Below, one piece after another: positions 1 through 64,000 of a DNA stretch of 64,000 nt. The DNA comes from Cellulomonas alba (GTDB lineage Bacteria > Actinomycetota > Actinomycetes > Actinomycetales > Cellulomonadaceae): positions 1,405,461 through 1,469,460 of the forward strand of contig NZ_JAUCGQ010000001.1 of NCBI RefSeq assembly GCF_030362835.1. The letters are read 5' to 3'. A model generated the notes under the pieces. That model saw only the letters and a list, made by a program, of their open reading frames with translations, made no database searches and had not been told where the DNA came from. Every line of letters begins with the position of its first letter. Within the stretch, counting starts at the first letter, position 1. The position numbers and the translations under genes were made by a program.

Positions 1-621
1 CATGTGCGCGCGCTCGTACCCGAAGCGGATGACGTCAGGATTGATCACGTGGTCTGACGACGAGACGACGCCCCAGGCAGGCTTCGACTTCCACGCGGCG
101 ACGCCGGCCGGCTCTCCGAACGCCACCTGGGCCAGCGGACGTTGCGACACCGCCAGGAGGCGGCTCACGGCGGGGTCCACGTCCGGGGCGAAGATCTCCG
201 GGAACCGGGCCACGTCGACCGACACGTCGATGCCGGCCTCGCCGGTCCCGTCGAGGGCGAACGGAGCGAAGACCAGCGCCTCGACGAGCGGCGAGTCCGG
301 GAACCGTCCTTGGAGCTCTGCGATGGTCTCGCCCTGGTCCAGTGCGTAGCCGGCGAGGTAGACGAGACCGACGACGTTCTCCTCGACCCCCGCGACGGTG
401 ATGACCGCTCCTCCGTAGGAGTGTGCGACGAGGAGCACCGGCCCGTCGATCCGGCGGACGACCGAGGCGATGTAGGCGGCGTCGGTGACGAGGCCGCGAT
501 TCGGCCCCGCGGCGACCACCACCTGGACGCCGTCGTCGAGCAACGCACTCGTGACGGGGCCGAAGCTGCCCCCGTCCGCGAACGCGCCGTGGACCATGAC
601 GACCGTGGGCCTGCTTGACAT
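1..621 (-). CDS. alpha/beta hydrolase, C-terminus cut by window edge
   Basis: The visible 207 residues begin at an ATG preceded by GAAGGAG six bases upstream; the rest runs off the left edge. The N-terminus carries the oxyanion-loop stretch VMVHGAFADG (about residues 8-17), and AHSYG (about 66-70) is the nucleophile elbow with Ser68. Near the cut end SSSDH likely holds the acidic triad residue; the catalytic His would lie outside the window. This is the small RutD/esterase-like alpha/beta hydrolase family found widely in actinobacteria, and the substrate cannot be told. It is transcribed divergently from the SARP-type regulator at 946, which may control it. The fold is clear, the reaction is not. 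Confidence 0.85.
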   Translation of the reverse strand, partial: MSSRPTVVMVHGAFADGGSFGPVTSALLDDGVQVVVAAGPNRGLVTDAAYIASVVRRIDGPVLLVAHSYGGAVITVAGVEENVVGLVYLAGYALDQGETIAELQGRFPDSPLVEALVFAPFALDGTGEAGIDVSVDVARFPEIFAPDVDPAVSRLLAVSQRPLAQVAFGEPAGVAAWKSKPAWGVVSSSDHVINPDVIRFGYERAHM

Positions 622-945
622 GTTCACTCCTTCGACGGCGCCGGCAGGGTGCGTTTCGGCCCCCTGCCTCGGGAAGGGAGCCGACGGGTTTCCGAGCTCC
701 TCGTTCGTGAACCTAGGGAGTGGCCGTGGAGAACGAGTGACCGATGAGTGCATCGGCGCCCTCCACGTTGCCCACGCGCGCCGCTGGTACGTGTCGGCGC
801 CCGTGAGCACGACCGCGCGACCAGTGCGACAGCCCCCTGGTGGCTGCTCGCGACGAGCGCCTAGAGTGCTGCATCCGCCGCACCAGCGAACCATCCCCAC
901 CCGCGTCACGGGCTCGTCCGTCAGGACCCGCGAGGGGTTGTCGAC
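622..945. promoter_or_regulatory. divergent intergenic region, hydrolase / SARP regulator
   Basis: This 324-base gap separates two divergent starts. For the hydrolase, a minus-strand -10 candidate TAGGTT lies at 710-715, giving a leader of about 80 bases. For the regulator, a plus-strand -10 candidate TAGAGT lies at 862-867. Neither has a good -35. No convincing heptamer direct repeats of the kind bound by SARP proteins were recognised by eye. Confidence 0.4.
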
Positions 946-3900
946 ATGGCAGCAACGCCCGGTCTCCAGAGCTCCCACCGTCGGGGACGCGTACCCGCGC
1001 CCGTCGGGGCGCTCCGCATCCAGCTCCTCGGTCCGCTGCGCCTCTGGCGCGGCAGCGCCGAGCTCGACCCCGGACCGCACCAGCAGGCCTACCTCCTGGC
1101 CCTGCTGCTGGCGCGCGCGGGGCGGCCGACCTCGGTCAACGAGCTGATCGACGCGATCTGGGGCGACGAAGCGCCCGCCAGTGCCCTCAACGTCATTCAC
1201 AAGTACGTCGGCCTGCTGCGCCGCGTCCTCGAGCCGCACCTCGCCGCCCGCGAGACCGGCGCCTACCTGGTGGGCCACAACGCCGGCTACCTGTGCGCCG
1301 CGCCGCCCGAGGTTCTCGACCTGGCGCGGTTCCGGCAGCTCGTCGACGGCGCCCGGACCGCACGTTCGCACGGTGACGCCCTCGGTTCGTTCGCCCAGTA
1401 CCTCGACGCGCTCACCCTCTGGAGCGGACCGGCGGGGGACGGGCTGACGCACACGATGGCCACGGCGCCGATCTTCGCCAGCCTGGACGACGAGTACCTG
1501 CAGACCTGCGTGGACGCGACCGAGGTCGCCCTGTCGGTGGGAAGACCGGACCGCGTGCTCCCGGCGCTGCACCTCGCCGCCAGGATGGCGCCGCTGCACG
1601 AGCCGGTGCAGGCCAGCCTGATGACGTCGCTCGGGCGTGCGGGCCACCAGGCGGAGGCCCTGGCGGTGTTCGACAGGGTGCGCAGGCGGCTGATCGACGA
1701 CCTGGGGATCGATGCGGGACCTGCGCTGCAGGAGGCGCACCTGCAGGTCGTCCGGTCGCCGGCGCTGTCTGCGCGCGTCCCGCACGCGGCCCGGAACGAA
1801 CCCTCCCGGGCTACCGAGCAGGACTCGCCCGCCGCCCCGTCCGCGGACCGCCTGGTCGGCCGGGACGAGGAGCTCGCCGTGCTGCAGCGGGCCATCGCGC
1901 CGGCGCTCACTGACGGGTCGGCCGTTCTCCTGCTCGAAGGCGAGCCCGGAGTGGGGAAGAGCTGCCTCCTGAAGGCGACCGCCGACCATGCTCGGGGCGA
2001 GGACGCTCTCGTGGTCTGGGGGCACGGTCTCGCCGGTGAAGGAGCGCCCACGATGTGGCCGTGGGTCGAGGCGGCAGCGGGCCTCGTCGGAGCGATGTCG
2101 GCCGAGCGCCGGACCGAGTGGTCGTCGCGCGACCTGGGCTACCTCCTCGGCTCGAAGGGCGACCCCTCGACGCCGCCTCCGATCCCGGACAGCAAGGCCC
2201 GGTTCCGGCTCCTGGAGGAGCTGGTGGCGTTGATCGCGGAGTCCGCCGCCGCGCGGCCGGTGGTCGTCGTCTTCGACGACCTGCACTGGGCCGATCCGAG
2301 CTCCTTGCAGCTGCTCGCCGACGTGATCGGCCGTCTGCCGCCGCGGACGGCGGTGGTCGGAGCCTTCCGCAGCCTCGGCCCGACCCCGAGCCTGGAGCTG
2401 TCCCGCGCTCTCGCCGCGGCGAGCCGCGCCGCCGGCCACCGGAGAGTCCGTGTCGGACCTCTCGACCCAGCGGGTGTGGCCGAGCTGATCGGCGCGGAGA
2501 CCGGTGTCTCGCCCACGGCCGAGGCGGCGAGACTGGTGCACGCGCGTACCTCGGGCAACCCCTTCTTCGTCCGGGAGCTGGCGAGATGGCTGATGGCCGG
2601 CGGCACGGTCACCCAGGAGACCGTGCTCACCGGCGGAGTGCCCGTGACGGTCCGCGACGTGGTGCGCGACCGAATGGCCACGCTCGACCGCGAGTCGCAG
2701 GACCTGCTCGGGCTCGCGTCGCTGGTGGGGCGCACGGTCGAGCTCGAGCTGCTCGCCCGCGCGGCCTCGCTGGACATCTCGACCTGTCTCGAACGGCTGG
2801 AACCCGCACGCGCGCTCGGTCTGATGGGACCGGTCGCCGCTGACCCGTTCTCGTACGTGTTCACCCACGACCTCGTTCGCGAGGCCATCTCGGAGGCGCT
2901 GCCGCGCGGTCGCGCCGGGACGCTCCACGGCCGCATCGCGAACGCCATCGAGGAGGTCGGACTCAGCGACGAGTCGGCCGCGGAGCGCGTCGCTCATCAC
3001 CTGTGGGCGTCAGGGCCGGTCGCAGATCCGAGTCGCACGGTCGCGGCGCTGGTGCGTGCCGGTGCGCGCGCCAGGTCGAAGACGGCGTTGGACGCCGCCG
3101 AGCGACACCTCGCGTCGGCGGTCGAAATGGCGCGTCGATCGTCTCTCCTCGAGCAGGAGCTCGATGCGCTCTCGCAGCTGATCGCCGTCGTCGGGATGCG
3201 CTCGATGTACGGGACGGCGTCGGTGCGGCTGCTGGAGAGAGCCGAGCAGGTCGCGCGGGATCTCGGCCGCGAGCGCGAAGCGGCCGGGTTCCTCTTCTCC
3301 CGGTGGACGGCGCACGCCCAGGGGCTCGAGCTGCGGAGCAGCGGCCCGCTGGCACGACGGCTGCTCGAGCAGGGTGCCGGCGCGTCCGATCCCCTCGTCC
3401 GCGCGTACGGCGAGGCCGCGTGGGGGATCCATCAGTGGCACCTGGGCGCCATCGGCGAGTCGTACCGACGCATGAGCGCGATGAGGATCACGGTCCGACC
3501 GGAGGACCGTGCGCCGGACCTCGACCCGGTCCACGACGCGTTGCAGCTCCTCACCGCGGGAACCTTCGCGGAGATCTCGGCCTACCACGGCGACACCGCG
3601 CAGGCCCACGAGATCCTGGACCGCCTGAAGCAGACGGCCGGCGACGACCCCTACGCGCTCACGGTGGCGACCGCGATGGCCGCCCGGACGGCTGCGGTCG
3701 TCGGTGACCCGGAGTGGGCGCTCACCTCGGCCGAGAGCGGGATCTCGGTCGACCCGCACTTCTCCTTCGACTTCCTCGGCACCTACCTGAGACTGGCGAG
3801 GCACTGGGCGTTGGCGATGCGCGGCGTTGCCCCCGCTTCGGCCTCCGACGCGGCGGAAGAGCTGGTGCGCACGAATCTGTCGAACCCGACCCGCTCGTGC

Positions 3901-4197
3901 GTCTCCACGTGGTGGGCTCTGGTCGCCGAGATGCGGATCGCCGCCGGCGACCTGGACGCGGCGGCGGCCGCCCTCGATCACGCCGACGCGTGCCTCGAAC
4001 GTCATGAGCAGCGGACCGGCGAGGGTCTGGTGGTCCTGGTGAGGGCGTACCTGGCTCGAGCGGCGGCCGATCCCGCCGCTGCTGCGAGCCTGGCCCGGTC
4101 GGCCGCCGCCCTCTCCCGCCGGCGCGGTGCGCACCTCTTCGCGCGGCGTGCCGACCTGTTGCTGGCTGACCTCGCGACGGCGGGACGACTCGGCTGA
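946..4197 (+). CDS. SARP/BTAD transcriptional regulator with NTPase and TPR-like C-terminus
   Basis: A 1083-residue multidomain regulator. An OmpR-type winged helix spans about residues 24-115, the bacterial transcriptional activation domain (BTAD) about 125-270, and an AAA/STAND-type ATPase follows with Walker A GEPGVGKS (332-339) and Walker B VVVVFDDLHWAD (about 438-449). The remaining half is helical and Ala/Leu/Arg-rich, like the TPR-type repeats of AfsR-class proteins. There is no LuxR-type HTH at the C-terminus. The start is ATG with GAGGGG about 13 bases upstream. Such proteins usually activate secondary-metabolite or secreted-enzyme genes, but no biosynthetic cluster is visible, so the divergent hydrolase is the nearest candidate target. 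Confidence 0.85.
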   Translation: MAATPGLQSSHRRGRVPAPVGALRIQLLGPLRLWRGSAELDPGPHQQAYLLALLLARAGRPTSVNELIDAIWGDEAPASALNVIHKYVGLLRRVLEPHLAARETGAYLVGHNAGYLCAAPPEVLDLARFRQLVDGARTARSHGDALGSFAQYLDALTLWSGPAGDGLTHTMATAPIFASLDDEYLQTCVDATEVALSVGRPDRVLPALHLAARMAPLHEPVQASLMTSLGRAGHQAEALAVFDRVRRRLIDDLGIDAGPALQEAHLQVVRSPALSARVPHAARNEPSRATEQDSPAAPSADRLVGRDEELAVLQRAIAPALTDGSAVLLLEGEPGVGKSCLLKATADHARGEDALVVWGHGLAGEGAPTMWPWVEAAAGLVGAMSAERRTEWSSRDLGYLLGSKGDPSTPPPIPDSKARFRLLEELVALIAESAAARPVVVVFDDLHWADPSSLQLLADVIGRLPPRTAVVGAFRSLGPTPSLELSRALAAASRAAGHRRVRVGPLDPAGVAELIGAETGVSPTAEAARLVHARTSGNPFFVRELARWLMAGGTVTQETVLTGGVPVTVRDVVRDRMATLDRESQDLLGLASLVGRTVELELLARAASLDISTCLERLEPARALGLMGPVAADPFSYVFTHDLVREAISEALPRGRAGTLHGRIANAIEEVGLSDESAAERVAHHLWASGPVADPSRTVAALVRAGARARSKTALDAAERHLASAVEMARRSSLLEQELDALSQLIAVVGMRSMYGTASVRLLERAEQVARDLGREREAAGFLFSRWTAHAQGLELRSSGPLARRLLEQGAGASDPLVRAYGEAAWGIHQWHLGAIGESYRRMSAMRITVRPEDRAPDLDPVHDALQLLTAGTFAEISAYHGDTAQAHEILDRLKQTAGDDPYALTVATAMAARTAAVVGDPEWALTSAESGISVDPHFSFDFLGTYLRLARHWALAMRGVAPASASDAAEELVRTNLSNPTRSCVSTWWALVAEMRIAAGDLDAAAAALDHADACLERHEQRTGEGLVVLVRAYLARAAADPAAAASLARSAAALSRRRGAHLFARRADLLLADLATAGRLG

Positions 4198-4380
4198 GAG
4201 CGGGTCTGAGCGGCGGTCCGGGCGCACGGGGAAGCACGGGCTGAACCTGGCGGCCGCGAGGGGATCCGGCACCCCGGTGGACGCGCGTCCGGCCGACCGG
4301 CACGCGGACCTCGGCGCTCGATCGCCCGCGCCGACCGAGACCCCACGCGCCCGTCCTGGCCCGGGTACGGGCCGAGCGGC

Positions 4381-4386
4381 TAGCGT
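4381..4386 (+). promoter_or_regulatory. -10 TAGCGT, leaderless start of cupin gene
   Basis: TAGCGT lies seven bases before the GTG at 4394 and no usable Shine-Dalgarno is present, so transcription probably begins at or next to the start codon. Confidence 0.55.
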
Positions 4387-4393
4387 GCCGGAG

Positions 4394-4759
4394 GTGACTG
4401 ACGACGTCCGCAACATCAGGACGGCGCTCGACGCCGTCGCACACCACTGGCAGCCGCACCGTCTGACGAGCGTCAACGACTACGACGTCAAGGTCGCCAA
4501 GCTGCACGGCGAGTTCGTGTGGCACTCGCACCCCGACACCGACGAGCTGTTCCTCGTGGTGGAGGGCACGCTGACGATCCAGCTCCGCGACCGCGACGTC
4601 GTCCTCGGCCCCTCGGACGTGTTCGTCGTCCCCCGGGGCGTCGAGCACTGCCCGCGCGCGGACGACGAAGTCTCGATCGTCCTCGTCGAGCCCCGCGGAA
4701 CCGTTAACACCGGCGACGCCGGCGGCGACCGGACGGAGCCCCTGCGCGAGCTGCCCTGA
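4394..4759 (+). CDS. small single-domain cupin protein
   Basis: A 121-residue protein with a typical RmlC-like cupin barrel. Motif 1 reads GEFVWHSHPDTDELFLVVEG and supplies two His and one Glu metal ligands; motif 2 is PRGVEHCP with a further His. The short length and the DELF-VVEG signature match stand-alone cupins of the mannose-6-phosphate-isomerase-like group, for which metal binding is expected but the substrate is unknown. The GTG at 4394 is chosen because TAGCGT lies at leaderless spacing; an in-frame GTG at 4385 overlaps that hexamer. Convergent with the beta-propeller gene downstream. Confidence 0.8.
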   Translation: MTDDVRNIRTALDAVAHHWQPHRLTSVNDYDVKVAKLHGEFVWHSHPDTDELFLVVEGTLTIQLRDRDVVLGPSDVFVVPRGVEHCPRADDEVSIVLVEPRGTVNTGDAGGDRTEPLRELP

Positions 4760-4789
4760 GCGGCGCCTTCCGCTCGCCCGCTGCGCCGC

Positions 4790-4807
4790 CCACGGCCGCT
4801 CCCGTGG
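4790..4807. terminator. short hairpin between convergent genes
   Basis: CCACGG and CCGTGG form a 6-bp stem with a 6-base loop in the gap between the cupin gene and the convergent beta-propeller gene. The stem is short and has no T-run, so the call is weak. Confidence 0.3.
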
Positions 4808-4841
4808 CTGCGTTCGGTGAGCCCGTGTCGGACGGAGGCGT

Positions 4842-6248
4842 TTACCCGATGCGTGCCAGCCGCTCACCCAGGCTCAGGAGCACGCCGTCGGTACACACCA
4901 GGTAGCCGTCGTCGCCGTGCGGCAGCGCGCTTGACCACTCGACCTTTCCGTCGCCCGGACCGAGCGCGACGACCTTTCCGGTCGCAGGTCGCGGACTGTC
5001 GCCCTCAGACTCGCCATCGCCGCCGGAGACGTGCACGAGCACGTGAACACCGTCGGTCAGCAGCTGGGACACCTCACGGCCCACGTCGGTGCGCCACAGG
5101 AGCCGACCGGTGCGCCCATCCAGCGCGACCACTCCGGTGACGAACGACGCGTACACGACGTGGTCACGCACGAGAACCTCGAGCGTCGGATACGGAGCCT
5201 GCCAACGCAGCTTCCCCGTGCGCGCGTCGTACGCGGCGAGGTTCTCGTCCTGCGTGAACGCGACTCCGGGCAGCGAGCCGTCGTCCGCGACGAGGCTGCG
5301 GTCCGTACCCGCAACGTCGACGTCGCGTCCGGGACCAGCGATGACGGTCGTCGTGGCTCGACCGCCGGCGGACACGGTGGTGACGTGCGCCGCCCGGCCA
5401 GCAAGCTCAGGTTGCAGGGACATCAGCGACTGCGCCGGTGCAAGCTCCGTCCCGTCGAGCAGGTTGAGCCGGCGAAGGCTGGCCGTCGAGTCCACGACGA
5501 CGACCTCTCCGGCAGCGATGAACACCGCCCCGAACGGGTTGGAGTCGTCACGGCTCCCGCCGATGGGGGTCGTCCAGGCGGGCGTCCCGTCGAGCAGATG
5601 GTGGGCGTGAGCCTCGCCCCGGCCCTTTCCCTCGTCGCTCGCGAACACCACAAGACCGTCGGCGGCATCGAACGACGTCGCACCCGACACCTGCCAGGTG
5701 GCCACTCGATCCCCCGTCGCGCCGTCCAGCACGGTGACCTCGCCAGGAACGGACCCGCCGCCCTCGGGATAGTCGGATACCACGCACACGACCCGCGTCG
5801 GTGTCGCGCCGCTCGTGTGGTTCTCCGGGCTGCACCGAGCGATCGTGCCGGCATTCGTGAGCAGCGTGCGCCACAGCGTCTTGCCGGTGGTGACGTCGAC
5901 CAGACGCACCGCCAAGACGTCGACGCTCTCGACCGCAAGGACGGCCCGACCCACCGGTCGCGGGTCCATCTGGAGGTTCGGGTCGGACTCCCACAGTGCA
6001 CGTAGCGGCGGATGCACGGGCGTGACGAAGCCCGGCAAGCCGTCGAAACGGTGCTCGCGATGCCGCTCGACGGACGCTAGCCCCTGCTGGAGCGCCACGA
6101 GCACGGCGAGCCCTGCGACGGGCACCAGGAGCCAACGACGGCTCAGACGGGCTCGGCCCGCGCGGAGCGGCGCCGCTGGTACGGCCGCAGTTCCTGTGGT
6201 GTGCGGCTCGTCGTCCTCGATGAGCTCGACCTCGCGCATCGAGACCAT
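4842..6248 (-). CDS. membrane-anchored PQQ-like beta-propeller protein
   Basis: A 468-residue protein with a cytoplasmic acidic N-terminus, one membrane segment at about residues 40-58 (WLLVPVAGLAVLVAL), and a long extracytoplasmic part. That part contains repeated blade motifs of the PQQ/BamB type, such as TTGKTLWRT, ARTGKLRWQAP, GRTGRLLWRT and GDGKVEWSS. Such propellers usually act as scaffolds, and no enzymatic cofactor site can be asserted. The ATG at 6248 is favoured because CATACT sits six bases upstream; an in-frame GTG precedes it by one codon. No partner gene is adjacent, so the function stays open. Confidence 0.75.
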   Translation of the reverse strand: MVSMREVELIEDDEPHTTGTAAVPAAPLRAGRARLSRRWLLVPVAGLAVLVALQQGLASVERHREHRFDGLPGFVTPVHPPLRALWESDPNLQMDPRPVGRAVLAVESVDVLAVRLVDVTTGKTLWRTLLTNAGTIARCSPENHTSGATPTRVVCVVSDYPEGGGSVPGEVTVLDGATGDRVATWQVSGATSFDAADGLVVFASDEGKGRGEAHAHHLLDGTPAWTTPIGGSRDDSNPFGAVFIAAGEVVVVDSTASLRRLNLLDGTELAPAQSLMSLQPELAGRAAHVTTVSAGGRATTTVIAGPGRDVDVAGTDRSLVADDGSLPGVAFTQDENLAAYDARTGKLRWQAPYPTLEVLVRDHVVYASFVTGVVALDGRTGRLLWRTDVGREVSQLLTDGVHVLVHVSGGDGESEGDSPRPATGKVVALGPGDGKVEWSSALPHGDDGYLVCTDGVLLSLGERLARIG

Positions 6249-6347
6249 CACCGGAGTATGCCCGCGCGACGTATCGGCGGTGGTCGATTCTGACCTCGGA
6301 CCACGCGCGCACGAACGTCAGGTGCCTCGACGCACCCGGGACCGGAC

Positions 6348-6385
6348 GCAGAACGACCCCCGGCGGGTGCCGGGGGTCGTTCTGC
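6348..6385 (-). terminator. strong intrinsic-type hairpin after 108-aa gene
   Basis: A perfect 17-bp stem (6348-6364 with 6369-6385) closes over the tetraloop GGGT, just downstream of the minus-strand gene ending at 6398. There is no long T-run, as is common for terminators in high-GC actinobacteria. Confidence 0.75.
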
Positions 6386-6397
6386 CGGGGCGTCGAC

Positions 6398-6724
6398 TCA
6401 GGCGTTCCCGTCCAGGGCGCCGGCAGCCTCCAGGCGCGCGAGCGTGGCATCCCAGCCGTGCGTCGGGTACGCGGTCGCGAACGACTCGAGCTCGGCGCGG
6501 ATCCGCTTCGCGTGACCGGCCGCGGAGTTCGCCGCGATCGCGTCGACGAACGCCTGCGACGCGGTGCGCAGGTTCGGGTTCTTGCCCGTGGCGGCATCGC
6601 GCACGTACGCGTTGGCACCCTGGCCGGCGGGGATGAGGAACGTGGTGACGCCCACGCCCTGAGCGGAGTTCGAGGAGCTCGTGCTCACGCGTGCGCGGGA
6701 GGACGTCTTGGAATCGCCAGCCAT
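6398..6724 (-). CDS. hypothetical 108-aa protein
   Basis: The protein begins MAGDSKTSSRAR, with a Ser/Thr-rich N-terminus to about residue 20, followed by a mixed, probably soluble helical part with RIRAELESFA and WDATLARLEAAG. No signal peptide, membrane segment or known motif was recognised. AAGGGA about 7 bases before the ATG is a good ribosome binding site, and a minus-strand -10 candidate TAATGT lies at 6793-6798. A strong hairpin follows the stop codon, so the gene appears to be a self-contained transcription unit. The function is unknown. Confidence 0.65.
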   Translation of the reverse strand: MAGDSKTSSRARVSTSSSNSAQGVGVTTFLIPAGQGANAYVRDAATGKNPNLRTASQAFVDAIAANSAAGHAKRIRAELESFATAYPTHGWDATLARLEAAGALDGNA

Positions 6725-10819
<4,095 letters not shown>

Positions 10820-10880
10820 CACGTCGGCCGCCGCGGACCGCACCACGGCCGCGGCGACCGAACAGGAAGGACGCTCGAAA

Positions 10881-10917
10881 CGAGGAGCCCCCGGCCGTCG
10901 CCGTCGGGGGCTCCTCG
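10881..10917 (+). terminator. intrinsic-type hairpin after GH10-GH62 operon
   Basis: A perfect 13-bp stem (10881-10893 with 10905-10917) with an 11-base loop lies 61 bases after the GH62 stop and just before the convergent SRPBCC gene, so it may serve both strands. Confidence 0.75.
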
Positions 10918-10941
10918 CGTCCCGGGCGTGACGCAGGCGCG

Positions 10942-11469
10942 TCAGCCGACTGCCGCCCGCGCGGCGGCCCCTGCCCCCTCGATGCGGTCCCGCAGGCCGA
11001 CGTGGTCCGCGGCGTCGAGCTCCTCGTCGCCCTTGAACAGGTTCGGCGTCCCGACGCCGGTCTCGATGAACGCCTTCAGGCTCGTGCGGACGTAGGTGCT
11101 CCACGCGTTCGAGCACGCGTCGTAGCACTCGACGTCCGGGTCGAGACCGGCGTGCGTGAACGTGACGTGCGTGCCCGCGTCGTCGGCCGCGATGTCGAAC
11201 CGGATGGTCGTGCCGACCCACTCCTGCCTGTCGCTGACGAACGCGAGGTAGCCGCCGGTGACGAGCCACTCGACGAGACGGCCCGGCTCGAGGGCGGTGA
11301 CGCGCTGGCCGCTGTAGTGGAGGCCCGGCACGAGGTAGACGAACTCGTCCCCGACCGCCGTCGTGGTGCCGGTGATGCGGCCCCACCAGCCGCTGACGTC
11401 GTTGACGGCGTCGTACGCGGCCTGCGGCGAGGCGTCGACGGTGATGGTGGTGGTGAAGTCGGCGGACAT
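10942..11469 (-). CDS. SRPBCC / AHSA1-type domain protein
   Basis: A 175-residue protein with the START-like fold pattern: FTTTITVDASPQAAYDAVNDVSGWW at the N-terminus, internal strands such as EWLVTGGYLAFV and THVTFTHAGL, and a long C-terminal helix with YVRTSLKAFIETG. Members bind hydrophobic ligands or act as Hsp90 co-chaperone-like proteins; this one cannot be assigned a ligand. AGGGAG lies seven bases before the chosen ATG. It is divergent from an HxlR regulator and the shared intergenic region holds two operator-like palindromes, so repression by that regulator is likely. Confidence 0.8.
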   Translation of the reverse strand: MSADFTTTITVDASPQAAYDAVNDVSGWWGRITGTTTAVGDEFVYLVPGLHYSGQRVTALEPGRLVEWLVTGGYLAFVSDRQEWVGTTIRFDIAADDAGTHVTFTHAGLDPDVECYDACSNAWSTYVRTSLKAFIETGVGTPNLFKGDEELDAADHVGLRDRIEGAGAAARAAVG

Positions 11470-11493
11470 GGCGCGCTCCCTGCTCGTAGCCAA

Positions 11494-11508
11494 CTTGCGT
11501 GATGCAAG
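11494..11508. promoter_or_regulatory. HxlR operator candidate, copy 1
   Basis: CTTGCGTGATGCAAG has 5-bp inverted half-sites CTTGC/GCAAG around a 5-base spacer. Its exact reverse complement occurs at 11527-11541, so the site is present twice in opposite orientation between two divergent starts. Confidence 0.7.
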
Positions 11509-11526
11509 CGACGGTAGCGACCATGA

Positions 11527-11541
11527 CTTGCATCACGCAAG
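11527..11541. promoter_or_regulatory. HxlR operator candidate, copy 2
   Basis: CTTGCATCACGCAAG is the reverse complement of the copy at 11494-11508. It ends four bases before the -10 hexamer of the regulator gene, so binding would block that promoter and allow autoregulation. Confidence 0.7.
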
Positions 11542-11544
11542 GGG

Positions 11545-11550
11545 TAAGGT
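11545..11550 (+). promoter_or_regulatory. -10 TAAGGT, leaderless start of HxlR gene
   Basis: TAAGGT lies seven bases before the ATG at 11558 with no Shine-Dalgarno between them. Confidence 0.55.
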
Positions 11551-11557
11551 CGGCGGC

Positions 11558-12025
11558 ATGCTCGGCAAGACGTACGACACGCAGGTCTGCTCGATCGCCC
11601 GGTCGCTCGAGCTCGTCGGCGAGCGCTGGAGCCTGCTCATCGTCCGTGACGCGCTGTTCGCGGGCGTCACGCGCTTCGCCGACTTCCAGCACAACCTCGG
11701 CATCGCGTCGAACGTGCTCGCCTCGCGGCTGGAGTCGTTCGTCGCGAGCGGCGTGATGGAGCGCGCCGACGACGCCGACTACGTGCTGACGGAGAAGGGT
11801 CGCGCGCTCGCGGTCGCACTCATGGCGCTCACGGAGTGGGGCGACGCGTGGGCCACGGACGCCGAGCCGCCGATCCTGTACGCGCACGCCGGGTGCGGCG
11901 GCGCCGTGCACGTCGGAGCGGCGTGCGACCTGCACGGCCCTGTCCCGGCCGACGACGTGGTCGCGCGCGTCGGGCCCGGGATGCCCGCGGAGTACCTCGC
12001 GGACCGACGGGGACGGCGCGGCTGA
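11558..12025 (+). CDS. HxlR-family winged-helix transcriptional regulator
   Basis: A 155-residue regulator with the HxlR core: CSIARSLELVGERWSLLIVRDALFAGVTRFADFQ, then GIASNVLASRLESFVASGVMERADD and YVLTEKGRAL, covering about residues 10-90. The C-terminal extension contains HAGCGGAVHVGAACDLHGP with Cys and His residues that could sense oxidation or bind a metal. It is divergent from the SRPBCC gene, which is the likely target, and a pair of palindromes lies between them. The ATG is chosen because TAAGGT sits at leaderless spacing. A very strong hairpin follows. Confidence 0.88.
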   Translation: MLGKTYDTQVCSIARSLELVGERWSLLIVRDALFAGVTRFADFQHNLGIASNVLASRLESFVASGVMERADDADYVLTEKGRALAVALMALTEWGDAWATDAEPPILYAHAGCGGAVHVGAACDLHGPVPADDVVARVGPGMPAEYLADRRGRRG

Positions 12026-12037
12026 CCCGTTGCCGTC

Positions 12038-12085
12038 GCGGGCCGCTGCGCCACGGTGGGTGCGTGCCGTGGCGCAGCGGCCCGC
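12038..12085 (+). terminator. very strong hairpin after HxlR gene
   Basis: A perfect 19-bp stem (12038-12056 with 12067-12085) with a 10-base loop lies 12 bases after the HxlR stop codon. Confidence 0.8.
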
Positions 12086-12135
12086 ATCCCGCGCTGCGTT
12101 GACGCCCCGGCGGCGCGCGGAGAACACTCCGGAAG

Positions 12136-13539
12136 ATGCACCCGGACGGTGACGACGACGTCCCGAGCCCGGGCTACGCGGAGCTCCTGAGCCTCGCGCA
12201 GCGCGAGGCGACCGCCTGGCTCGAGGCGATGCCCTCGGACCCGATCCCGCCGCTGGACGACGCGACGAGCGTCAAGGACGCGCTCGGCCGCGAGCTGCCC
12301 GAGCGAGGCGCCGACCCGGTCGAGGTGGTCGAGCGGCTCGCGCGGGCGGTGCGGCCCGGGCTGCTGACCAGCCAGTCGCCGCGGTTCTACGGCTGGGTGA
12401 TCGGCGGCACGTACCCCGTGGCCCTCGCGGCCGACTGGCTCACCGGCGCGTGGGACCAGAACGGCGGCATGCGCTACGCGAGCCCGAGCACCACCGCTGT
12501 CGAGGACCTGGCGAGCGCCTGGCTGCTGGACGTTCTCGGGCTGCCGGCGCACGCGGGCGTCGGCTTCACCACGGGCGCGACGACCGCGAACCTCGTCGGC
12601 CTCGCGGCCGCCCGCGAGCGCGTCCTGCAGCGCGCCGGGTGGGACGTCAACCGCGACGGGCTCCACGGCGGCCCGCGCGTCCGGTGGATCGCGGGCGCCG
12701 AGCGGCACACGTCGGTCGACCTCGCGGCGCGGTACCTCGGGCTCGGGGCCGCGGCGCTCGTGCCGGCCGACGACCAGGGGCGCATCGACGTCGACGCGCT
12801 CGCCGACGCGCTCGACGCGAGCGACGGGCCGACGATCGTCGCGCTCCAGGCCGGGAACGTGCACTCCGGGGCTTTCGACGACGTGGGCGCGGCCATCGCG
12901 GTCGCGCACGAGCACGGCGCGTGGGTGCACGTGGACGGCGCGTTCGGGCTGTGGGCCGCAGCCTCGCCGCGTCGGCACCACCTGCTCCAGGGCTACGAGG
13001 CGGCGGACTCGTGGGCGACCGACGCGCACAAGACGCTCAACGTGCCGTACGACTGCGGCGTCGCGGTGATCGCGGACGCGGCCGCGGCGCACACCGCCCT
13101 CGGCGTCCGGGCGAGCTACCTCGTCGCGGCCGAGGGGGCGGCCGACCCGCACGAGACCGTCCCCGAGATGTCGCGGCGGTCGCGGGGCGTGCCGGTGTGG
13201 GCGGTGCTCGCGTGGCTCGGGCGATCCGGCGTGGCGGCGCTGATCGACCGGCTGTGCGACGGGGCGACCGCGCTCGCCGACGGGCTGCGCGACATCCCGG
13301 GCGCACGCGTCGTCAACGACGTCGTGTTCACGCAGGTGTGCGCGACGTTCGGCGACCGGACCGTGCAGGTCGCCGAACGGCTGCGGGACGACGGCCAGGC
13401 CTACGCGTACCCGTCGCACTGGCAGGGCCAGGACGTGGTGCGGTTCTCGGTGAGCAACTGGGCGACCGACCAGGCCGCGGTCAAGGCGACCGTCGACGCG
13501 GTGGGCCGGGCGGCGCGCGACGTGGGCGTGGGCGGCTGA
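12136..13539 (+). CDS. PLP-dependent decarboxylase (glutamate/aromatic amino acid family)
   Basis: A 467-residue group II PLP decarboxylase-like protein. The fold-type I signature is visible: SPSTTAVEDLASAWL near residue 115, GFTTGATTANLVGL near 145, the PLP-ring Asp in HVDGAFGLW near 273, and the Schiff-base Lys in SWATDAHKTLN near 303. Such enzymes remove CO2 from amino acids such as glutamate, tyrosine or tryptophan, though some relatives act as aldolases or transaminases. The exact substrate cannot be read from the sequence. The ATG follows AACACT at seven-base spacing. The next gene starts about 90 bases later. Confidence 0.88.
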   Translation: MHPDGDDDVPSPGYAELLSLAQREATAWLEAMPSDPIPPLDDATSVKDALGRELPERGADPVEVVERLARAVRPGLLTSQSPRFYGWVIGGTYPVALAADWLTGAWDQNGGMRYASPSTTAVEDLASAWLLDVLGLPAHAGVGFTTGATTANLVGLAAARERVLQRAGWDVNRDGLHGGPRVRWIAGAERHTSVDLAARYLGLGAAALVPADDQGRIDVDALADALDASDGPTIVALQAGNVHSGAFDDVGAAIAVAHEHGAWVHVDGAFGLWAAASPRRHHLLQGYEAADSWATDAHKTLNVPYDCGVAVIADAAAAHTALGVRASYLVAAEGAADPHETVPEMSRRSRGVPVWAVLAWLGRSGVAALIDRLCDGATALADGLRDIPGARVVNDVVFTQVCATFGDRTVQVAERLRDDGQAYAYPSHWQGQDVVRFSVSNWATDQAAVKATVDAVGRAARDVGVGG

Positions 13540-13630
13540 CGACGCCGCCGACTCCCACGTGGACGGCTGAGGACCGCCGCGCCCGCCACGGCTCCGGCCA
13601 CCCACCCGCTGCTCGGGCCACGATGGGCGG

Positions 13631-14638
13631 ATGACGACCTGGCGGCTCGGCGACCCGCTCCCCTGGCTCCCCGCGCGGGCCGGCCGGACCGCGCCGCGCC
13701 TGCGCGTCATCGTCGACAACGACTTCTCGGGCGACCCCGACGGTCTCGTCCAGCTGGCTCACCACGTGCTCTCGCCGTCGGTCGACGTCCGCGCGGTGAT
13801 CGGCTCGCGCCCCGCGCCCGAGCCGCAGCACGAGGGCACCGACCAGGCGGCCGCGGCCGTCGCGCGCGCCCGCGAGCTGCTGGCCGTCATGGGCGTCGAG
13901 GCCGCCGGCCGGCTCGTCACGGGATCGGCCGTGACGATGCGGGACGCGACGAGCCCGCTGCCGTCCGACGGCGCGCGCCGGATCGTCGCCGAGGCGATGC
14001 GCGACGACGTCGACACGCCGCTGTTCGTCGCGTGCGGCGCGGGGCTCACCTCGATCGCGTCGGCGCTGCTGATCCAGCCGGCGATCGCCGACCGGCTGAC
14101 GCTCGTGTGGATCGGCGGCGCCGAGCACCCCGGCCTCGCCGCGGCGCCGCACGGTGCGCCGGCTGTCGAGTACAACCAGTCGATCGACCCGGTCGCCGCG
14201 CAGGTCGTGTTCGACTCCGCCCTGCCGCTGTGGCAGGTGCCGCGCGACCGGTACCGGCAGTGCCTCGTCTCGGACGCCGAGCTGCGTCGGCGCGTCGGGT
14301 CACAGGGCACGGTCGGCGCGTTCCTGCACGATGCGATCGCCGCCCTCGTCGAGGCCCGCCGGCGCGACGGAGAGCTGCTCGCCGAAACCTACGCGCTCGG
14401 CGACTCGCCGCTCGTGCTGCTCACCGCGCTCCAGTCGTACTTCGACCGCGACGACGCCGCGAACGCGTTCGTGACGATGCCGCGGCCCCGACTCGACGCC
14501 GTCGGCCGGTACGTGCCGAACCCCGACGGCGCCGCGATCCGGGTGTACACGCGGATCGAGACGCGGCTGATGTTCGAGGACCTGTTCGCGAAGCTCGCCG
14601 ACCTCGCGGAGTGGCAGGCGGCCGCCCCGCGCAGCTGA
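13631..14638 (+). CDS. inosine-uridine nucleoside hydrolase-like protein
   Basis: A 335-residue protein related to IunH nucleoside N-ribohydrolases. The Ca-binding cluster that normally reads DTDPGxDD appears as DNDFSGDPDGL (about residues 29-39), a variant with the key Asp residues kept. Later segments LFVACGAGLTSIASAL, LTLVWIGGAEHPG and VEYNQSIDPVAAQVVF match the ribose-binding and N-x-x-x-D regions of the family. It probably hydrolyses a ribonucleoside in salvage. CACGAT lies six bases before the ATG, consistent with a leaderless message. No nucleoside transporter is adjacent. Confidence 0.82.
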   Translation: MTTWRLGDPLPWLPARAGRTAPRLRVIVDNDFSGDPDGLVQLAHHVLSPSVDVRAVIGSRPAPEPQHEGTDQAAAAVARARELLAVMGVEAAGRLVTGSAVTMRDATSPLPSDGARRIVAEAMRDDVDTPLFVACGAGLTSIASALLIQPAIADRLTLVWIGGAEHPGLAAAPHGAPAVEYNQSIDPVAAQVVFDSALPLWQVPRDRYRQCLVSDAELRRRVGSQGTVGAFLHDAIAALVEARRRDGELLAETYALGDSPLVLLTALQSYFDRDDAANAFVTMPRPRLDAVGRYVPNPDGAAIRVYTRIETRLMFEDLFAKLADLAEWQAAAPRS

Positions 14639-14721
14639 GGGCCCCTTGGGTCGTTGGTCCCTGACCTCCGCCGAGGACGCACGCACACTTGCTGGACACT
14701 TGTCCAGTTTCAGGAGCTCCC

Positions 14722-15552
14722 GTGCGCCTTCGTCCCGTCGCCGCTGCCGTCGCGCTGTCCGTGGCCGGCACGCTCCTCGTCGCCTCACCGTCCCAAGCCG
14801 CCTCGCGTGTCTCCGCCCTCACGCTGCTCGACCAGCTGAAGGTGAGCGCCGAGTCGAGCTCGGGCTACGCCCGCACGAAGTTCGGCGGATGGGTCGACGC
14901 GAACCACGACGGCCAGGACACGCGCGCCGAGGTGCTCATCTCCGAGTCCCGCTCCACGGTCACCTTCACGTCGTCCACGCACCGCACCGTCAAGACCGGC
15001 CGGTGGGTCTCCGGGTACGACCGCAAGACGTTCACCGCCGCGTCGAAGCTCGACATCGACCACATGGTGCCGCTCGCCGAGGCGTGGGGCTCGGGCGCCA
15101 AGACGTGGAGCGCGAGCACGCGCAAGGCGTACGCGAACGACCTCGGCTACGCGAGCTCGCTCGTGGCCGTCTCGGCGGCGTCGAACCGCTCGAAGTCCGA
15201 CCGCGACCCGGCACGGTGGCTGCCGCCGAGCAAGGCGTACCGCTGCGCCTACGTCAGCAGCTGGGTCGCGGTGAAGTGGCGCTGGTCGCTGAACGTCGAC
15301 AAGGCCGAGAAGGCCGCCGCGACCGCGACCCTGAAGGGCTGCTCCACCAGCTCGCGGCTCGTCGCGAAGCCGGCGAAGGCGACGATCGTCCGCGCCGCCA
15401 CGAGCTCGACGGCCCCGCCGTCCCGGCTGGACCCCCGGTTCGCCACCTGCACCGCCGCGACGGCCGCCGGCTACGGCCCGTACGTGCAGGGCCGGGACCC
15501 GGAGTACGCCTGGTACATCGACCGCGACCATGACGGCGTCGTCTGCGAGTAG
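14722..15552 (+). CDS. secreted HNH-type nuclease with C-terminal excalibur domain
   Basis: A 276-residue secreted protein. A signal peptide ends near SPSQAASR (about residue 28). The central domain has KLDIDHMVPLAEAWGSGAK, the DHxVPL core of HNH/DUF1524 nucleases, followed by AVSAASNRSKSDRDPARW, which supplies the Asn and Asp of the beta-beta-alpha-metal site. The last 40 residues form an excalibur calcium-binding module with DRDHDGVVCE. Related proteins are exported DNases used for nutrient release or competition. GTG is chosen because CAGGAG lies five bases upstream. A small hairpin CTGGAC-ACTT-GTCCAG (14692-14707) precedes the ribosome binding site. Confidence 0.85.
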   Translation: MRLRPVAAAVALSVAGTLLVASPSQAASRVSALTLLDQLKVSAESSSGYARTKFGGWVDANHDGQDTRAEVLISESRSTVTFTSSTHRTVKTGRWVSGYDRKTFTAASKLDIDHMVPLAEAWGSGAKTWSASTRKAYANDLGYASSLVAVSAASNRSKSDRDPARWLPPSKAYRCAYVSSWVAVKWRWSLNVDKAEKAAATATLKGCSTSSRLVAKPAKATIVRAATSSTAPPSRLDPRFATCTAATAAGYGPYVQGRDPEYAWYIDRDHDGVVCE

Positions 15553-15616
15553 TCCCGACCACCTGGTCGCGCGCTCCCGTCCCGCACCGCACGATGGTGG
15601 CGACGGGAGGACGCCG

Positions 15617-16075
15617 ATGACCGAGAGCACGCCCCGCACGCCGGTGACCTACGAGACCTGCGCGAGCGTCGTGGGCCCCTTCTTCCACGGCACCCGGTTC
15701 ACGCTGGGCGTCGGCGAGGAGCTCGTGCCGGGTCGTGGCTCCAACTACCAAGCCGGTCGCGTCTCGAACCACCTGTACTTCGCGGCTCTCGTCGAGACCG
15801 CTGCGTGGGGTGCGGAGCTCGCGAGCGCGCTCGCCGGGAGCGAGGGCCGGGGCCACGTGTACGTCGTCGCGCCACTGGGCCCGTTCGAGGACGACCCGAA
15901 CGTCACCGACAAGCGCTTCCCGGGCAACCCGACGCAGTCGTACCGCACGCGCGACCCGCTGCGCGTCGTCGGCGAGGTCGACGACTGGCCCGGGCACGAC
16001 CCCGCCGTGCTGCAGAGCATGCTCGATCACCTCGCGCAGCTGCGCGAGCAGGGCCTCGACGTGATCGAGGACTGA
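15617..16075 (+). CDS. arr: rifamycin ADP-ribosyltransferase (Arr)
   Basis: A 152-residue protein that should inactivate rifamycins by moving ADP-ribose from NAD+ to the drug. It matches the Arr family over nearly its whole length: FFHGT (His24), SNHLYFAALVETA (Tyr54), VYVVAPLGPFEDDPNVTDKR (Asp92/93), FPGNPTQSYRTRDPLRVVGEV. Length is close to the usual 140-150 residues. GGGAGG lies seven bases before the ATG. The gene stands alone between a secreted nuclease and a small membrane peptide, with no mobile element nearby, so it looks like an intrinsic chromosomal resistance gene. Confidence 0.94.
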   Translation: MTESTPRTPVTYETCASVVGPFFHGTRFTLGVGEELVPGRGSNYQAGRVSNHLYFAALVETAAWGAELASALAGSEGRGHVYVVAPLGPFEDDPNVTDKRFPGNPTQSYRTRDPLRVVGEVDDWPGHDPAVLQSMLDHLAQLREQGLDVIED

Positions 16076-16120
16076 GCCGCCTCACCCGGACGTGTACTTA
16101 CCGGCTGCGGCGCCGGTTCC

Positions 16121-16126
16121 TAGCGT
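16121..16126 (+). promoter_or_regulatory. -10 TAGCGT, leaderless start of 53-aa gene
   Basis: TAGCGT precedes the GTG at 16134 by seven bases, the same arrangement and hexamer as at 4381. Confidence 0.55.
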
Positions 16127-16133
16127 CGCCCTC

Positions 16134-16295
16134 GTGAACCGCGGCGCTCCGCGGAGCCACTGGTCGAGCCGGAAGGTCGGTCGCCGGCTCGCGCTCGACG
16201 TCGCCCTGTGGGCCGTCGTAGCGGTGCTGGCGCTCGTGGTGCTCGCGCTCCTGTGGGGGCCGCCGCCACCCGCTCCAGCCGGCCTCGTCCCCTAG
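16134..16295 (+). CDS. small single-span membrane protein (53 aa)
   Basis: The predicted product has a basic N-terminus with SRKVGRRL, one strong membrane segment at about residues 21-41 (LDVALWAVVAVLALVVLALL) and a Pro-rich tail PPPPAPAG. The basic residues predict an N-in orientation. Support for a real gene is the TAGCGT hexamer at exact leaderless spacing and a stop codon right before the convergent ABC permease gene. No family is recognised; it could be an accessory peptide of the neighbouring exporter, but that is only positional. Confidence 0.5.
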   Translation: MNRGAPRSHWSSRKVGRRLALDVALWAVVAVLALVVLALLWGPPPPAPAGLVP

Positions 16296-16311
16296 GACCG
16301 CGGGCGGCCCG

Positions 16312-17316
16312 TCACGCGGCGCGGCGACGGAGGGCCCAGAAGCAGAGCGCGACGGCGACCGCGGCGAGCGCGACGACGATCCCGGCCTCGATCCACTGCA
16401 GCGTCCAGAACCGGCTCCCCGGCTGGTAGGTGACGACCGAGTGCAGGTTCTTGCCGGCGACCCAGTCGAGGCACTTCTCCGGCGACTGGGACCGGCTGCA
16501 GTACGTCGGGTCGGCGATCCCGTCGAACGCCTTGCCGGACGGCAGCGTGGTCGTGCTGCCGAGGATCCACGCGCCCGGGATGTGCGGCTCGATCCAGACG
16601 CGGATGTGACCGTCGCTCTGCAGGCCGATGCCCGCGCCCTTGGTGGGATCGAGCGGGACGCTCCGGCTCAGCGGCGTCACCAGGTGCGCGCGGATCCAGG
16701 TGGGCATCGCCATCTGCACGGCCGCCACCGCTGCGAGGGTCACCGCCATGGCCGGCACGGTCCGCCGCAGCAGGATGCCCGCCAGCACGCCGACCGCGAA
16801 CGCGAGCAGCGCGTCAGCGACCGGCACGACGCCGCGCGAGCCGAACATCAGCGGCTCCATGCGCCCGGAGACGCCGTCGACGCGCGCCGACGACCACGTG
16901 ACGACGAGCGCGACGACGCCGGCCGCGAGCGCGGTCGCGGCGCCGAGCAGCGCGAGCTTGACCGAGAGCCAGCGCGCGCGGGACACGCTCTGGGTCCACA
17001 CGAGCCGGAACGTGCCCGTCTCGAGCTCACGCCCGACGAGCGGCGCGCCCCAGAACGCGCCGATCAGCGCCGGCGCGAGGTAGGCGACGCCCACCGCCAG
17101 CACACGCACGGGACCCGTGAACCCCGCCCGCGCCTGCGCGAGGAACGCGTCGGTGAGGTCGGAGCAGGTGGCGCCGGTGCAGGTCGCGAGGCCGGACGCG
17201 CGGTAGAGCGAGGCGATGTGCGCACCCGCGAAGGCGAGCGCGACGGCGAGCGCGACGAGGATCCCGAGCGTGATCCACGCCTGCGTGCGGAACTGGCGCC
17301 AGGTCAGCCAGGTCAT
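16312..17316 (-). CDS. ABC-2 type exporter permease
   Basis: A 334-residue membrane protein starting MTWLTWRQFRTQAWIT, the common start of YtrC/D-like ABC-2 permeases. About six hydrophobic segments are visible, including WITLGILVALAVALAFAGAH near the start and AGIVVALAAVAVALCFWAL at the end, plus a large extracytoplasmic loop of about 80 residues before the last one with two Cys residues. The ATG overlaps the stop of the ATPase gene by four bases (ATGA), so the two are translationally coupled behind a GntR regulator. The transported compound is unknown; similar GntR-ABC sets answer to cell-envelope antibiotics. Confidence 0.85.
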   Translation of the reverse strand: MTWLTWRQFRTQAWITLGILVALAVALAFAGAHIASLYRASGLATCTGATCSDLTDAFLAQARAGFTGPVRVLAVGVAYLAPALIGAFWGAPLVGRELETGTFRLVWTQSVSRARWLSVKLALLGAATALAAGVVALVVTWSSARVDGVSGRMEPLMFGSRGVVPVADALLAFAVGVLAGILLRRTVPAMAVTLAAVAAVQMAMPTWIRAHLVTPLSRSVPLDPTKGAGIGLQSDGHIRVWIEPHIPGAWILGSTTTLPSGKAFDGIADPTYCSRSQSPEKCLDWVAGKNLHSVVTYQPGSRFWTLQWIEAGIVVALAAVAVALCFWALRRRAA

Positions 17317-18203
17317 CGGGACACCTCCACGGTCAGGTCGTGCGCGTCGACGACGTCCTGCGTCATGTAGGCGAGGACGAGCTCTTCGAGGTCGAGCGGC
17401 TCGACGGCCCACTCGGGGTCGAGCACGGGGACGGACGACCGGACGACGAACGTGCTCTGCCGGTCCGTGTGGCCCGACCGGACGACCGACGTCCCGGCGG
17501 GCGCCTCGTCGTGCGGGCGGCGGCGGCCCGTCACGCGCTGGTGCGTCGCGAGCAGCTCGTCGACCTCGCCGCTGACCTGGACGTGCGAGGCGGCGAGCAG
17601 CACGAGGTGGTCGCACACGCGCTCGAGGTCGGTGACGAGGTGCGAGGACAGCACGACCGTCGCGCCCTGCTCGGCCACGAACTCCATGAGGCCGCCGAGG
17701 AACTCGCGGCGCGCGAGGGGGTCGAGGCTGGCGACCGGCTCGTCGAGCAGCAGCAGCTCGGGACGCTTGCCCATCGCGAGCGTCAGGGCGAGCTGCGCGC
17801 GCTGACCGCCGGACAGGCGGCCGGCCTTCTGGTCGGGGTCGAGCCCGAGCCGTGCGACGCGCGCCTCTGCGAGGCCCGCGTCCCAGCGGGCGTTGAGGTG
17901 CGCGCCGAGCCGCAGGTGGTCGCGGATCGTCAGCCCGGAGTACGTCGGCGTGTCCTGGGCGACGAACCCGACGCGCGCGAGCTGCTCGGGGCCCGACGAC
18001 GGCCGGCCGCCGAGCACGGTGGCGGTCCCGCTCGTCGGCTCGAGCAGCCCGGCGAGCAGCTGCAGCAGCGTCGACTTGCCGGCGCCGTTGGGTCCGACGA
18101 GCCCGACCACGCGGCCCGCAGGGATGTCGAGCGTGCACGCGTCGAGCGCGGTGCGCCGCCCGTAGCGCTTGGTCAGCGCGTCAGTCCGGATCGCGGTCGT
18201 CAT
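17313..18203 (-). CDS. ABC exporter ATPase
   Basis: A 296-residue nucleotide-binding subunit. Walker A is GPNGAGKST (about 37-45), the signature is LSGGQRAQLALTLAM (about 130-144), Walker B is LLLLDEPVASLDP, and the switch His is in VVLSSHLVTDLER. The C-terminal 80 residues are an extra domain typical of drug-export ATPases. The start overlaps the stop of the GntR gene by four bases and the stop overlaps the permease start, so three genes form one coupled operon. Confidence 0.92.
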   Translation of the reverse strand: MTTAIRTDALTKRYGRRTALDACTLDIPAGRVVGLVGPNGAGKSTLLQLLAGLLEPTSGTATVLGGRPSSGPEQLARVGFVAQDTPTYSGLTIRDHLRLGAHLNARWDAGLAEARVARLGLDPDQKAGRLSGGQRAQLALTLAMGKRPELLLLDEPVASLDPLARREFLGGLMEFVAEQGATVVLSSHLVTDLERVCDHLVLLAASHVQVSGEVDELLATHQRVTGRRRPHDEAPAGTSVVRSGHTDRQSTFVVRSSVPVLDPEWAVEPLDLEELVLAYMTQDVVDAHDLTVEVSR

Positions 18204-18589
18204 GACGTCCTCCCGACGGCGGCCCGGACCGTGTCGCGAAACAGCGCCTCGATGCCCTCCTCGTCCAGGCCGGCCTCGCGGGCGCGGTCGAGCCAGGCGG
18301 CGAGCTCGTCGCGCAGCGGGCCCTGCGCGGCGAGGGTGGACTCCCCGAAGGTGCGGACGACGAACGTGCCGACGCCCTGCCGCGCCTCGACCAGCCCCTC
18401 GTACTCGAGCTCGCGGTACGCCTTCGAGACCGTGTTCGGGTTGATCGCGAGGGTCGCCACCACGTCCTTGACCGTCGGGAGCTGGTCGCCGACGGCGAGG
18501 ATCCCGAGGCGCAGCGCGTGGCGCACCTGCTGCACGAGCTGGAGGTAGGGACTCACGCCCGAGCGGGCGTCGAGGTGGAACTCGATCAT
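18200..18589 (-). CDS. GntR-family (YtrA subfamily) regulator
   Basis: A 129-residue protein consisting of an N-terminal GntR winged helix (MIEFHLDARSGVSPYLQLVQQVRHALRLG then LPTVKDVVATLAINPNTVSKAYRELEYEGLV) and a short helical C-terminus, the small size typical of the YtrA subfamily. These repress their own ABC-exporter operons until a cell-wall stress or ligand appears. It is first in a coupled three-gene operon and an inverted repeat lies just upstream. No clear Shine-Dalgarno precedes the ATG. Confidence 0.88.
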   Translation of the reverse strand: MIEFHLDARSGVSPYLQLVQQVRHALRLGILAVGDQLPTVKDVVATLAINPNTVSKAYRELEYEGLVEARQGVGTFVVRTFGESTLAAQGPLRDELAAWLDRAREAGLDEEGIEALFRDTVRAAVGRTS

Positions 18590-18601
18590 CGGAGTCTCAT
18601 T

Positions 18602-18617
18602 TCACTAGGTCACTAGT
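18602..18617. promoter_or_regulatory. candidate GntR operator
   Basis: ACTAG-GTCA-CTAGT (18604-18617) is a 5-4-5 inverted repeat, and TCACTAG also occurs as a direct repeat at 18602 and 18610. It lies 13 bases upstream of the GntR start in the gap shared with the aldo/keto reductase. Confidence 0.5.
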
Positions 18618-18715
18618 AGATTGATACTCCGATCGCGCCGCGTCAACCCCTGCTGCGAGATCGGCGAGCGCGGCCGAGACTGGGACACGATCCCGAATCG
18701 ATCCGAGGAGGCACC

Positions 18716-19552
18716 GTGCCCACCGTCCCCACCGTCACGCTGAACAACGGCGTCGAGATCCCCCAGCTCGGCTTCGGCGTCTTCCAGGTCCCGCCGCCGG
18801 AGACGAAGGAGGCCACGCTCACCGCGCTCGAGGTGGGCTACCGGCACATCGACACGGCGCAGATGTACGGCAACGAGAAGGGCGTCGGCGACGCCCTCGC
18901 CGAGTCGGGACTCGCCCGCGACGAGGTCTTCGTCACGAGCAAGCTCAACAACGGCTTCCTCGACCGGCAGAGCGCGCTCGACGCGTTCGACCGCACGCTC
19001 GAGGCGCTCGGCTCCGATCACGTCGACCTGTTCCTGATCCACTGGCCGCTGCCCACCGTCGCGGACTACGTGGACCGCTGGCGCACGATGGAGGAGATCT
19101 ACGCCTCGGGCCGCGCGCGGTCCGTCGGCGTCTCGAACTTCCAGCCGTCCCACCTGCGCCGCCTCGCCGCCGAGACGACCGTGACCCCGGCCGTCAACCA
19201 GGTCGAGGTGCACCCCTACCTGCGGCAGGACGAGATCCGCGCGTTCGACGCCGAGCACGGCATCGCGACCGAGGCGTGGTCGCCGATCGCGCAGGGCAAG
19301 GTGCTCGACGACCCGGTGATCGCGCGCGTCGCGGAGTCGCTCGACCGCACGCCCGCCCAGGTGGTGCTCCGCTGGCACGTGCAGCGCGGCGACATCGTGT
19401 TCCCCAAGTCGGTGACGCGCAGCCGCGTCGAGGAGAACTTCGCGCTGTTCGACTTCGAGCTCTCGGAGACCGACATGGCCTCGATCGACGCGCTGAACCG
19501 CGACGAGCGCACCGGGCCGGACCCGGACACGTTCGCGTACGTGCCGCGCTGA
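18716..19552 (+). CDS. aldo/keto reductase
   Basis: A 278-residue NADPH-dependent oxidoreductase of the AKR5-like group. The tetrad is visible: Asp and Tyr in HIDTAQMYGNEKGVGDAL (about residues 45-62), Lys in VFVTSKLNN, and His in LFLIHWPLP. The C-terminal cofactor region reads IVFPKSVTRSRVEENFALFDFEL. Such enzymes reduce aldehydes and 2,5-diketo-D-gluconate-type sugars, and the specific substrate is unknown. GTG is chosen because GAGGAGG lies five bases upstream. It ends ten bases from a convergent transporter gene. Confidence 0.92.
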   Translation: MPTVPTVTLNNGVEIPQLGFGVFQVPPPETKEATLTALEVGYRHIDTAQMYGNEKGVGDALAESGLARDEVFVTSKLNNGFLDRQSALDAFDRTLEALGSDHVDLFLIHWPLPTVADYVDRWRTMEEIYASGRARSVGVSNFQPSHLRRLAAETTVTPAVNQVEVHPYLRQDEIRAFDAEHGIATEAWSPIAQGKVLDDPVIARVAESLDRTPAQVVLRWHVQRGDIVFPKSVTRSRVEENFALFDFELSETDMASIDALNRDERTGPDPDTFAYVPR

Positions 19553-19562
19553 CCCTCCGGCG

Positions 19563-21593
<2,031 letters not shown>

Positions 21594-21669
21594 CGCGCCC
21601 TCCCGCTGCTCGGGGGAATCGTCTGCCCGGCGTCGGCGGCCCGCAAACGGGAGGCCGTCCGGCCGCGCG

Positions 21670-23343
21670 TTACGCCGTGACGACGTCCCGTCGCCGGAAC
21701 CGGTCGACCCCGAGCCAGACGAGCACCGCCGCAACCGCCGCCAGCACGACGACGGGCGTCCACGAGAACGGCTCGGCGGGCTGCGCCGGCGTCGCCGCGA
21801 ACGGCAGCGCGTCCAGCAACCAGTCGGGCAGCCGCAGCGCGGGCCCGACGACGACCACGACCCACATCGCGCCGACGACGGCCCAGGTCGCGGCGACCGC
21901 GACGCGCGGCGCCCAGCCGAAGAGGACGACCGCGACGCCGACCACCACCATGACGGCCGGCCAGTACGCCAGCGCCGCGAGCGCGAGCGAGCCCACCTGG
22001 CCCGCGGACCCGGTCGACGCGCCGTACGACCACCCGAGCAGCGCGCCCGAGACGACGAGCAGCGCCGCCGACCCGACGGCCGGGATCACGAGCCGGTCGA
22101 GCGCCCACCGCGCGCGCGGCACGGCACCCGCGAGCTGGAGCTCCGCCATGCCCGCGGCCTCGTCGGTGCGCAGCGCGAGCGCGGTCTGCACGGCGAACAC
22201 GCTCACCACGAGCGCGATGATCTCGACGAGCAGCGCGACGAGGTCGTCGACACCCGTGCCACCGATCACGTCGGTCATCGTCGAGCTCGCGTCGTCCAGC
22301 AGGTCCGTCATCGCGTCGACCACCGAGCCGAACAGCACCGCGCTGAGCAGCACCGCGACCGACCAGCCGATGATCGGTCCGCGCTGCAGCCGCAGCGAGA
22401 GGCCCAGCGGCCGCGTCCACCGCTCGGGTGCGCGCGCCGGGCCGGGTCGGTCGGCCACGAGGCCCGCGCCGAGGTCGCGCCGGACCTCGAGCCGCAGCGC
22501 GACGAGGTGCAGCACGACCGTCAGCCCGAGCAGCAGCGCGAGCACCCACCACCGGTTCGCGCCCCACGGCTGCATCTCCTGGCCCCAGCCGATCGGCGAC
22601 ACCCACGTGAGCCGCCCGTCGCCGAGGTCGCCGAGCATGCGCAGCACGTAGAACGCGCCGATCACGGCCGCGCCGATCATGTTCGCGCCACGCGACGTCG
22701 TGGCCACCTGGTTCGCCACCGCGGCGACGCCGAGCGCGACCGCGCCGACACCCGCGATCGACGCGCCCAGCACCAGCGACCCCGTGACGCCCGCACCGTC
22801 CGGGTCGAGCTCGAGCAGGATCGACGCGACCGCCACGCCGACGCCGCACGCGAGGCACAGGGCGGCGTTCACCAGCCACGCCGCCGTCGAGTACGCGTGG
22901 ATGCCGAGCATGTGCGCGCGCAGCAGCTCGGTGCGCCCGAGCTCCTCGTCGGCCCGGCCGCTGCGCGTCACGAGGAACGCGACGCCGAGCATCAGGCACA
23001 GCGCGCAGGTCATCCAGATCTTCGTCCAGACCGCGCCGCCCATCGTGTTCGGTGCCGCCTCCAGGCCGGTCAGCGCCTTGATCGCGGGTGTGTCGCTGAC
23101 GCGGGCGAAGTCGTCGAGCGACTGCTGCGTGTCGAAGATCGAGCGGTAGTAGACGGCGACGTACGCGAACAGCCCGACGACGACGTACAACCACGTCACG
23201 AGGCGGACGCGGTTGCGGCGCACCACGAGCCGCAGCGCGGCACCGATCCCCGCGAACGGGTCGGCGGGCCGCCGGGCCTGCGAGGCAGCGTCGGGCGTCG
23301 GTGCGGGTGCGGGTGCGGCCGGCCGGGTCGAGACGGCGGTCAT
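21670..23343 (-). CDS. ABC exporter permease, tetronasin-type
   Basis: A 557-residue integral membrane protein with about 12 hydrophobic segments arranged as two similar halves. Both halves open with a basic helix and then a membrane segment (LVVRRNRVRLVTWLYVVVGL and SLRLQRGPIIGWSVAVLLSA). The N-terminus is Ala/Pro-rich and cytoplasmic. Length and order match the tetronasin-like exporter permeases of actinobacteria (M. tuberculosis Rv1217c type), where TetR, ATPase and permease occur in the same order as here. The start overlaps the ATPase stop by four bases. The substrate is unknown; drug or lipid export is the family expectation. Confidence 0.85.
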   Translation of the reverse strand: MTAVSTRPAAPAPAPTPDAASQARRPADPFAGIGAALRLVVRRNRVRLVTWLYVVVGLFAYVAVYYRSIFDTQQSLDDFARVSDTPAIKALTGLEAAPNTMGGAVWTKIWMTCALCLMLGVAFLVTRSGRADEELGRTELLRAHMLGIHAYSTAAWLVNAALCLACGVGVAVASILLELDPDGAGVTGSLVLGASIAGVGAVALGVAAVANQVATTSRGANMIGAAVIGAFYVLRMLGDLGDGRLTWVSPIGWGQEMQPWGANRWWVLALLLGLTVVLHLVALRLEVRRDLGAGLVADRPGPARAPERWTRPLGLSLRLQRGPIIGWSVAVLLSAVLFGSVVDAMTDLLDDASSTMTDVIGGTGVDDLVALLVEIIALVVSVFAVQTALALRTDEAAGMAELQLAGAVPRARWALDRLVIPAVGSAALLVVSGALLGWSYGASTGSAGQVGSLALAALAYWPAVMVVVGVAVVLFGWAPRVAVAATWAVVGAMWVVVVVGPALRLPDWLLDALPFAATPAQPAEPFSWTPVVVLAAVAAVLVWLGVDRFRRRDVVTA

Positions 23344-24278
23344 GACCGCGCCCCCTCCCGGTCCGCTGCCGTGGCACGCCGCTCGGCCGCCGCGAGGTCG
23401 TCGCCGTAGTGCCGCAGGAACAGCTCCTCGAGCGACGGCGGGTTCGCGACGAGCGACCGCGGCTGGAGGGCCGCCACCGCCGCGAGCACCGAGGGCAGCT
23501 CGGCCTCGTCGACCGCGAACGTGACGTGGTCGTCCTGCTGGTGCAGGTCGTGGACGCCCGCGAGCGCCGCGAGCCGGTCCGCGCCGGCGTCGACCGCGAC
23601 GGTCACCTGCGACCGCGTCAGGTGGCGCAGCTCCGCGATCGTGCCGGACTCGACCGCCGCGCCCTCGCGGATGATCGTGACGCGGTCCGCGAGCTTCTCC
23701 ACCTCGGCGAAGATGTGGCTCGACAGCAGCACCGAGCGCCCCTCCGCCTTGACCTCGCGCACCGCGTCGGTGAAGACGGCCTCCATGAGCGGGTCGAGGC
23801 CGGAGGTGGGCTCGTCGAGCACCAGCAGGTCGGCACGGGACGCGAGCGCCGCGACGAGCGCGACCTTCTGCCGGTTGCCCTTCGAGTACGTGCGCGCCTT
23901 CTTCGTCGGGTCGAGCTCGAACCGCTCGAGCATCGCTGCGCGCCGCGCCGGCTCGAGGGGCGCCGACAGCCGGGCGAGGATGTCGATCGCCTCGCCGCCC
24001 GTGAGGTTCGGCCACAGGTTCACGTCGCTCGGCACGTACGCGATCGAGCGGTGCAGCCGCACCGCGTCGACCCACGGGTCGCCGCCCAGCACGGTCGCGC
24101 GGCCGCCGTCCGCGTGCAGCAGGCCGAGCAGGATGCGGATGGTCGTCGACTTGCCCGAGCCGTTCGGCCCGAGGAACCCGACCACCTCGCCGGTCGGCAC
24201 GGCGAGGTCCAGCCCGCGCAGCGCCTGGACGACGCCGAACCGCTTGGTGAGGCCGTCGACCTCGATGGCGAGACCCAT
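23340..24278 (-). CDS. ABC exporter ATPase, tetronasin-type
   Basis: A 312-residue ATPase with Walker A GPNGSGKST (about 38-46), a divergent signature YSKGNRQKVALVAAL instead of LSGGQ, Walker B LLVLDEPTSGLDP, and switch His in LLSSHIFAEVEK. The SKGNRQK form is usual for this exporter group. GGAG lies eight bases upstream of the ATG. It sits between the TetR gene and the permease and is translationally coupled to the permease. Confidence 0.92.
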   Translation of the reverse strand: MGLAIEVDGLTKRFGVVQALRGLDLAVPTGEVVGFLGPNGSGKSTTIRILLGLLHADGGRATVLGGDPWVDAVRLHRSIAYVPSDVNLWPNLTGGEAIDILARLSAPLEPARRAAMLERFELDPTKKARTYSKGNRQKVALVAALASRADLLVLDEPTSGLDPLMEAVFTDAVREVKAEGRSVLLSSHIFAEVEKLADRVTIIREGAAVESGTIAELRHLTRSQVTVAVDAGADRLAALAGVHDLHQQDDHVTFAVDEAELPSVLAAVAALQPRSLVANPPSLEELFLRHYGDDLAAAERRATAADREGARS

Positions 24279-24301
24279 GGGGAGGCTCCGTTCGAAGCAG
24301 G

Positions 24302-24967
24302 TCAGGACGCGGACGCGCCCTGGTCGTCGTGCGGCTCGGCCAGGAACCGCACGTAGTCGTCGAGGATCGAGCGGTCCGCGAGGTACCCCTCGGTGGCGAG
24401 CTCGAGGATCGGCAGGATGACGTCGCTGCCGGCGTCGCCGAGCGTCGCGACGAACTCGTCCGGCGTCGCGGGGCTCGTCACGAGGAACTGCACGAGCAAC
24501 GCCCCCATCGTCTGGTACGTGAGGTAGCGGAGCCGCGCCTCCTCGTCCCGCGAGGGCCGGACCAGCCCGGACTCGACGCCCCGCGCCATGACGTCGCGCA
24601 TGTCGTCGGTCAGCCGGTCGAGGAAGCGCCGCGCTCCCGGCCCTCCGGCGCCGACGGCGCGGATCAGGTAGACGAGGATCGTCGGCGAGCTCGTCGGCTG
24701 CGTGAGCTCCGTGAGCAGGTGCGCGGACGGCGCGTCGACGGCGTTCGTCTTGATGTCGCGGTAACGCCGCAGCACCTCGGCGTCGCACTCCTCGCGCAAC
24801 GCCTCCTTCGAGCCGAAGTGGTGCGTGATCAGCCCGGGCGAGACCTCCGCGTGCGCCGCGATCGTCCGGAACGACGCACCGAACCCCGACTGCGCGAAGC
24901 ACTCGATCGCCGCGTCGCGGATCCGGGCCCGCGCGGTCAGGTCGACCACCTCTCGCGCTATACGCAC
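24302..24967 (-). CDS. TetR-family regulator of the adjacent ABC exporter
   Basis: A 221-residue regulator. The HTH lies at about residues 14-58 with ARARIRDAAIECFAQSGF, ASFRTIAAHAEVSPGLITHHFGSKEAL; the rest is a helical ligand-binding domain. It is the first gene of an operon with the ATPase (23-base gap) and permease, so it most likely represses them. The GTG at 24967 is chosen because TAGCCT sits seven bases upstream on the minus strand; a second GTG eight codons later is possible. Two GCTATAC direct repeats flank the start. Confidence 0.88.
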   Translation of the reverse strand: MRIAREVVDLTARARIRDAAIECFAQSGFGASFRTIAAHAEVSPGLITHHFGSKEALREECDAEVLRRYRDIKTNAVDAPSAHLLTELTQPTSSPTILVYLIRAVGAGGPGARRFLDRLTDDMRDVMARGVESGLVRPSRDEEARLRYLTYQTMGALLVQFLVTSPATPDEFVATLGDAGSDVILPILELATEGYLADRSILDDYVRFLAEPHDDQGASAS

Positions 24968-24983
24968 GTACAACAGGCTATAC
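24957..24983. promoter_or_regulatory. candidate TetR operator: GCTATAC direct repeats and -10
   Basis: GCTATAC occurs at 24957-24963 and 24977-24983, offset by 20 bp (about two helical turns). The minus-strand -10 TAGCCT (24975-24980) overlaps the second copy and the GTG start lies between them, a position suited to autorepression. Confidence 0.5.
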
Positions 24984-25105
24984 ACGCGACCAGTCCGCGA
25001 CAAGCGGCTGCCCGGACCGTGATCGACCGAGCCGCCGCGCGGGGCCGGCCTGGCCCGAGGCCCGGGCGGGCCGGAAGGTCCCGGGCCCCCCGGACGGCCC
25101 GCCGG

Positions 25106-25111
25106 TACGTT
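25106..25111 (+). promoter_or_regulatory. -10 TACGTT, leaderless start of 181-aa gene
   Basis: TACGTT lies six bases before the ATG at 25118, without a Shine-Dalgarno. Confidence 0.5.
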
Positions 25112-25117
25112 CCCGGC

Positions 25118-25663
25118 ATGGACCTCGCCGACCTCCAGGCGCGCGTGCGCATCGCGCTGACGAGCACCCTCGTCGACGAGTGGACGCTCTTCGCGCCGAC
25201 CGCCGGCACCAGCCGACCCAGCGCGCGGAGCGTCGCCTTCCACCTCGGCTGGTACCTGCGCCAGACGATCCCCCGCGACTGGGACGTCGACAGCGCCTAC
25301 GACCGCAGCGGCATGCTGCTCGAGGAGTCGGTCCGCTTCGAGGCGCGCCAGGTCCCCGACCTGATCGCGCACCACCGTGGCCTGCTCGGCCCGGAGCACA
25401 ACCTGCTGCTCGCCCACGTCTTCGCGGCCGAGGCCGACGAGGACCAGCCCCGCGACCTGACCGCTACGGCCGCGCTGCAGCACCGGTTCGGCTATCGGTA
25501 CGCGCTGCTGCTCGACCTCCGCCTGGACGTCGCGGGCAGCGACGCGACCGTCGCGCCGCACTGGCACTGGTCGACGCTCGAGTCGGACGCGGTGACGCCC
25601 GGTCCGGTGCCGGTCTACACGGACTCCGCGCTCGACGAGCTCAGACGGCGGGCACGGCGCTGA
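25118..25663 (+). CDS. hypothetical protein (181 aa)
   Basis: A soluble protein of 181 residues beginning MDLADLQARVRIALTS, rich in His, Trp and Tyr in places (VAFHLGWYLRQTIPRDWDVDSAYDR, LIAHHRGLLGPEHNLLLAHVF, VAPHWHWSTLES). No signal peptide or membrane segment is seen and no family was recognised with confidence. The ATG is set by TACGTT at six-base spacing. Its last 23 bases overlap the convergent gene below. Confidence 0.65.
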   Translation: MDLADLQARVRIALTSTLVDEWTLFAPTAGTSRPSARSVAFHLGWYLRQTIPRDWDVDSAYDRSGMLLEESVRFEARQVPDLIAHHRGLLGPEHNLLLAHVFAAEADEDQPRDLTATAALQHRFGYRYALLLDLRLDVAGSDATVAPHWHWSTLESDAVTPGPVPVYTDSALDELRRRARR

Positions 25664-25952
25664 GCCGGTCGCGGCGCCCGACGGCCGCCTGCGCGGGCGC
25701 CGTCGCGCCCGTTCGTCGCACCGCGAGGTACGTGACCGCCAGGGAGTAGACGTCGAGCGCCTTGTCGTACGACTGGTAGTCGGTCAGGTCGCGGTGCGTG
25801 AACGCCTGGAGCACCGACTTGTCGATCCCGTCGACGACGAGGGACGCCAGGATCGCCGGCAGCGGGAACCGTCCGATGAGCAGCGGGTCCACGAGCCGCG
25901 CCCGCACGACGAGCGCGACGACGGCCAGGTCCGCGCCAGACGCGTGCGCCAT
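25641..25952 (-). CDS. probable truncated membrane protein (103 aa)
   Basis: The first 80 residues, with PLLIGRFPLPAILASLVVDGIDKSVLQAF and YQSYDKALDVYSLAVTYLAV, look like the start of a longer multi-span actinobacterial membrane protein as I recall that family (about 200 residues). Here the conserved part ends abruptly and is followed by a low-complexity tail and a stop inside the convergent neighbour. It may be a decayed or 3'-truncated gene, although the start is well set: TAGCCT lies six bases before the ATG. The function is unknown. Confidence 0.5.
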   Translation of the reverse strand: MAHASGADLAVVALVVRARLVDPLLIGRFPLPAILASLVVDGIDKSVLQAFTHRDLTDYQSYDKALDVYSLAVTYLAVRRTGATAPAQAAVGRRDRLSAVPAV

Positions 25953-25958
25953 GCGGGG

Positions 25959-25964
25959 AGGCTA
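25959..25964 (-). promoter_or_regulatory. -10 TAGCCT, leaderless start of truncated membrane gene
   Basis: Minus-strand TAGCCT six bases before the ATG at 25952. Confidence 0.45.
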
Positions 25965-26016
25965 GCCGTCGGTGCGCCACCCGCACCGCCGGGCCGCGCG
26001 CTGCCACGATCGAGCC

Positions 26017-26760
26017 GTGTCGCGCGTCGAGCGGTGGGAGCACGCGGTCGAGTGGCCGTTGGTCGTGGCGGCATTCGCGTTCCTGACGGCGTACGCGATC
26101 CCGATCGTCGACCCGGAGGTCGACCCCGCCGTGCGTGACGTCTGCACCACGGTGTTGACCGTCACGTGGATCGCGTTCGCGCTGGACTACGCGGTACGCC
26201 TCGTCCTCAGCGACCGACGGTGGGCGTTCGTCCGCAGCAACGTCCTCGACCTCGCCGTCATCGCCCTGCCCGTGCTCCGGCCGCTGCGCCTGCTGCGGCT
26301 GATCGCGCTCGTCGCGGTCCTCAACCGCGCGGGCGCCAACAGCCTCCGTGGCCGCGTGGTGACCTACGTGATCGGCGCGACGACCCTGCTCGTGGTCTGC
26401 GGTGCGCTCGCCGTGACGGAGGCCGAACGGGGCCACCCGGGCGCCACCATCGAGGACGTCGGCGACGGCCTGTGGTGGGCCGCCACGACGATCACGACCG
26501 TCGGCTACGGCGACCGCTATCCGGTGACCACGACCGGTCGGTTCGTCGCGGCCGCGCTGATGATCAGCGGGATAGCGCTGCTCGGCGTCGTGACCGCGAC
26601 GCTCGCGTCGTGGCTCGTCGAGCGCGTGACGGAGGCGGGCGAGCAGGAACGCGCCGCGACCCACGCCCAGGTCTCGGCGCTGCACGACGAGGTGCTGCTG
26701 CTTCGCGCGGAGCTCGCCGCGCTGCGCACGTCCGGCCGGACGGACGACGACCCCGCCTGA
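26017..26760 (+). CDS. voltage-gated potassium channel-like protein
   Basis: A 247-residue membrane protein. Six hydrophobic segments fit an S1-S6 channel; the S4-like segment RPLRLLRLIALVAVLNRAG has spaced Arg residues, and the selectivity filter reads TTITTVGYGDRYP (about residues 164-176). The C-terminal 40 residues form a probable coiled coil with TQVSALHDEVLLLRAEL-like heptads. It should conduct K+. GTG is chosen because CACGAT lies six bases upstream; no ribosome binding site is present. A stand-alone gene with no regulatory RCK domain. Confidence 0.9.
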   Translation: MSRVERWEHAVEWPLVVAAFAFLTAYAIPIVDPEVDPAVRDVCTTVLTVTWIAFALDYAVRLVLSDRRWAFVRSNVLDLAVIALPVLRPLRLLRLIALVAVLNRAGANSLRGRVVTYVIGATTLLVVCGALAVTEAERGHPGATIEDVGDGLWWAATTITTVGYGDRYPVTTTGRFVAAALMISGIALLGVVTATLASWLVERVTEAGEQERAATHAQVSALHDEVLLLRAELAALRTSGRTDDDPA

Positions 26761-26798
26761 CGTCGGCGGACCGATGCCCGCTTGAGTCCGCCGGGCGT

Positions 26799-26816
26799 GT
26801 CCGGAACGTTCCGGAC
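26799..26816. promoter_or_regulatory. 18-bp perfect palindrome upstream of acetate genes
   Basis: GTCCGGAACGTTCCGGAC is a perfect palindrome 85 bases before the acetate-permease ATG. Its AACGTT core resembles LacI-family operators, but the cognate regulator is not in the window. Confidence 0.5.
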
Positions 26817-26900
26817 CTGCCGGTTCGACCGATCGGTGCCACGCTTTCCACGACGCGCCCGCCAGGCAGCGACGGACGATCGCCTCGATGAGGAGGAGAC

Positions 26901-27547
26901 ATGTCCACGGTCGAATCACGCGTCGGTGTGGCGGCGGCCCCGCCGGTGCCGGGCGCGCACATCGCCGACCCGGCCCCGCTCGGGCTCGCGGCGTTCGCGC
27001 TGACGACGTTCGTGCTGAGCCTGGTGAACGCCGGCATCATCCCGGTGTCCGTCGAGCCCGTCGTGTTTGGGCTCGCGCTCGCCTACGGCGGGGTCGGACA
27101 GCTGATCGCGGGCCTGTGGGAGTTCGCCAAGGGCAACACGTTCGGCGCCACCGCGTTCGTCTCGTACGGCGGGTTCTGGCTCGCGTACTGGTACCTGACC
27201 GGCCACACCGATCTGTCGAAGGCCGGCGCCGACCTGCACACGGGCGTCGGCGCCTTCCTGCTGGCGTGGGGGATCTTCACGTTGTACATGGCGATCGGGG
27301 CGCTCCGCACGAACGTCGCCACGTTCGTGGTGTTCGCGCTGCTGACGATCACCTTCTTCCTGCTGGCGTTCGGCGACTTCGGGCCGAACGAGACGCTCAC
27401 CAAGGTCGGCGGCTGGTTCGGCCTCGCGACCGCCGTCGCCGCCTGGTACACGTCCTTCGCCGGCGTCACGGCGTTCACGTTCAAGCGGACGATCCTGCCG
27501 GTCCGGCCCCTCGCCCCGGTCGCGGCCCCGGTCGCCGTGGTCGCGCG

Positions 27548-27551
<4 letters not shown>
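26901..27551 (+). CDS. acetate/succinate uptake permease (GPR1/FUN34/YaaH family)
   Basis: A 216-residue protein with six membrane segments and the family signature ADPAPLGLAAFALTTF near residue 22, where the first residue is Asp in place of the usual Asn. Family members (SatP, AceTr) import acetate or succinate with protons. GAGGAGGAGAC lies before the ATG. Its stop overlaps the start of the acetyl-CoA synthetase gene, so uptake and activation of acetate are translationally coupled. A palindromic site lies upstream. Confidence 0.9.
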
Positions 27552-29518
<1,967 letters not shown>

Positions 29519-29537
29519 CCCGTCCGGTGCGTGGACC

Positions 29538-29576
29538 GCGGACGCTCACCGTGCGACTGTCGTGGTGGGCGTCCGC
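29538..29576 (+). terminator. hairpin after acs
   Basis: A 13-bp stem with one G-T pair (29538-29550 with 29564-29576) and a 13-base loop lies 19 bases after the acs stop. Confidence 0.65.
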
Positions 29577-29638
29577 GCACGTCAGGGTCGACGACCTGGA
29601 CGCCCGTCCGGGATCGATACCGATCCGTGACCTGAAAG

Positions 29639-29652
29639 TTACTTGGTAGTAA
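29639..29652. promoter_or_regulatory. inverted repeat before peptide-transporter operon
   Basis: TTACT-TGGT-AGTAA is a 5-4-5 inverted repeat in an AT-richer patch about 90 bases before the binding-protein gene. It may be an operator or part of the promoter; a clear -35/-10 pair was not resolved. Confidence 0.35.
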
Positions 29653-29740
29653 GACTCTCGGTACCCACGACACACAGGTGTGCTACCCAAGGGCCACCTG
29701 GGACCCGCATGAGGTCCGGACATCAAGGAAGAGGCTCCGC

Positions 29741-31384
29741 ATGACCCGAACTGCTCGTCGTCGCCTGCTGGTGACGACCACCGGCCTCGCGGCCGCGGCG
29801 CTCGTGCTCACCGGCTGCTCGGGCAACAGCTCGAGCAACGGCACCAGCACCGGCGGGAGCGGCAGCAAGACGCCGCTGATCATCGGCACGACCGACAAGA
29901 TCACGTCGATCGACCCGGCGGGCTCGTACGACAACGGCTCGTTCGCCGTCATGAACCAGATCTACGCGTTCCTGCTCAACACCCCGTACGGCAGCCCCGA
30001 CCCCAAGCCCGAGCTCGCGGAGTCGGCGTCGTTCACGAGCCCGACCGAGTACACGGTGAAGCTGAAGCCGGGCCTGAAGTTCTCGAACGGCCACGACCTG
30101 ACGTCGTCCGACGTGAAGTTCACGTTCGACCGCCAGCTCAAGATCAACGACCCGAACGGCCCCGCGTCGCTGCTCTACAACCTCGACAGCGTCAGCGCGC
30201 CCGACCCGACCACGGTCGTCTTCAAGCTCAAGGCCGCGAACGACCAGATCTTCCCGCAGGTCCTCTCGAGCCCGGTCGGCCCGATCGTCGACGAGGAGGT
30301 CTTCTCGCCGGACAAGGTCACCGCGGACGACGACATCGTCAAGGGCGGCGCCTTCGAGGGCCCGTACACGATCACGTCGTACAAGGTGAACGAGCTCATC
30401 GCCTACAAGGCCAACCCGAACTACCAGGGCCTGCTCGGCGCGCCGAAGTCGTCGATCGTCAACGTCAAGTACTACGCCGACGCCTCGAACCTCAAGCTCG
30501 ACGTGCAGCAGGGCAACATCGACGTCGCGTTCCACAGCCTGACGGCCACGGACATCGCCGACCTGCGCAAGGACAAGAACGTCAAGGTCGTCGAGGGCCC
30601 CGGCGGCTCGATCCGCTACATCGTGTTCAACTTCAACTCGATGCCGTACGGCGCCAAGACGCCCGAGGCCGACCCGGCCAAGGCGCTCGCCGTGCGCCAG
30701 GCGGCCGCTGACCTGATCGACCGCCAGGCCATCACCGAGAACGTCTACCACGGCACGTGGAAGCCGCTCTACAGCCCGATCGCGGCCGGCCTCACGGGCC
30801 AGGAGGACGTCTTCAAGACGCTCTACGGCGACGGCAACGGCGGCCCGGACGCGGCGAAGGCGAAGGCGACGCTCCAGGCCGCCGGCGTGACGACCCCGGT
30901 CAAGCTGAGCCTGCAGTACAACACCGACCACTACGGCCCGTCGGGCAGCGACGAGTACGCGCAGATCAAGGCGCAGCTCGAGAAGGACGGCCTGTTCCAG
31001 GTCAACCTCGCCTCGACCGAGTACACGCAGTACTCGAAGGACCGCGTCAAGGACGTGTACCCCGCCTACCAGCTCGGCTGGTACCCGGACTACTCGGACG
31101 CTGACAACTACCTGTCGCCGTTCTTCGTCAAGGACAACTTCCTGGCGAACCACTACGACAACAAGCAGGTCCAGGACCTGATCACCAAGGAGGCGACGAC
31201 GTCCGACCCGACGGAGCGCGCCGACGTCATCAAGCAGATCCAGGAGCTCGAGGCGAAGGACATCTCGACCCTGCCGTACATGCAGGGCAACGAGGTCGCG
31301 GTGACGCGTGCCAACGTCTCGGGCGCCGACACGACGCTCGACGCGTCGTTCAAGTTCCGCTACGGGGCTCTCTCGAAGAGCTGA
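29741..31384 (+). CDS. ABC importer substrate-binding lipoprotein (peptide/SBP5 family)
   Basis: A 547-residue lipoprotein. The signal has an Arg-rich start and lipobox LTGC with the lipidated Cys near residue 27, followed by a Ser/Asn/Gly linker. The body matches family 5 oligopeptide-binding proteins: IGTTDKITSIDPAGSYDNGSF, then FSNGHDLTSSDVKFTFDRQLK, GPYTITSYKVNELIAYKANPNY, and VRQAAADLIDRQAIT. It captures peptides or similar compounds outside the membrane for the permeases encoded next. AAGGAAGAGG lies upstream of the ATG, and an in-frame earlier ATG lacks a good site. Confidence 0.92.
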   Translation: MTRTARRRLLVTTTGLAAAALVLTGCSGNSSSNGTSTGGSGSKTPLIIGTTDKITSIDPAGSYDNGSFAVMNQIYAFLLNTPYGSPDPKPELAESASFTSPTEYTVKLKPGLKFSNGHDLTSSDVKFTFDRQLKINDPNGPASLLYNLDSVSAPDPTTVVFKLKAANDQIFPQVLSSPVGPIVDEEVFSPDKVTADDDIVKGGAFEGPYTITSYKVNELIAYKANPNYQGLLGAPKSSIVNVKYYADASNLKLDVQQGNIDVAFHSLTATDIADLRKDKNVKVVEGPGGSIRYIVFNFNSMPYGAKTPEADPAKALAVRQAAADLIDRQAITENVYHGTWKPLYSPIAAGLTGQEDVFKTLYGDGNGGPDAAKAKATLQAAGVTTPVKLSLQYNTDHYGPSGSDEYAQIKAQLEKDGLFQVNLASTEYTQYSKDRVKDVYPAYQLGWYPDYSDADNYLSPFFVKDNFLANHYDNKQVQDLITKEATTSDPTERADVIKQIQELEAKDISTLPYMQGNEVAVTRANVSGADTTLDASFKFRYGALSKS

Positions 31385-31495
31385 CGCGGTGACCTCCGGG
31401 CGGTCCCGCTCGCGCCACACGCGCGGGCGGGGCCGCTCGGCGCACGTACGCACCTCGCGGCAGACTCACCGCATCCTTCGCACGACAGGCAGCTC

Positions 31496-32623
31496 ATGAC
31501 CTCCACCACGCAAGGCGCGCCGACGGACGTCGCGCCCGGCGACCCGTCCGCAGGCGACCGCCGGGCCGGCGCCCCCACCGCCCCCGCGCGAGGCCGGAGC
31601 AGCAGCAAGCTCGGCCGCTACCTGCTGATCCGCTTCCTGCTCATCTTCCCGACGATCTTCATCCTCGTGACGACGGTCTTCTGGCTGATGCGCGCGACGG
31701 GCGACCCGATCACCGCCGCGCTCGGCGGACGCCTCACGCCGGACCAGCTCGCGGAGCGCGTCCACCAGGCCGGCTACGACCGGCCGATCCTCACGCAGTA
31801 CCTCGAGTACCTCGGCAACATCGTGCACGGCGACTTCGGCACGACCATCTCGGACAACCAGCCGGTCACGCACGTGCTGCTGACGTACGGCGCCGCGACC
31901 CTCGAGCTCGCGGTCTACTCGCTGATCGTCGCGTTCGCGCTCGGCATCCCGCTCGGCCGCATCGCCGCGGCCCGCCGCGACCGCGGGGCGGACGCCACGC
32001 TGCGCGTCTCCGCGATCCTCGCGTACGCGACGCCCGTGTTCTTCGCCGGCATCCTGCTCAAGCTCATCTTCTCGGTGTGGCTGAACGTGCTGCCCGTCGC
32101 GGGCCGCGCGTCGACCGGCACCGAGATCCAGCTGCAGACCAGCGGCGCCCAGACCGGCATCTACATCGTCGACGCGATCAGCACGGGCGACCCGGCCGCG
32201 GTGCAGGACGTGCTGCGGCACGCCGTGCTGCCGGCCGTCACGCTCGGCCTGCTGTTCGCCGGCGTGTTCCTGCGCCTCGTGCGGACCAACGTCATCGGCA
32301 CGCTCGGCACCGGCTACGTCGAGGCGGCGCGCTCGCGCGGCGTCTCCGAGCGGCGGCTGCTGCGCAAGCACGCGTGGCGGCCCGCGCTCGTCCCGATCAT
32401 CACCGTCATCGGCCTCCAGGTCGCGCTGCTGCTCGGCGGCGCGGTGCTCACCGAGACGACCTTCGAGTGGAAGGGCCTCGGGTTCCAGCTGGTGCACTAC
32501 CTGCTCGCCCGCGACTTCGTCGCGGTGCAGGGCATGGTGGCGCTCCTCGCCGTGATCGTCGCCGTGACGAACTTCGTCGTCGACGTCATCGCGGCCCTCG
32601 TCGACCCGCGGATCAGGTACTGA
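31496..32623 (+). CDS. peptide ABC importer permease (DppB-like)
   Basis: A 375-residue permease with a hydrophilic N-terminal extension of about 38 residues before the first membrane segment RYLLIRFLLIFPTIFILVTTVFWLM. The usual six segments follow, and the cytoplasmic coupling loop reads GTGYVEAARSRGVSERRLLRKHAWRPAL. It forms the channel with the DppC-like protein. The next gene begins one base after its stop codon. Confidence 0.92.
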   Translation: MTSTTQGAPTDVAPGDPSAGDRRAGAPTAPARGRSSSKLGRYLLIRFLLIFPTIFILVTTVFWLMRATGDPITAALGGRLTPDQLAERVHQAGYDRPILTQYLEYLGNIVHGDFGTTISDNQPVTHVLLTYGAATLELAVYSLIVAFALGIPLGRIAAARRDRGADATLRVSAILAYATPVFFAGILLKLIFSVWLNVLPVAGRASTGTEIQLQTSGAQTGIYIVDAISTGDPAAVQDVLRHAVLPAVTLGLLFAGVFLRLVRTNVIGTLGTGYVEAARSRGVSERRLLRKHAWRPALVPIITVIGLQVALLLGGAVLTETTFEWKGLGFQLVHYLLARDFVAVQGMVALLAVIVAVTNFVVDVIAALVDPRIRY

Positions 32624-32624
32624 C

Positions 32625-33806
32625 ATGACGACCACCACCGTGACCGTCCCGCGGCCCGCGCGGCCCAGCCTCTGGCGTCGCCTGCCGGTCGTCCACCAGC
32701 TGCGCGCGAGCGTCGGCCTCCAGCGCGGCATGCTCGTCACCGGCCTCGTGCTGACGGGCGTGTTCGTGCTCGTCGCGGCGTTCGCGCCGCTGCTCGCGCC
32801 CTACGGCTTCAACCAGCTCAGCGCCGACGGCCAGGCCTTCGGCGCGCAGCAGCCGCCGTCCGCCCAGCACTGGCTCGGCACCACCGTCGGCGGGTACGAC
32901 GTGCTCTCCCGCACGATCTTCGGTGCGCGCACCGCGTTCCTCGTCATCGTCGCGGGCGTGCTGCTGTCGATCTTCATCGGCATCGCGATCGGCCTGCTGT
33001 CCGGGTACTTCGGCGGCTGGATCGACCGCGTGCTCGTGGTGCTCGCGGACGCGATCTACGCGTTCCCGTCGCTCCTGCTCGCGATCCTCGCGGCGATCGT
33101 CATCTCCGGCGGCCAGTCGTCGATGTGGGGCGGCATCATGGCGGCGGCGATCTCGATCACCGTCGTGTTCATCCCGCAGTACTTCCGGGTGATCCGCGCC
33201 GAGGCCGTGCGGATCAAGGCCGAGCCGTTCGTCGAGTCGGCGCGCGTGGTGGGCACGGGCCACCTGCGGATCATGACGCGCCACGTGCTGCGCAACTCGA
33301 CCCGCACGCTGCCGCTGATCCTCACGCTCAACTGCTCCGAGGCGATCCTCACGCTCGCGGGGCTCGGCTTCCTCGGCTTCGGCATCGAGCCGACGTCGGC
33401 CGCGGAGTGGGGCTACGACCTGAACAAGTCGCTCGCCGACGTCACGTCGGGCATCTGGTGGACGGCCATCCCGCCGGGTGTCGCGATCGTGCTCACCGTG
33501 CTGGGCGTCACGCTCGTCGGCGAGTCGCTCAACGACCTCGCCGACCCGCGGCTGCGCAACCGGCGTCGCGCGGGCCGCGTGCCCGCGGACGCCGTCGGCG
33601 GCGCCTCGGTCGTCCCCGGCGGCGTCATCACCGCGGGCGCGGAAGGCATCGACGGGCTCAGCGCGTTCGAGGGCTCCGACCCGGTGCTCGACGTCTTCGA
33701 GGACGCACTCGAGCACCCGCAGGCCGCCCGGGCGGCGGACCCGCTCGAGAGCCCCTTCCCCGCCGCGTCCGACGACGCGGGCACCCCGGACGGAGACCGC
33801 GCATGA
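32625..33806 (+). CDS. peptide ABC importer permease (DppC-like) with acidic tail
   Basis: A 393-residue permease with the expected HWLGTTVGGYDVLSRTIFGARTAF region, six membrane segments and the EAA loop EPFVESARVVGTGHLRIMTRHVLRN. The family core ends near residue 312 (LNDLADPRLRNRRR). About 80 further residues, Ala/Pro/Asp/Glu-rich, extend into the cytoplasm. That tail is not part of the usual family and its role is unknown. The stop overlaps the ATPase start by four bases. Confidence 0.9.
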   Translation: MTTTTVTVPRPARPSLWRRLPVVHQLRASVGLQRGMLVTGLVLTGVFVLVAAFAPLLAPYGFNQLSADGQAFGAQQPPSAQHWLGTTVGGYDVLSRTIFGARTAFLVIVAGVLLSIFIGIAIGLLSGYFGGWIDRVLVVLADAIYAFPSLLLAILAAIVISGGQSSMWGGIMAAAISITVVFIPQYFRVIRAEAVRIKAEPFVESARVVGTGHLRIMTRHVLRNSTRTLPLILTLNCSEAILTLAGLGFLGFGIEPTSAAEWGYDLNKSLADVTSGIWWTAIPPGVAIVLTVLGVTLVGESLNDLADPRLRNRRRAGRVPADAVGGASVVPGGVITAGAEGIDGLSAFEGSDPVLDVFEDALEHPQAARAADPLESPFPAASDDAGTPDGDRA

Positions 33807-35500
33807 CCGCCACCGCCGCCGGCGGCCCGACGGCCCCGGCCGAGCACGTCGTCGACATCCAGGACCTGCACGTCTCGTTCGCGACCGACGCGGGCACGGT
33901 CCGCGCGGTGCGCGGCGTCTCGCTCCAGGTCGCGCCGGGCGAGGTGCTCGCCGTCGTCGGCGAGTCCGGCTCCGGCAAGACGGTGACCGCCCGCACGATC
34001 CTCGGCCTCCTGCCGGAGACGGCCACCACGCAGGGCGCCGTGCTGCTGACCCGCAACGACGGCGCGGCGACCCACGACGTCACGGCCCTCACGGGCAACC
34101 AGCTGCGGTCCGTGCGTGGCCGCGACGTCGCGATGGTGTTCCAGGAGCCGGGCAGCGTGCTCAACCCGGTCTACCCGGTCGGCTGGCAGATCATGGAGGG
34201 CCTGCGGGCCCACCAGGACCTGACGCGGGCGGAGGCCCGGGAGGCCGCGATCGAGGTGCTGCGCCGCGTCGGCATCCCCGAGCCCGAGCACCGCGTCGAC
34301 CACTACCCGCACCAGTTCTCGGGCGGGCAGAAGCAGCGCATCGTCATCGCGCAGGCGCTGGTGCTCAACCCCGGCCTGATCGTCGCGGACGAGCCCACGA
34401 CGGCGCTCGACGTCACGGTGCAGGCCGAGATCCTCGAGCTGCTGCGCAGCCTGCCGCGCGACCTCGGCTCCGCGGTCGTCCTGATCACGCACAACATGGG
34501 CGTCGTGGCCGACCTCGCCGACCGCGTCGCGGTCATGTACGACGGCGAGATCGTCGAGCAGGCCGAGGTGCGCGAGCTGTTCACCAACGCCCAGCACCCG
34601 TACACGCGCGCGCTGCTCGACGCGGTGCCGCGCATCGGCACGGGCGGGCTGCGCGAGCGGCACGTTCCGGACGAGTCGGTGACGCCGGTGGTCGAGGCGC
34701 GCGACCTGCGGATCGTCTACCCCGGGCGGTTCCGGGAGCCCGACTTCGTGGCCGTGGACGGCGTCGACCTCACCATCCGGCCCGGCGAGGTGCTCGGCCT
34801 GGTCGGCGAGTCGGGCTCGGGCAAGACGACCATCGGGCGCGCGATCGCGGGCCTGACGCCGGTCTCGTCCGGGTCGCTCCGGGTGCTGGGCGTCGAGCTC
34901 AACGGCGCGCGCGAGAAGCACTTCCGTCCCGCGCGGAGCCGCATCGGCTTCGTGTTCCAGGACCCCGCGACGAGCTTCAACCCGTTGCTGACGATCGCCC
35001 AGTGCGTCGCCGAGCCGCTCGTGGTGCACGGCCGCGCGGGCGACCCCCGCGAGGCCCGCCCGCGCGTCGACGAGCTGCTCGAGGCCGTCCAGCTGCCCGC
35101 GGCGTTCGGCGACCGGTACCCGCACGAGCTCTCGGGCGGGCAGCGTCAGCGCGCGTCGCTGGCCCGCGCCCTCGCGCTCGACCCGGAGCTGCTGATCGCC
35201 GACGAGCCCACGTCGGCGCTCGACGTCTCGGTGCAGGCGCGCGTGCTCGACCTGTTCGCGCGGCTGCAGGCGGAGCTCGGGTTCGCGTGCCTGTTCATCA
35301 GCCACGACCTCGCGGTGGTCGACCTGCTCGCCGACCGGATCGCGGTGCTGCACCGCGGTGTGCTCGTCGAGGAAGGCACGGGCGAGCAGGTGCTCGGCGC
35401 CCCGCGGCACGCGTACACGCAGCGCCTGCTGGCGTCGCTGCCCGTCCCGGACCCGGACGAGCAGGCGGACCGCCGGGAGCAGTGGCGCTCGCTGCGCTGA
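33803..35500 (+). CDS. peptide ABC importer, fused double ATPase (DppD-DppF)
   Basis: A 565-residue protein holding two complete ATP-binding domains in one chain. Domain 1 has Walker A GESGSGKTV (about 52-60), signature FSGGQKQR and DEPTTALDV. Domain 2 starts near residue 295, with Walker A GESGSGKTT, signature LSGGQRQR and DEPTSALDV. Both carry the C-terminal peptide-transporter motif HPYTRALLDAVP or HAYTQRLLASLP. In most operons these are separate DppD and DppF genes; fused versions are known in actinobacteria. It powers the importer encoded upstream, and translation is coupled to the permease gene. Confidence 0.95.
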   Translation: MTATAAGGPTAPAEHVVDIQDLHVSFATDAGTVRAVRGVSLQVAPGEVLAVVGESGSGKTVTARTILGLLPETATTQGAVLLTRNDGAATHDVTALTGNQLRSVRGRDVAMVFQEPGSVLNPVYPVGWQIMEGLRAHQDLTRAEAREAAIEVLRRVGIPEPEHRVDHYPHQFSGGQKQRIVIAQALVLNPGLIVADEPTTALDVTVQAEILELLRSLPRDLGSAVVLITHNMGVVADLADRVAVMYDGEIVEQAEVRELFTNAQHPYTRALLDAVPRIGTGGLRERHVPDESVTPVVEARDLRIVYPGRFREPDFVAVDGVDLTIRPGEVLGLVGESGSGKTTIGRAIAGLTPVSSGSLRVLGVELNGAREKHFRPARSRIGFVFQDPATSFNPLLTIAQCVAEPLVVHGRAGDPREARPRVDELLEAVQLPAAFGDRYPHELSGGQRQRASLARALALDPELLIADEPTSALDVSVQARVLDLFARLQAELGFACLFISHDLAVVDLLADRIAVLHRGVLVEEGTGEQVLGAPRHAYTQRLLASLPVPDPDEQADRREQWRSLR

Positions 35501-35515
35501 CCGCACCCGGACGAG

Positions 35516-35554
35516 GCCGGGGACCGGGCGCGCACGACGCACCGGGTCCCCGGC
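35516..35554. terminator. hairpin between peptide-importer operon and convergent gene
   Basis: A 10-bp stem (35516-35525 with 35545-35554) lies 16 bases after the ATPase stop. A second possible stem overlaps 35552-35590, so both strands may be terminated here. Confidence 0.6.
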
Positions 35555-35593
35555 TCGCCGGCCCTCGGGCGGTGGCCGAGCCACCGGCGAGGG

Positions 35594-36235
35594 TCAGTGC
35601 CCGACGGTGAACCGCTGGCGCGGGTGCTCGCGCCGCTCGATCTCGTCGACGAACGCGCGCGCGTAGTCGGCGCCCGAGATCTCCGAGCTGCCGTCGTCCT
35701 TCGTGACGAGCAGGTCGCCGCCGGTGCGGTACGTGCCGAGGTCCTCGCCGGGCGCGTACGCGCCGAAGAGCGCGGACGGGCTGACGCAGAACCAGTCGAG
35801 CCGCTCGTCGGAGCCGCGGAGCCACTCGAGCACGTCCGCGTGCGCGAGCGCCTCGGGCTTCCAATCGTCGTGGAAACCGGGCGTGTCGACGAGCCGCGGC
35901 CCGTCCGGGGCGACGAGCGAGCTGCCGGCCCCACCGACGACCCCGAGCCGACCGGCTGCCGCGACGACCGAGCCCGCGAGCGCCGGCAGCGCGTCAACCA
36001 ACGGACCCGTGTCCGTCGCGCGCGCCGGGAGCGCCACGACGACCACCTGGTGCGCGGTCGCCCGCCGCACGGTCTCGAGGTCCTGGATCGCACCCGTCTC
36101 GTACGTCACGCCGGGCACGCGCTCCGCGGGCGCGTGCCGCGCGAACGCCGTGACCTCGTGGCCCCGCGCCACCGCCTCGCGTGCGATGTGCCCGCCTGCG
36201 TACCCCGTCCCGCCCAGCACCGCGATCGTCGTCAT
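35594..36235 (-). CDS. NAD(P)-binding Rossmann protein (NmrA/epimerase-like)
   Basis: A 213-residue protein with an N-terminal Rossmann motif TIAVLGGTGYAGGHIAREAVARGHEVTAF and later GVVGGAGSSLVAP and WFCVSPSALFGAY, as in the SDR-like NAD(P)H-binding family that includes YwnB-type proteins. The catalytic YxxxK is not evident, so it may be a redox sensor or flavin reductase rather than a classic dehydrogenase. CAGGAT lies six bases before the ATG. It is convergent with the peptide-transport operon. Confidence 0.82.
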   Translation of the reverse strand: MTTIAVLGGTGYAGGHIAREAVARGHEVTAFARHAPAERVPGVTYETGAIQDLETVRRATAHQVVVVALPARATDTGPLVDALPALAGSVVAAAGRLGVVGGAGSSLVAPDGPRLVDTPGFHDDWKPEALAHADVLEWLRGSDERLDWFCVSPSALFGAYAPGEDLGTYRTGGDLLVTKDDGSSEISGADYARAFVDEIERREHPRQRFTVGH

Positions 36236-36294
36236 GCGGCCATCCTGACCCGCAGTCCCGGTGGCCCGCACGGCGGGAGCGGGCGGCCGGCCGC

Positions 36295-36858
36295 TCAGTT
36301 CAGCCGTGGGTCCTCGGGGTAGAGCGAGACGATCGCGAGGTCGCCGCCCTGCCTGCGGAGCACGCGCCGCCACAGCTGTTCGGGCTCGTGCGTCACGAGG
36401 TCGTCGGGCCACGCGTCGACCACGTACCACCCGCCGTCGTCGAGCTCGTGCTCCAGCTGGCCGGCACCCCAGCCGGAGTGGCCGGCGAAGATGCGCGCCC
36501 CCACCACGCCCGCGGCGACCTGCGCCGGGTCCGCGTCGAGGTCGACGATGCCGAACCGCCCGACCACCGGGTCGACACCCGGCACGGCCACGCCCTCCGG
36601 CGGCAGCACCGCGACGCCGATCGCCGAGTCCAGTCCGACCGGGCCGCCCTCGAACAGCCCGCCCGGCTCGGCGGCGCACGCCTGCCAGCCCGGCAGCACC
36701 GCGTCGACGTCGACGCCCGTCGGTCGGTTGAGCACGACGCCGAAGGCGCCGTCCTCGTGGTGGTCGAGCATCAGCACGACTGTGCGGCGGAAGTTCGGGT
36801 CCGCGAGCCACGGCGTCGAGACGAGCAGCCGCCCGATGAACGCGTCCGAGCCGGCCAT
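36295..36858 (-). CDS. YqgE/AlgH family protein
   Basis: A 187-residue protein of the DUF179 family. Family segments are clear: FIGRLLVSTPWLADPNFRRTVVLMLDHHEDGAFGVVLNRP at the N-terminus, LFEGGPVG, and ARIFAGHSGWGAGQLEHELDDGGWYV. The biochemical role of the family is not established. The start is the ATG preceded by GATGAT at six-base spacing, with no Shine-Dalgarno. It is divergent from the antiporter gene. Confidence 0.92.
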   Translation of the reverse strand: MAGSDAFIGRLLVSTPWLADPNFRRTVVLMLDHHEDGAFGVVLNRPTGVDVDAVLPGWQACAAEPGGLFEGGPVGLDSAIGVAVLPPEGVAVPGVDPVVGRFGIVDLDADPAQVAAGVVGARIFAGHSGWGAGQLEHELDDGGWYVVDAWPDDLVTHEPEQLWRRVLRRQGGDLAIVSLYPEDPRLN

Positions 36859-36988
36859 GCGCCCATCATCACGCGCCCCCGACGCGGGCACGACCCGGCT
36901 CCCGCGGGCGTGCGGCCCGAACGGCCCCCGGCGGCGTGTCGCCGGCGCCCGGGCGCGGACCTGACGGCGGTGCTGCACAGTGGTCGCC

Positions 36989-38275
36989 ATGCTGGGCTTC
37001 GTCGGCGGGCTCGCGTTCATCGTCGTCGCGGGCGTGGCCGGCCAGGTGGTCGGCCGGTCCGCGCGGGTGCCGTCCATCATCGTGCTGCTGCTGCTCGGGA
37101 TCCTGGTGGGGCCCGTCACCGGCTGGCTCGACCCGGACGCGGTGCTCGGCAGCCGCCTGTACCCGCTCGTCTCCATGGCGGTCGGGCTGCTCCTGTTCGA
37201 GGAGTCGCTCAAGCTCGACCTCACGCGCCTGCGCGGAGGGGCGCGCCGTCCGGTGCTCGCGCTCGTGACTGTCGGCGCGCTGATCACCGCCCTCACCGCG
37301 ACGCTCGCCGCGCACTGGCTGCTCGGGCTGCCGATCGGCCGCGCCGGGGTGATCGGCGCGATCCTCATCGTGTCCGGGCCGACCGTCGTCGGGCCGCTCC
37401 TCGCGCTGATCCGCCCGAAGCAGCCGCTCGAGTCGGTCCTCGCGTTCGAGGGCATCTTCATCGACCCGATCGGCGCGACCGCCGCGCTCGCCGTGACGAA
37501 CATGGTCCTCCACGGCGAGCCGGTCCGGCTCGGCGTCACGGGGCTCACCGGGGTCGGCGTCGGACTCGTCGGGGCCGTGGTGTTCGTGCTCGTCGTCCGG
37601 TGGCGGCGCATCGACCCAGCGACGCACGTCGCCATCGCCCTGGCGGTCGCGCTCGCGGTGTACGCCGTCGCGGAGGCGCTGCACGACGAGGCCGGCCTGT
37701 TCGCCACGACGGCCCTCGGCGTGGCGGTCGCCAACCAGACGGTCGTGCGGATCGACGCGGTGCACGAGTTCGGGTCGCACATCGGGCTCGTGCTCATCGG
37801 CGCGCTGTTCATCGTCCTGGCGGCGCGCGTCGACCTGCACGCGCTCGCTCGCTACGCCCTTCCGACGCTCGCACTGGTCGCGGTGCTCGTGCTCGTCATC
37901 CGCCCGCTCGCCGCGGCCGCCGCCACCGCCCGGAGCGTCCTCGACCGGAACGAGCGCGCCATGGTGGCGGCCATGGCTCCCCGCGGGATCGTCGCCGCAT
38001 CGACCGCGTCGGTGTTCGCGCTGCGGTTCGAGGACGCCGGCACCCCGTTCCCCCAGCTCGTGCCTGTGGTCTTCGGCGTCGTCCTCGCGACGGCGGTCGT
38101 CTACGGCGTCGCCGGGCCGCTCGTCGCGCGGCGGCTGGGCGTGCGCACGTCCGAGCCCGTGCGGCTGGACGACGACGGCGTCCCCGTGGTGGTGACCGAG
38201 CTCGCCGCGGCGCTCGACGGTCGCGAGCCGCCGCCCTCCTCGCGCCCGTCACCGCCGGGCACGCGCCACCCGTAG
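36989..38275 (+). CDS. cation:proton antiporter (CPA family)
   Basis: A 428-residue membrane protein with about 12 hydrophobic segments. It has the CPA1-type features PSIIVLLLLGILVGPVTGWLDP, LLLFEESLKLDLTRLRGGARRP, VSGPTVVGPLLALIRP and IFIDPIGATAALAV, the last holding the functional Asp. It should exchange Na+ or K+ for H+. The C-terminal 45 residues are a hydrophilic tail ending in a Pro/Ser-rich stretch. The ATG at 36989 follows CACAGT by seven bases; a GTG three codons earlier overlaps that hexamer. Confidence 0.9.
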   Translation: MLGFVGGLAFIVVAGVAGQVVGRSARVPSIIVLLLLGILVGPVTGWLDPDAVLGSRLYPLVSMAVGLLLFEESLKLDLTRLRGGARRPVLALVTVGALITALTATLAAHWLLGLPIGRAGVIGAILIVSGPTVVGPLLALIRPKQPLESVLAFEGIFIDPIGATAALAVTNMVLHGEPVRLGVTGLTGVGVGLVGAVVFVLVVRWRRIDPATHVAIALAVALAVYAVAEALHDEAGLFATTALGVAVANQTVVRIDAVHEFGSHIGLVLIGALFIVLAARVDLHALARYALPTLALVAVLVLVIRPLAAAAATARSVLDRNERAMVAAMAPRGIVAASTASVFALRFEDAGTPFPQLVPVVFGVVLATAVVYGVAGPLVARRLGVRTSEPVRLDDDGVPVVVTELAAALDGREPPPSSRPSPPGTRHP

Positions 38276-38303
38276 GTCGCCCCGCGGCGCAGACGGACCA
38301 CGC

Positions 38304-39224
38304 TCAGCGCGCAGCGGGCGTCAGCGCGTGGAGCTCCGGCAGCCGCGCTGCGAGCTGCTCGAGCACACGCTCGTCGCCCGCGTAGATGCCCGCCTCGCGC
38401 GGCCAGTGCAGCACCACGTCGGTGAACCCCGCGGCCGCCGCGCGGTGGACGACGTCGACCGCCCGGTCCACCGAGTCGAGCGCGAACCGGTCCGGCCCGT
38501 CGTACGAGAGGTACCGGCGGATCCCGTCCCGGGCCCGACCGGCGTCTGCCAGCGCCGCGTCGACGGCCGCGCTCTCCCGCTCGAGTGCCGTCCACCAGCG
38601 GTCCTCGGCGGTCCCGGCGGCCGCGGTGTCGTCGCCGCCGAAGCTCGGCCCGTACGTGACCCAGCCCTGCCCGTGCCGCGCCGCGACCGCCATCGCGCGC
38701 GGGCCGCTCGCGGCGACGACGAACGGCGGCCGCGGCGTCGCGATCGTGCCGGGCACCATGCGCGCCTCGTGCGCCGCCCAGAACTCGCCGGTGCGGGTGG
38801 TCACGGGGCTCGTCAGCAGCTCGTCGAGCAGCGCGACGAACTCCTCGAACCGCCGCGTGCGCTCGCCGCGCGACACCGCCGGCCCGAGCACCGACGCGTC
38901 GAAGCCCTCGCCGCCCGAGCCGAGCCCGAGCAGCAGCCGACCGCCGCTCACGTCGTCGAGTCCCATGACGTCCTTGGCGAATGGCACCGGGTGGCGGAAG
39001 TTCGGGGACGCCACGAACGTGCCGAGGCGGATCCGGCTCGTCACCGCCGCCGCGGCCGCGAGCAGGGGCACCGTCGCGAACCACGGCTCCTCGACGAGTG
39101 ATCGCCACGAGAGGTGGTCGTACGTCCAGGCGTGGTCGAACCCCCACTCCTCGGCCTGCTGCCAGCGCCGGCGCCCCGTCGCCCAGCGCTCCTGCGGAAG
39201 GATGACGAGCCCGACGGCGACCAT
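38304..39224 (-). CDS. LLM-class F420-dependent oxidoreductase
   Basis: A 306-residue flavin/F420 oxidoreductase of the luciferase-like monooxygenase fold. Typical segments: WGFDHAWTYDHLSW, IRLGTFVASPNFRHPVPFAKDVMGLDDVSGGRLLLGLGSGG and RPPFVVAASGPRAMAVAARHGQGWVTYG. F420 use is inferred from family context and the substrate is not known. TAGGGT lies six bases before the ATG. It is convergent with the antiporter gene, with only 28 bases between stops. Confidence 0.88.
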   Translation of the reverse strand: MVAVGLVILPQERWATGRRRWQQAEEWGFDHAWTYDHLSWRSLVEEPWFATVPLLAAAAAVTSRIRLGTFVASPNFRHPVPFAKDVMGLDDVSGGRLLLGLGSGGEGFDASVLGPAVSRGERTRRFEEFVALLDELLTSPVTTRTGEFWAAHEARMVPGTIATPRPPFVVAASGPRAMAVAARHGQGWVTYGPSFGGDDTAAAGTAEDRWWTALERESAAVDAALADAGRARDGIRRYLSYDGPDRFALDSVDRAVDVVHRAAAAGFTDVVLHWPREAGIYAGDERVLEQLAARLPELHALTPAAR

Positions 39225-39230
39225 GCGCCG

Positions 39231-39236
39231 ACCCTA
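39231..39236 (-). promoter_or_regulatory. -10 TAGGGT, leaderless start of LLM gene
   Basis: Minus-strand TAGGGT six bases before the ATG at 39224. Confidence 0.5.
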
Positions 39237-39309
39237 CGCGGCACCCGACCCGCGATCCCGGCGTCGGGCGCGGACGCAGCGGCGCTCCGCCCCTCCGACC
39301 CGGCGGCGC

Positions 39310-39660
39310 TCAGTCCCAGCCGAGCTCGTGCAGGCGCTCGTCGTCGATGCCGAAGTGGTGCGCGATCTCGTGCACCACTGTCACGGCGACCTCCTCGACC
39401 ACGTCCTCGCGGTCCTCGCACAGCGCGAGCGTCGGTCGCCGGTAGATCGTGATCCGGTCGGGCAGCGAACCCGCCGCCCACCACGCGCCGCGCTCGGTCA
39501 GCGGCGTGCCCTCGTACAGGCCGAGCAGGTCCTCCCCGGGTGGCGGGTCGTCCTCGACGAGCACCACGACGTTGTCCATGAGCTCGGCGAGCTCGGGCGG
39601 GATCTCGTCGAGGGCGTCGCGCACCGCGTCCTCGAAGTCCTCGCGCGACATCTCGACCAC
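39310..39660 (-). CDS. small zincin-like metallopeptidase family protein
   Basis: A 116-residue protein with the zinc-protease motif VVHEIAHHFGIDDERL (HExxH plus a downstream Asp/Glu) and the preceding pattern LPDRITIYRRPTL. This is the minimal zincin family (DUF1025) widely conserved in actinobacteria; whether it is an active peptidase is not established. CAGGAT lies six bases before the GTG start, giving MVEMSREDF; an internal ATG four codons in is the alternative. Upstream lies the tRNA-Glu promoter. Confidence 0.85.
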   Translation of the reverse strand: MVEMSREDFEDAVRDALDEIPPELAELMDNVVVLVEDDPPPGEDLLGLYEGTPLTERGAWWAAGSLPDRITIYRRPTLALCEDREDVVEEVAVTVVHEIAHHFGIDDERLHELGWD

Positions 39661-39724
39661 GCGCCCATCCTGCCTGCTCACGGCGGTGCGGTCCCGGCGG
39701 GCGGGCCACCGGCCGGATCTCACT

Positions 39725-39754
39725 TTGGAGAACGCCCCAGGGGTCACGTATGCT
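39725..39754 (+). promoter_or_regulatory. promoter of tRNA-Glu/Asp/Phe cluster
   Basis: TTGGAG (39725-39730) and TATGCT (39749-39754) are separated by 18 bp, about 40 bases before the mature tRNA-Glu 5' end. Confidence 0.55.
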
Positions 39755-39794
39755 CATCCACGGTTCCGACGCCTCGACGTCAGGGGGCGGAGAC

Positions 39795-39867
39795 GCCCCC
39801 ATCGTCTAGCGGCCTAGGACCCCGCCCTTTCACGGCGGTAGCACGGGTTCGAATCCCGTTGGGGGTA
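39795..39867 (+). tRNA. tRNA-Glu (anticodon TTC)
   Basis: A 73-base cloverleaf. Acceptor GCCCCCA pairs with TGGGGGT (first pair G-T), anticodon stem CCGCC/GGCGG encloses CTTTCAC (anticodon TTC), and the T-arm has GGTTCGAATCC. CCA is not encoded. Confidence 0.96.
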
Positions 39868-39904
39868 CGCAGCACGTGCAAGTGAAAGGCCTTGTGCCAC
39901 ACAA

Positions 39905-39978
39905 GGCCCCGTAGCGCAGTTGGTTAGCGCGCCGCCCTGTCACGGCGGAGGTCGCGGGTTCAAGTCCCGTCGGGGTCG
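39905..39978 (+). tRNA. tRNA-Asp (anticodon GTC)
   Basis: A 74-base cloverleaf. Acceptor GGCCCCG pairs with CGGGGTC (one G-T), anticodon stem CCGCC/GGCGG encloses CTGTCAC (anticodon GTC), T-arm GGTTCAAGTCC, discriminator G as expected for Asp. A 9-bp inverted repeat (39888-39908) overlaps its first four bases. Confidence 0.96.
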
Positions 39979-39985
39979 CTCGAAG

Positions 39986-40005
39986 CGCCGGTCTTCGGAC
40001 CGGCG
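39986..40005 (+). terminator. TTCG tetraloop hairpin between tRNA-Asp and tRNA-Phe
   Basis: CGCCGGTC-TTCG-GACCGGCG forms an 8-bp stem with a stable UUCG loop followed by TTCTCGTTT. It may terminate or attenuate the Glu-Asp transcript or act as a processing signal before tRNA-Phe. Confidence 0.6.
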
Positions 40006-40016
40006 TTCTCGTTTGA

Positions 40017-40089
40017 GGCTCTGTAGCTCAGTTGGTAGAGCGCACGACTGAAAATCGTGAGGTCACGGGATCGACGCCCGTCGGAGCCA
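40017..40089 (+). tRNA. tRNA-Phe (anticodon GAA)
   Basis: A 73-base cloverleaf. Acceptor GGCTCTG pairs with CGGAGCC (one T-G pair), anticodon stem CACGA/TCGTG encloses CTGAAAA (anticodon GAA). The T-loop reads GGATCGACGCC. CCA is not encoded. Confidence 0.95.
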
Positions 40090-40096
40090 CCGCCGC

Positions 40097-40128
40097 AAGC
40101 CCCTCCCGCACCGCGCGGAGAGGGGCTT
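40097..40128 (+). terminator. hairpin after tRNA-Phe
   Basis: AAGCCCCTC (40097-40105) pairs with GAGGGGCTT (40120-40128) over a 14-base GC-rich loop, just after tRNA-Phe and before the convergent VOC gene. Confidence 0.65.
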
Positions 40129-40137
40129 CGTCATTCG

Positions 40138-40539
40138 TCAGGCGTCCGGCGAGGCGGCCGCGTCCGACGTCAGCAGCACGACGTTCCCGTCCGGGTCGTC
40201 GACCATCGCCGCGTACGGGCCGGCTGTCCGCGTCGGCGGCATCCGGCCGTGGTAACCGGCGGCGGTGAGCTCGTGCCAGATCGACTCGACCGCGCCGTCG
40301 TCGCCGACGAAGAACTCGAGCAGCTGCTGGTACCCACGGGTGGGACGCGACCACTCCGGGTCGTAGACCGACGCGAACCGCGTGGTGAGCAGCAACGTCA
40401 CGCCGCTCGGCATCCGGTGCGCGATCACCGGCCGGTCCCGACGGGGCTCGGGCACGTCGAGCCCGAGGGCCCGGTAGAACCGGCGCGAGGCGTCGAGGTC
40501 GCGCACCTCCAGGACGACCATGCTCAGCTGGAGCTCCAC
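40138..40539 (-). CDS. VOC (glyoxalase-like) protein
   Basis: A 133-residue protein of the vicinal oxygen chelate fold: LSMVVLEVRDLDASRRFYRALGLDVPEP at the N-terminus, VDDPDGNVVLLTS at the C-terminus, with two beta-alpha-beta-beta-beta units. Putative metal ligands are only partly conserved and no substrate can be named. The GTG is favoured because GATACT lies six bases upstream; an upstream in-frame extension is not needed. It is unrelated in detail to the VOC protein at 7208. Confidence 0.8.
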   Translation of the reverse strand: MELQLSMVVLEVRDLDASRRFYRALGLDVPEPRRDRPVIAHRMPSGVTLLLTTRFASVYDPEWSRPTRGYQQLLEFFVGDDGAVESIWHELTAAGYHGRMPPTRTAGPYAAMVDDPDGNVVLLTSDAAASPDA

Positions 40540-40655
40540 CGCGCCAGTATCGCCGCGGCCGGGGACTCGCCGCAGGGAGCCGCAGGTCCCACGCACGACC
40601 GGCATCGGCTGCCTAGGCTGGGGTGCGACCGGCAGACCGCACGACGGAGGGCCCC

Positions 40656-41099
40656 GTGAGCAGCCAGAACGAGTCCCAGCGACCGCGCTCCAGCATCTTC
40701 GACCGGCTCACCGAGCCGATCGCGGACCGCGCACGCGAGAAGCTCGTGCAGGCCGAGGACCGGGTGCGGGCGACGATCCAGGGCGAGATCGACGCCGTCG
40801 GTGCGAGCATCCGCCGCCGTGCGGTGCAGGTGCGCCCGTCCGCCATCGGCTTCGGCATCGCCGCGTTGCTCACGTTCTTCGGCCTGGCGCTCATGGTGAC
40901 GTCCGCCGTGCTCGGGCTGTCGCACGTCATGGAGCCCTGGCTCGCGGCCCTGCTGGTGGGTGTCGCACTGGTCCTGATCGCGGGCGGCTTCGCCGCGTGG
41001 GCGCGCAGCCGGCTCCCCGAGGGCCCCGCCATCTCGATCGTGCGCGCCCCCGAGCCGGTGCACCCCGCGGGCGACCAGGTGCACCCCTGGGCCGACTGA
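40656..41099 (+). CDS. two-span membrane protein of holin-like type
   Basis: A 147-residue protein with a basic/acidic helical N-terminus (about 60 residues, possible coiled coil) and two adjacent membrane segments, IGFGIAALLTFFGLALMVTSAVLGL and WLAALLVGVALVLIAGGFAAW. The layout resembles the next protein and actinobacterial phage-holin-3-like envelope proteins. GTG is preceded by GGAGG, and TAGGCT at 40614-40619 may be the -10. It begins a run of three small envelope-type genes. Its real role is unknown. Confidence 0.65.
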   Translation: MSSQNESQRPRSSIFDRLTEPIADRAREKLVQAEDRVRATIQGEIDAVGASIRRRAVQVRPSAIGFGIAALLTFFGLALMVTSAVLGLSHVMEPWLAALLVGVALVLIAGGFAAWARSRLPEGPAISIVRAPEPVHPAGDQVHPWAD

Positions 41100-41181
41100 C
41101 GCCCCTCTCACCCGCGGTCGACGCGCGCCGCGCGCCTGCGGCCAGCAGACTGGCAGTCCACCCGTCCCGGGAGGTCTCACC

Positions 41182-41589
41182 ATGAGCACATCGGCGCCGT
41201 CCACCGAACAACGCTCGATCGGTCAGCTGGTCAGCGACCTGAGCGAGCAGACGTCCCAGCTCGTCCGCGCGGAGATCGCGCTCGCCAAGGCCGAGGTCAC
41301 CGCCAAGGCGCAGGTGTTCGGCATGGGCGCGGGCATGGTCACCGCCGCGGGCGTGCTCGCGCTCTACGTGCTGGCCGCCGCGATCGCGACCGCCATCCTC
41401 GGCCTCTCCACCGTCTGGGCCCCGTGGCTCGCCGCGCTCGTCGTGACCGGCGTCCTGCTGCTCGTCACCGTGGTGCTCGCGCTCATCGGCGTCCGGGCGA
41501 TCAAGAAGGCCTCGCCGCCCGCGCCCACGCGCGCCAAGGAGCGGCTCCAGGAGGACGTGACCGCGCTGAAGGAGGGGTTCCGCTCATGA
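41182..41589 (+). CDS. holin superfamily III-like (PF07332-type) membrane protein
   Basis: A 135-residue protein with the family N-terminus IGQLVSDLSEQTSQLVRAEIALAKAEVTAKAQ (amphipathic helix) and two membrane segments, VTAAGVLALYVLAAAIATAIL and WLAALVVTGVLLLVTVVLALIGV. In actinobacterial chromosomes this family pairs with DUF3618 proteins and is not a phage lysis gene; the function is unknown. GGGAGG precedes the ATG. Its stop overlaps the next start. Confidence 0.82.
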   Translation: MSTSAPSTEQRSIGQLVSDLSEQTSQLVRAEIALAKAEVTAKAQVFGMGAGMVTAAGVLALYVLAAAIATAILGLSTVWAPWLAALVVTGVLLLVTVVLALIGVRAIKKASPPAPTRAKERLQEDVTALKEGFRS

Positions 41590-41915
41590 CGACCGAGGGC
41601 ACCGGCGCGGACGCCCAGGCGGCGAAGGACGGCAAGAAGGCGGCCGAGCCGTTCGTCACGCCGCAGATGATGGCGATCGAGGCGGAGCTCACCGTCAAGC
41701 GGGCTGCGCTCGCCTCGACGGTCGACGAGCTGGCCGGGCGGCTCGACCCGCGCACGCAGGCCGCGAAGGCCGTGGGCCAGTCCAAGCAGCTGTTTCGCGA
41801 CGCCGTCGACCCGGACGCGACGCCCGAGGCGAGGCGCAAGGCGCAGAAGGTGCTGGGCGGGGTCGCCGCGGGCATCGCCGCGGTCGCGGCGATCGCCTGG
41901 CTCCGTCGTCGCTGA
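41586..41915 (+). CDS. DUF3618 protein
   Basis: A 109-residue protein with the DUF3618 core MMAIEAELTVKRAALASTVDELAGRLDPRTQAAKAVGQSK and a single C-terminal membrane segment LGGVAAGIAAVAAIAWL followed by RRR. The N-terminus is charged and probably cytoplasmic. The start overlaps the previous stop by four bases, so both are made together, presumably as parts of one membrane-associated assembly. Confidence 0.85.
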   Translation: MTTEGTGADAQAAKDGKKAAEPFVTPQMMAIEAELTVKRAALASTVDELAGRLDPRTQAAKAVGQSKQLFRDAVDPDATPEARRKAQKVLGGVAAGIAAVAAIAWLRRR

Positions 41916-41948
41916 CGGCGTCGTCGCCGCCGGCGCGACCGGCGCTGC

Positions 41949-41987
41949 TACCCGGGCACGGCTCGCGGTCGCGACGCGACCCGGGTA
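41949..41987. terminator. hairpin between DUF3618 gene and bldC
   Basis: TACCCGGG (41949-41956) pairs with CCCGGGTA (41980-41987) across a 23-base loop in the gap between these convergent genes. Surrounding GCC/GGC repeats could extend the structure. Confidence 0.45.
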
Positions 41988-42027
41988 CGAGAACGCCGCC
42001 GGCGGTCGCCGACGGCGTGCGGAGGGG

Positions 42028-42240
42028 TCAGGAGTCCTCGGGGCGCTGCTGCTGCGGTACGCCGCCCAGCAGGTCACGAACCTCGGATTCCAGGTAACGG
42101 CGGTGACCGCCGAGGGTGCGGATCGACGAGAGCTTGCCCGCCTTGGCCCAGCGCGTCACGGTCTTCGGGTCGACGCGGAAGAGCGATGCGACCTCGGACG
42201 GCGTGAGCAGGGTCTCGGTCTCTGCGTGATGGACGTTCAT
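42028..42240 (-). CDS. bldC: BldC-type MerR-like DNA-binding protein
   Basis: A 70-residue protein that is almost a single MerR-type winged helix: LLTPSEVASLFRVDPKTVTRWAKAGKLSSIRTLGGHRRYLESEVRDLL. It closely matches Streptomyces BldC, a head-to-tail oligomerising regulator of developmental timing, including the RTLGGHRRY wing. In a non-sporulating actinobacterium it probably controls growth-phase genes. AGGAGG lies four bases before the ATG, the strongest ribosome binding site seen here. It faces a long upstream gap. Confidence 0.93.
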   Translation of the reverse strand: MNVHHAETETLLTPSEVASLFRVDPKTVTRWAKAGKLSSIRTLGGHRRYLESEVRDLLGGVPQQQRPEDS

Positions 42241-42659
42241 GCTGCCTCCTGGCGAGCGTGCGGTCGGACGGGGAGTCCGGCCAGGACTGGTGCGGGTGGT
42301 GCTGCGCTCCGCCCGTGGCCATCGAAGTCCGCGGTGGAGCCTCTAGCATGAACGAAGCGCTCAGAAGCCGCATTCCAGGACACAAGTGGATAACGGATCT
42401 TCACGAGACCTTCGTCCGGACCGCCCGACGATGCCGAACGGGTCATGAGGACAGGATAAACCCGACATTCGGCACGTCCCGGGACGGTGTGCGTGTCGCA
42501 GCGTGAGACCCGCCACGCCGGGGCCCGTGGAGGGGGCGTCAGGTGGCTGGAATGCGCGGCGAGCATGTAGCGTTGCGCTTCGAACAGACGATTCAGCACC
42601 CCGGGGCCGCACGTGTGACACGGAGCCGCCCCGCATCCACGTAAGAGGGGGTCGATGCC
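42241..42659. promoter_or_regulatory. long divergent gap bldC / DUF3073
   Basis: A 419-base stretch with no credible gene. The part from about 42340 to 42480 is less GC-rich than its surroundings. A plus-strand -10 candidate TAGCGT lies at 42568-42573 and would give the DUF3073 message a leader of about 80 bases. Inverted segments ATGCCGAA (near 42431) and TTCGGC (near 42470) could pair. bldC promoter elements were not resolved. Confidence 0.4.
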
Positions 42660-42872
42660 ATGGGGCGCGGCCGTCAGAAGGCAAAGCAGACGAAGGTAGC
42701 GCGGGAGCTGAAGTACTACAGCCCCGGTACGGACTACCGAGCTCTCGAGCAGGAGCTCACGTCCCTGAGCCACAACGACTCCGTCCACCGGGGCAGCACC
42801 GCCTTGGACACGGACGAGGACGACGCGGGTCGCTGGGGCCGGTGGGCCGACGACGAGGACGACCAGCGCTGA
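42660..42872 (+). CDS. DUF3073 protein
   Basis: A 70-residue hydrophilic protein beginning MGRGRQKAKQTKVARELKYYSPGTDYRALEQEL and ending in an acidic tail with DTDEDDAGRWGRWADDEDD. It matches the actinobacterial DUF3073 family in size and in both conserved ends; the function is not established. GAGGGGG lies upstream of the ATG. It is a monocistronic gene followed by a strong hairpin, with bldC divergent. Confidence 0.9.
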   Translation: MGRGRQKAKQTKVARELKYYSPGTDYRALEQELTSLSHNDSVHRGSTALDTDEDDAGRWGRWADDEDDQR

Positions 42873-42899
42873 GGCGCTGCACCACCTCGCACACTCTCT

Positions 42900-42932
42900 G
42901 AACGGCGGCACCCCTGGTGGGTGCCGCCGTTC
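42900..42932 (+). terminator. strong hairpin after DUF3073 gene
   Basis: A perfect 14-bp stem (42900-42913 with 42919-42932) over the 5-base loop CTGGT, 27 bases after the stop; purM converges on the far side. Confidence 0.78.
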
Positions 42933-43028
42933 GGTGTGCCCACCGGCGGCGTGCGTGCGGACCAGGTCCCGCGCGGGCGCCGTGCTGCTCCGACCCCGGC
43001 CCGCGCCGCGGCCGGAGCGAGCGGCTCG

Positions 43029-44153
43029 TCAGACCAGGTACTCGCCCGTGAGTCGGACCGCTCCGCCGTGCACGCCCTTGGTGCCCGACACGAACCCGGG
43101 CGAGCCCACGACGTCGCGCTCGACGTCGACGTCGCGCACGCGACCGAGCTCCCACGCGGGCAGCCCCAGCTCTGCGGCATGCGCGAGCACGCCGTCGGCG
43201 GCGTCGGCCGCGACGATCGCGACCATGCCGACGCCGAGGTTCAGCGTGCCCTCGAGGTCCGTCCACGGCACCTGACCGAGGCGCTGCACCAGCGAGAACA
43301 CCGGCGGCAGCTGCCAGCCGCCGCGGTCGACGTCGGCCACGAGGCCGGCGGGCAGCACGCGCGCGACGTTGGCCGCGAGGCCGCCGCCCGTCACGTGGCT
43401 GAACGCGTGCAGGCCGGCGACGCCCGCCCGGCGCGCGAGCGCGAGGCAGTCGGACGCGTAGACGCGCGTCGGCGTCAGGAGCTCCTCGCCGAGCGTGCGG
43501 CCGAGCTCGTCGACGTGGCGGTCGAGCTCCCAGCCGGCGCTCCGGACGACGGCGCGCACCAGCGAGTAGCCGTTCGAGTGCAGGCCGCTCGAGCCGAGGG
43601 CGATCAGCACGTCGCCCGAGCGGACGCGGTCGGGGCCGAGCAGCTCGTCGGCCTCGACGACGCCCGTCGCGGCGCCCGCGACGTCGTACTCGTCGGGGCC
43701 GAGCAGGCCGGGGTGCTCGGCGGTCTCGCCGCCGACCAGCGCGGTGCCCGCGACCGAGCAGGCCGACGCGATGCCGCGCACCACGTCCGCGATGCGCTCG
43801 GGGACCACGCGGCCGCACGCGATGTAGTCCGTCATGAACAGCGGCTGTGCGCCGACCACGACGATGTCGTCGACGACCATGCCGACCAGGTCGAACCCGA
43901 TCGTGTCGTGCACGTCGAGGGCCTGCGCGATCGCGACCTTGGTGCCGACGCCGTCGGTGCTCGTCGCGAGCAGGGGCCGGCGCATGCGCGTCAGGGCGCT
44001 CGCGTCGTAGAGGCCCGCGAAGCCGCCGACCCCGCCGAGCACCTGCGGCCCGTGCGTCGCGCGGACCGCGTCCTTCATCAGCTCGACGGCCTTGTCGCCC
44101 GCCTCGGTGTCGACGCCGGCCGCGGCGTACGTGAGGCCCTCGCCGCCGGTCAC
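43029..44153 (-). CDS. purM: phosphoribosylformylglycinamidine cyclo-ligase (PurM)
   Basis: A 374-residue AIR synthetase that closes the imidazole ring in purine biosynthesis using ATP. Family signatures: GGVGGFAGLYD, LLATSTDGVGTKVAIAQ, GFDLVGMVVDDIVVVGAQPLFMTDYIACG, LVGGETAEHPGLL and FSHVTGGGLAANVARVLP. Start is GTG overlapping the purF stop by four bases (GTGA), so the two genes form a coupled purF-purM operon. Length and motifs are normal. Confidence 0.97.
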   Translation of the reverse strand: MTGGEGLTYAAAGVDTEAGDKAVELMKDAVRATHGPQVLGGVGGFAGLYDASALTRMRRPLLATSTDGVGTKVAIAQALDVHDTIGFDLVGMVVDDIVVVGAQPLFMTDYIACGRVVPERIADVVRGIASACSVAGTALVGGETAEHPGLLGPDEYDVAGAATGVVEADELLGPDRVRSGDVLIALGSSGLHSNGYSLVRAVVRSAGWELDRHVDELGRTLGEELLTPTRVYASDCLALARRAGVAGLHAFSHVTGGGLAANVARVLPAGLVADVDRGGWQLPPVFSLVQRLGQVPWTDLEGTLNLGVGMVAIVAADAADGVLAHAAELGLPAWELGRVRDVDVERDVVGSPGFVSGTKGVHGGAVRLTGEYLV

Positions 44154-45700
44154 GGGTGGTCCAGCGCGCCAGCGCCACCGGCCGACGGGACGATCGCGAG
44201 GAGCCCGTCCTCGGGCGCACCCAGCGGCAGCGCGTCCTGCTCGAGCAGGTGCTTGCCGAGGCGGTCCGCGGGAGGCAGCTCGATCGGGTAGTGACCGCTG
44301 AAGCACGCGGTGCACAGCGCGGCGCGCGGCTGCTCGGTGGCGGCGACGAGGCCCTCCTCCGAGATGTACCCGAGCGAGTCGGCCCCGAGCGACGCGGCGA
44401 TCTCGTCGACCGCCAGGCCGTTCGCGATCAGCTCGGCGCGGCTCGCGAAGTCGATGCCGTAGAAGCACGGCCACTTGACCGGCGGGGACGAGATGCGCAC
44501 GTGTACCTCGGCGGCGCCCGCCTCGCGCAGCATGCGGATCAGCGCGCGCTGGGTGTTCCCGCGCACGATCGAGTCGTCGACCACCACGAGCCGCTTGCCC
44601 CGGATCACCTCGCGCAGCGGGTTGAGCTTGAGGCGGATGCCGAGCTGGCGCAGCGTCTGGCTCGGCTGGATGAACGTGCGGCCGACGTACGCGTTCTTCG
44701 TCAGACCCTGGCCGAACGGGATGCCCGACTCCTGCGCGTAGCCCACGGCCGCGGGCGTGCCCGACTCGGGGACGGGGATGACGAGGTCCGCCTCCACCGG
44801 GTGCTCCTTGGCGAGCTGCTTGCCCATGTCGACGCGCGCGGCGTGCACCGAGCGGCCCGAGATCGTCGTGTCGGGACGCGCCAGGTAGACGTACTCGAAG
44901 ATGCAGCCCGCGCGCTCCTGGCCCGCCGCGAACTTCGTGGAGCGCAGGCCGTCGGCGTCGATCGCGATGAGCTCGCCCGGCTCGACCTCGCGCACGAAGC
45001 TCGCGCCGACGATGTCGAGGGCCGGCGTCTCGGAGGCCACGACCCAGCCGCGCTCGAGGCGGCCGAGCACGAGCGGGCGCACGCCCTGCGGGTCGCGTGC
45101 CGCGTACAGCGTGCGCTCGTCCATGAACACGAGGCAGAACGCGCCGCGCAGGCGCGGCAGCACCTCGAGCGCGGTGGCCTCGAGCGTGCGGTCCGGGTCG
45201 CCCGCGAGCAGCGCCGTGATGAGCGCGGTGTCGGTCGTGTTGCCCCGCGCGAGCTCGCCGCGGCGCTGGTTGCCGTACCGCTCGGCGACGAGGTCGACCA
45301 GCTCGGCCGTGTTCGTGAGGTTGCCGTTGTGGCCCAGCGCGACGGTGCCCGACGCCGTGGGGCCGAGCGTCGGCTGCGCGTTCTCCCACGTCGAGCCGCC
45401 GGTCGTCGAGTAGCGCGTGTGGCCGACGGCGATGTGGCCCTGCAGCGCGTTGAGCGCCGTCTCGTCGAAGACCTGGGAGACGAGGCCCATGTCCTTGTAC
45501 ACGAGCAGCTGCTCGCCGTTGCTCGTCGCGATGCCGGCGGACTCCTGGCCGCGGTGCTGCAGCGCGTAGAGCCCGAAGTAGGTCAGCTTGGCGACCTCCT
45601 CGCCGGGTGCCCAGACACCGAAGACGCCGCAGGCGTCCTGTGGGCCTTTCTCACCGGGAAGGAGGTCGTGGTTGAGTCGTCCGTCTGCGCGGGGGGCCAC
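44150..45700 (-). CDS. purF: amidophosphoribosyltransferase (PurF)
   Basis: A 516-residue enzyme for the first committed step of purine synthesis (PRPP plus glutamine to phosphoribosylamine). A short propeptide precedes the catalytic Cys in GPQDACGVFGVWAPG (about residue 24). The N-terminal glutaminase continues with LYALQHRGQESAGIA, and the phosphoribosyltransferase has the PRPP loop RLVVVDDSIVRGNT. C-terminal Cys residues in ALCTACFSG fit the [4Fe-4S] type. GTG is chosen by comparison with the family start DGRLNHDLLPGEKGPQ. purM follows with overlap. Confidence 0.96.
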   Translation of the reverse strand: MAPRADGRLNHDLLPGEKGPQDACGVFGVWAPGEEVAKLTYFGLYALQHRGQESAGIATSNGEQLLVYKDMGLVSQVFDETALNALQGHIAVGHTRYSTTGGSTWENAQPTLGPTASGTVALGHNGNLTNTAELVDLVAERYGNQRRGELARGNTTDTALITALLAGDPDRTLEATALEVLPRLRGAFCLVFMDERTLYAARDPQGVRPLVLGRLERGWVVASETPALDIVGASFVREVEPGELIAIDADGLRSTKFAAGQERAGCIFEYVYLARPDTTISGRSVHAARVDMGKQLAKEHPVEADLVIPVPESGTPAAVGYAQESGIPFGQGLTKNAYVGRTFIQPSQTLRQLGIRLKLNPLREVIRGKRLVVVDDSIVRGNTQRALIRMLREAGAAEVHVRISSPPVKWPCFYGIDFASRAELIANGLAVDEIAASLGADSLGYISEEGLVAATEQPRAALCTACFSGHYPIELPPADRLGKHLLEQDALPLGAPEDGLLAIVPSAGGAGALDHP

Positions 45701-45785
45701 GCCTCCATGGTCGCACACGGGCCACGGCGCTCGGCCCGGCGAACGACCCGTGGACGGGGTCCTGCGGCCCGTGCGACGCCGATCG

Positions 45786-46163
45786 TCAGGGGCGCGGTCG
45801 GCGCGCTCGTCGGACGCTGCGGCGGTCGGCGAGCGCGGCGAGCAGGCCACCCACGAGGATGCCGAGCACGAGGCCCGCGACCGCGAGCCAGGTCCGCACG
45901 GCGTTCACGCCGTCGAGGAACGGCAGGAAGCCCGAGCCGTCGGGGCGGTCCCCCGGCGCGAGCCCCGCGACCAGCAGGCCGACGACCGCGCCGACGAGCC
46001 CGCCGGCGACGAGGAAGGCGCCGAACTTCGGCGCGCGGCGCACGGTGCCGGGCGTCGCGGTGGACGCGAGCTCGGCCTCGCTCGGGACGGGCTCCGGCTC
46101 GGCTGCCGTCGCCGGTGGCCCGGGCTCGGGCTCGGCGGGGACGAGGGGATCGGGCTGCGGCAC
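45786..46163 (-). CDS. two-span membrane protein with acidic Pro-rich N-terminus (125 aa)
   Basis: A 125-residue protein. The first 45 residues are Pro/Glu-rich (PLVPAEPEPGPP and similar); two membrane segments follow, FGAFLVAGGLVGAVVGLLVAGL and WLAVAGLVLGILVGGLLAAL, with a basic C-terminus DRRSVRRARRPRP. No domain family is recognised. The GTG at 46163 is chosen because TACGAT lies six bases upstream, which excludes a longer in-frame version. It sits between purF and a sterol-carrier-like gene. Confidence 0.65.
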   Translation of the reverse strand: MPQPDPLVPAEPEPGPPATAAEPEPVPSEAELASTATPGTVRRAPKFGAFLVAGGLVGAVVGLLVAGLAPGDRPDGSGFLPFLDGVNAVRTWLAVAGLVLGILVGGLLAALADRRSVRRARRPRP

Positions 46164-46169
46164 CCGGCG

Positions 46170-46175
46170 ATCGTA
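46170..46175 (-). promoter_or_regulatory. -10 TACGAT, leaderless start of 125-aa gene
   Basis: Minus-strand TACGAT six bases before the GTG at 46163. Confidence 0.5.
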
Positions 46176-46219
46176 GGTCAGCGCGGGCCGCCGCCCGGGG
46201 GCGGTCCGGCCGCAGGTCG

Positions 46220-46594
46220 TCAGCGACGCGCGCGAGCGGCCTGCAGCGGGAGCCACGCCGCGAGGTCGGCCCGCTCCCCCGATGCCCGGACCCGTGCCGC
46301 CGCCAGCGCGTCGGCCCAGGTCAGCGCGCCGGTGGCGAGCTCGAGCCACGTCTGGGGGTCGGTCTCGACGACGTTGGGCGGCGTGCCGCGGGTGTGACGA
46401 GGACCTTCGACGGCCTGCACGGCGCCGTCGGGCGGCACGCGCACCTCGACCGAGTTTCCGGGCGCGACCTCGGCCAGCTCCTCGAGCGTGAAACGCACGG
46501 CGGTGCGGCGCGAACCGGCCGCCGTCGGGTCGACCCGCCAGGCCGCGAGCGCGGCGCGGCCCGCTGCGGGCTCGGTGCGGCGACGGGGTGGCAT
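46220..46594 (-). CDS. sterol-carrier-family protein (SCP2-like, 124 aa)
   Basis: A 124-residue soluble protein with [58 protein letters not shown], a pattern typical of the short SCP2-like protein found next to purF in many actinobacteria. Ligand and role are unknown. The ATG is preceded by GAAAAT at six-base spacing, with no Shine-Dalgarno. It is divergent from the lipoprotein gene. Confidence 0.75.
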
Positions 46595-46706
46595 GCGTCG
46601 ATTTTCCCCCGGCGGGTGCTCGCGCCCGGTATCTGCCGGAGGGCGGCTGGCATCCTCTAGATGTCGCGCGGACGCACCTGCCGGCCGCGCGGTCGCGGGA
46701 GGTGCG

Positions 46707-47498
46707 ATGTCGCCGGACCGGGAGAAGAAGCGGATGGCGTCCGCGGCACGAGCGGCGCTGCTCGCCGTGGCCCTCGTCACCGGGTCGGCCGCCTGCTCGG
46801 GCGGCGGGCCGTCGGGCGCCGGCCCGTCACCGAACGCGCTGCCTCCGGTGACGGCGACGGGGCAGCCGTCGGAGCTCGAGGCGCCCGAGGCCACGCCGAC
46901 CCGCGCGTCGAGCGGCCTCGAGACGCCGCTGCCCGAGGCGCCGCGCAAGGCGGCCGTCCTGCTGGCCGCCGCGGCGGAGGGCTCGCCCCAGCTCGTCGAC
47001 GGCCACCCGGGAGTCGAGTGCGTGTACTTCCACCTCGTGCCGCCGACGCTGCCCGAGGGCGCCGCGTTCGTCGTGGACCACGTCAAGGTCTCGCCGAAGC
47101 TGTGGAAGCCCGTGGCGGTGGACTGCCAGAACCCGGTGTGCGTCGGAGCGGCGCTGAAGTCGCAGGACGGCGCGGACCTCTGCGCCGTCGCGCTCGCGCG
47201 CACCGACGGTCCGCACGCCACGGGCCCGACCGGCTCGGTGGTGCGGCTCGTCGGCTCGGTCCGGTGCGGCGCGCCCGCGACGCACGCGCAGTGCGCCGCC
47301 CTCCGCGCCGCGCTGGTCGCGCACGCCAAGGAACCCGGCAGCGCACTGCCGCTCGACCTGGAGGGCGCCGACGGCTCGGGCGACGGGTCCGGCGACGGGT
47401 CCGGCAGCACCGACGACTCGGGCAGCACCGCCGGCACCGACGACTCGGGCAGTGGCGGCGACGTCGCGCCCACGCCCGAGCCGTCGCAGGGCGGGTGA
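46707..47498 (+). CDS. lipoprotein of unknown function with DGSG-rich tail
   Basis: A 263-residue lipoprotein. The signal segment [17 protein letters not shown] gives a lipobox with Cys near residue 30. A Pro/Ala linker leads to a compact domain (about 85-210) with several Cys residues ([41 protein letters not shown]) that could form disulfides. The last 45 residues are an acidic repeat built from DGSG and DDSG units. No family is recognised. GGGAGG lies seven bases before the ATG. The next gene starts three bases after the stop, so the two likely act together at the membrane. Confidence 0.75.
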
Positions 47499-47501
47499 CC
47501 C

Positions 47502-48401
47502 GTGGCCGAGACCCGGTCGATCCCGAGCTGGCTCAGCCTCGCGACGCAGATCGCGGCGCCGATCACGCTCGTCGGCACGATGCTCTTCTACTTCGGGTAC
47601 GTGTTCTCGAAGGCGCAGTACCGGTACTTCGGCCTCGACGTCGACACCGTCGGGCTCACGCCGCGCGACTTCGTCATGCGGAGCCCGCAGCCCCTCCTCG
47701 TGCCGCTGATCGTGCTCACCGCGCTCGCCGCGGCCGTCGTCGCGCTGTCGGGGCGGCTCGAGGCGCACGTGCGGGACGCGCGGACCGATCCCGACGAGCT
47801 CGTGCGGGTGCGCCGGCTCGCCGGCCGGTGCGCGGTCGCGGGCCTCGGCGTGCTCGCCGCCGGGCTCGTGCTGCTCCTGGCCGACGCATGGCTCGACGCG
47901 TGGCGCTACCTGCCGATCGTCTCGGCGGTGCTCGTCGCGACGGGTGCGGCGGCGACCGCGATGGCGCTGCGCTACCTGCCGTACCGCGCGGTCGGCGCGA
48001 TCGCCGGGCTGTGGGTCGTCGCCCTGGCGGGCGTCCTGTGGGCGGTGTCGGTGACGGCGCAGTGGTCGGGCCAGGCTCGCGCCGAGCTCATGGCCCGCCA
48101 CCTGCAGGACCTGCCGGCGGTGATCCTCGACAGCAAGGAGGACCTGCACCTGCGCAACACGGTGCCGGCGCCCGAGGACCTGTGCTGGACGAGCGGCGAC
48201 GCGCCCGACGCGGCGTGCGCGGCGCGCGCCGACGAGTTCCGCTACCGCTACCGCGGGCTGCACCTGCTCGTGCAGGGGCCTGACGCGATGTTCCTCGTGC
48301 CGGGGCAGTGGTCGCCCAGCGCGACGACCCTGGACGTGCCGCGCGACGCCGACGTCCGGCTGCAGTTCCAGTTCGTCAACACGCCACCTCGCCGGCAGTG
48401 A
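47502..48401 (+). CDS. four-span membrane protein of unknown function
   Basis: A 299-residue protein with four membrane segments: near residues 15-35 ([19 protein letters not shown]), 65-85 ([18 protein letters not shown]), 110-130 ([19 protein letters not shown]) and a group at 140-185. About 100 extracytoplasmic residues follow with [19 protein letters not shown] and a hydrophobic end. After segment 1 lies [22 protein letters not shown], an oddly conserved-looking loop. No family is recognised. GTG start, three bases after the lipoprotein gene, so they form one operon. Confidence 0.72.
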
Positions 48402-48424
48402 GCCGGTAGCGAGGCGGCGACGAC

Positions 48425-48458
48425 GTGCCGGGCCGCCCCGAGGAGGACGGCCCGGCAC
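48425..48458. terminator. hairpin between membrane-protein operon and GH6 gene
   Basis: GTGCCGGGCCG (48425-48435) pairs perfectly with CGGCCCGGCAC (48448-48458) across a 12-base loop, in the gap between convergent genes. Confidence 0.7.
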
Positions 48459-48465
48459 GGTGACC

Positions 48466-49881
48466 TCACCAGTGCGCGTTGCGCGCCAGGTCGAGGGCGT
48501 AGCTCTGGAACCACTGGCCCGCGGCCGGACCGCCGTTGCAGGTGCCGTCCGACTCGCCCGGCGGCTTGACCCACAGCTTGGCGTCGAGCCCGGTGCTGTC
48601 GTTCACCAGCGCCGGCTTGTCGCCCAGCGCCCGGCCGGACGGGTTGCACCACTCGCCGTTCGCCCCGTTGCCGTTGCGCGAGGTGTCGATGACGTAGCCC
48701 TTGCCGCCGAGCCGCTGCGAGATCTGCTCGCCGTAGGACTGCTCGCCGGAGGTCGCGCCGAAGTTCGACGTGTTCAGGGCGAAGCCGACGGCGTACTGGA
48801 ACCCGACCAGGGTGAGCCGCCGCACCGCCTCGTCGACCGAGAGCCAGCGCGAGTGTCCGGCGTCGACGTAGACGCGCGCGCCGGCGAGCGTCAGCGACTT
48901 CGCGGCGTACTGCAGGTAGCCGACGCGGTCGCCCTGGCCGCTGCAGTCGCCGAGCTGCGCGAGAGCGTCGGGCTCGAGCACGACCCACGGGTGGCCGACG
49001 ATGCCGGACGCGACCGTGTCGACGTAGCTCGCGTACTCGCTGGTCGCGACGCCACCCGCGGAGTAGTTGCCGCAGTCACGGCCGGGGATCGCGTAGAGGA
49101 CGAAGAACGGGATCTGTCCCGCCGCGACCGCGCGGCTCGTGTAGTCGTGCACCTCGGACTTCGAGTGCGCCGCGTCGGACCAGTTGCCGACCCAGTAGGC
49201 GGACGGCGTGAGCGCGATCTTGGCGAGCAGCTGCTTGTCCGTGCCGCTCGCCTGCTGGTACGCGGTGTACGCCTGGGTGCCGGTGTTGAGGAAGAAGTCG
49301 CCCGTGGGGACCGGCGTGGTGGGGGTGGGGGTCGGGGTCGGTGTGGGCGTCGGCGTGGGGGTCGGGGTGGGTGTGGGCTTCGGCGTGACCGTCGGCGTCG
49401 GCGTCGGGGTCGGTGTCGGGGTCGGGGTGACGGTCGGCGTCGGGGTCGTCGACGGCGTGCCGGTCGACGACGACACCGTGCCGGTGCAGACCGTGCCGTT
49501 GAGCCGGAACTGCGAGGGCGTCGGGTTGGCGGTGGTCCACGAGCCGTTGAAGCCGAAGTCGGCGTGCCCGTTGGTCGGGATCGACCCGTTGTACGGCGCG
49601 TTCGTGACGGTGACGCTCGAGCCGCTCGCGGACACGTTGCCGTTCCAGAGCTGCGTCACCTTCTGCCCGGCGGTGTACGTCCAGTCCACGGTCCACGACG
49701 ACACCGGCGAGCCGAGGTTCGTCACCGACACCTGGGCGCCGAACCCGCCGGACCACTGGCTCGTGACGGTGTAGTCGACGCGACAGCCGCTCGCGGCCTG
49801 CGCCTGCGTGGCGGCCACGACGCCACCGGCGACGAGGGCGGCGCCGGCGACGATGCCGGCGACGGTTCTACGGGTGGGCAT
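48466..49881 (-). CDS. secreted GH6 cellulase with N-terminal CBM2
   Basis: A 471-residue secreted beta-1,4-glucanase. A signal peptide ends near ATQAQAAS (residue 31). A CBM2 follows (about 32-135) with SQWSGGFGAQVSVTN and aromatic surface residues, then a (PT)n linker (about 140-192) and a GH6 barrel. The barrel has VLYAIPGRDCGNYSAGG (GH6 signature 1 with the acid Asp), WVVLEPDALAQL and KLWVKPPGESDGTC (base-Asp region). It resembles CenA-like GH6 endoglucanases more than large cellobiohydrolases, from its size; the mode is not certain. GGAGAG precedes the ATG. It is monocistronic. Confidence 0.94.
   Translation of the reverse strand: MPTRRTVAGIVAGAALVAGGVVAATQAQAASGCRVDYTVTSQWSGGFGAQVSVTNLGSPVSSWTVDWTYTAGQKVTQLWNGNVSASGSSVTVTNAPYNGSIPTNGHADFGFNGSWTTANPTPSQFRLNGTVCTGTVSSSTGTPSTTPTPTVTPTPTPTPTPTPTVTPKPTPTPTPTPTPTPTPTPTPTTPVPTGDFFLNTGTQAYTAYQQASGTDKQLLAKIALTPSAYWVGNWSDAAHSKSEVHDYTSRAVAAGQIPFFVLYAIPGRDCGNYSAGGVATSEYASYVDTVASGIVGHPWVVLEPDALAQLGDCSGQGDRVGYLQYAAKSLTLAGARVYVDAGHSRWLSVDEAVRRLTLVGFQYAVGFALNTSNFGATSGEQSYGEQISQRLGGKGYVIDTSRNGNGANGEWCNPSGRALGDKPALVNDSTGLDAKLWVKPPGESDGTCNGGPAAGQWFQSYALDLARNAHW
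49318..49458. repeat. Pro-Thr linker low-complexity repeat in GH6 gene
   Basis: About 140 bases of reiterated 6-base Pro-Thr units (GTSGGN on the plus strand) encode the CBM2-GH6 linker. Copy number in such tracts usually varies between strains. Confidence 0.85.
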
Positions 49882-50022
49882 GCGCTCTCCTCGGGACGAC
49901 GGGCGCCCGGGTGTCCCGGGCGGTGCACGCCCGCGGCCGGCGACGGGACCTGCCGGCCGCAGCGTCGCGTCCACCGCGGGACCCGACGAGGACACCCGAC
50001 CGCCCGTCTCGCGCGCGACATG

Positions 50023-50034
50023 CGAAACGCTTCG
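50023..50034. promoter_or_regulatory. LacI-type operator candidate upstream of GH6 gene
   Basis: CGAAACGCTTCG is an imperfect palindrome with the central CG typical of LacI-family sites. It lies about 140 bases upstream of the GH6 start and just beyond the photolyase stop. It differs from the xylanase palindrome. Confidence 0.45.
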
Positions 50035-50060
50035 AGCGCGATGAGCCCACCGATCGGGGT

Positions 50061-51449
50061 TCAGTCGCCCGACGGCGCCCCGCGCGCGGCGCGGTGCGCG
50101 TGGTACGCGTCGAGCGCCACCCGGCGTTCCGTCGCGTGGTCCACCAGGCGCGGCGGGTACCCCGGCGGCGGTCCGCCCGGGGCGGCCCACGGCTCGTGCA
50201 CCGCGGCACCCGGCAGGGCGCGGAGCTCGGGCACCCACCGGCGGACGTAGTCGCCCTCGGGGTCGAGACGCTGCCCCTGCGCGACGGGGTTGAACACGCG
50301 GAAGTACGGCGCCGCGTCACGCCCGGTGCCGGCCACCCACTGCCAGTTGAGCTGGTTCTGCGCGGTGTCGCCGTCGACGAGGCCGTCGAGGAACAGCGCC
50401 GCGCCGCGCTGCCACGCGACGTGGAGGTCCTTGACGAGGAACGACGCCACGACCATGCGCAGCCGGTTGTGCATCCACCCGGTCTCGGCGAGCTGCCGCA
50501 TGCCGGCGTCGACGAACGGGTACCCCGTCCGCCCGGCCGCCCACGCGTCGAACGCGGCGTCCGCGGCGGCACCTGTCGCCCAGTCGTCGTCCGACGCGAC
50601 CGCCCGCAGCGACCGGTGCGTCGCATCGGGCCGGTGCCACAGCACGTCCGCGTGGAAGTCGCGCCACGCGAGCTCGTCGCGGAACGTCGCGGCCGACGCC
50701 GGGTCGACGCCCGCGCGCGCGGCCGCCGCGAGGTCCGCGAGCAGCGTCCGCGGGTGGACCTCGCCGTACTTCAGAGCGGCGGACATCGCGGAGGTCCCGG
50801 CAAGGTCCGGCCGGTCGCGCGTCCAGCGGTAGTCGGCGAGGGCCTCGGCGACGAACGCGGACCATCGCTCGCGGGCCGCGACCTCCCCGGCGGCCGACAG
50901 CGGCACCTCGGTCGAGGCCTCGGGCAGCGGGTCACCGGGCACGTCGGCCCACGGGACGCCGGCAGGCTCGGGTGCCGGTGCCGCCCAACCGTGGTCGAGC
51001 CAGGCGTCGCGGAACGCCGTGTAGACCTGGAACGGCGTGCCGGCGCGCGTGACGAGCCGACCGGGCGCGACCGCGTAGGGGCAGCCGGTACGGACGAGCT
51101 CGACGCCGAGGGCGCGCTCCACGCGGTCGTCCCGGCGCTGCCCGTACGGCTCGGTGGCCGCGGCGACGTGCACGCTCGGTGCCGCGAGCTCGTGTGCCAC
51201 GGCCGGGACCACCTGCTCGGGCCGGCCGGTGCGGATCGTCAGGCGGCCGCCGAGTCGCTCGTCGAGCGCCCGGAGCGACCGCGCGAGGTACGCGAGCCGC
51301 GGCGTCGGCGGCGACGACCAGAGCGCGGGGTCGACCACGAACAGCGCGGCGACCTCGTCGCCCGTCGCGCGGGCCCGGTCCGCCGCGGCGAGCAGCGCGG
51401 GGTTGTCGGCGAGCCGCAGGTCGCGGCGCAGCCAGAGGAGGACCGGCAC
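50061..51449 (-). CDS. phrB: deoxyribodipyrimidine photolyase
   Basis: A 462-residue class I CPD photolyase/cryptochrome family enzyme that repairs UV-damaged DNA with light. The N-terminal antenna domain begins VLLWLRRDLRLADNPAL. The FAD domain shows TSAMSAALKYGEVHPRTL, TFRDELAWRDFHADVLWH, GYPFVDAGMRQLAETGWMHNRLRMVVASFLVKDL and DGDTAQNQLNWQWVAGTGRDAAPYFRVFNP. Length and motifs are those of an active enzyme. The GTG start follows TAGCGT by six bases, with no Shine-Dalgarno. Confidence 0.95.
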   Translation of the reverse strand: MPVLLWLRRDLRLADNPALLAAADRARATGDEVAALFVVDPALWSSPPTPRLAYLARSLRALDERLGGRLTIRTGRPEQVVPAVAHELAAPSVHVAAATEPYGQRRDDRVERALGVELVRTGCPYAVAPGRLVTRAGTPFQVYTAFRDAWLDHGWAAPAPEPAGVPWADVPGDPLPEASTEVPLSAAGEVAARERWSAFVAEALADYRWTRDRPDLAGTSAMSAALKYGEVHPRTLLADLAAAARAGVDPASAATFRDELAWRDFHADVLWHRPDATHRSLRAVASDDDWATGAAADAAFDAWAAGRTGYPFVDAGMRQLAETGWMHNRLRMVVASFLVKDLHVAWQRGAALFLDGLVDGDTAQNQLNWQWVAGTGRDAAPYFRVFNPVAQGQRLDPEGDYVRRWVPELRALPGAAVHEPWAAPGGPPPGYPPRLVDHATERRVALDAYHAHRAARGAPSGD

Positions 51450-51455
51450 CGGGCG

Positions 51456-51461
51456 ACGCTA
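51456..51461 (-). promoter_or_regulatory. -10 TAGCGT, leaderless start of photolyase gene
   Basis: Minus-strand TAGCGT six bases before the GTG at 51449. Confidence 0.55.
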
Positions 51462-51501
51462 ACCGGCGACGCGACGCGACGCGGCGCGCGGCGGGCGGCG
51501 G

Positions 51502-52978
<1,477 letters not shown>

Positions 52979-52988
52979 CAGGCGGCGC

Positions 52989-53078
52989 CAGCCGAACCGG
53001 CGCGACGTCAGCCGAACCAGCGCGACGGCCGACCGGCTCGGCTCAGCCGCACCGGCGCGGCGTCAGCCGAAGTACGCC
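52989..53078. repeat. 20-bp imperfect tandem repeat at purL 3' end
   Basis: Units of 20 bp begin at 52989, 53009, 53044 and 53064 (consensus CAGCCGAACCGGCGCGACGT). Units 1-2 and 3-4 abut and a 15-base spacer separates the pairs. The last unit overlaps the purL stop codon, so the repeat appears to have been copied from the gene end. Confidence 0.7.
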
Positions 53079-55429
53079 GGCAGCGTCCCCTCGTGCGCCT
53101 CGCGCGCCTCGTCCAGGCCGATGGTGAACAGCCCGTCGACCTCGACCGCGGGGCCGTGCACGTGGTCGGGCGCGTCCACCGGCACGCCCGCACCGGGCGT
53201 GCACGACTCGGCCGTCTCGCCGATCCGCAGCACCGGAACGCCGCGGGCGGTGCACAGGTCGGCGAGCCGCACCTCCTCGGTGCGCGGCACGGCGACGATC
53301 GCGCGGGCCGTCGACTCCGAGAACAGCGCCTCGAACGGCGTGACGCCGTCGCGCGCGCACAAGGTCTCGAGCGACACCTGCACGCCCACGCCGTAGCGCA
53401 GCGACGACTCGAGCAGCGCCTGCGCGAGCCCGCCCTCCGAGAGGTCGTGCGCGGCGTCGACCAGGCCGTCGCGGGCCGCGTTCTGCAGCACCGCGGCGAG
53501 CCGGCGCTCGGCCGCGAGGTCGACCTTCGGCGGCACGCCGCCGAGGTGTCCGTGCACGACCTCGGCCCACGCCGAGCCGTCGAGCTCCGCGTGCGTCGTG
53601 CCCAGGAGGTACACGGCCTGGCCGGGCGTGGTCCAGCCGGACGGGACCGCGTCGGCCACGTCGTCGAGCACGCCGAGCACGCCGACGACGGGGGTCGGGT
53701 GGATGGCGGAGTCGATCTGGCCGACCTCACCGGTGCCGTTGTAGAGCGAGACGTTCCCGCCGGTCACGGGCACCTCGAGCGTCTGGCACGCGTCGGCGAG
53801 GCCGCGGATCGCCTCGACGAGCTGCCACATCGAGTCCGGGTGCTCCGGGCTGCCGAAGTTGAGGCAGTCGGTGACGGCCAGCGGCTTGGCGCCCGTCGTC
53901 GCGACGTTGCGGTACGCCTCCGCGAGAGCGAGCTGCGCGCCCGTGTACGGGTCGAGCTTGCCGTAGCGGCCGTTCGCGTCGGTGGCGAGCGCGACACCGA
54001 GCCCGGTCTGCTCGTCGACGCGGACGACACCCGAGTCGTCGGGCTGCGCGAGCGCGGTGTTGCCCTGCACGAAGCGGTCGTACTGGTTGGTCACCCACGC
54101 CTTGGACGCGAGGTTGGGGCTCGCGAGCAGGCGAAGCACGGTCGCGCGGACCTCGTCGGCCGTCTCGGGGCGGGACAGGCTCGCCGAGGTGTCGGCGACG
54201 AGACCGTCCTGCCACGCCGGCCGCGCGTACGGGCGGTCGTAGACGGGGCCCTCGTGCGCGACCGTCTTCGGGTCGACGTCGACGATGCGCTGGCCGTGGT
54301 GGTCGATCGTCAGGCGGCCGCTGCCGGTGACCTCGCCGATCACGGCGGTCTCGACGTCCCACCGGCCCGTGATCGCGAGGAACTCGTCGAGCTTCTCCGG
54401 GCGGACGACGGCCATCATCCGCTCCTGCGACTCCGACATGAGGATCTCGCCGGCCGTCAGGGTGGGGTCGCGCAGCAGCACGTTCTCGAGGTCGACGTGC
54501 ATGCCGCCGTCGCCGTTCGAGGCGAGCTCGCTCGTGGCGCAGCTGATGCCCGCGGCACCGAGGTCCTGGATGCCCTCGACGACCTTGGCCGCGTAGAGCT
54601 CGAGGCAGCACTCGATGAGCACCTTCTCCATGAACGGGTCGCCGACCTGCACGCTCGGGCGCTTGGAGGGCTTGGTGTCGTCGAACGTCTCGGACGCGAG
54701 GATCGACGCGCCGCCGATGCCGTCGCCGCCGGTCCGCGCGCCGAACAGGACGATCTTGTTTCCCGTGCCGGACGCGTTCGCGAGGTGGATGTCCTCGTGG
54801 CGGAGCACGCCGAGGCACAGCGCGTTGACGAGCGGGTTGCCCTGGTAGCTCGCGTCGAACACGAGCTCGCCGCCGATGTTGGGCAGGCCGAGGCTGTTGC
54901 CGTACCCGCCGACTCCCGCCACCACGCCGTGCACGACGCGGGCCGTGTCCGGGTGGTCGACCGCGCCGAAGCGGAGCTGGTCCATGACGGCCACGGGGCG
55001 GGCGCCCATCGAGATGATGTCGCGCACGATGCCGCCGACGCCGGTCGCGGCGCCCTGGTACGGCTCGACGTACGACGGGTGGTTGTGCGACTCGACCTTG
55101 AACGTGACGGCCCAGCCGTCGCCGATGTCGACGACGCCGGCGTTCTCGCCGATGCCGACGAGCAGGTGCTCCTTCATGGCGTCGGTCGTCTTGTCGCCGA
55201 ACTGGCGCAGGTGCACCTTGCTCGACTTGTACGAGCAGTGCTCGGACCACATCACGGAGTACATGGCGAGCTCGGCGGCGGTGGGACGCCGACCGAGGAG
55301 CTCGCGGATCTGCTGGTACTCGTCCGGCTTCAGGCCGAGCTCCGCGAACGGCTGCTCGAGGTCGGGCGTCGCCGCGGCGTGCTCGACGGTGTCGGAGGTG
55401 TGAGCGGGGCGCACGGGTGCGGTGGTCAT
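53063..55429 (-). CDS. purL: phosphoribosylformylglycinamidine synthase subunit PurL
   Basis: A 788-residue FGAM synthetase of the small PurL type that needs separate PurQ and PurS, neither of which is in the window. Visible segments: [16 protein letters not shown] near residue 68, [52 protein letters not shown], and in the second half [10 protein letters not shown] and [13 protein letters not shown]. Both halves carry the AIR-synthetase fold shared with PurM. GAGGGA precedes the ATG; a -10 TATCCT lies at 55519-55524 on the minus strand. Confidence 0.97.
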
Positions 55430-55741
55430 CGTTTCCCTCGGGGGCCCGGGGGCCGTTCGCAGGCGGTCCGGGAGTGGCCCGGGACGACCCGCGCGGCCGA
55501 CATCGGCAACGAGCCACAAGGATACCGGCGGCGCGGAGGGCGACCGGTCAGCTGTCCACGGACGTCGACCGATTGCCTCGGTGCACGTTTCTCATCGACC
55601 TCTCATCGTCCGTTGCGTCCGAATCATCCCCTCTGCCCTAGGGTGACCTGGGCGGTCGTCCAGTGTCGTGACGAGCCGCTGACCAGCACCGTTGCGCGCC
55701 GCACGCGAACCAGCGCGCGCCTCACCGAACAAAGGGGTCCG
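55430..55741. promoter_or_regulatory. divergent region purL / LAxTG-protein gene
   Basis: A 312-base gap. The purL side has -10 TATCCT (55519-55524, minus strand), giving a leader of about 80 bases. The other side has plus-strand TAGGGT near 55640 and the ribosome binding site AAAGGGG before 55742. CTCATCG is directly repeated near 55580-55600. No purine-type riboswitch pattern was recognised. Confidence 0.45.
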
Positions 55742-56617
55742 ATGCTCCGCCGTGCCGCCGTGGCCGCCTCCCTCGCCCTCCTGCTCGTCCCGGCCGCCGC
55801 GTCTGCGGCGCACGCGCACGGCTCGGACGACCCGACGCCGTACCGCGTGACGTCGTCGGGCATCGAGCTGCCCGCCGGCGCGACGCTCGGCGACGACGCC
55901 GACGTCAACGTCCGCTGGACGCGGGCGAACGTGACGCACGCAGCGAGCCTGCACACGGGCCACGCGGGCGACAGCGGCCACCGCTGGGCGTCGGCGCACA
56001 CCGTGACGTGGGCGGAGCTCGGCGTCCCGACGGGCGCGTGCGTCACGTGGGTCCAGGTGAGCGGGTACGACGAGCACTTCGGCGAGGGTGGCCAGAAGCC
56101 GGTCAGCGTCACGCAGCCGCCGAACGACTGCCCGCGCGGGACCCCGACCGGCTCCCCCACGCCCCCGCCGAGCGCCACACCGGCGGCGCCGCCGACGCCG
56201 CACGCGTGGCCGCGGCACCACCACCCGGGCCGCCACCCGCAGCCGACCTCGACGACGTCGGCGCCCGCACCCTCCACGACCGCGAGCGCCCCCGCGCCGG
56301 CCCACCCGGCGACGGGGCCCGTCCGGCACGGCTCGACGCCCGAGGCGCACCGGCCCGCGCCGGGTGGCGACACCCCGGCCTCGCACGTCGAGGACTCCGC
56401 GCCCACGTCGTCGGCGACGGCAGCGGGCACCCCCGACGACGACACCACGCCCGACGCGACCCCGTCGCCCACCGCCTACGTGCTGGCGGACGACGACGCG
56501 ACGCTCGCCTCGACGGGCGGCGACGCTCGCGGACCGGCGGCGCTCGCCGGGGCCCTCGTGCTGCTCGGCGCCGCCGCGACGGTCGTGGCGCGCGCGCGTC
56601 GCGGCGCACCCCGCTGA
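55742..56617 (+). CDS. secreted cell-wall protein with LAxTG sorting signal
   Basis: A 291-residue exported protein. A signal peptide (about 1-25, ending AAHAHG) is followed by a folded part with GIELPAGATLGDDADVNVRWTRANVTHAASLHTGH and WVQVSGYDEHFGEGGQKPVSV, then a 140-residue Pro/Thr/Ala/Ser-rich spacer containing a His patch (WPRHHHPGRHP). It ends in LASTGG, a hydrophobic segment ALAGALVLLGAAATVV and ARARRG, a sortase signal of the LAxTG type used by class E sortases. No sortase gene is nearby. AAAGGGG precedes the ATG. Its ligand is unknown. Confidence 0.82.
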   Translation: MLRRAAVAASLALLLVPAAASAAHAHGSDDPTPYRVTSSGIELPAGATLGDDADVNVRWTRANVTHAASLHTGHAGDSGHRWASAHTVTWAELGVPTGACVTWVQVSGYDEHFGEGGQKPVSVTQPPNDCPRGTPTGSPTPPPSATPAAPPTPHAWPRHHHPGRHPQPTSTTSAPAPSTTASAPAPAHPATGPVRHGSTPEAHRPAPGGDTPASHVEDSAPTSSATAAGTPDDDTTPDATPSPTAYVLADDDATLASTGGDARGPAALAGALVLLGAAATVVARARRGAPR

Positions 56618-56769
56618 CGACGTACCGGCGCCCGGCGGCCCCTCCCGTCGCCCGACGCAGGCCGGCCGGTGCGCCTCGGCGCGCCGGTCGGCGCCGTCGC
56701 GAGCACCATGTCCTCCATCAGGGTCGCGCCCGCCCCGGAACGCCGCGGCCCCGGACGACGGGGGTCGAC

Positions 56770-57015
56770 ATGTCAGCTCCGGATCAGAAGGTCGAGCGGT
56801 CGAACGGCGTCAGCTGGCGGCTCGTGGTCGGCATCGTGCTGCTCGCGGCCGTCCTCGTGCTCGTGCTCCAGAACACCAAGGAGACGACGTTCGAGCTGTT
56901 CTGGATGAGCGTGAGCGCGCCGCTGTGGATCCTCGTGGTGGCGTCGCTCGTGCTCGGCTTCCTGATCGGCTGGCTCCTGCGCAGCCGCCGCAGCAAGCGT
57001 CGGGCGAACGTCTGA
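56770..57015 (+). CDS. LapA-domain (DUF1049) membrane protein
   Basis: An 81-residue protein with two membrane segments and the family pattern VVGIVLLAAVLVLVLQNTKETTFELFWMSVSAPLWILVVASLVLGFLIGWLLRSRRSKR. The LQNT and GFLIGWL elements are typical. LapA proteins help assemble lipopolysaccharide in Gram-negatives; the role in actinobacteria is not known. The ATG is preceded by GGGGG about 5 bases upstream. It ends 45 bases before a large palindrome. Confidence 0.85.
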   Translation: MSAPDQKVERSNGVSWRLVVGIVLLAAVLVLVLQNTKETTFELFWMSVSAPLWILVVASLVLGFLIGWLLRSRRSKRRANV

Positions 57016-57059
57016 CGGGTGCGGGCCTCGCGTCGAGCGCCGCCCCCCCTCGCCCAGAC

Positions 57060-57115
57060 ACGAACAAAGCCGCGACCACGTGACTGTGCACTCACGTGGT
57101 GGCGGCATTGTTCGT
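57060..57115. repeat. 56-bp near-perfect palindrome
   Basis: Arms of 24 bases (57060-57083 and 57092-57115) pair with only two mismatches around the 8-base loop CTGTGCAC. The core CCACGTGA/TCACGTGG is perfect. It lies in the 176-base gap between the convergent LapA and acyl-CoA oxidase genes. It could end transcription from both sides, but the long stem and AT-containing tips differ from the GC-rich terminators elsewhere here. Confidence 0.8.
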
Positions 57116-57191
57116 CGTCGGGCCGGCAGCGGGACGCTCGTCGGCCCCGCGTGCGGGTCGGGCGGCCACGGCCGCCCGGGGGGTGGCGCCT

Positions 57192-59249
57192 TCAGTGGCG
57201 CTTCTCCGGGACCGGTGCGTCGCCCGAGGCGCGCTGCGCCCGGTAGTACGCGCGCGCCTCGTCCTGGCGCGCGGCCTCGGCGCCCGACGCGATCGCCGCG
57301 CGGACGTGCACCTGGTCGTAGCCGAACGCGTCGACGAGGCCCTGCGCGTGCGGGCGCAGTCGCGTCAGCAGCCGGTCGATGTACGACGTGACGGTCCGCG
57401 CGCGGTGCGCCGACAGGCGCCCGTTGACGAGGTACCAGGCGAGGTGCCGCTCGACGAGCGAGAGCCCGAACAGGTCGCGCAGCCACGTGAGCACCTGCGT
57501 GGTGCCCGCGTCCGACACGCGGTCGAGCGCCGCGGTGAACGACTCCCACTGGATCAGCTCGGCGTGCGCCCGAGCCGCCTCGACGAGGTCGTGCTGGTGC
57601 GCGTTGAACAGCGCCGCCGCCGTCGCGGGGTCCGCCTTGTGCGCGGGCCGCAGGGCGGTGGCGACCTCGGCGACCATCGTCTCGACGCGGTCCACGAGCA
57701 GCGCGCGCTGCGTCTCGGCGTCGCGCAGCTGGCCCGCCGAGCGGCGCGGGTCGCCGGCGTCGCTGATCGTCTGCACGGCACGCGTCAACGGGGTCCGGTA
57801 CCGCGCCGCGTCAGCCGCCCGCTCGGCGACGAGCCGCGCGACCTTGACCGCGTCGAGGTGCTTGAAGGACGTCGAGTAGTCGGCGAGCAGCCGCTTGCCC
57901 ACGAGCTGGTAGAGCACCGTGTTGTCGCCCTCGAACGTCACGTAGACGTCCATGTCGGCGCGCAGCCCGACGATGCGGTTCTCCGCCAGGAAGCCCGCAC
58001 CGCCGCACGCCTCGCGGCACGTCTGCAGCGTGGTGAGCGCGTGCCAGGTGGACGTCGGCTTGAGGGCGGCGGCCAGCGTCTCCAGGTCCTCGCGCGTCTC
58101 GGGCGTGTCGTTGCGGCCCGAGAACACGTCGTCGAACGCCGCGAGCAGGTCCTCGTGCGCGAAGCCCGCGGCGTACGTCTCGGCGAGCAGCGGGAGCAGC
58201 CGGCGCTGGTGCTCGGCGTAGTCGAGGACGACCACCTCCTCGGCGCCCGGTCCCGCGAACTGGCGGCGCTGGTTGCCGTACGTCACGGCGATCGCGAGCC
58301 CCAGCCGGGCGGCCGAGACGGCGGCCCCGTCGAGGGAGACGCGCCCCTGCACCAGCGTGCCGAGCATCGTGAAGAACCGGCGGCCGGGGCTCTCGATCGG
58401 CGAGGAGTACGTGCCGTCCTCGGCGACGTCGCCGTACCGGGCGAGCAGGTTGGTGCGCGGCACGCGCACGTGGTCGAACCAGAGCCGGCCGTTGTCGACG
58501 CCGTTGAGGCCGCCCTTGAGCCCGTCGTCCTCGCCGCCGACGCCCGGCAGGAACTCGCCGGTCGCCTCGTCGCGGATCGGCACGTACACCGCGTGCACAC
58601 CGTGGTCGACGCCTCGGGTGATGAGCCGGGCGAACACCACGGCCGCGGTCGCGTGCTGCCCCGCGTTGCCGAGGTAGTCCTTCCACGCCGCGCGGAACGG
58701 CGTGTGCACCACGAGCTCCTGCGTCTGCGCGTCGTACGTCGCGGTCGTCCCGATCGCCGCGACGTCGCTGCCGTGGCCGGTCTCCGTCATCGCGAACGCG
58801 CCCGGGACCCGGACGGACAGCGAGTCCGCCAGGAACTCGTCGTGGTTCCGCTCGGTGCCCAGGTGGTAGATCGCCGACGCGAACAGGCCCCACTGCACGC
58901 CGGACTTGATCTGCAGCGACGGGTCCGCCGACGTCAGCTCCTCGAAGCGCGCGAGGAACCCGCCGTGGTCGTTGGCGCCGCCGAACCGCTCGGGGAACGA
59001 GCGGTGCACGTCGCCCTCGGCCGCGAGCAGACGCAGCTGGCCCAGCACGCGCTCGCGGTGCTCGGCGAGCGTCAGGTCGTCCTGCTTGTGGAAGCGCGGG
59101 TCGGCCATGAGGCGGCGGGCGCCGAGGCGCAGGTCGGCGTAGTGGCCGAGCAGGACGCGCTGCAGGTGGGCGACGTCGAGACCCGCGTCGCGGTCGAGCC
59201 GGGGGTCACCCAGCTCGGGCGCGTCGGGGCGGTGCTCGGTGGTGGTCAT
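57192..59249 (-). CDS. acyl-CoA oxidase/dehydrogenase family protein
   Basis: A 685-residue flavoprotein expected to oxidise acyl-CoA at the alpha-beta bond. It is longer than classic acyl-CoA dehydrogenases and shows oxidase-type features: AFAMTETGHGSDVAAIGTTATYD, VHAVYVPIRD, TYGNQRRQFAGPGAEEVVVLDYAEHQRRLLP and CREACGGAGFLAENRI. A long C-terminal helical domain follows. AAGGAG lies before the ATG. The start overlaps the TetR gene stop by four bases, so it is co-transcribed with that regulator and divergent from the thiolase operon. Confidence 0.9.
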   Translation of the reverse strand: MTTTEHRPDAPELGDPRLDRDAGLDVAHLQRVLLGHYADLRLGARRLMADPRFHKQDDLTLAEHRERVLGQLRLLAAEGDVHRSFPERFGGANDHGGFLARFEELTSADPSLQIKSGVQWGLFASAIYHLGTERNHDEFLADSLSVRVPGAFAMTETGHGSDVAAIGTTATYDAQTQELVVHTPFRAAWKDYLGNAGQHATAAVVFARLITRGVDHGVHAVYVPIRDEATGEFLPGVGGEDDGLKGGLNGVDNGRLWFDHVRVPRTNLLARYGDVAEDGTYSSPIESPGRRFFTMLGTLVQGRVSLDGAAVSAARLGLAIAVTYGNQRRQFAGPGAEEVVVLDYAEHQRRLLPLLAETYAAGFAHEDLLAAFDDVFSGRNDTPETREDLETLAAALKPTSTWHALTTLQTCREACGGAGFLAENRIVGLRADMDVYVTFEGDNTVLYQLVGKRLLADYSTSFKHLDAVKVARLVAERAADAARYRTPLTRAVQTISDAGDPRRSAGQLRDAETQRALLVDRVETMVAEVATALRPAHKADPATAAALFNAHQHDLVEAARAHAELIQWESFTAALDRVSDAGTTQVLTWLRDLFGLSLVERHLAWYLVNGRLSAHRARTVTSYIDRLLTRLRPHAQGLVDAFGYDQVHVRAAIASGAEAARQDEARAYYRAQRASGDAPVPEKRH

Positions 59250-60115
59250 CGGGACTCCTTCGTGCCGGTGGTGCTGGAGGTGCTGGGCGCGGGCTCCGCC
59301 GCGACGGGTCGGCCGCGGTCGCGCGCGAGCAGGCCGACGGGCCCGGCCCACAGCCACGCCGCGACCTGGGCGGTGAGGGTCTCCCTGTCCGGCGCGCCGG
59401 GGACGTCGCGGTGCGCCAGCCACCACTCGCCCGCGCCGCGCACGAAGCCGACCGCGCCGGCGGCCCACGAGTCGACGAGCGCGAGGCGCGCAGCGTCCTC
59501 GGGGTCGGCCGTGGCGGTGCCGGGGAGCGGGGCGTCGTCCGGGCGGCGCGCGACGCGTCGGCCGTCGGGCTGCTCGGCCGTGAGCCCTCGGGCGAACGGC
59601 GCGGCCACGAGCGCGGTCACGGAGTCGAGGAAGTGGCCGAGCGGCCCGCCCGACTCGATCGACCCGTCGCGCGTGACGAACGCGTACACGTGCGGCGACG
59701 ACTCGATCATCTCGAGGTACACGGCGACCATGGCGCGCAGGCCCTCGCGGGGCGTCGGCGCGACGCGGACCACGCCCTCGAGCGCGCCCTGGATCTGCAG
59801 CACGACGGCCTCCGCGACCGCGATCTGCAGGCCCGTCTTGTCCGCGAAGTAGCGGTAGACGATCGACTTCGAGGTGCCGGCGGCCGCGGCGATCTCCTCC
59901 ATGGAGACGTCGGGGCCCTTGTGGTGGACCGTGCGCCGCGCGATGCGCACGAGCTCGGCTCGGCGCGCCTCCCGGTGGTCGGCCCACCGGGTGGACCGGC
60001 CGTCGATCGGCATCTCCGGCGGCGTCCCCTGGTGCGCCACACGCGGGCGTGCGGCATCGTCGCGATGCGAGGAGGGGCCCGTCTCCTTCGACGGGCCCGC
60101 TGTGATCGGGCTCAC
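59246..60115 (-). CDS. TetR-family regulator of the fatty-acyl module
   Basis: A 289-residue regulator. An N-terminal extension of about 45 residues precedes the HTH, with EARRAELVRIARRTVHHKG, VSMEEIAAAAGTSKSIVYRYFADKTGLQ; the rest is a helical ligand domain. Its position between divergent beta-oxidation-type genes suggests control by acyl-CoA, as with FadR-type TetR proteins. GTG is chosen because TACCTT lies seven bases upstream; a later ATG (MPIDGRS) is the alternative start. Confidence 0.85.
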   Translation of the reverse strand: MSPITAGPSKETGPSSHRDDAARPRVAHQGTPPEMPIDGRSTRWADHREARRAELVRIARRTVHHKGPDVSMEEIAAAAGTSKSIVYRYFADKTGLQIAVAEAVVLQIQGALEGVVRVAPTPREGLRAMVAVYLEMIESSPHVYAFVTRDGSIESGGPLGHFLDSVTALVAAPFARGLTAEQPDGRRVARRPDDAPLPGTATADPEDAARLALVDSWAAGAVGFVRGAGEWWLAHRDVPGAPDRETLTAQVAAWLWAGPVGLLARDRGRPVAAEPAPSTSSTTGTKESR

Positions 60116-60212
60116 GACACCGAAGGTATCAGGTACTCTCGGTCCTGGACACAACAGACGGGACCTTCGTCCCTGGATCCGACCATCAGAGCCGATGAGA
60201 GGAACGCACGCC
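60116..60212. promoter_or_regulatory. divergent promoter/operator region, TetR / thiolase
   Basis: The 97-base gap holds the minus-strand -10 TACCTT (60123-60128), which overlaps the direct repeat GGTATCA-GGTACTC, a candidate TetR site. The plus-strand side has GAGAGGA (60197-60203) as the thiolase ribosome binding site and a small hairpin GGGAC-CTTC-GTCCC near 60160-60173. Confidence 0.45.
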
Positions 60213-61559
60213 ATGCCACCCACCGCCCGCCAGGCCGCCGCTCGAGCAACCGGCCCCGCGCCGCGCCGCGCGCTCGTGCTGGGCGGCAACCGCATCCCGT
60301 TCGCCCGCGCCGGAGGCGCCTACGCCCGGTCGAGCAACCAGGACATGCTCACCGCCGCGCTCGACGGCCTCGTGGCCCGCTACGGCCTGCAGGGCGAGAC
60401 GATCGGCGAGGTCGCCGCGGGTGCGGTGCTCAAGCACAGCCGCGACTTCAACCTCACGCGCGAGTCGGTGCTCGGCTCGTCTCTCGCCCCGACGACGCCC
60501 GCGTTCGACCTGCAGCAGGCGTGCGCGACGGGGCTCGAGACCGTCGTCTCGCTCGCGAACAAGATCCGTCTCGGCCAGCTCGAGTCCGCGATCGCGGGCG
60601 GGGTCGACTCCACCTCGGACGCGCCTGTCGCGGTGTCCGACCGGCTGCGGCGCGCGCTGCTGGAAGCGTCGCGCGCCCGGTCCGCCGGCGCCCGGCTCGC
60701 GGCGCTCGCCAAGGTCCGGCCCCGCGACCTCGCGCCCGCCACGCCCCGCACCGACGAGCCGCGCACGGGCCTGTCGATGGGCGAGCACCAGGCGCTGACC
60801 ACCGCGCAGTGGGGCATCTCGCGCGAGGCGCAGGACGAGCTCGCGCTCGCCTCGCACCAGCGGCTCGCGGCCGCGTGGGACGCCGGCTTCTTCGACGACC
60901 TGGTCACCCCGTACCGCGGCCAGACTCAGGACGGGAACCTGCGCCGGGACACCTCGCTCGAGAAGCTCGCAGCGCTGAGGCCGACGTTCGGGCTGGCGCT
61001 CGACACCCCGGCGACCATGACCGCCGGCAACTCGACTCCTCTGACGGACGGCGCGGCGACCGTGCTGCTCGGCTCCGAGTCGTGGGCGGCGGCGCACGAC
61101 GTGACGCCGCTCGCCGCGGTGGTCGACGCCGAGGCCGGCGCGGTCGACTTCGTGCACGGCGTCGACGGGCTGCTGATGGCGCCCGCGTTCGCGGTGCCGC
61201 GCCTGCTCGCGCGGAACGGCCTGACGCTGGACGACTTCGCGTACGTCGAGATCCACGAGGCGTTCGCGTCGACCGTGCTCACGACGCTCGCCGCGTGGGA
61301 GTCCGAGCAGTTCGGGCGCGAGCGGCTCGGGCTCGACGGCGCGTTCGGCAAGGTCGACCCGGCGCGGCTCAACGTGCACGGGTCGTCGCTCGCCGCGGGC
61401 CACCCGTTCGCCGCGACCGGCGGGCGCATCGTGGCGACCGTCAGCAAGGAGCTCCACCGCGCCCGCGTCGCCGCGCCCGGCGGACCGCCGATCAGGGCGC
61501 TGGTGTCGGTCTGCGCGGCCGGCGGGCTCGGCCTCACCGCGATCCTCGAGGCGGCGTGA
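60213..61559 (+). CDS. acetyl-CoA C-acyltransferase (thiolase)
   Basis: A 448-residue thiolase. The nucleophile is Cys104 in FDLQQACATGLETVV; the other catalytic elements are VEIHEAFAS, NVHGSSLAAGHPFAATGGR (His) and SVCAAGGLG (second Cys). It cleaves 3-ketoacyl-CoA, or condenses acetyl-CoA in the reverse direction. Length and motifs are those of the FadA2/FadI group. GAGAGGA sits nine bases before the chosen ATG; an ATG six codons earlier lacks a site. It is first in a three-gene operon with a FabG4-type reductase and a MaoC dehydratase. Confidence 0.94.
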   Translation: MPPTARQAAARATGPAPRRALVLGGNRIPFARAGGAYARSSNQDMLTAALDGLVARYGLQGETIGEVAAGAVLKHSRDFNLTRESVLGSSLAPTTPAFDLQQACATGLETVVSLANKIRLGQLESAIAGGVDSTSDAPVAVSDRLRRALLEASRARSAGARLAALAKVRPRDLAPATPRTDEPRTGLSMGEHQALTTAQWGISREAQDELALASHQRLAAAWDAGFFDDLVTPYRGQTQDGNLRRDTSLEKLAALRPTFGLALDTPATMTAGNSTPLTDGAATVLLGSESWAAAHDVTPLAAVVDAEAGAVDFVHGVDGLLMAPAFAVPRLLARNGLTLDDFAYVEIHEAFASTVLTTLAAWESEQFGRERLGLDGAFGKVDPARLNVHGSSLAAGHPFAATGGRIVATVSKELHRARVAAPGGPPIRALVSVCAAGGLGLTAILEAA

Positions 61560-61561
61560 CC

Positions 61562-62938
61562 ATGGGCGATCGCTACCTCGACCTCGTCAACCACGGCTTC
61601 GCCGCCAAGGTCGCGAAGCAGCTCGGACTGCCGCGGCCCGTCCCCCTGCGCCGGTACGTGCCCGGCCAGCCGCTCGTCGACGGACCGCTGCTCGTGCTCG
61701 GCGCGGGCGACGACGCGGACGCCGTCGCCCGGTTGCTCTCCGGTCCGGCCGGCGGTGCGGGCGGCCCGGTGCTCGACGGCTGGGACCTCGACGTCCACCG
61801 TCGGCCCACCGCGGGCGCGCGCTATGCGGCCGTGGTCGTGGTGCTGACCGGCCTGACGCACCCGTCTCAGCTCGCGGAGCCGATGCTGGCGGCCGGGTCG
61901 GTGCTCCGCGAGCTGGCGTCCGCCGGTCGGATCGTGACGATCTCCCGCGCGGCGACGGCCGCGGACGCGCCCGCCGTCGCGGCCGCGCGGCAGGGCGTCG
62001 ACGGCATGCTGCGCTCGCTCGCGAAGGAGCTCCGCGGCGGGTCGACGGCCAACGGCATCGTGCTCGCGGACGGCGTGCCGGTGCAGGCCGCCGCGGCGGT
62101 CGCCCTGCTGCGGTTCCTGCTCTCGCGGCGGTCCGCTTTCGTCGACGGGCAGCTGCTGACCGTCGACTCCGAGGCCGGCACGCTGCCGACCGACTGGGAC
62201 CGCCCGCTCGCCGGGCAGGTCGCGGTCGTGACGGGCGCGGCCCGCGGCATCGGCGAGGCGATCGCCGCGACGCTCGCGCGCGACGGCGCGACGGTCGTGG
62301 CCGTCGACGTGCCCGCCGCGGGCGAGCAGCTCGCGGCCGTCGCCAACCGGGTGCGCGGCACCGCGCTGCAGCTCGACGTGACGGCCGCCGACGCGGGCGC
62401 GCGCATCCTCGAGCACGCGCTGCAGCGGCACGGCCGGCTCGACGTCGTCGTGCACAACGCGGGCATCATGCGCGACAAGCTGCTCGCCAACATGACGCCC
62501 GACCGGTGGGAGTCCGTGCTGGCGGTCAACATCGGCGCGCAGCTCGCCATCAACGAGGCGCTTCTGACGAGCGGCGACTTCACGGCCGCGCCGCGCATCG
62601 TCGCGCTCGCGTCGACGTCGGGCATCGCCGGCAACCGTGGGCAGACCAACTACGGCGCGTCCAAGGGCGGCGTCATCGGCATGGTCCGCGCGACCGCGCC
62701 GCTGCTCGCGCCGTTCGGCGGCACCGCCAACGCGGTCGCGCCGGGGTTCATCGAGACCGACATGACGGCGCACATCCCCCCGGTGACGCGGCAGATCGCG
62801 CGGCGGCTCAACTCGCTGCAGCAGGGCGGGCAGCCGGTCGACGTGGCCGAGACCGTCGCGTTCCTCGCGTCGCCCGCCGCGTGCGGCTTCCAGGGGCGGG
62901 TGCTGCGGGTCTGCGGGCAGAACATGGTGGGCCAGTGA
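61562..62938 (+). CDS. 3-oxoacyl reductase, FabG4-type two-domain SDR
   Basis: A 458-residue short-chain dehydrogenase with an extra N-terminal Rossmann-like domain (about 1-210) before the active SDR domain. The SDR part has the cofactor loop AVVTGAARGIGEAIAATLA (about 221-239), VHNAGIMRD, Ser in LASTSGIAG and the YGASKGG Tyr-Lys pair. The two-domain layout matches high-molecular-weight FabG (FabG4, Rv0242c) of mycobacteria, which acts on CoA-linked ketoacyl chains. It starts two bases after the thiolase stop and overlaps the next gene by four bases. Confidence 0.93.
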   Translation: MGDRYLDLVNHGFAAKVAKQLGLPRPVPLRRYVPGQPLVDGPLLVLGAGDDADAVARLLSGPAGGAGGPVLDGWDLDVHRRPTAGARYAAVVVVLTGLTHPSQLAEPMLAAGSVLRELASAGRIVTISRAATAADAPAVAAARQGVDGMLRSLAKELRGGSTANGIVLADGVPVQAAAAVALLRFLLSRRSAFVDGQLLTVDSEAGTLPTDWDRPLAGQVAVVTGAARGIGEAIAATLARDGATVVAVDVPAAGEQLAAVANRVRGTALQLDVTAADAGARILEHALQRHGRLDVVVHNAGIMRDKLLANMTPDRWESVLAVNIGAQLAINEALLTSGDFTAAPRIVALASTSGIAGNRGQTNYGASKGGVIGMVRATAPLLAPFGGTANAVAPGFIETDMTAHIPPVTRQIARRLNSLQQGGQPVDVAETVAFLASPAACGFQGRVLRVCGQNMVGQ

Positions 62939-63870
62939 CGGCAGCCGTGCCGCCGACCGGGGACGGCCTCGGCGACCGGCGCGTCGTCACGCTGCCCGCG
63001 GTGCCCGCACTCGGTGGCCTGTACGTCAAGGGGCTCGCGGGTGTCGCGACGAGCGTCGTCGGGCGACGGCTCGGGCGCGGCTCGGGCGCGCTCCCGGACG
63101 TCGCGTACGAGGTCGCGGGGGTGCGCGCCGACGCCGCGCGGCTCACCGCGTACCAGCACCTGGTCGGCGAGTCGGCGTCCGACGCGCTCCCCGCAGGGTT
63201 CGTGCACGTGCTCGCCTTCCCGCTCGCGGTGGCCGTCATGACGACGCCCGGCTTCCCGTTCCCGCTGGTCGGCGCGGTGCACGTGGCCAACCGGGTCGAG
63301 CAGCACCGGGAGGCGCGGCTCGACGAGCCGCTCACGCTCCGCGCCTGGTCGCAGGGGCTGCGGTCGCACCGGGCCGGGACGCAGGCCGAGCTCGTGGTGA
63401 CCGCGTCGGACGCGGACGGCGAGCGCGTCTGGACCGGGGTGTCGACGTACCTGGCGAAGGGCGTGCACCTGACGGACCGCCCGGGCCCGGCCGACGACCC
63501 CGCCGAGGAGCGCACGCCGTTCGTCGCACCCGTGCCGACCGGGCGCTGGCAGCTGCCCGCCGACGAGGGCCGCCTGTACGCGGCGGTCTCGGGCGACCGG
63601 AACCCGATCCACGTCTCGTCGCTCGCGGCCAAGGGGTTCGGCTTCCCGCGGGCGATCGCGCACGGCATGGACACCGCGGCCCGCGCGCTGGCCGCCGTCG
63701 GGGCCGCGCACGGGCCGGCGTTCGTGTGGACCGCGGAGTTCGCCAGGCCCGTGCTGCTGCCCGGCTCCCCCGCGGTGCGGGTCGCGCGAGACGTCGACGG
63801 GTTCGCGTACGCGGTGTGGGACGCGCGCAGCGGGAAGCCGCACCTCACGGGGACCGTCAGGCCGGTCTGA
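62935..63870 (+). CDS. MaoC-type hot-dog dehydratase (HtdX-like)
   Basis: A 311-residue double hot-dog protein. The C-terminal half has the hydratase-2 motif YAAVSGDRNPIHVSSLAAKGFGFPRAIAHGMDT with the catalytic Asp and His; the N-terminal half is a non-catalytic hot-dog with FPLAVAVMTTPGFPFPLVGAVHVANRVEQ. It interconverts (R)-3-hydroxyacyl-CoA and enoyl-CoA. The GTG start overlaps the reductase stop (GTGA). The order thiolase, FabG4, MaoC parallels the mycobacterial fadA2-fabG4-htdX neighbourhood. Confidence 0.92.
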   Translation: MTAAVPPTGDGLGDRRVVTLPAVPALGGLYVKGLAGVATSVVGRRLGRGSGALPDVAYEVAGVRADAARLTAYQHLVGESASDALPAGFVHVLAFPLAVAVMTTPGFPFPLVGAVHVANRVEQHREARLDEPLTLRAWSQGLRSHRAGTQAELVVTASDADGERVWTGVSTYLAKGVHLTDRPGPADDPAEERTPFVAPVPTGRWQLPADEGRLYAAVSGDRNPIHVSSLAAKGFGFPRAIAHGMDTAARALAAVGAAHGPAFVWTAEFARPVLLPGSPAVRVARDVDGFAYAVWDARSGKPHLTGTVRPV

Positions 63871-63963
63871 CGAGTCACGGCTCCGTCTGCGGCGCGGCCG
63901 GGTCGCCGCGGCCGGGACGCCGCGGGCAGCGGACCGGCGACAGCGCCTCGGTATGGCCGCGCG

Positions 63964-64000
63964 TCAGCCGGCGGGGCGGCCGTCGTGCGCGAGCGCCTCG
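63964..64000 (-). CDS. possible 3' end of a gene entering from the right
   Basis: Reading the minus strand from the right edge gives EALAHDGRPAG followed by a stop. Twelve codons are too few to identify a product, and the call rests only on codon bias (G/C in third position) and on the convergent layout with the MaoC gene. Confidence 0.25.
   Translation of the reverse strand, partial: EALAHDGRPAG

Follow-up and report, generated by a model that had tools for sequence, protein, structure and literature searches.

A Dispersed Family of 54-bp Palindromes in Cellulomonas alba: Candidate Sites for Symmetric Recognition

Introduction

The REP and REPIN repeats of the RAYT system are the first of the described elements to be considered here. 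REPs are 20–40 bp in length, carry a GTAG tag, and usually number over 100 copies, as two papers describe them (PMC3733652, PMC2817692). In this report, we describe a palindrome from Cellulomonas alba that lies in a stretch of 64,000 nucleotides (hereafter the window; NZ_JAUCGQ010000001.1, positions 1,405,461 to 1,469,460), together with the family to which it belongs. Like the REPs and REPINs, the members of this family are small, palindromic, intergenic, species-specific, and capable of forming a hairpin. Unlike REPs, they are 54 bp long, number 11 copies, have no GTAG tag, and are found in a genome with no match to Y1_Tnp. When the sequences on either side of all 11 copies were read by eye, neither GTAG nor a related tag was seen at the foot of the hairpin.

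Some known palindromic repeats have no transposase of their own. The CGTC-tagged REPs are of this kind; their stems are 8–9 bp, and the paper that describes them lists five phyla and does not use the word Actinobacteria in its main text (PMC3733652). The stem of the window family, at about 25 bp, falls outside this range, and CGTC follows the right arm in some of the 11 copies only.

Two further kinds of sites invite comparison. The parS/ParB, Noc, and matS/MatP systems each use a dyad motif that is present in about 10 copies gathered in one region of the chromosome. The window family has in common with these systems the dyad, the approximately ten copies, and the regional gathering. It differs from them in that its sites are much longer (54 bp, and 68 bp in congeners) and their sequence is species-specific, and it does not match the parS consensus. 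With bidirectional intrinsic terminators, the family shares its place behind stop codons and its strong hairpin; it differs from these in its fixed length, invariant ends, repeated sequence, and lack of a T-run at the window copy. A search of open-licence papers returned no description of such palindromes in Cellulomonas-like actinobacteria. Small palindromic repeats are already known; the species-specific layout of four half-sites within 54 or 68 bp did not turn up in this search.

Results

Structure and Rarity of the Palindrome

A 56-bp near-perfect palindrome between convergent genes, with 24-base arms that differ at two positions, had been proposed from the letters of the window, and the sequence together with the flanking open reading frames confirms it. 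The palindrome reads ACGAACAAAGCCGCGACCACGTGA-CTGTGCAC-TCACGTGGTGGCGGCATTGTTCGT, with two 24-base arms around an 8-base centre, two mismatches between the arms (A opposite A and G opposite G), and one CACGTG in each arm. The features at this locus and the positions of the other family copies are collected in Table 1. Among the 70 inverted repeats listed in the window with at most 40 nt between their arms, the palindrome ranks second (27-nt arms, 89% complementary); three other listed repeats have longer arms, but these are only 74–75% complementary. The predicted RNA fold of a 96-nt stretch that contains the palindrome has an energy of -59.8 kcal/mol, compared with a mean of -36.3 for shuffled sequences (z -6.75), and none of the 200 shuffles equaled it. 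When up to three mismatches were allowed, the arm was found within the window only as the two arms of the palindrome itself, where shuffles predict a mean of 0.00 occurrences.

The stem had also been called far longer than termination requires, and its length is indeed unusual. A survey of the window and 20 samples of 20 kb, one of which overlaps the window, gave 40 hairpins (37 distinct), and just four of these have arms of at least 26 nt: the window palindrome, a second family copy (L138), and two hairpins in L139, at 4814 (28-nt arms, 1 mismatch) and at 14244 (36-nt arms, 7 mismatches). The further claim that the AT-containing tips are unlike those of nearby terminators was overstated, as similar ACGAA/TTCGT-type tips are present on other hairpins of the genome, including ACGACGAAGGCC...GGCCTTCGTCGT (L133) and GCAGAACGACC...GGTCGTTCTGC (window 6348–6385). 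No Rfam match was obtained for window positions 56700–57500 at E values up to 1, and a promoter and terminator scan of positions 56500–57700 found no T-run terminators.

Other palindromes were noticed in the course of this work. An imperfect palindrome at window positions 11494–11541, with arms CTTGCGTGATGCAAG... and ...CTTGCATCACGCAAG, has a G+C content below that of the surrounding hairpins, and a hairpin at 12038–12085 has perfect 19-bp arms and a 10-nt loop. An AT-rich palindrome, TCAAATCGATTCGATC...GATCGAATCGATTTGA, is found at positions 1387–1433 of L133 in this genome of about 73% G+C.

Table 1. Features of the palindrome locus (window coordinates) and positions of the family copies (contig coordinates)
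Feature	Position	Strand	Basis or remark
Near-perfect palindrome	57060..57115	.	54-bp family core = 57061-57114; family copy C1:1462518-1462577
Left outer unit CGAACAAAGCCG	57061..57072	+	CGAAC invariant in 22/22 half-sites
Left inner unit CGACCACGTGACTGT	57073..57087	+	Resembles CGAGAACGTGACTTC unit of congener G020
Right inner unit, inverted	57088..57102	-	Copy alignment
Right outer unit, inverted	57103..57114	-	Copy alignment
Short G+C-only hairpin GGGCGGCC-AC-GGCCGCCC	57160..57177	.	Read from sequence; between palindrome and oxidase gene
Small membrane protein gene, 81 aa, LapA look	56770..57015	+	End 46 nt before 54-bp core
ORF holding acyl-CoA oxidase gene, true start inside ORF	57192..59987	-	Convergent; ends 78 nt after palindrome
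Family copies	C1 1033460, 1462518 (window), 1737594, 1738739, 1755739, 1812437	both	R1
Family copies	C1 2055850, 2068651, 2159540, 2201596; C2 292129	both	R1

Eleven Gapless Copies in One Genome

The first further copies came from searches with the arm tips, which returned palindromes of the same length, and a covariance model (R1) was built from nine copies. Using R1 to search the 3.8-Mb genome, 11 places were found, each on both strands and each 54 bp without gaps. Among these 11 copies the lowest-scoring strand reached 42.7 bits, whereas the best place outside them reached 22.2 bits, with 150 of 6219 first-look candidates scored; within that scored set, no decayed or truncated copy lies between these values. 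The copies at C1:1737594 and C1:1033460 were recovered by R1 although they were absent from its alignment. The original prediction had named a multi-copy result of a genome search for the arm sequence as support for a REP/MITE element, and this is the result that was obtained. The opposite outcome, a single copy that acts only as a terminator, did not occur and is ruled out by the 11 copies.

The pairwise identity of the gapless alignment ranges from 29 to 48 of 54 positions (mean 39.5). None of the 22 half-sites departs from CGAAC at its end or from C at two inner positions. Two-sided changes are present at 12 of the 25 stem pairs, 7 pairs never vary, and 83.3% of the cells are paired. The covariation score is 0.204, compared with 0.102 in shuffles, and none of 500 shuffles was as high, although kinship among sequences can by itself give values above such shuffles in the absence of structure; sliding the partner positions likewise lowers every measure. 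The two arms of a given copy are more alike than the arms of different copies (p 0.003). Judged by eye, the likeness among the 11 copies ends within 1–3 bases outside the palindrome, and no direct (target-site) duplications were noticed in these flanks, the copies being diverged. Because the CGAAC ends are invariant, the copies gapless, and the changes two-sided, the ends, symmetry, and length have been preserved, whereas the remainder drifted. No decayed copies were seen despite clear divergence, which argues for selection maintaining every copy.

Neighboring Genes

All 11 copies are found 20–73 nt past a stop codon, as placed by a codon-usage gene call. Five copies lie between convergent genes, six between co-directional genes, and none between divergent genes. 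In this tally the gene to the right of the L028 copy is a call of just 84 aa, and an earlier, coarser gene call had given some neighbors other names. A hairpin soon after the stop codon, as expected of an intrinsic terminator, is therefore present in every copy; the T-rich run expected after the stem is absent at the window copy, and such organisms may dispense with it. No common function among the genes next to the copies is apparent from Pfam. The product of the gene upstream of the window palindrome is putatively LapA-like, and protein matches to it were found in 22 of 59 other congeners.

The copies at C1:1737594 and C1:1738739 (L066 1501–1560 and L064 1501–1560) are 1.1 kb apart and flank a single gene, an arrangement like that of the palindromic ends of a small unit. 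In our reading the enclosed gene has the look of AbiEi/DUF559; it matched no Pfam family at 0.001 and no NCBIfam family. As a candidate mover of the palindromes this gene gained no support: matches to it are present in 35 of 40 genomes, yet there are none in G020, the genome that yielded the most of the 68-bp palindromes described below.

Position on the Chromosome

The dnaA gene is located at C1:1929914, and 8 of the 11 family members are no more than 0.3 Mb away. The 10 copies on C1 are on average 281 kb from dnaA, whereas randomly placed sites average 800 kb (p 0.0003; 0.0006 when the neighboring pair is treated as a single copy); the origin was picked as the centre only after the positions of the copies were known. 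The copy at C1:1033460 is 0.9 Mb away from dnaA, and the copy at C2:292129 cannot be placed relative to it. The GC skew of the 20 sampled stretches was too noisy to mark the replichores. The gathering of copies in one region, as expected of regional chromosome-organizing sites, is thus found in C. alba with a post hoc centre and is suggestive only in G020.

Searches in Relatives and in Mobile DNA

In 38 other genomes, 24 of them from the same genus, no place scored above 40.9 bits with R1, and the family is absent from them. Nor did R1 find a copy at the locus equivalent to the window in seven relatives (L078–L084); a different hairpin is found near the equivalent place in three of these (L079, L081, and L084), and G020 has another hairpin there, behind its oxidase gene. 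A strict arm pattern gave one match in the genome_contigs collection, in a Planctomycetota MAG (L076), in a scan that may omit records near the own genome of the family. This hairpin departs from the consensus at 26 of 54 positions, lies by eye between the end of an ORF and a tRNA gene, and was rejected as a family member and taken as an unrelated terminator.

Neither viral contigs, searched with the strict pattern, nor phages contained a match to the 54-bp form. Two Sandaracinus plasmid records matched at an E value of 0.03, inside a peptide synthetase gene, and were rejected as a plasmid source. For the 68-bp form, plasmids and phages gave no match, and a single match in viral_contigs to half of the 68-bp pattern was discarded, no palindrome being visible there by eye. 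Nothing in these searches points to phages or plasmids as the source of either form.

Longer Palindromes in Congeners

Palindromes of 68 bp with a comparable layout were found in 9 of 59 congeners, a count that does not mean that the other 50 lack them. They were located via R1, a sequence pattern, or one scan of the G008 origin region, so the sample leans toward resemblance to the window family, and their borders were set by hand for the comparisons of neighboring genes, inner-unit scores, and unit layout. In G020 there are 12 such palindromes of 68–69 bp, built from CGAGAACGTGACTTC-like units; at one additional pattern match in this genome (C9:173105, L224), there is no palindrome.

In 23 elements from six congeners, each arm contains a tandem pair of 15-bp units at an offset of 19 bp. 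The outer and inner units match at 9–15 of 15 positions (6 in one arm), and no other offset yields more than 9 matches. When G044, G064, and G008 are included, 25 elements in nine congeners fit the 68-bp layout, a set that excludes one 69-bp element of G020, and within the 100 units of these elements GAG and CG are nearly invariant. The window family does not fall within this class, as it is 54 bp long, its unit offset is 12, and the inner unit alone is alike.

The inner unit of the window family scores 14.2–17.8 bits on all 11 G020 elements scored, 11.9 bits on G071, and 12.3 bits on G024. Five elements from G022, G009, and G015 receive only 5.6–7.5 bits, no better than the 54 palindromes used as controls, which reach up to 8.8 bits and from which the G008 element was not cleared. 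Kinship with the window family, seen as clear likeness in sequence, is therefore shown in three congeners alone (G020, G071, and G024), and for G020 the comparison was not blind, since this genome was found through the window-family model. The likeness does not extend to the whole 68-bp class: five of the six elements of G022, G009, G015, and G024 score as the controls do.

Units within an element of G022 are more alike than units of different elements (11.5 versus 9.7 of 15, p 0.004); in G020, this difference is not significant (p 0.11). At another place in G022 (C7, L235 551–1304), four long palindromes that follow the 68-bp layout and differ in their unit sequences lie together between two convergent genes, within roughly 1 kb.

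Three loci that have a 68-bp palindrome in G020 or G064 can be aligned on both sides with C. alba, which has no palindrome at these places. G009 and G015 have a 68-bp palindrome in common at one locus, where their DNA is 92% identical. The 12 elements of G020 lie between divergent genes (4), convergent genes (4), and co-directional genes (3), with one undetermined, and since 4 of the 12 are between divergent genes, the class in G020 is not confined to terminator positions.

Of 10 copy-bearing stretches from G020, 5 match origin-proximal DNA with more than 1000 bits. One of the remaining stretches corresponds to the window region, which is about 0.5 Mb from dnaA, and the other 4 gave nothing strong. 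Among nine G020 stretches in which no copy is known, two match far samples, and a match to origin-proximal DNA above 1000 bits was not obtained for any. The origin-proximal reference was DNA within 0.4 Mb of dnaA in C. alba or within 0.2 Mb of dnaA in G008. The placement of the G020 copies near the origin is only suggestive, because the reference is mostly origin-proximal and the 385-kb dnaA contig of G020 holds a single copy.

Discussion

The palindrome in the window is one of a multi-copy family with a fixed length, compensatory changes, invariant ends, positions 3' of genes, and clustering around dnaA, and it is absent from the same locus in relatives. The original prediction had offered a REP-like or mobile element, or a protein-binding site. 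The multiplicity of the copies agrees with this, a REP in the strict sense does not survive, and both the REP-like and the binding-site readings are live. Tentatively, we prefer to regard the palindrome as a dispersed, species-specific site that is kept for symmetric recognition, perhaps by a protein of the origin domain, a reading that we consider plausible but short of probable.

A candidate sequence-specific protein would recognize the CGAAC at the two ends, which never varies, together with the central ACTGCGCAGT; it could do so in duplex DNA or in a hairpin extruded from it. The fixed length and symmetry of the 54-bp site would be maintained by selection. Because the copies concentrate near the origin, a role in a chromosome domain or one linked to replication would be the most likely. 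Directly behind stop codons, a long hairpin would do little harm and may also end transcripts. The binding protein, its symmetric mode of binding, and the domain role are what we infer here. In favor of the recognition-site reading we also count the 68-bp palindromes of comparable layout in nine congeners and the origin-proximal matches of 5 of 10 copy-bearing stretches in G020, compared with 0 of 9 stretches in which no copy is known. Against it we count the likeness of units within single elements of G022, which would not be needed if a single protein bound them all, the post hoc choice of the origin as the centre, the single copy on the dnaA contig of G020, the mostly origin-proximal reference used for the G020 stretches, the copy at C1:1033460, the unplaced copy at C2:292129, and the control-range scores of five of the six elements from G022, G009, G015, and G024.

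A broader form of this proposal extends to the genus. Palindromes of 54–68 bp, with four inverted and tandem half-sites and about ten or more copies per genome in some species, might be fast-evolving chromosome-domain sites that a co-evolving candidate protein uses to mark or fold the origin-proximal region, each species having its own sequence. We consider this extension rather unlikely.

The alternative that survives best is a REP-like, non-autonomous mobile repeat, copied by a transposase that is not a RAYT or has since been lost, whose copies survive best behind genes. This is possible but doubtful. The dispersal of copies across unrelated gene contexts, the species-specific sequence, and the gene flanked by two copies would all be expected of such a repeat, as would the absence of palindromes from C. 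alba at the three G020/G064 loci and of the family from the window locus in seven relatives, with another hairpin there in G020. A RAYT-type REP was rejected because Y1_Tnp (PF01797), the only transposase family searched, was found in none of 11 genomes at E values up to 0.1, whereas 8 of 14 control genomes were positive. Mobility in general is also opposed by the lack of target-site duplications noticed by eye in the flanks, by the absence of truncated or decayed copies in a family that has diverged, and by the regional clustering of the copies. Viral and phage sequences for the 54-bp form, and plasmid and phage sequences for the 68-bp form, gave no matches, and the weak plasmid matches to the 54-bp form fall in a coding gene.

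It is less likely than either the recognition site or the mobile repeat, and improbable on the whole, that the family is a plain bidirectional terminator or an RNA 3'-end hairpin whose sequence has been spread among loci by duplication or gene conversion. Such a hairpin would account for the position of every copy shortly past a called stop codon without any divergent pair, for the strength of the RNA fold, and for the other hairpins near the same place in three of seven relatives. It does not explain the fixed 54-bp length, the invariant CGAAC ends, or the regional clustering, and the absence of T-runs around the window palindrome and the divergent genes at 4 of the 12 palindromes of the 68-bp class in G020 also argue against it. 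That the palindrome is a long but meaningless inverted repeat in a G+C-rich genome that abounds in hairpins is refuted by eleven similar gapless copies and can be dismissed.

If the sites are functional, they would imply that an actinobacterial genus has a DNA-binding protein, so far undescribed, by which the origin region is marked or organized, with a site sequence that varies by species. If they are mobile, they would be palindromic repeats that spread in the absence of the Y1-type transposase to which the spread of REPs is attributed. In both cases, 54-bp or 68-bp DNA would make a precise probe for binding by cell extracts, owing to its fixed length and four-unit layout.

A different near-perfect palindrome of 58 bp is also found near the origin of the same genome (L160 19338–19395). 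It has 29-nt arms with 2 mismatches and is not a member of the window family.
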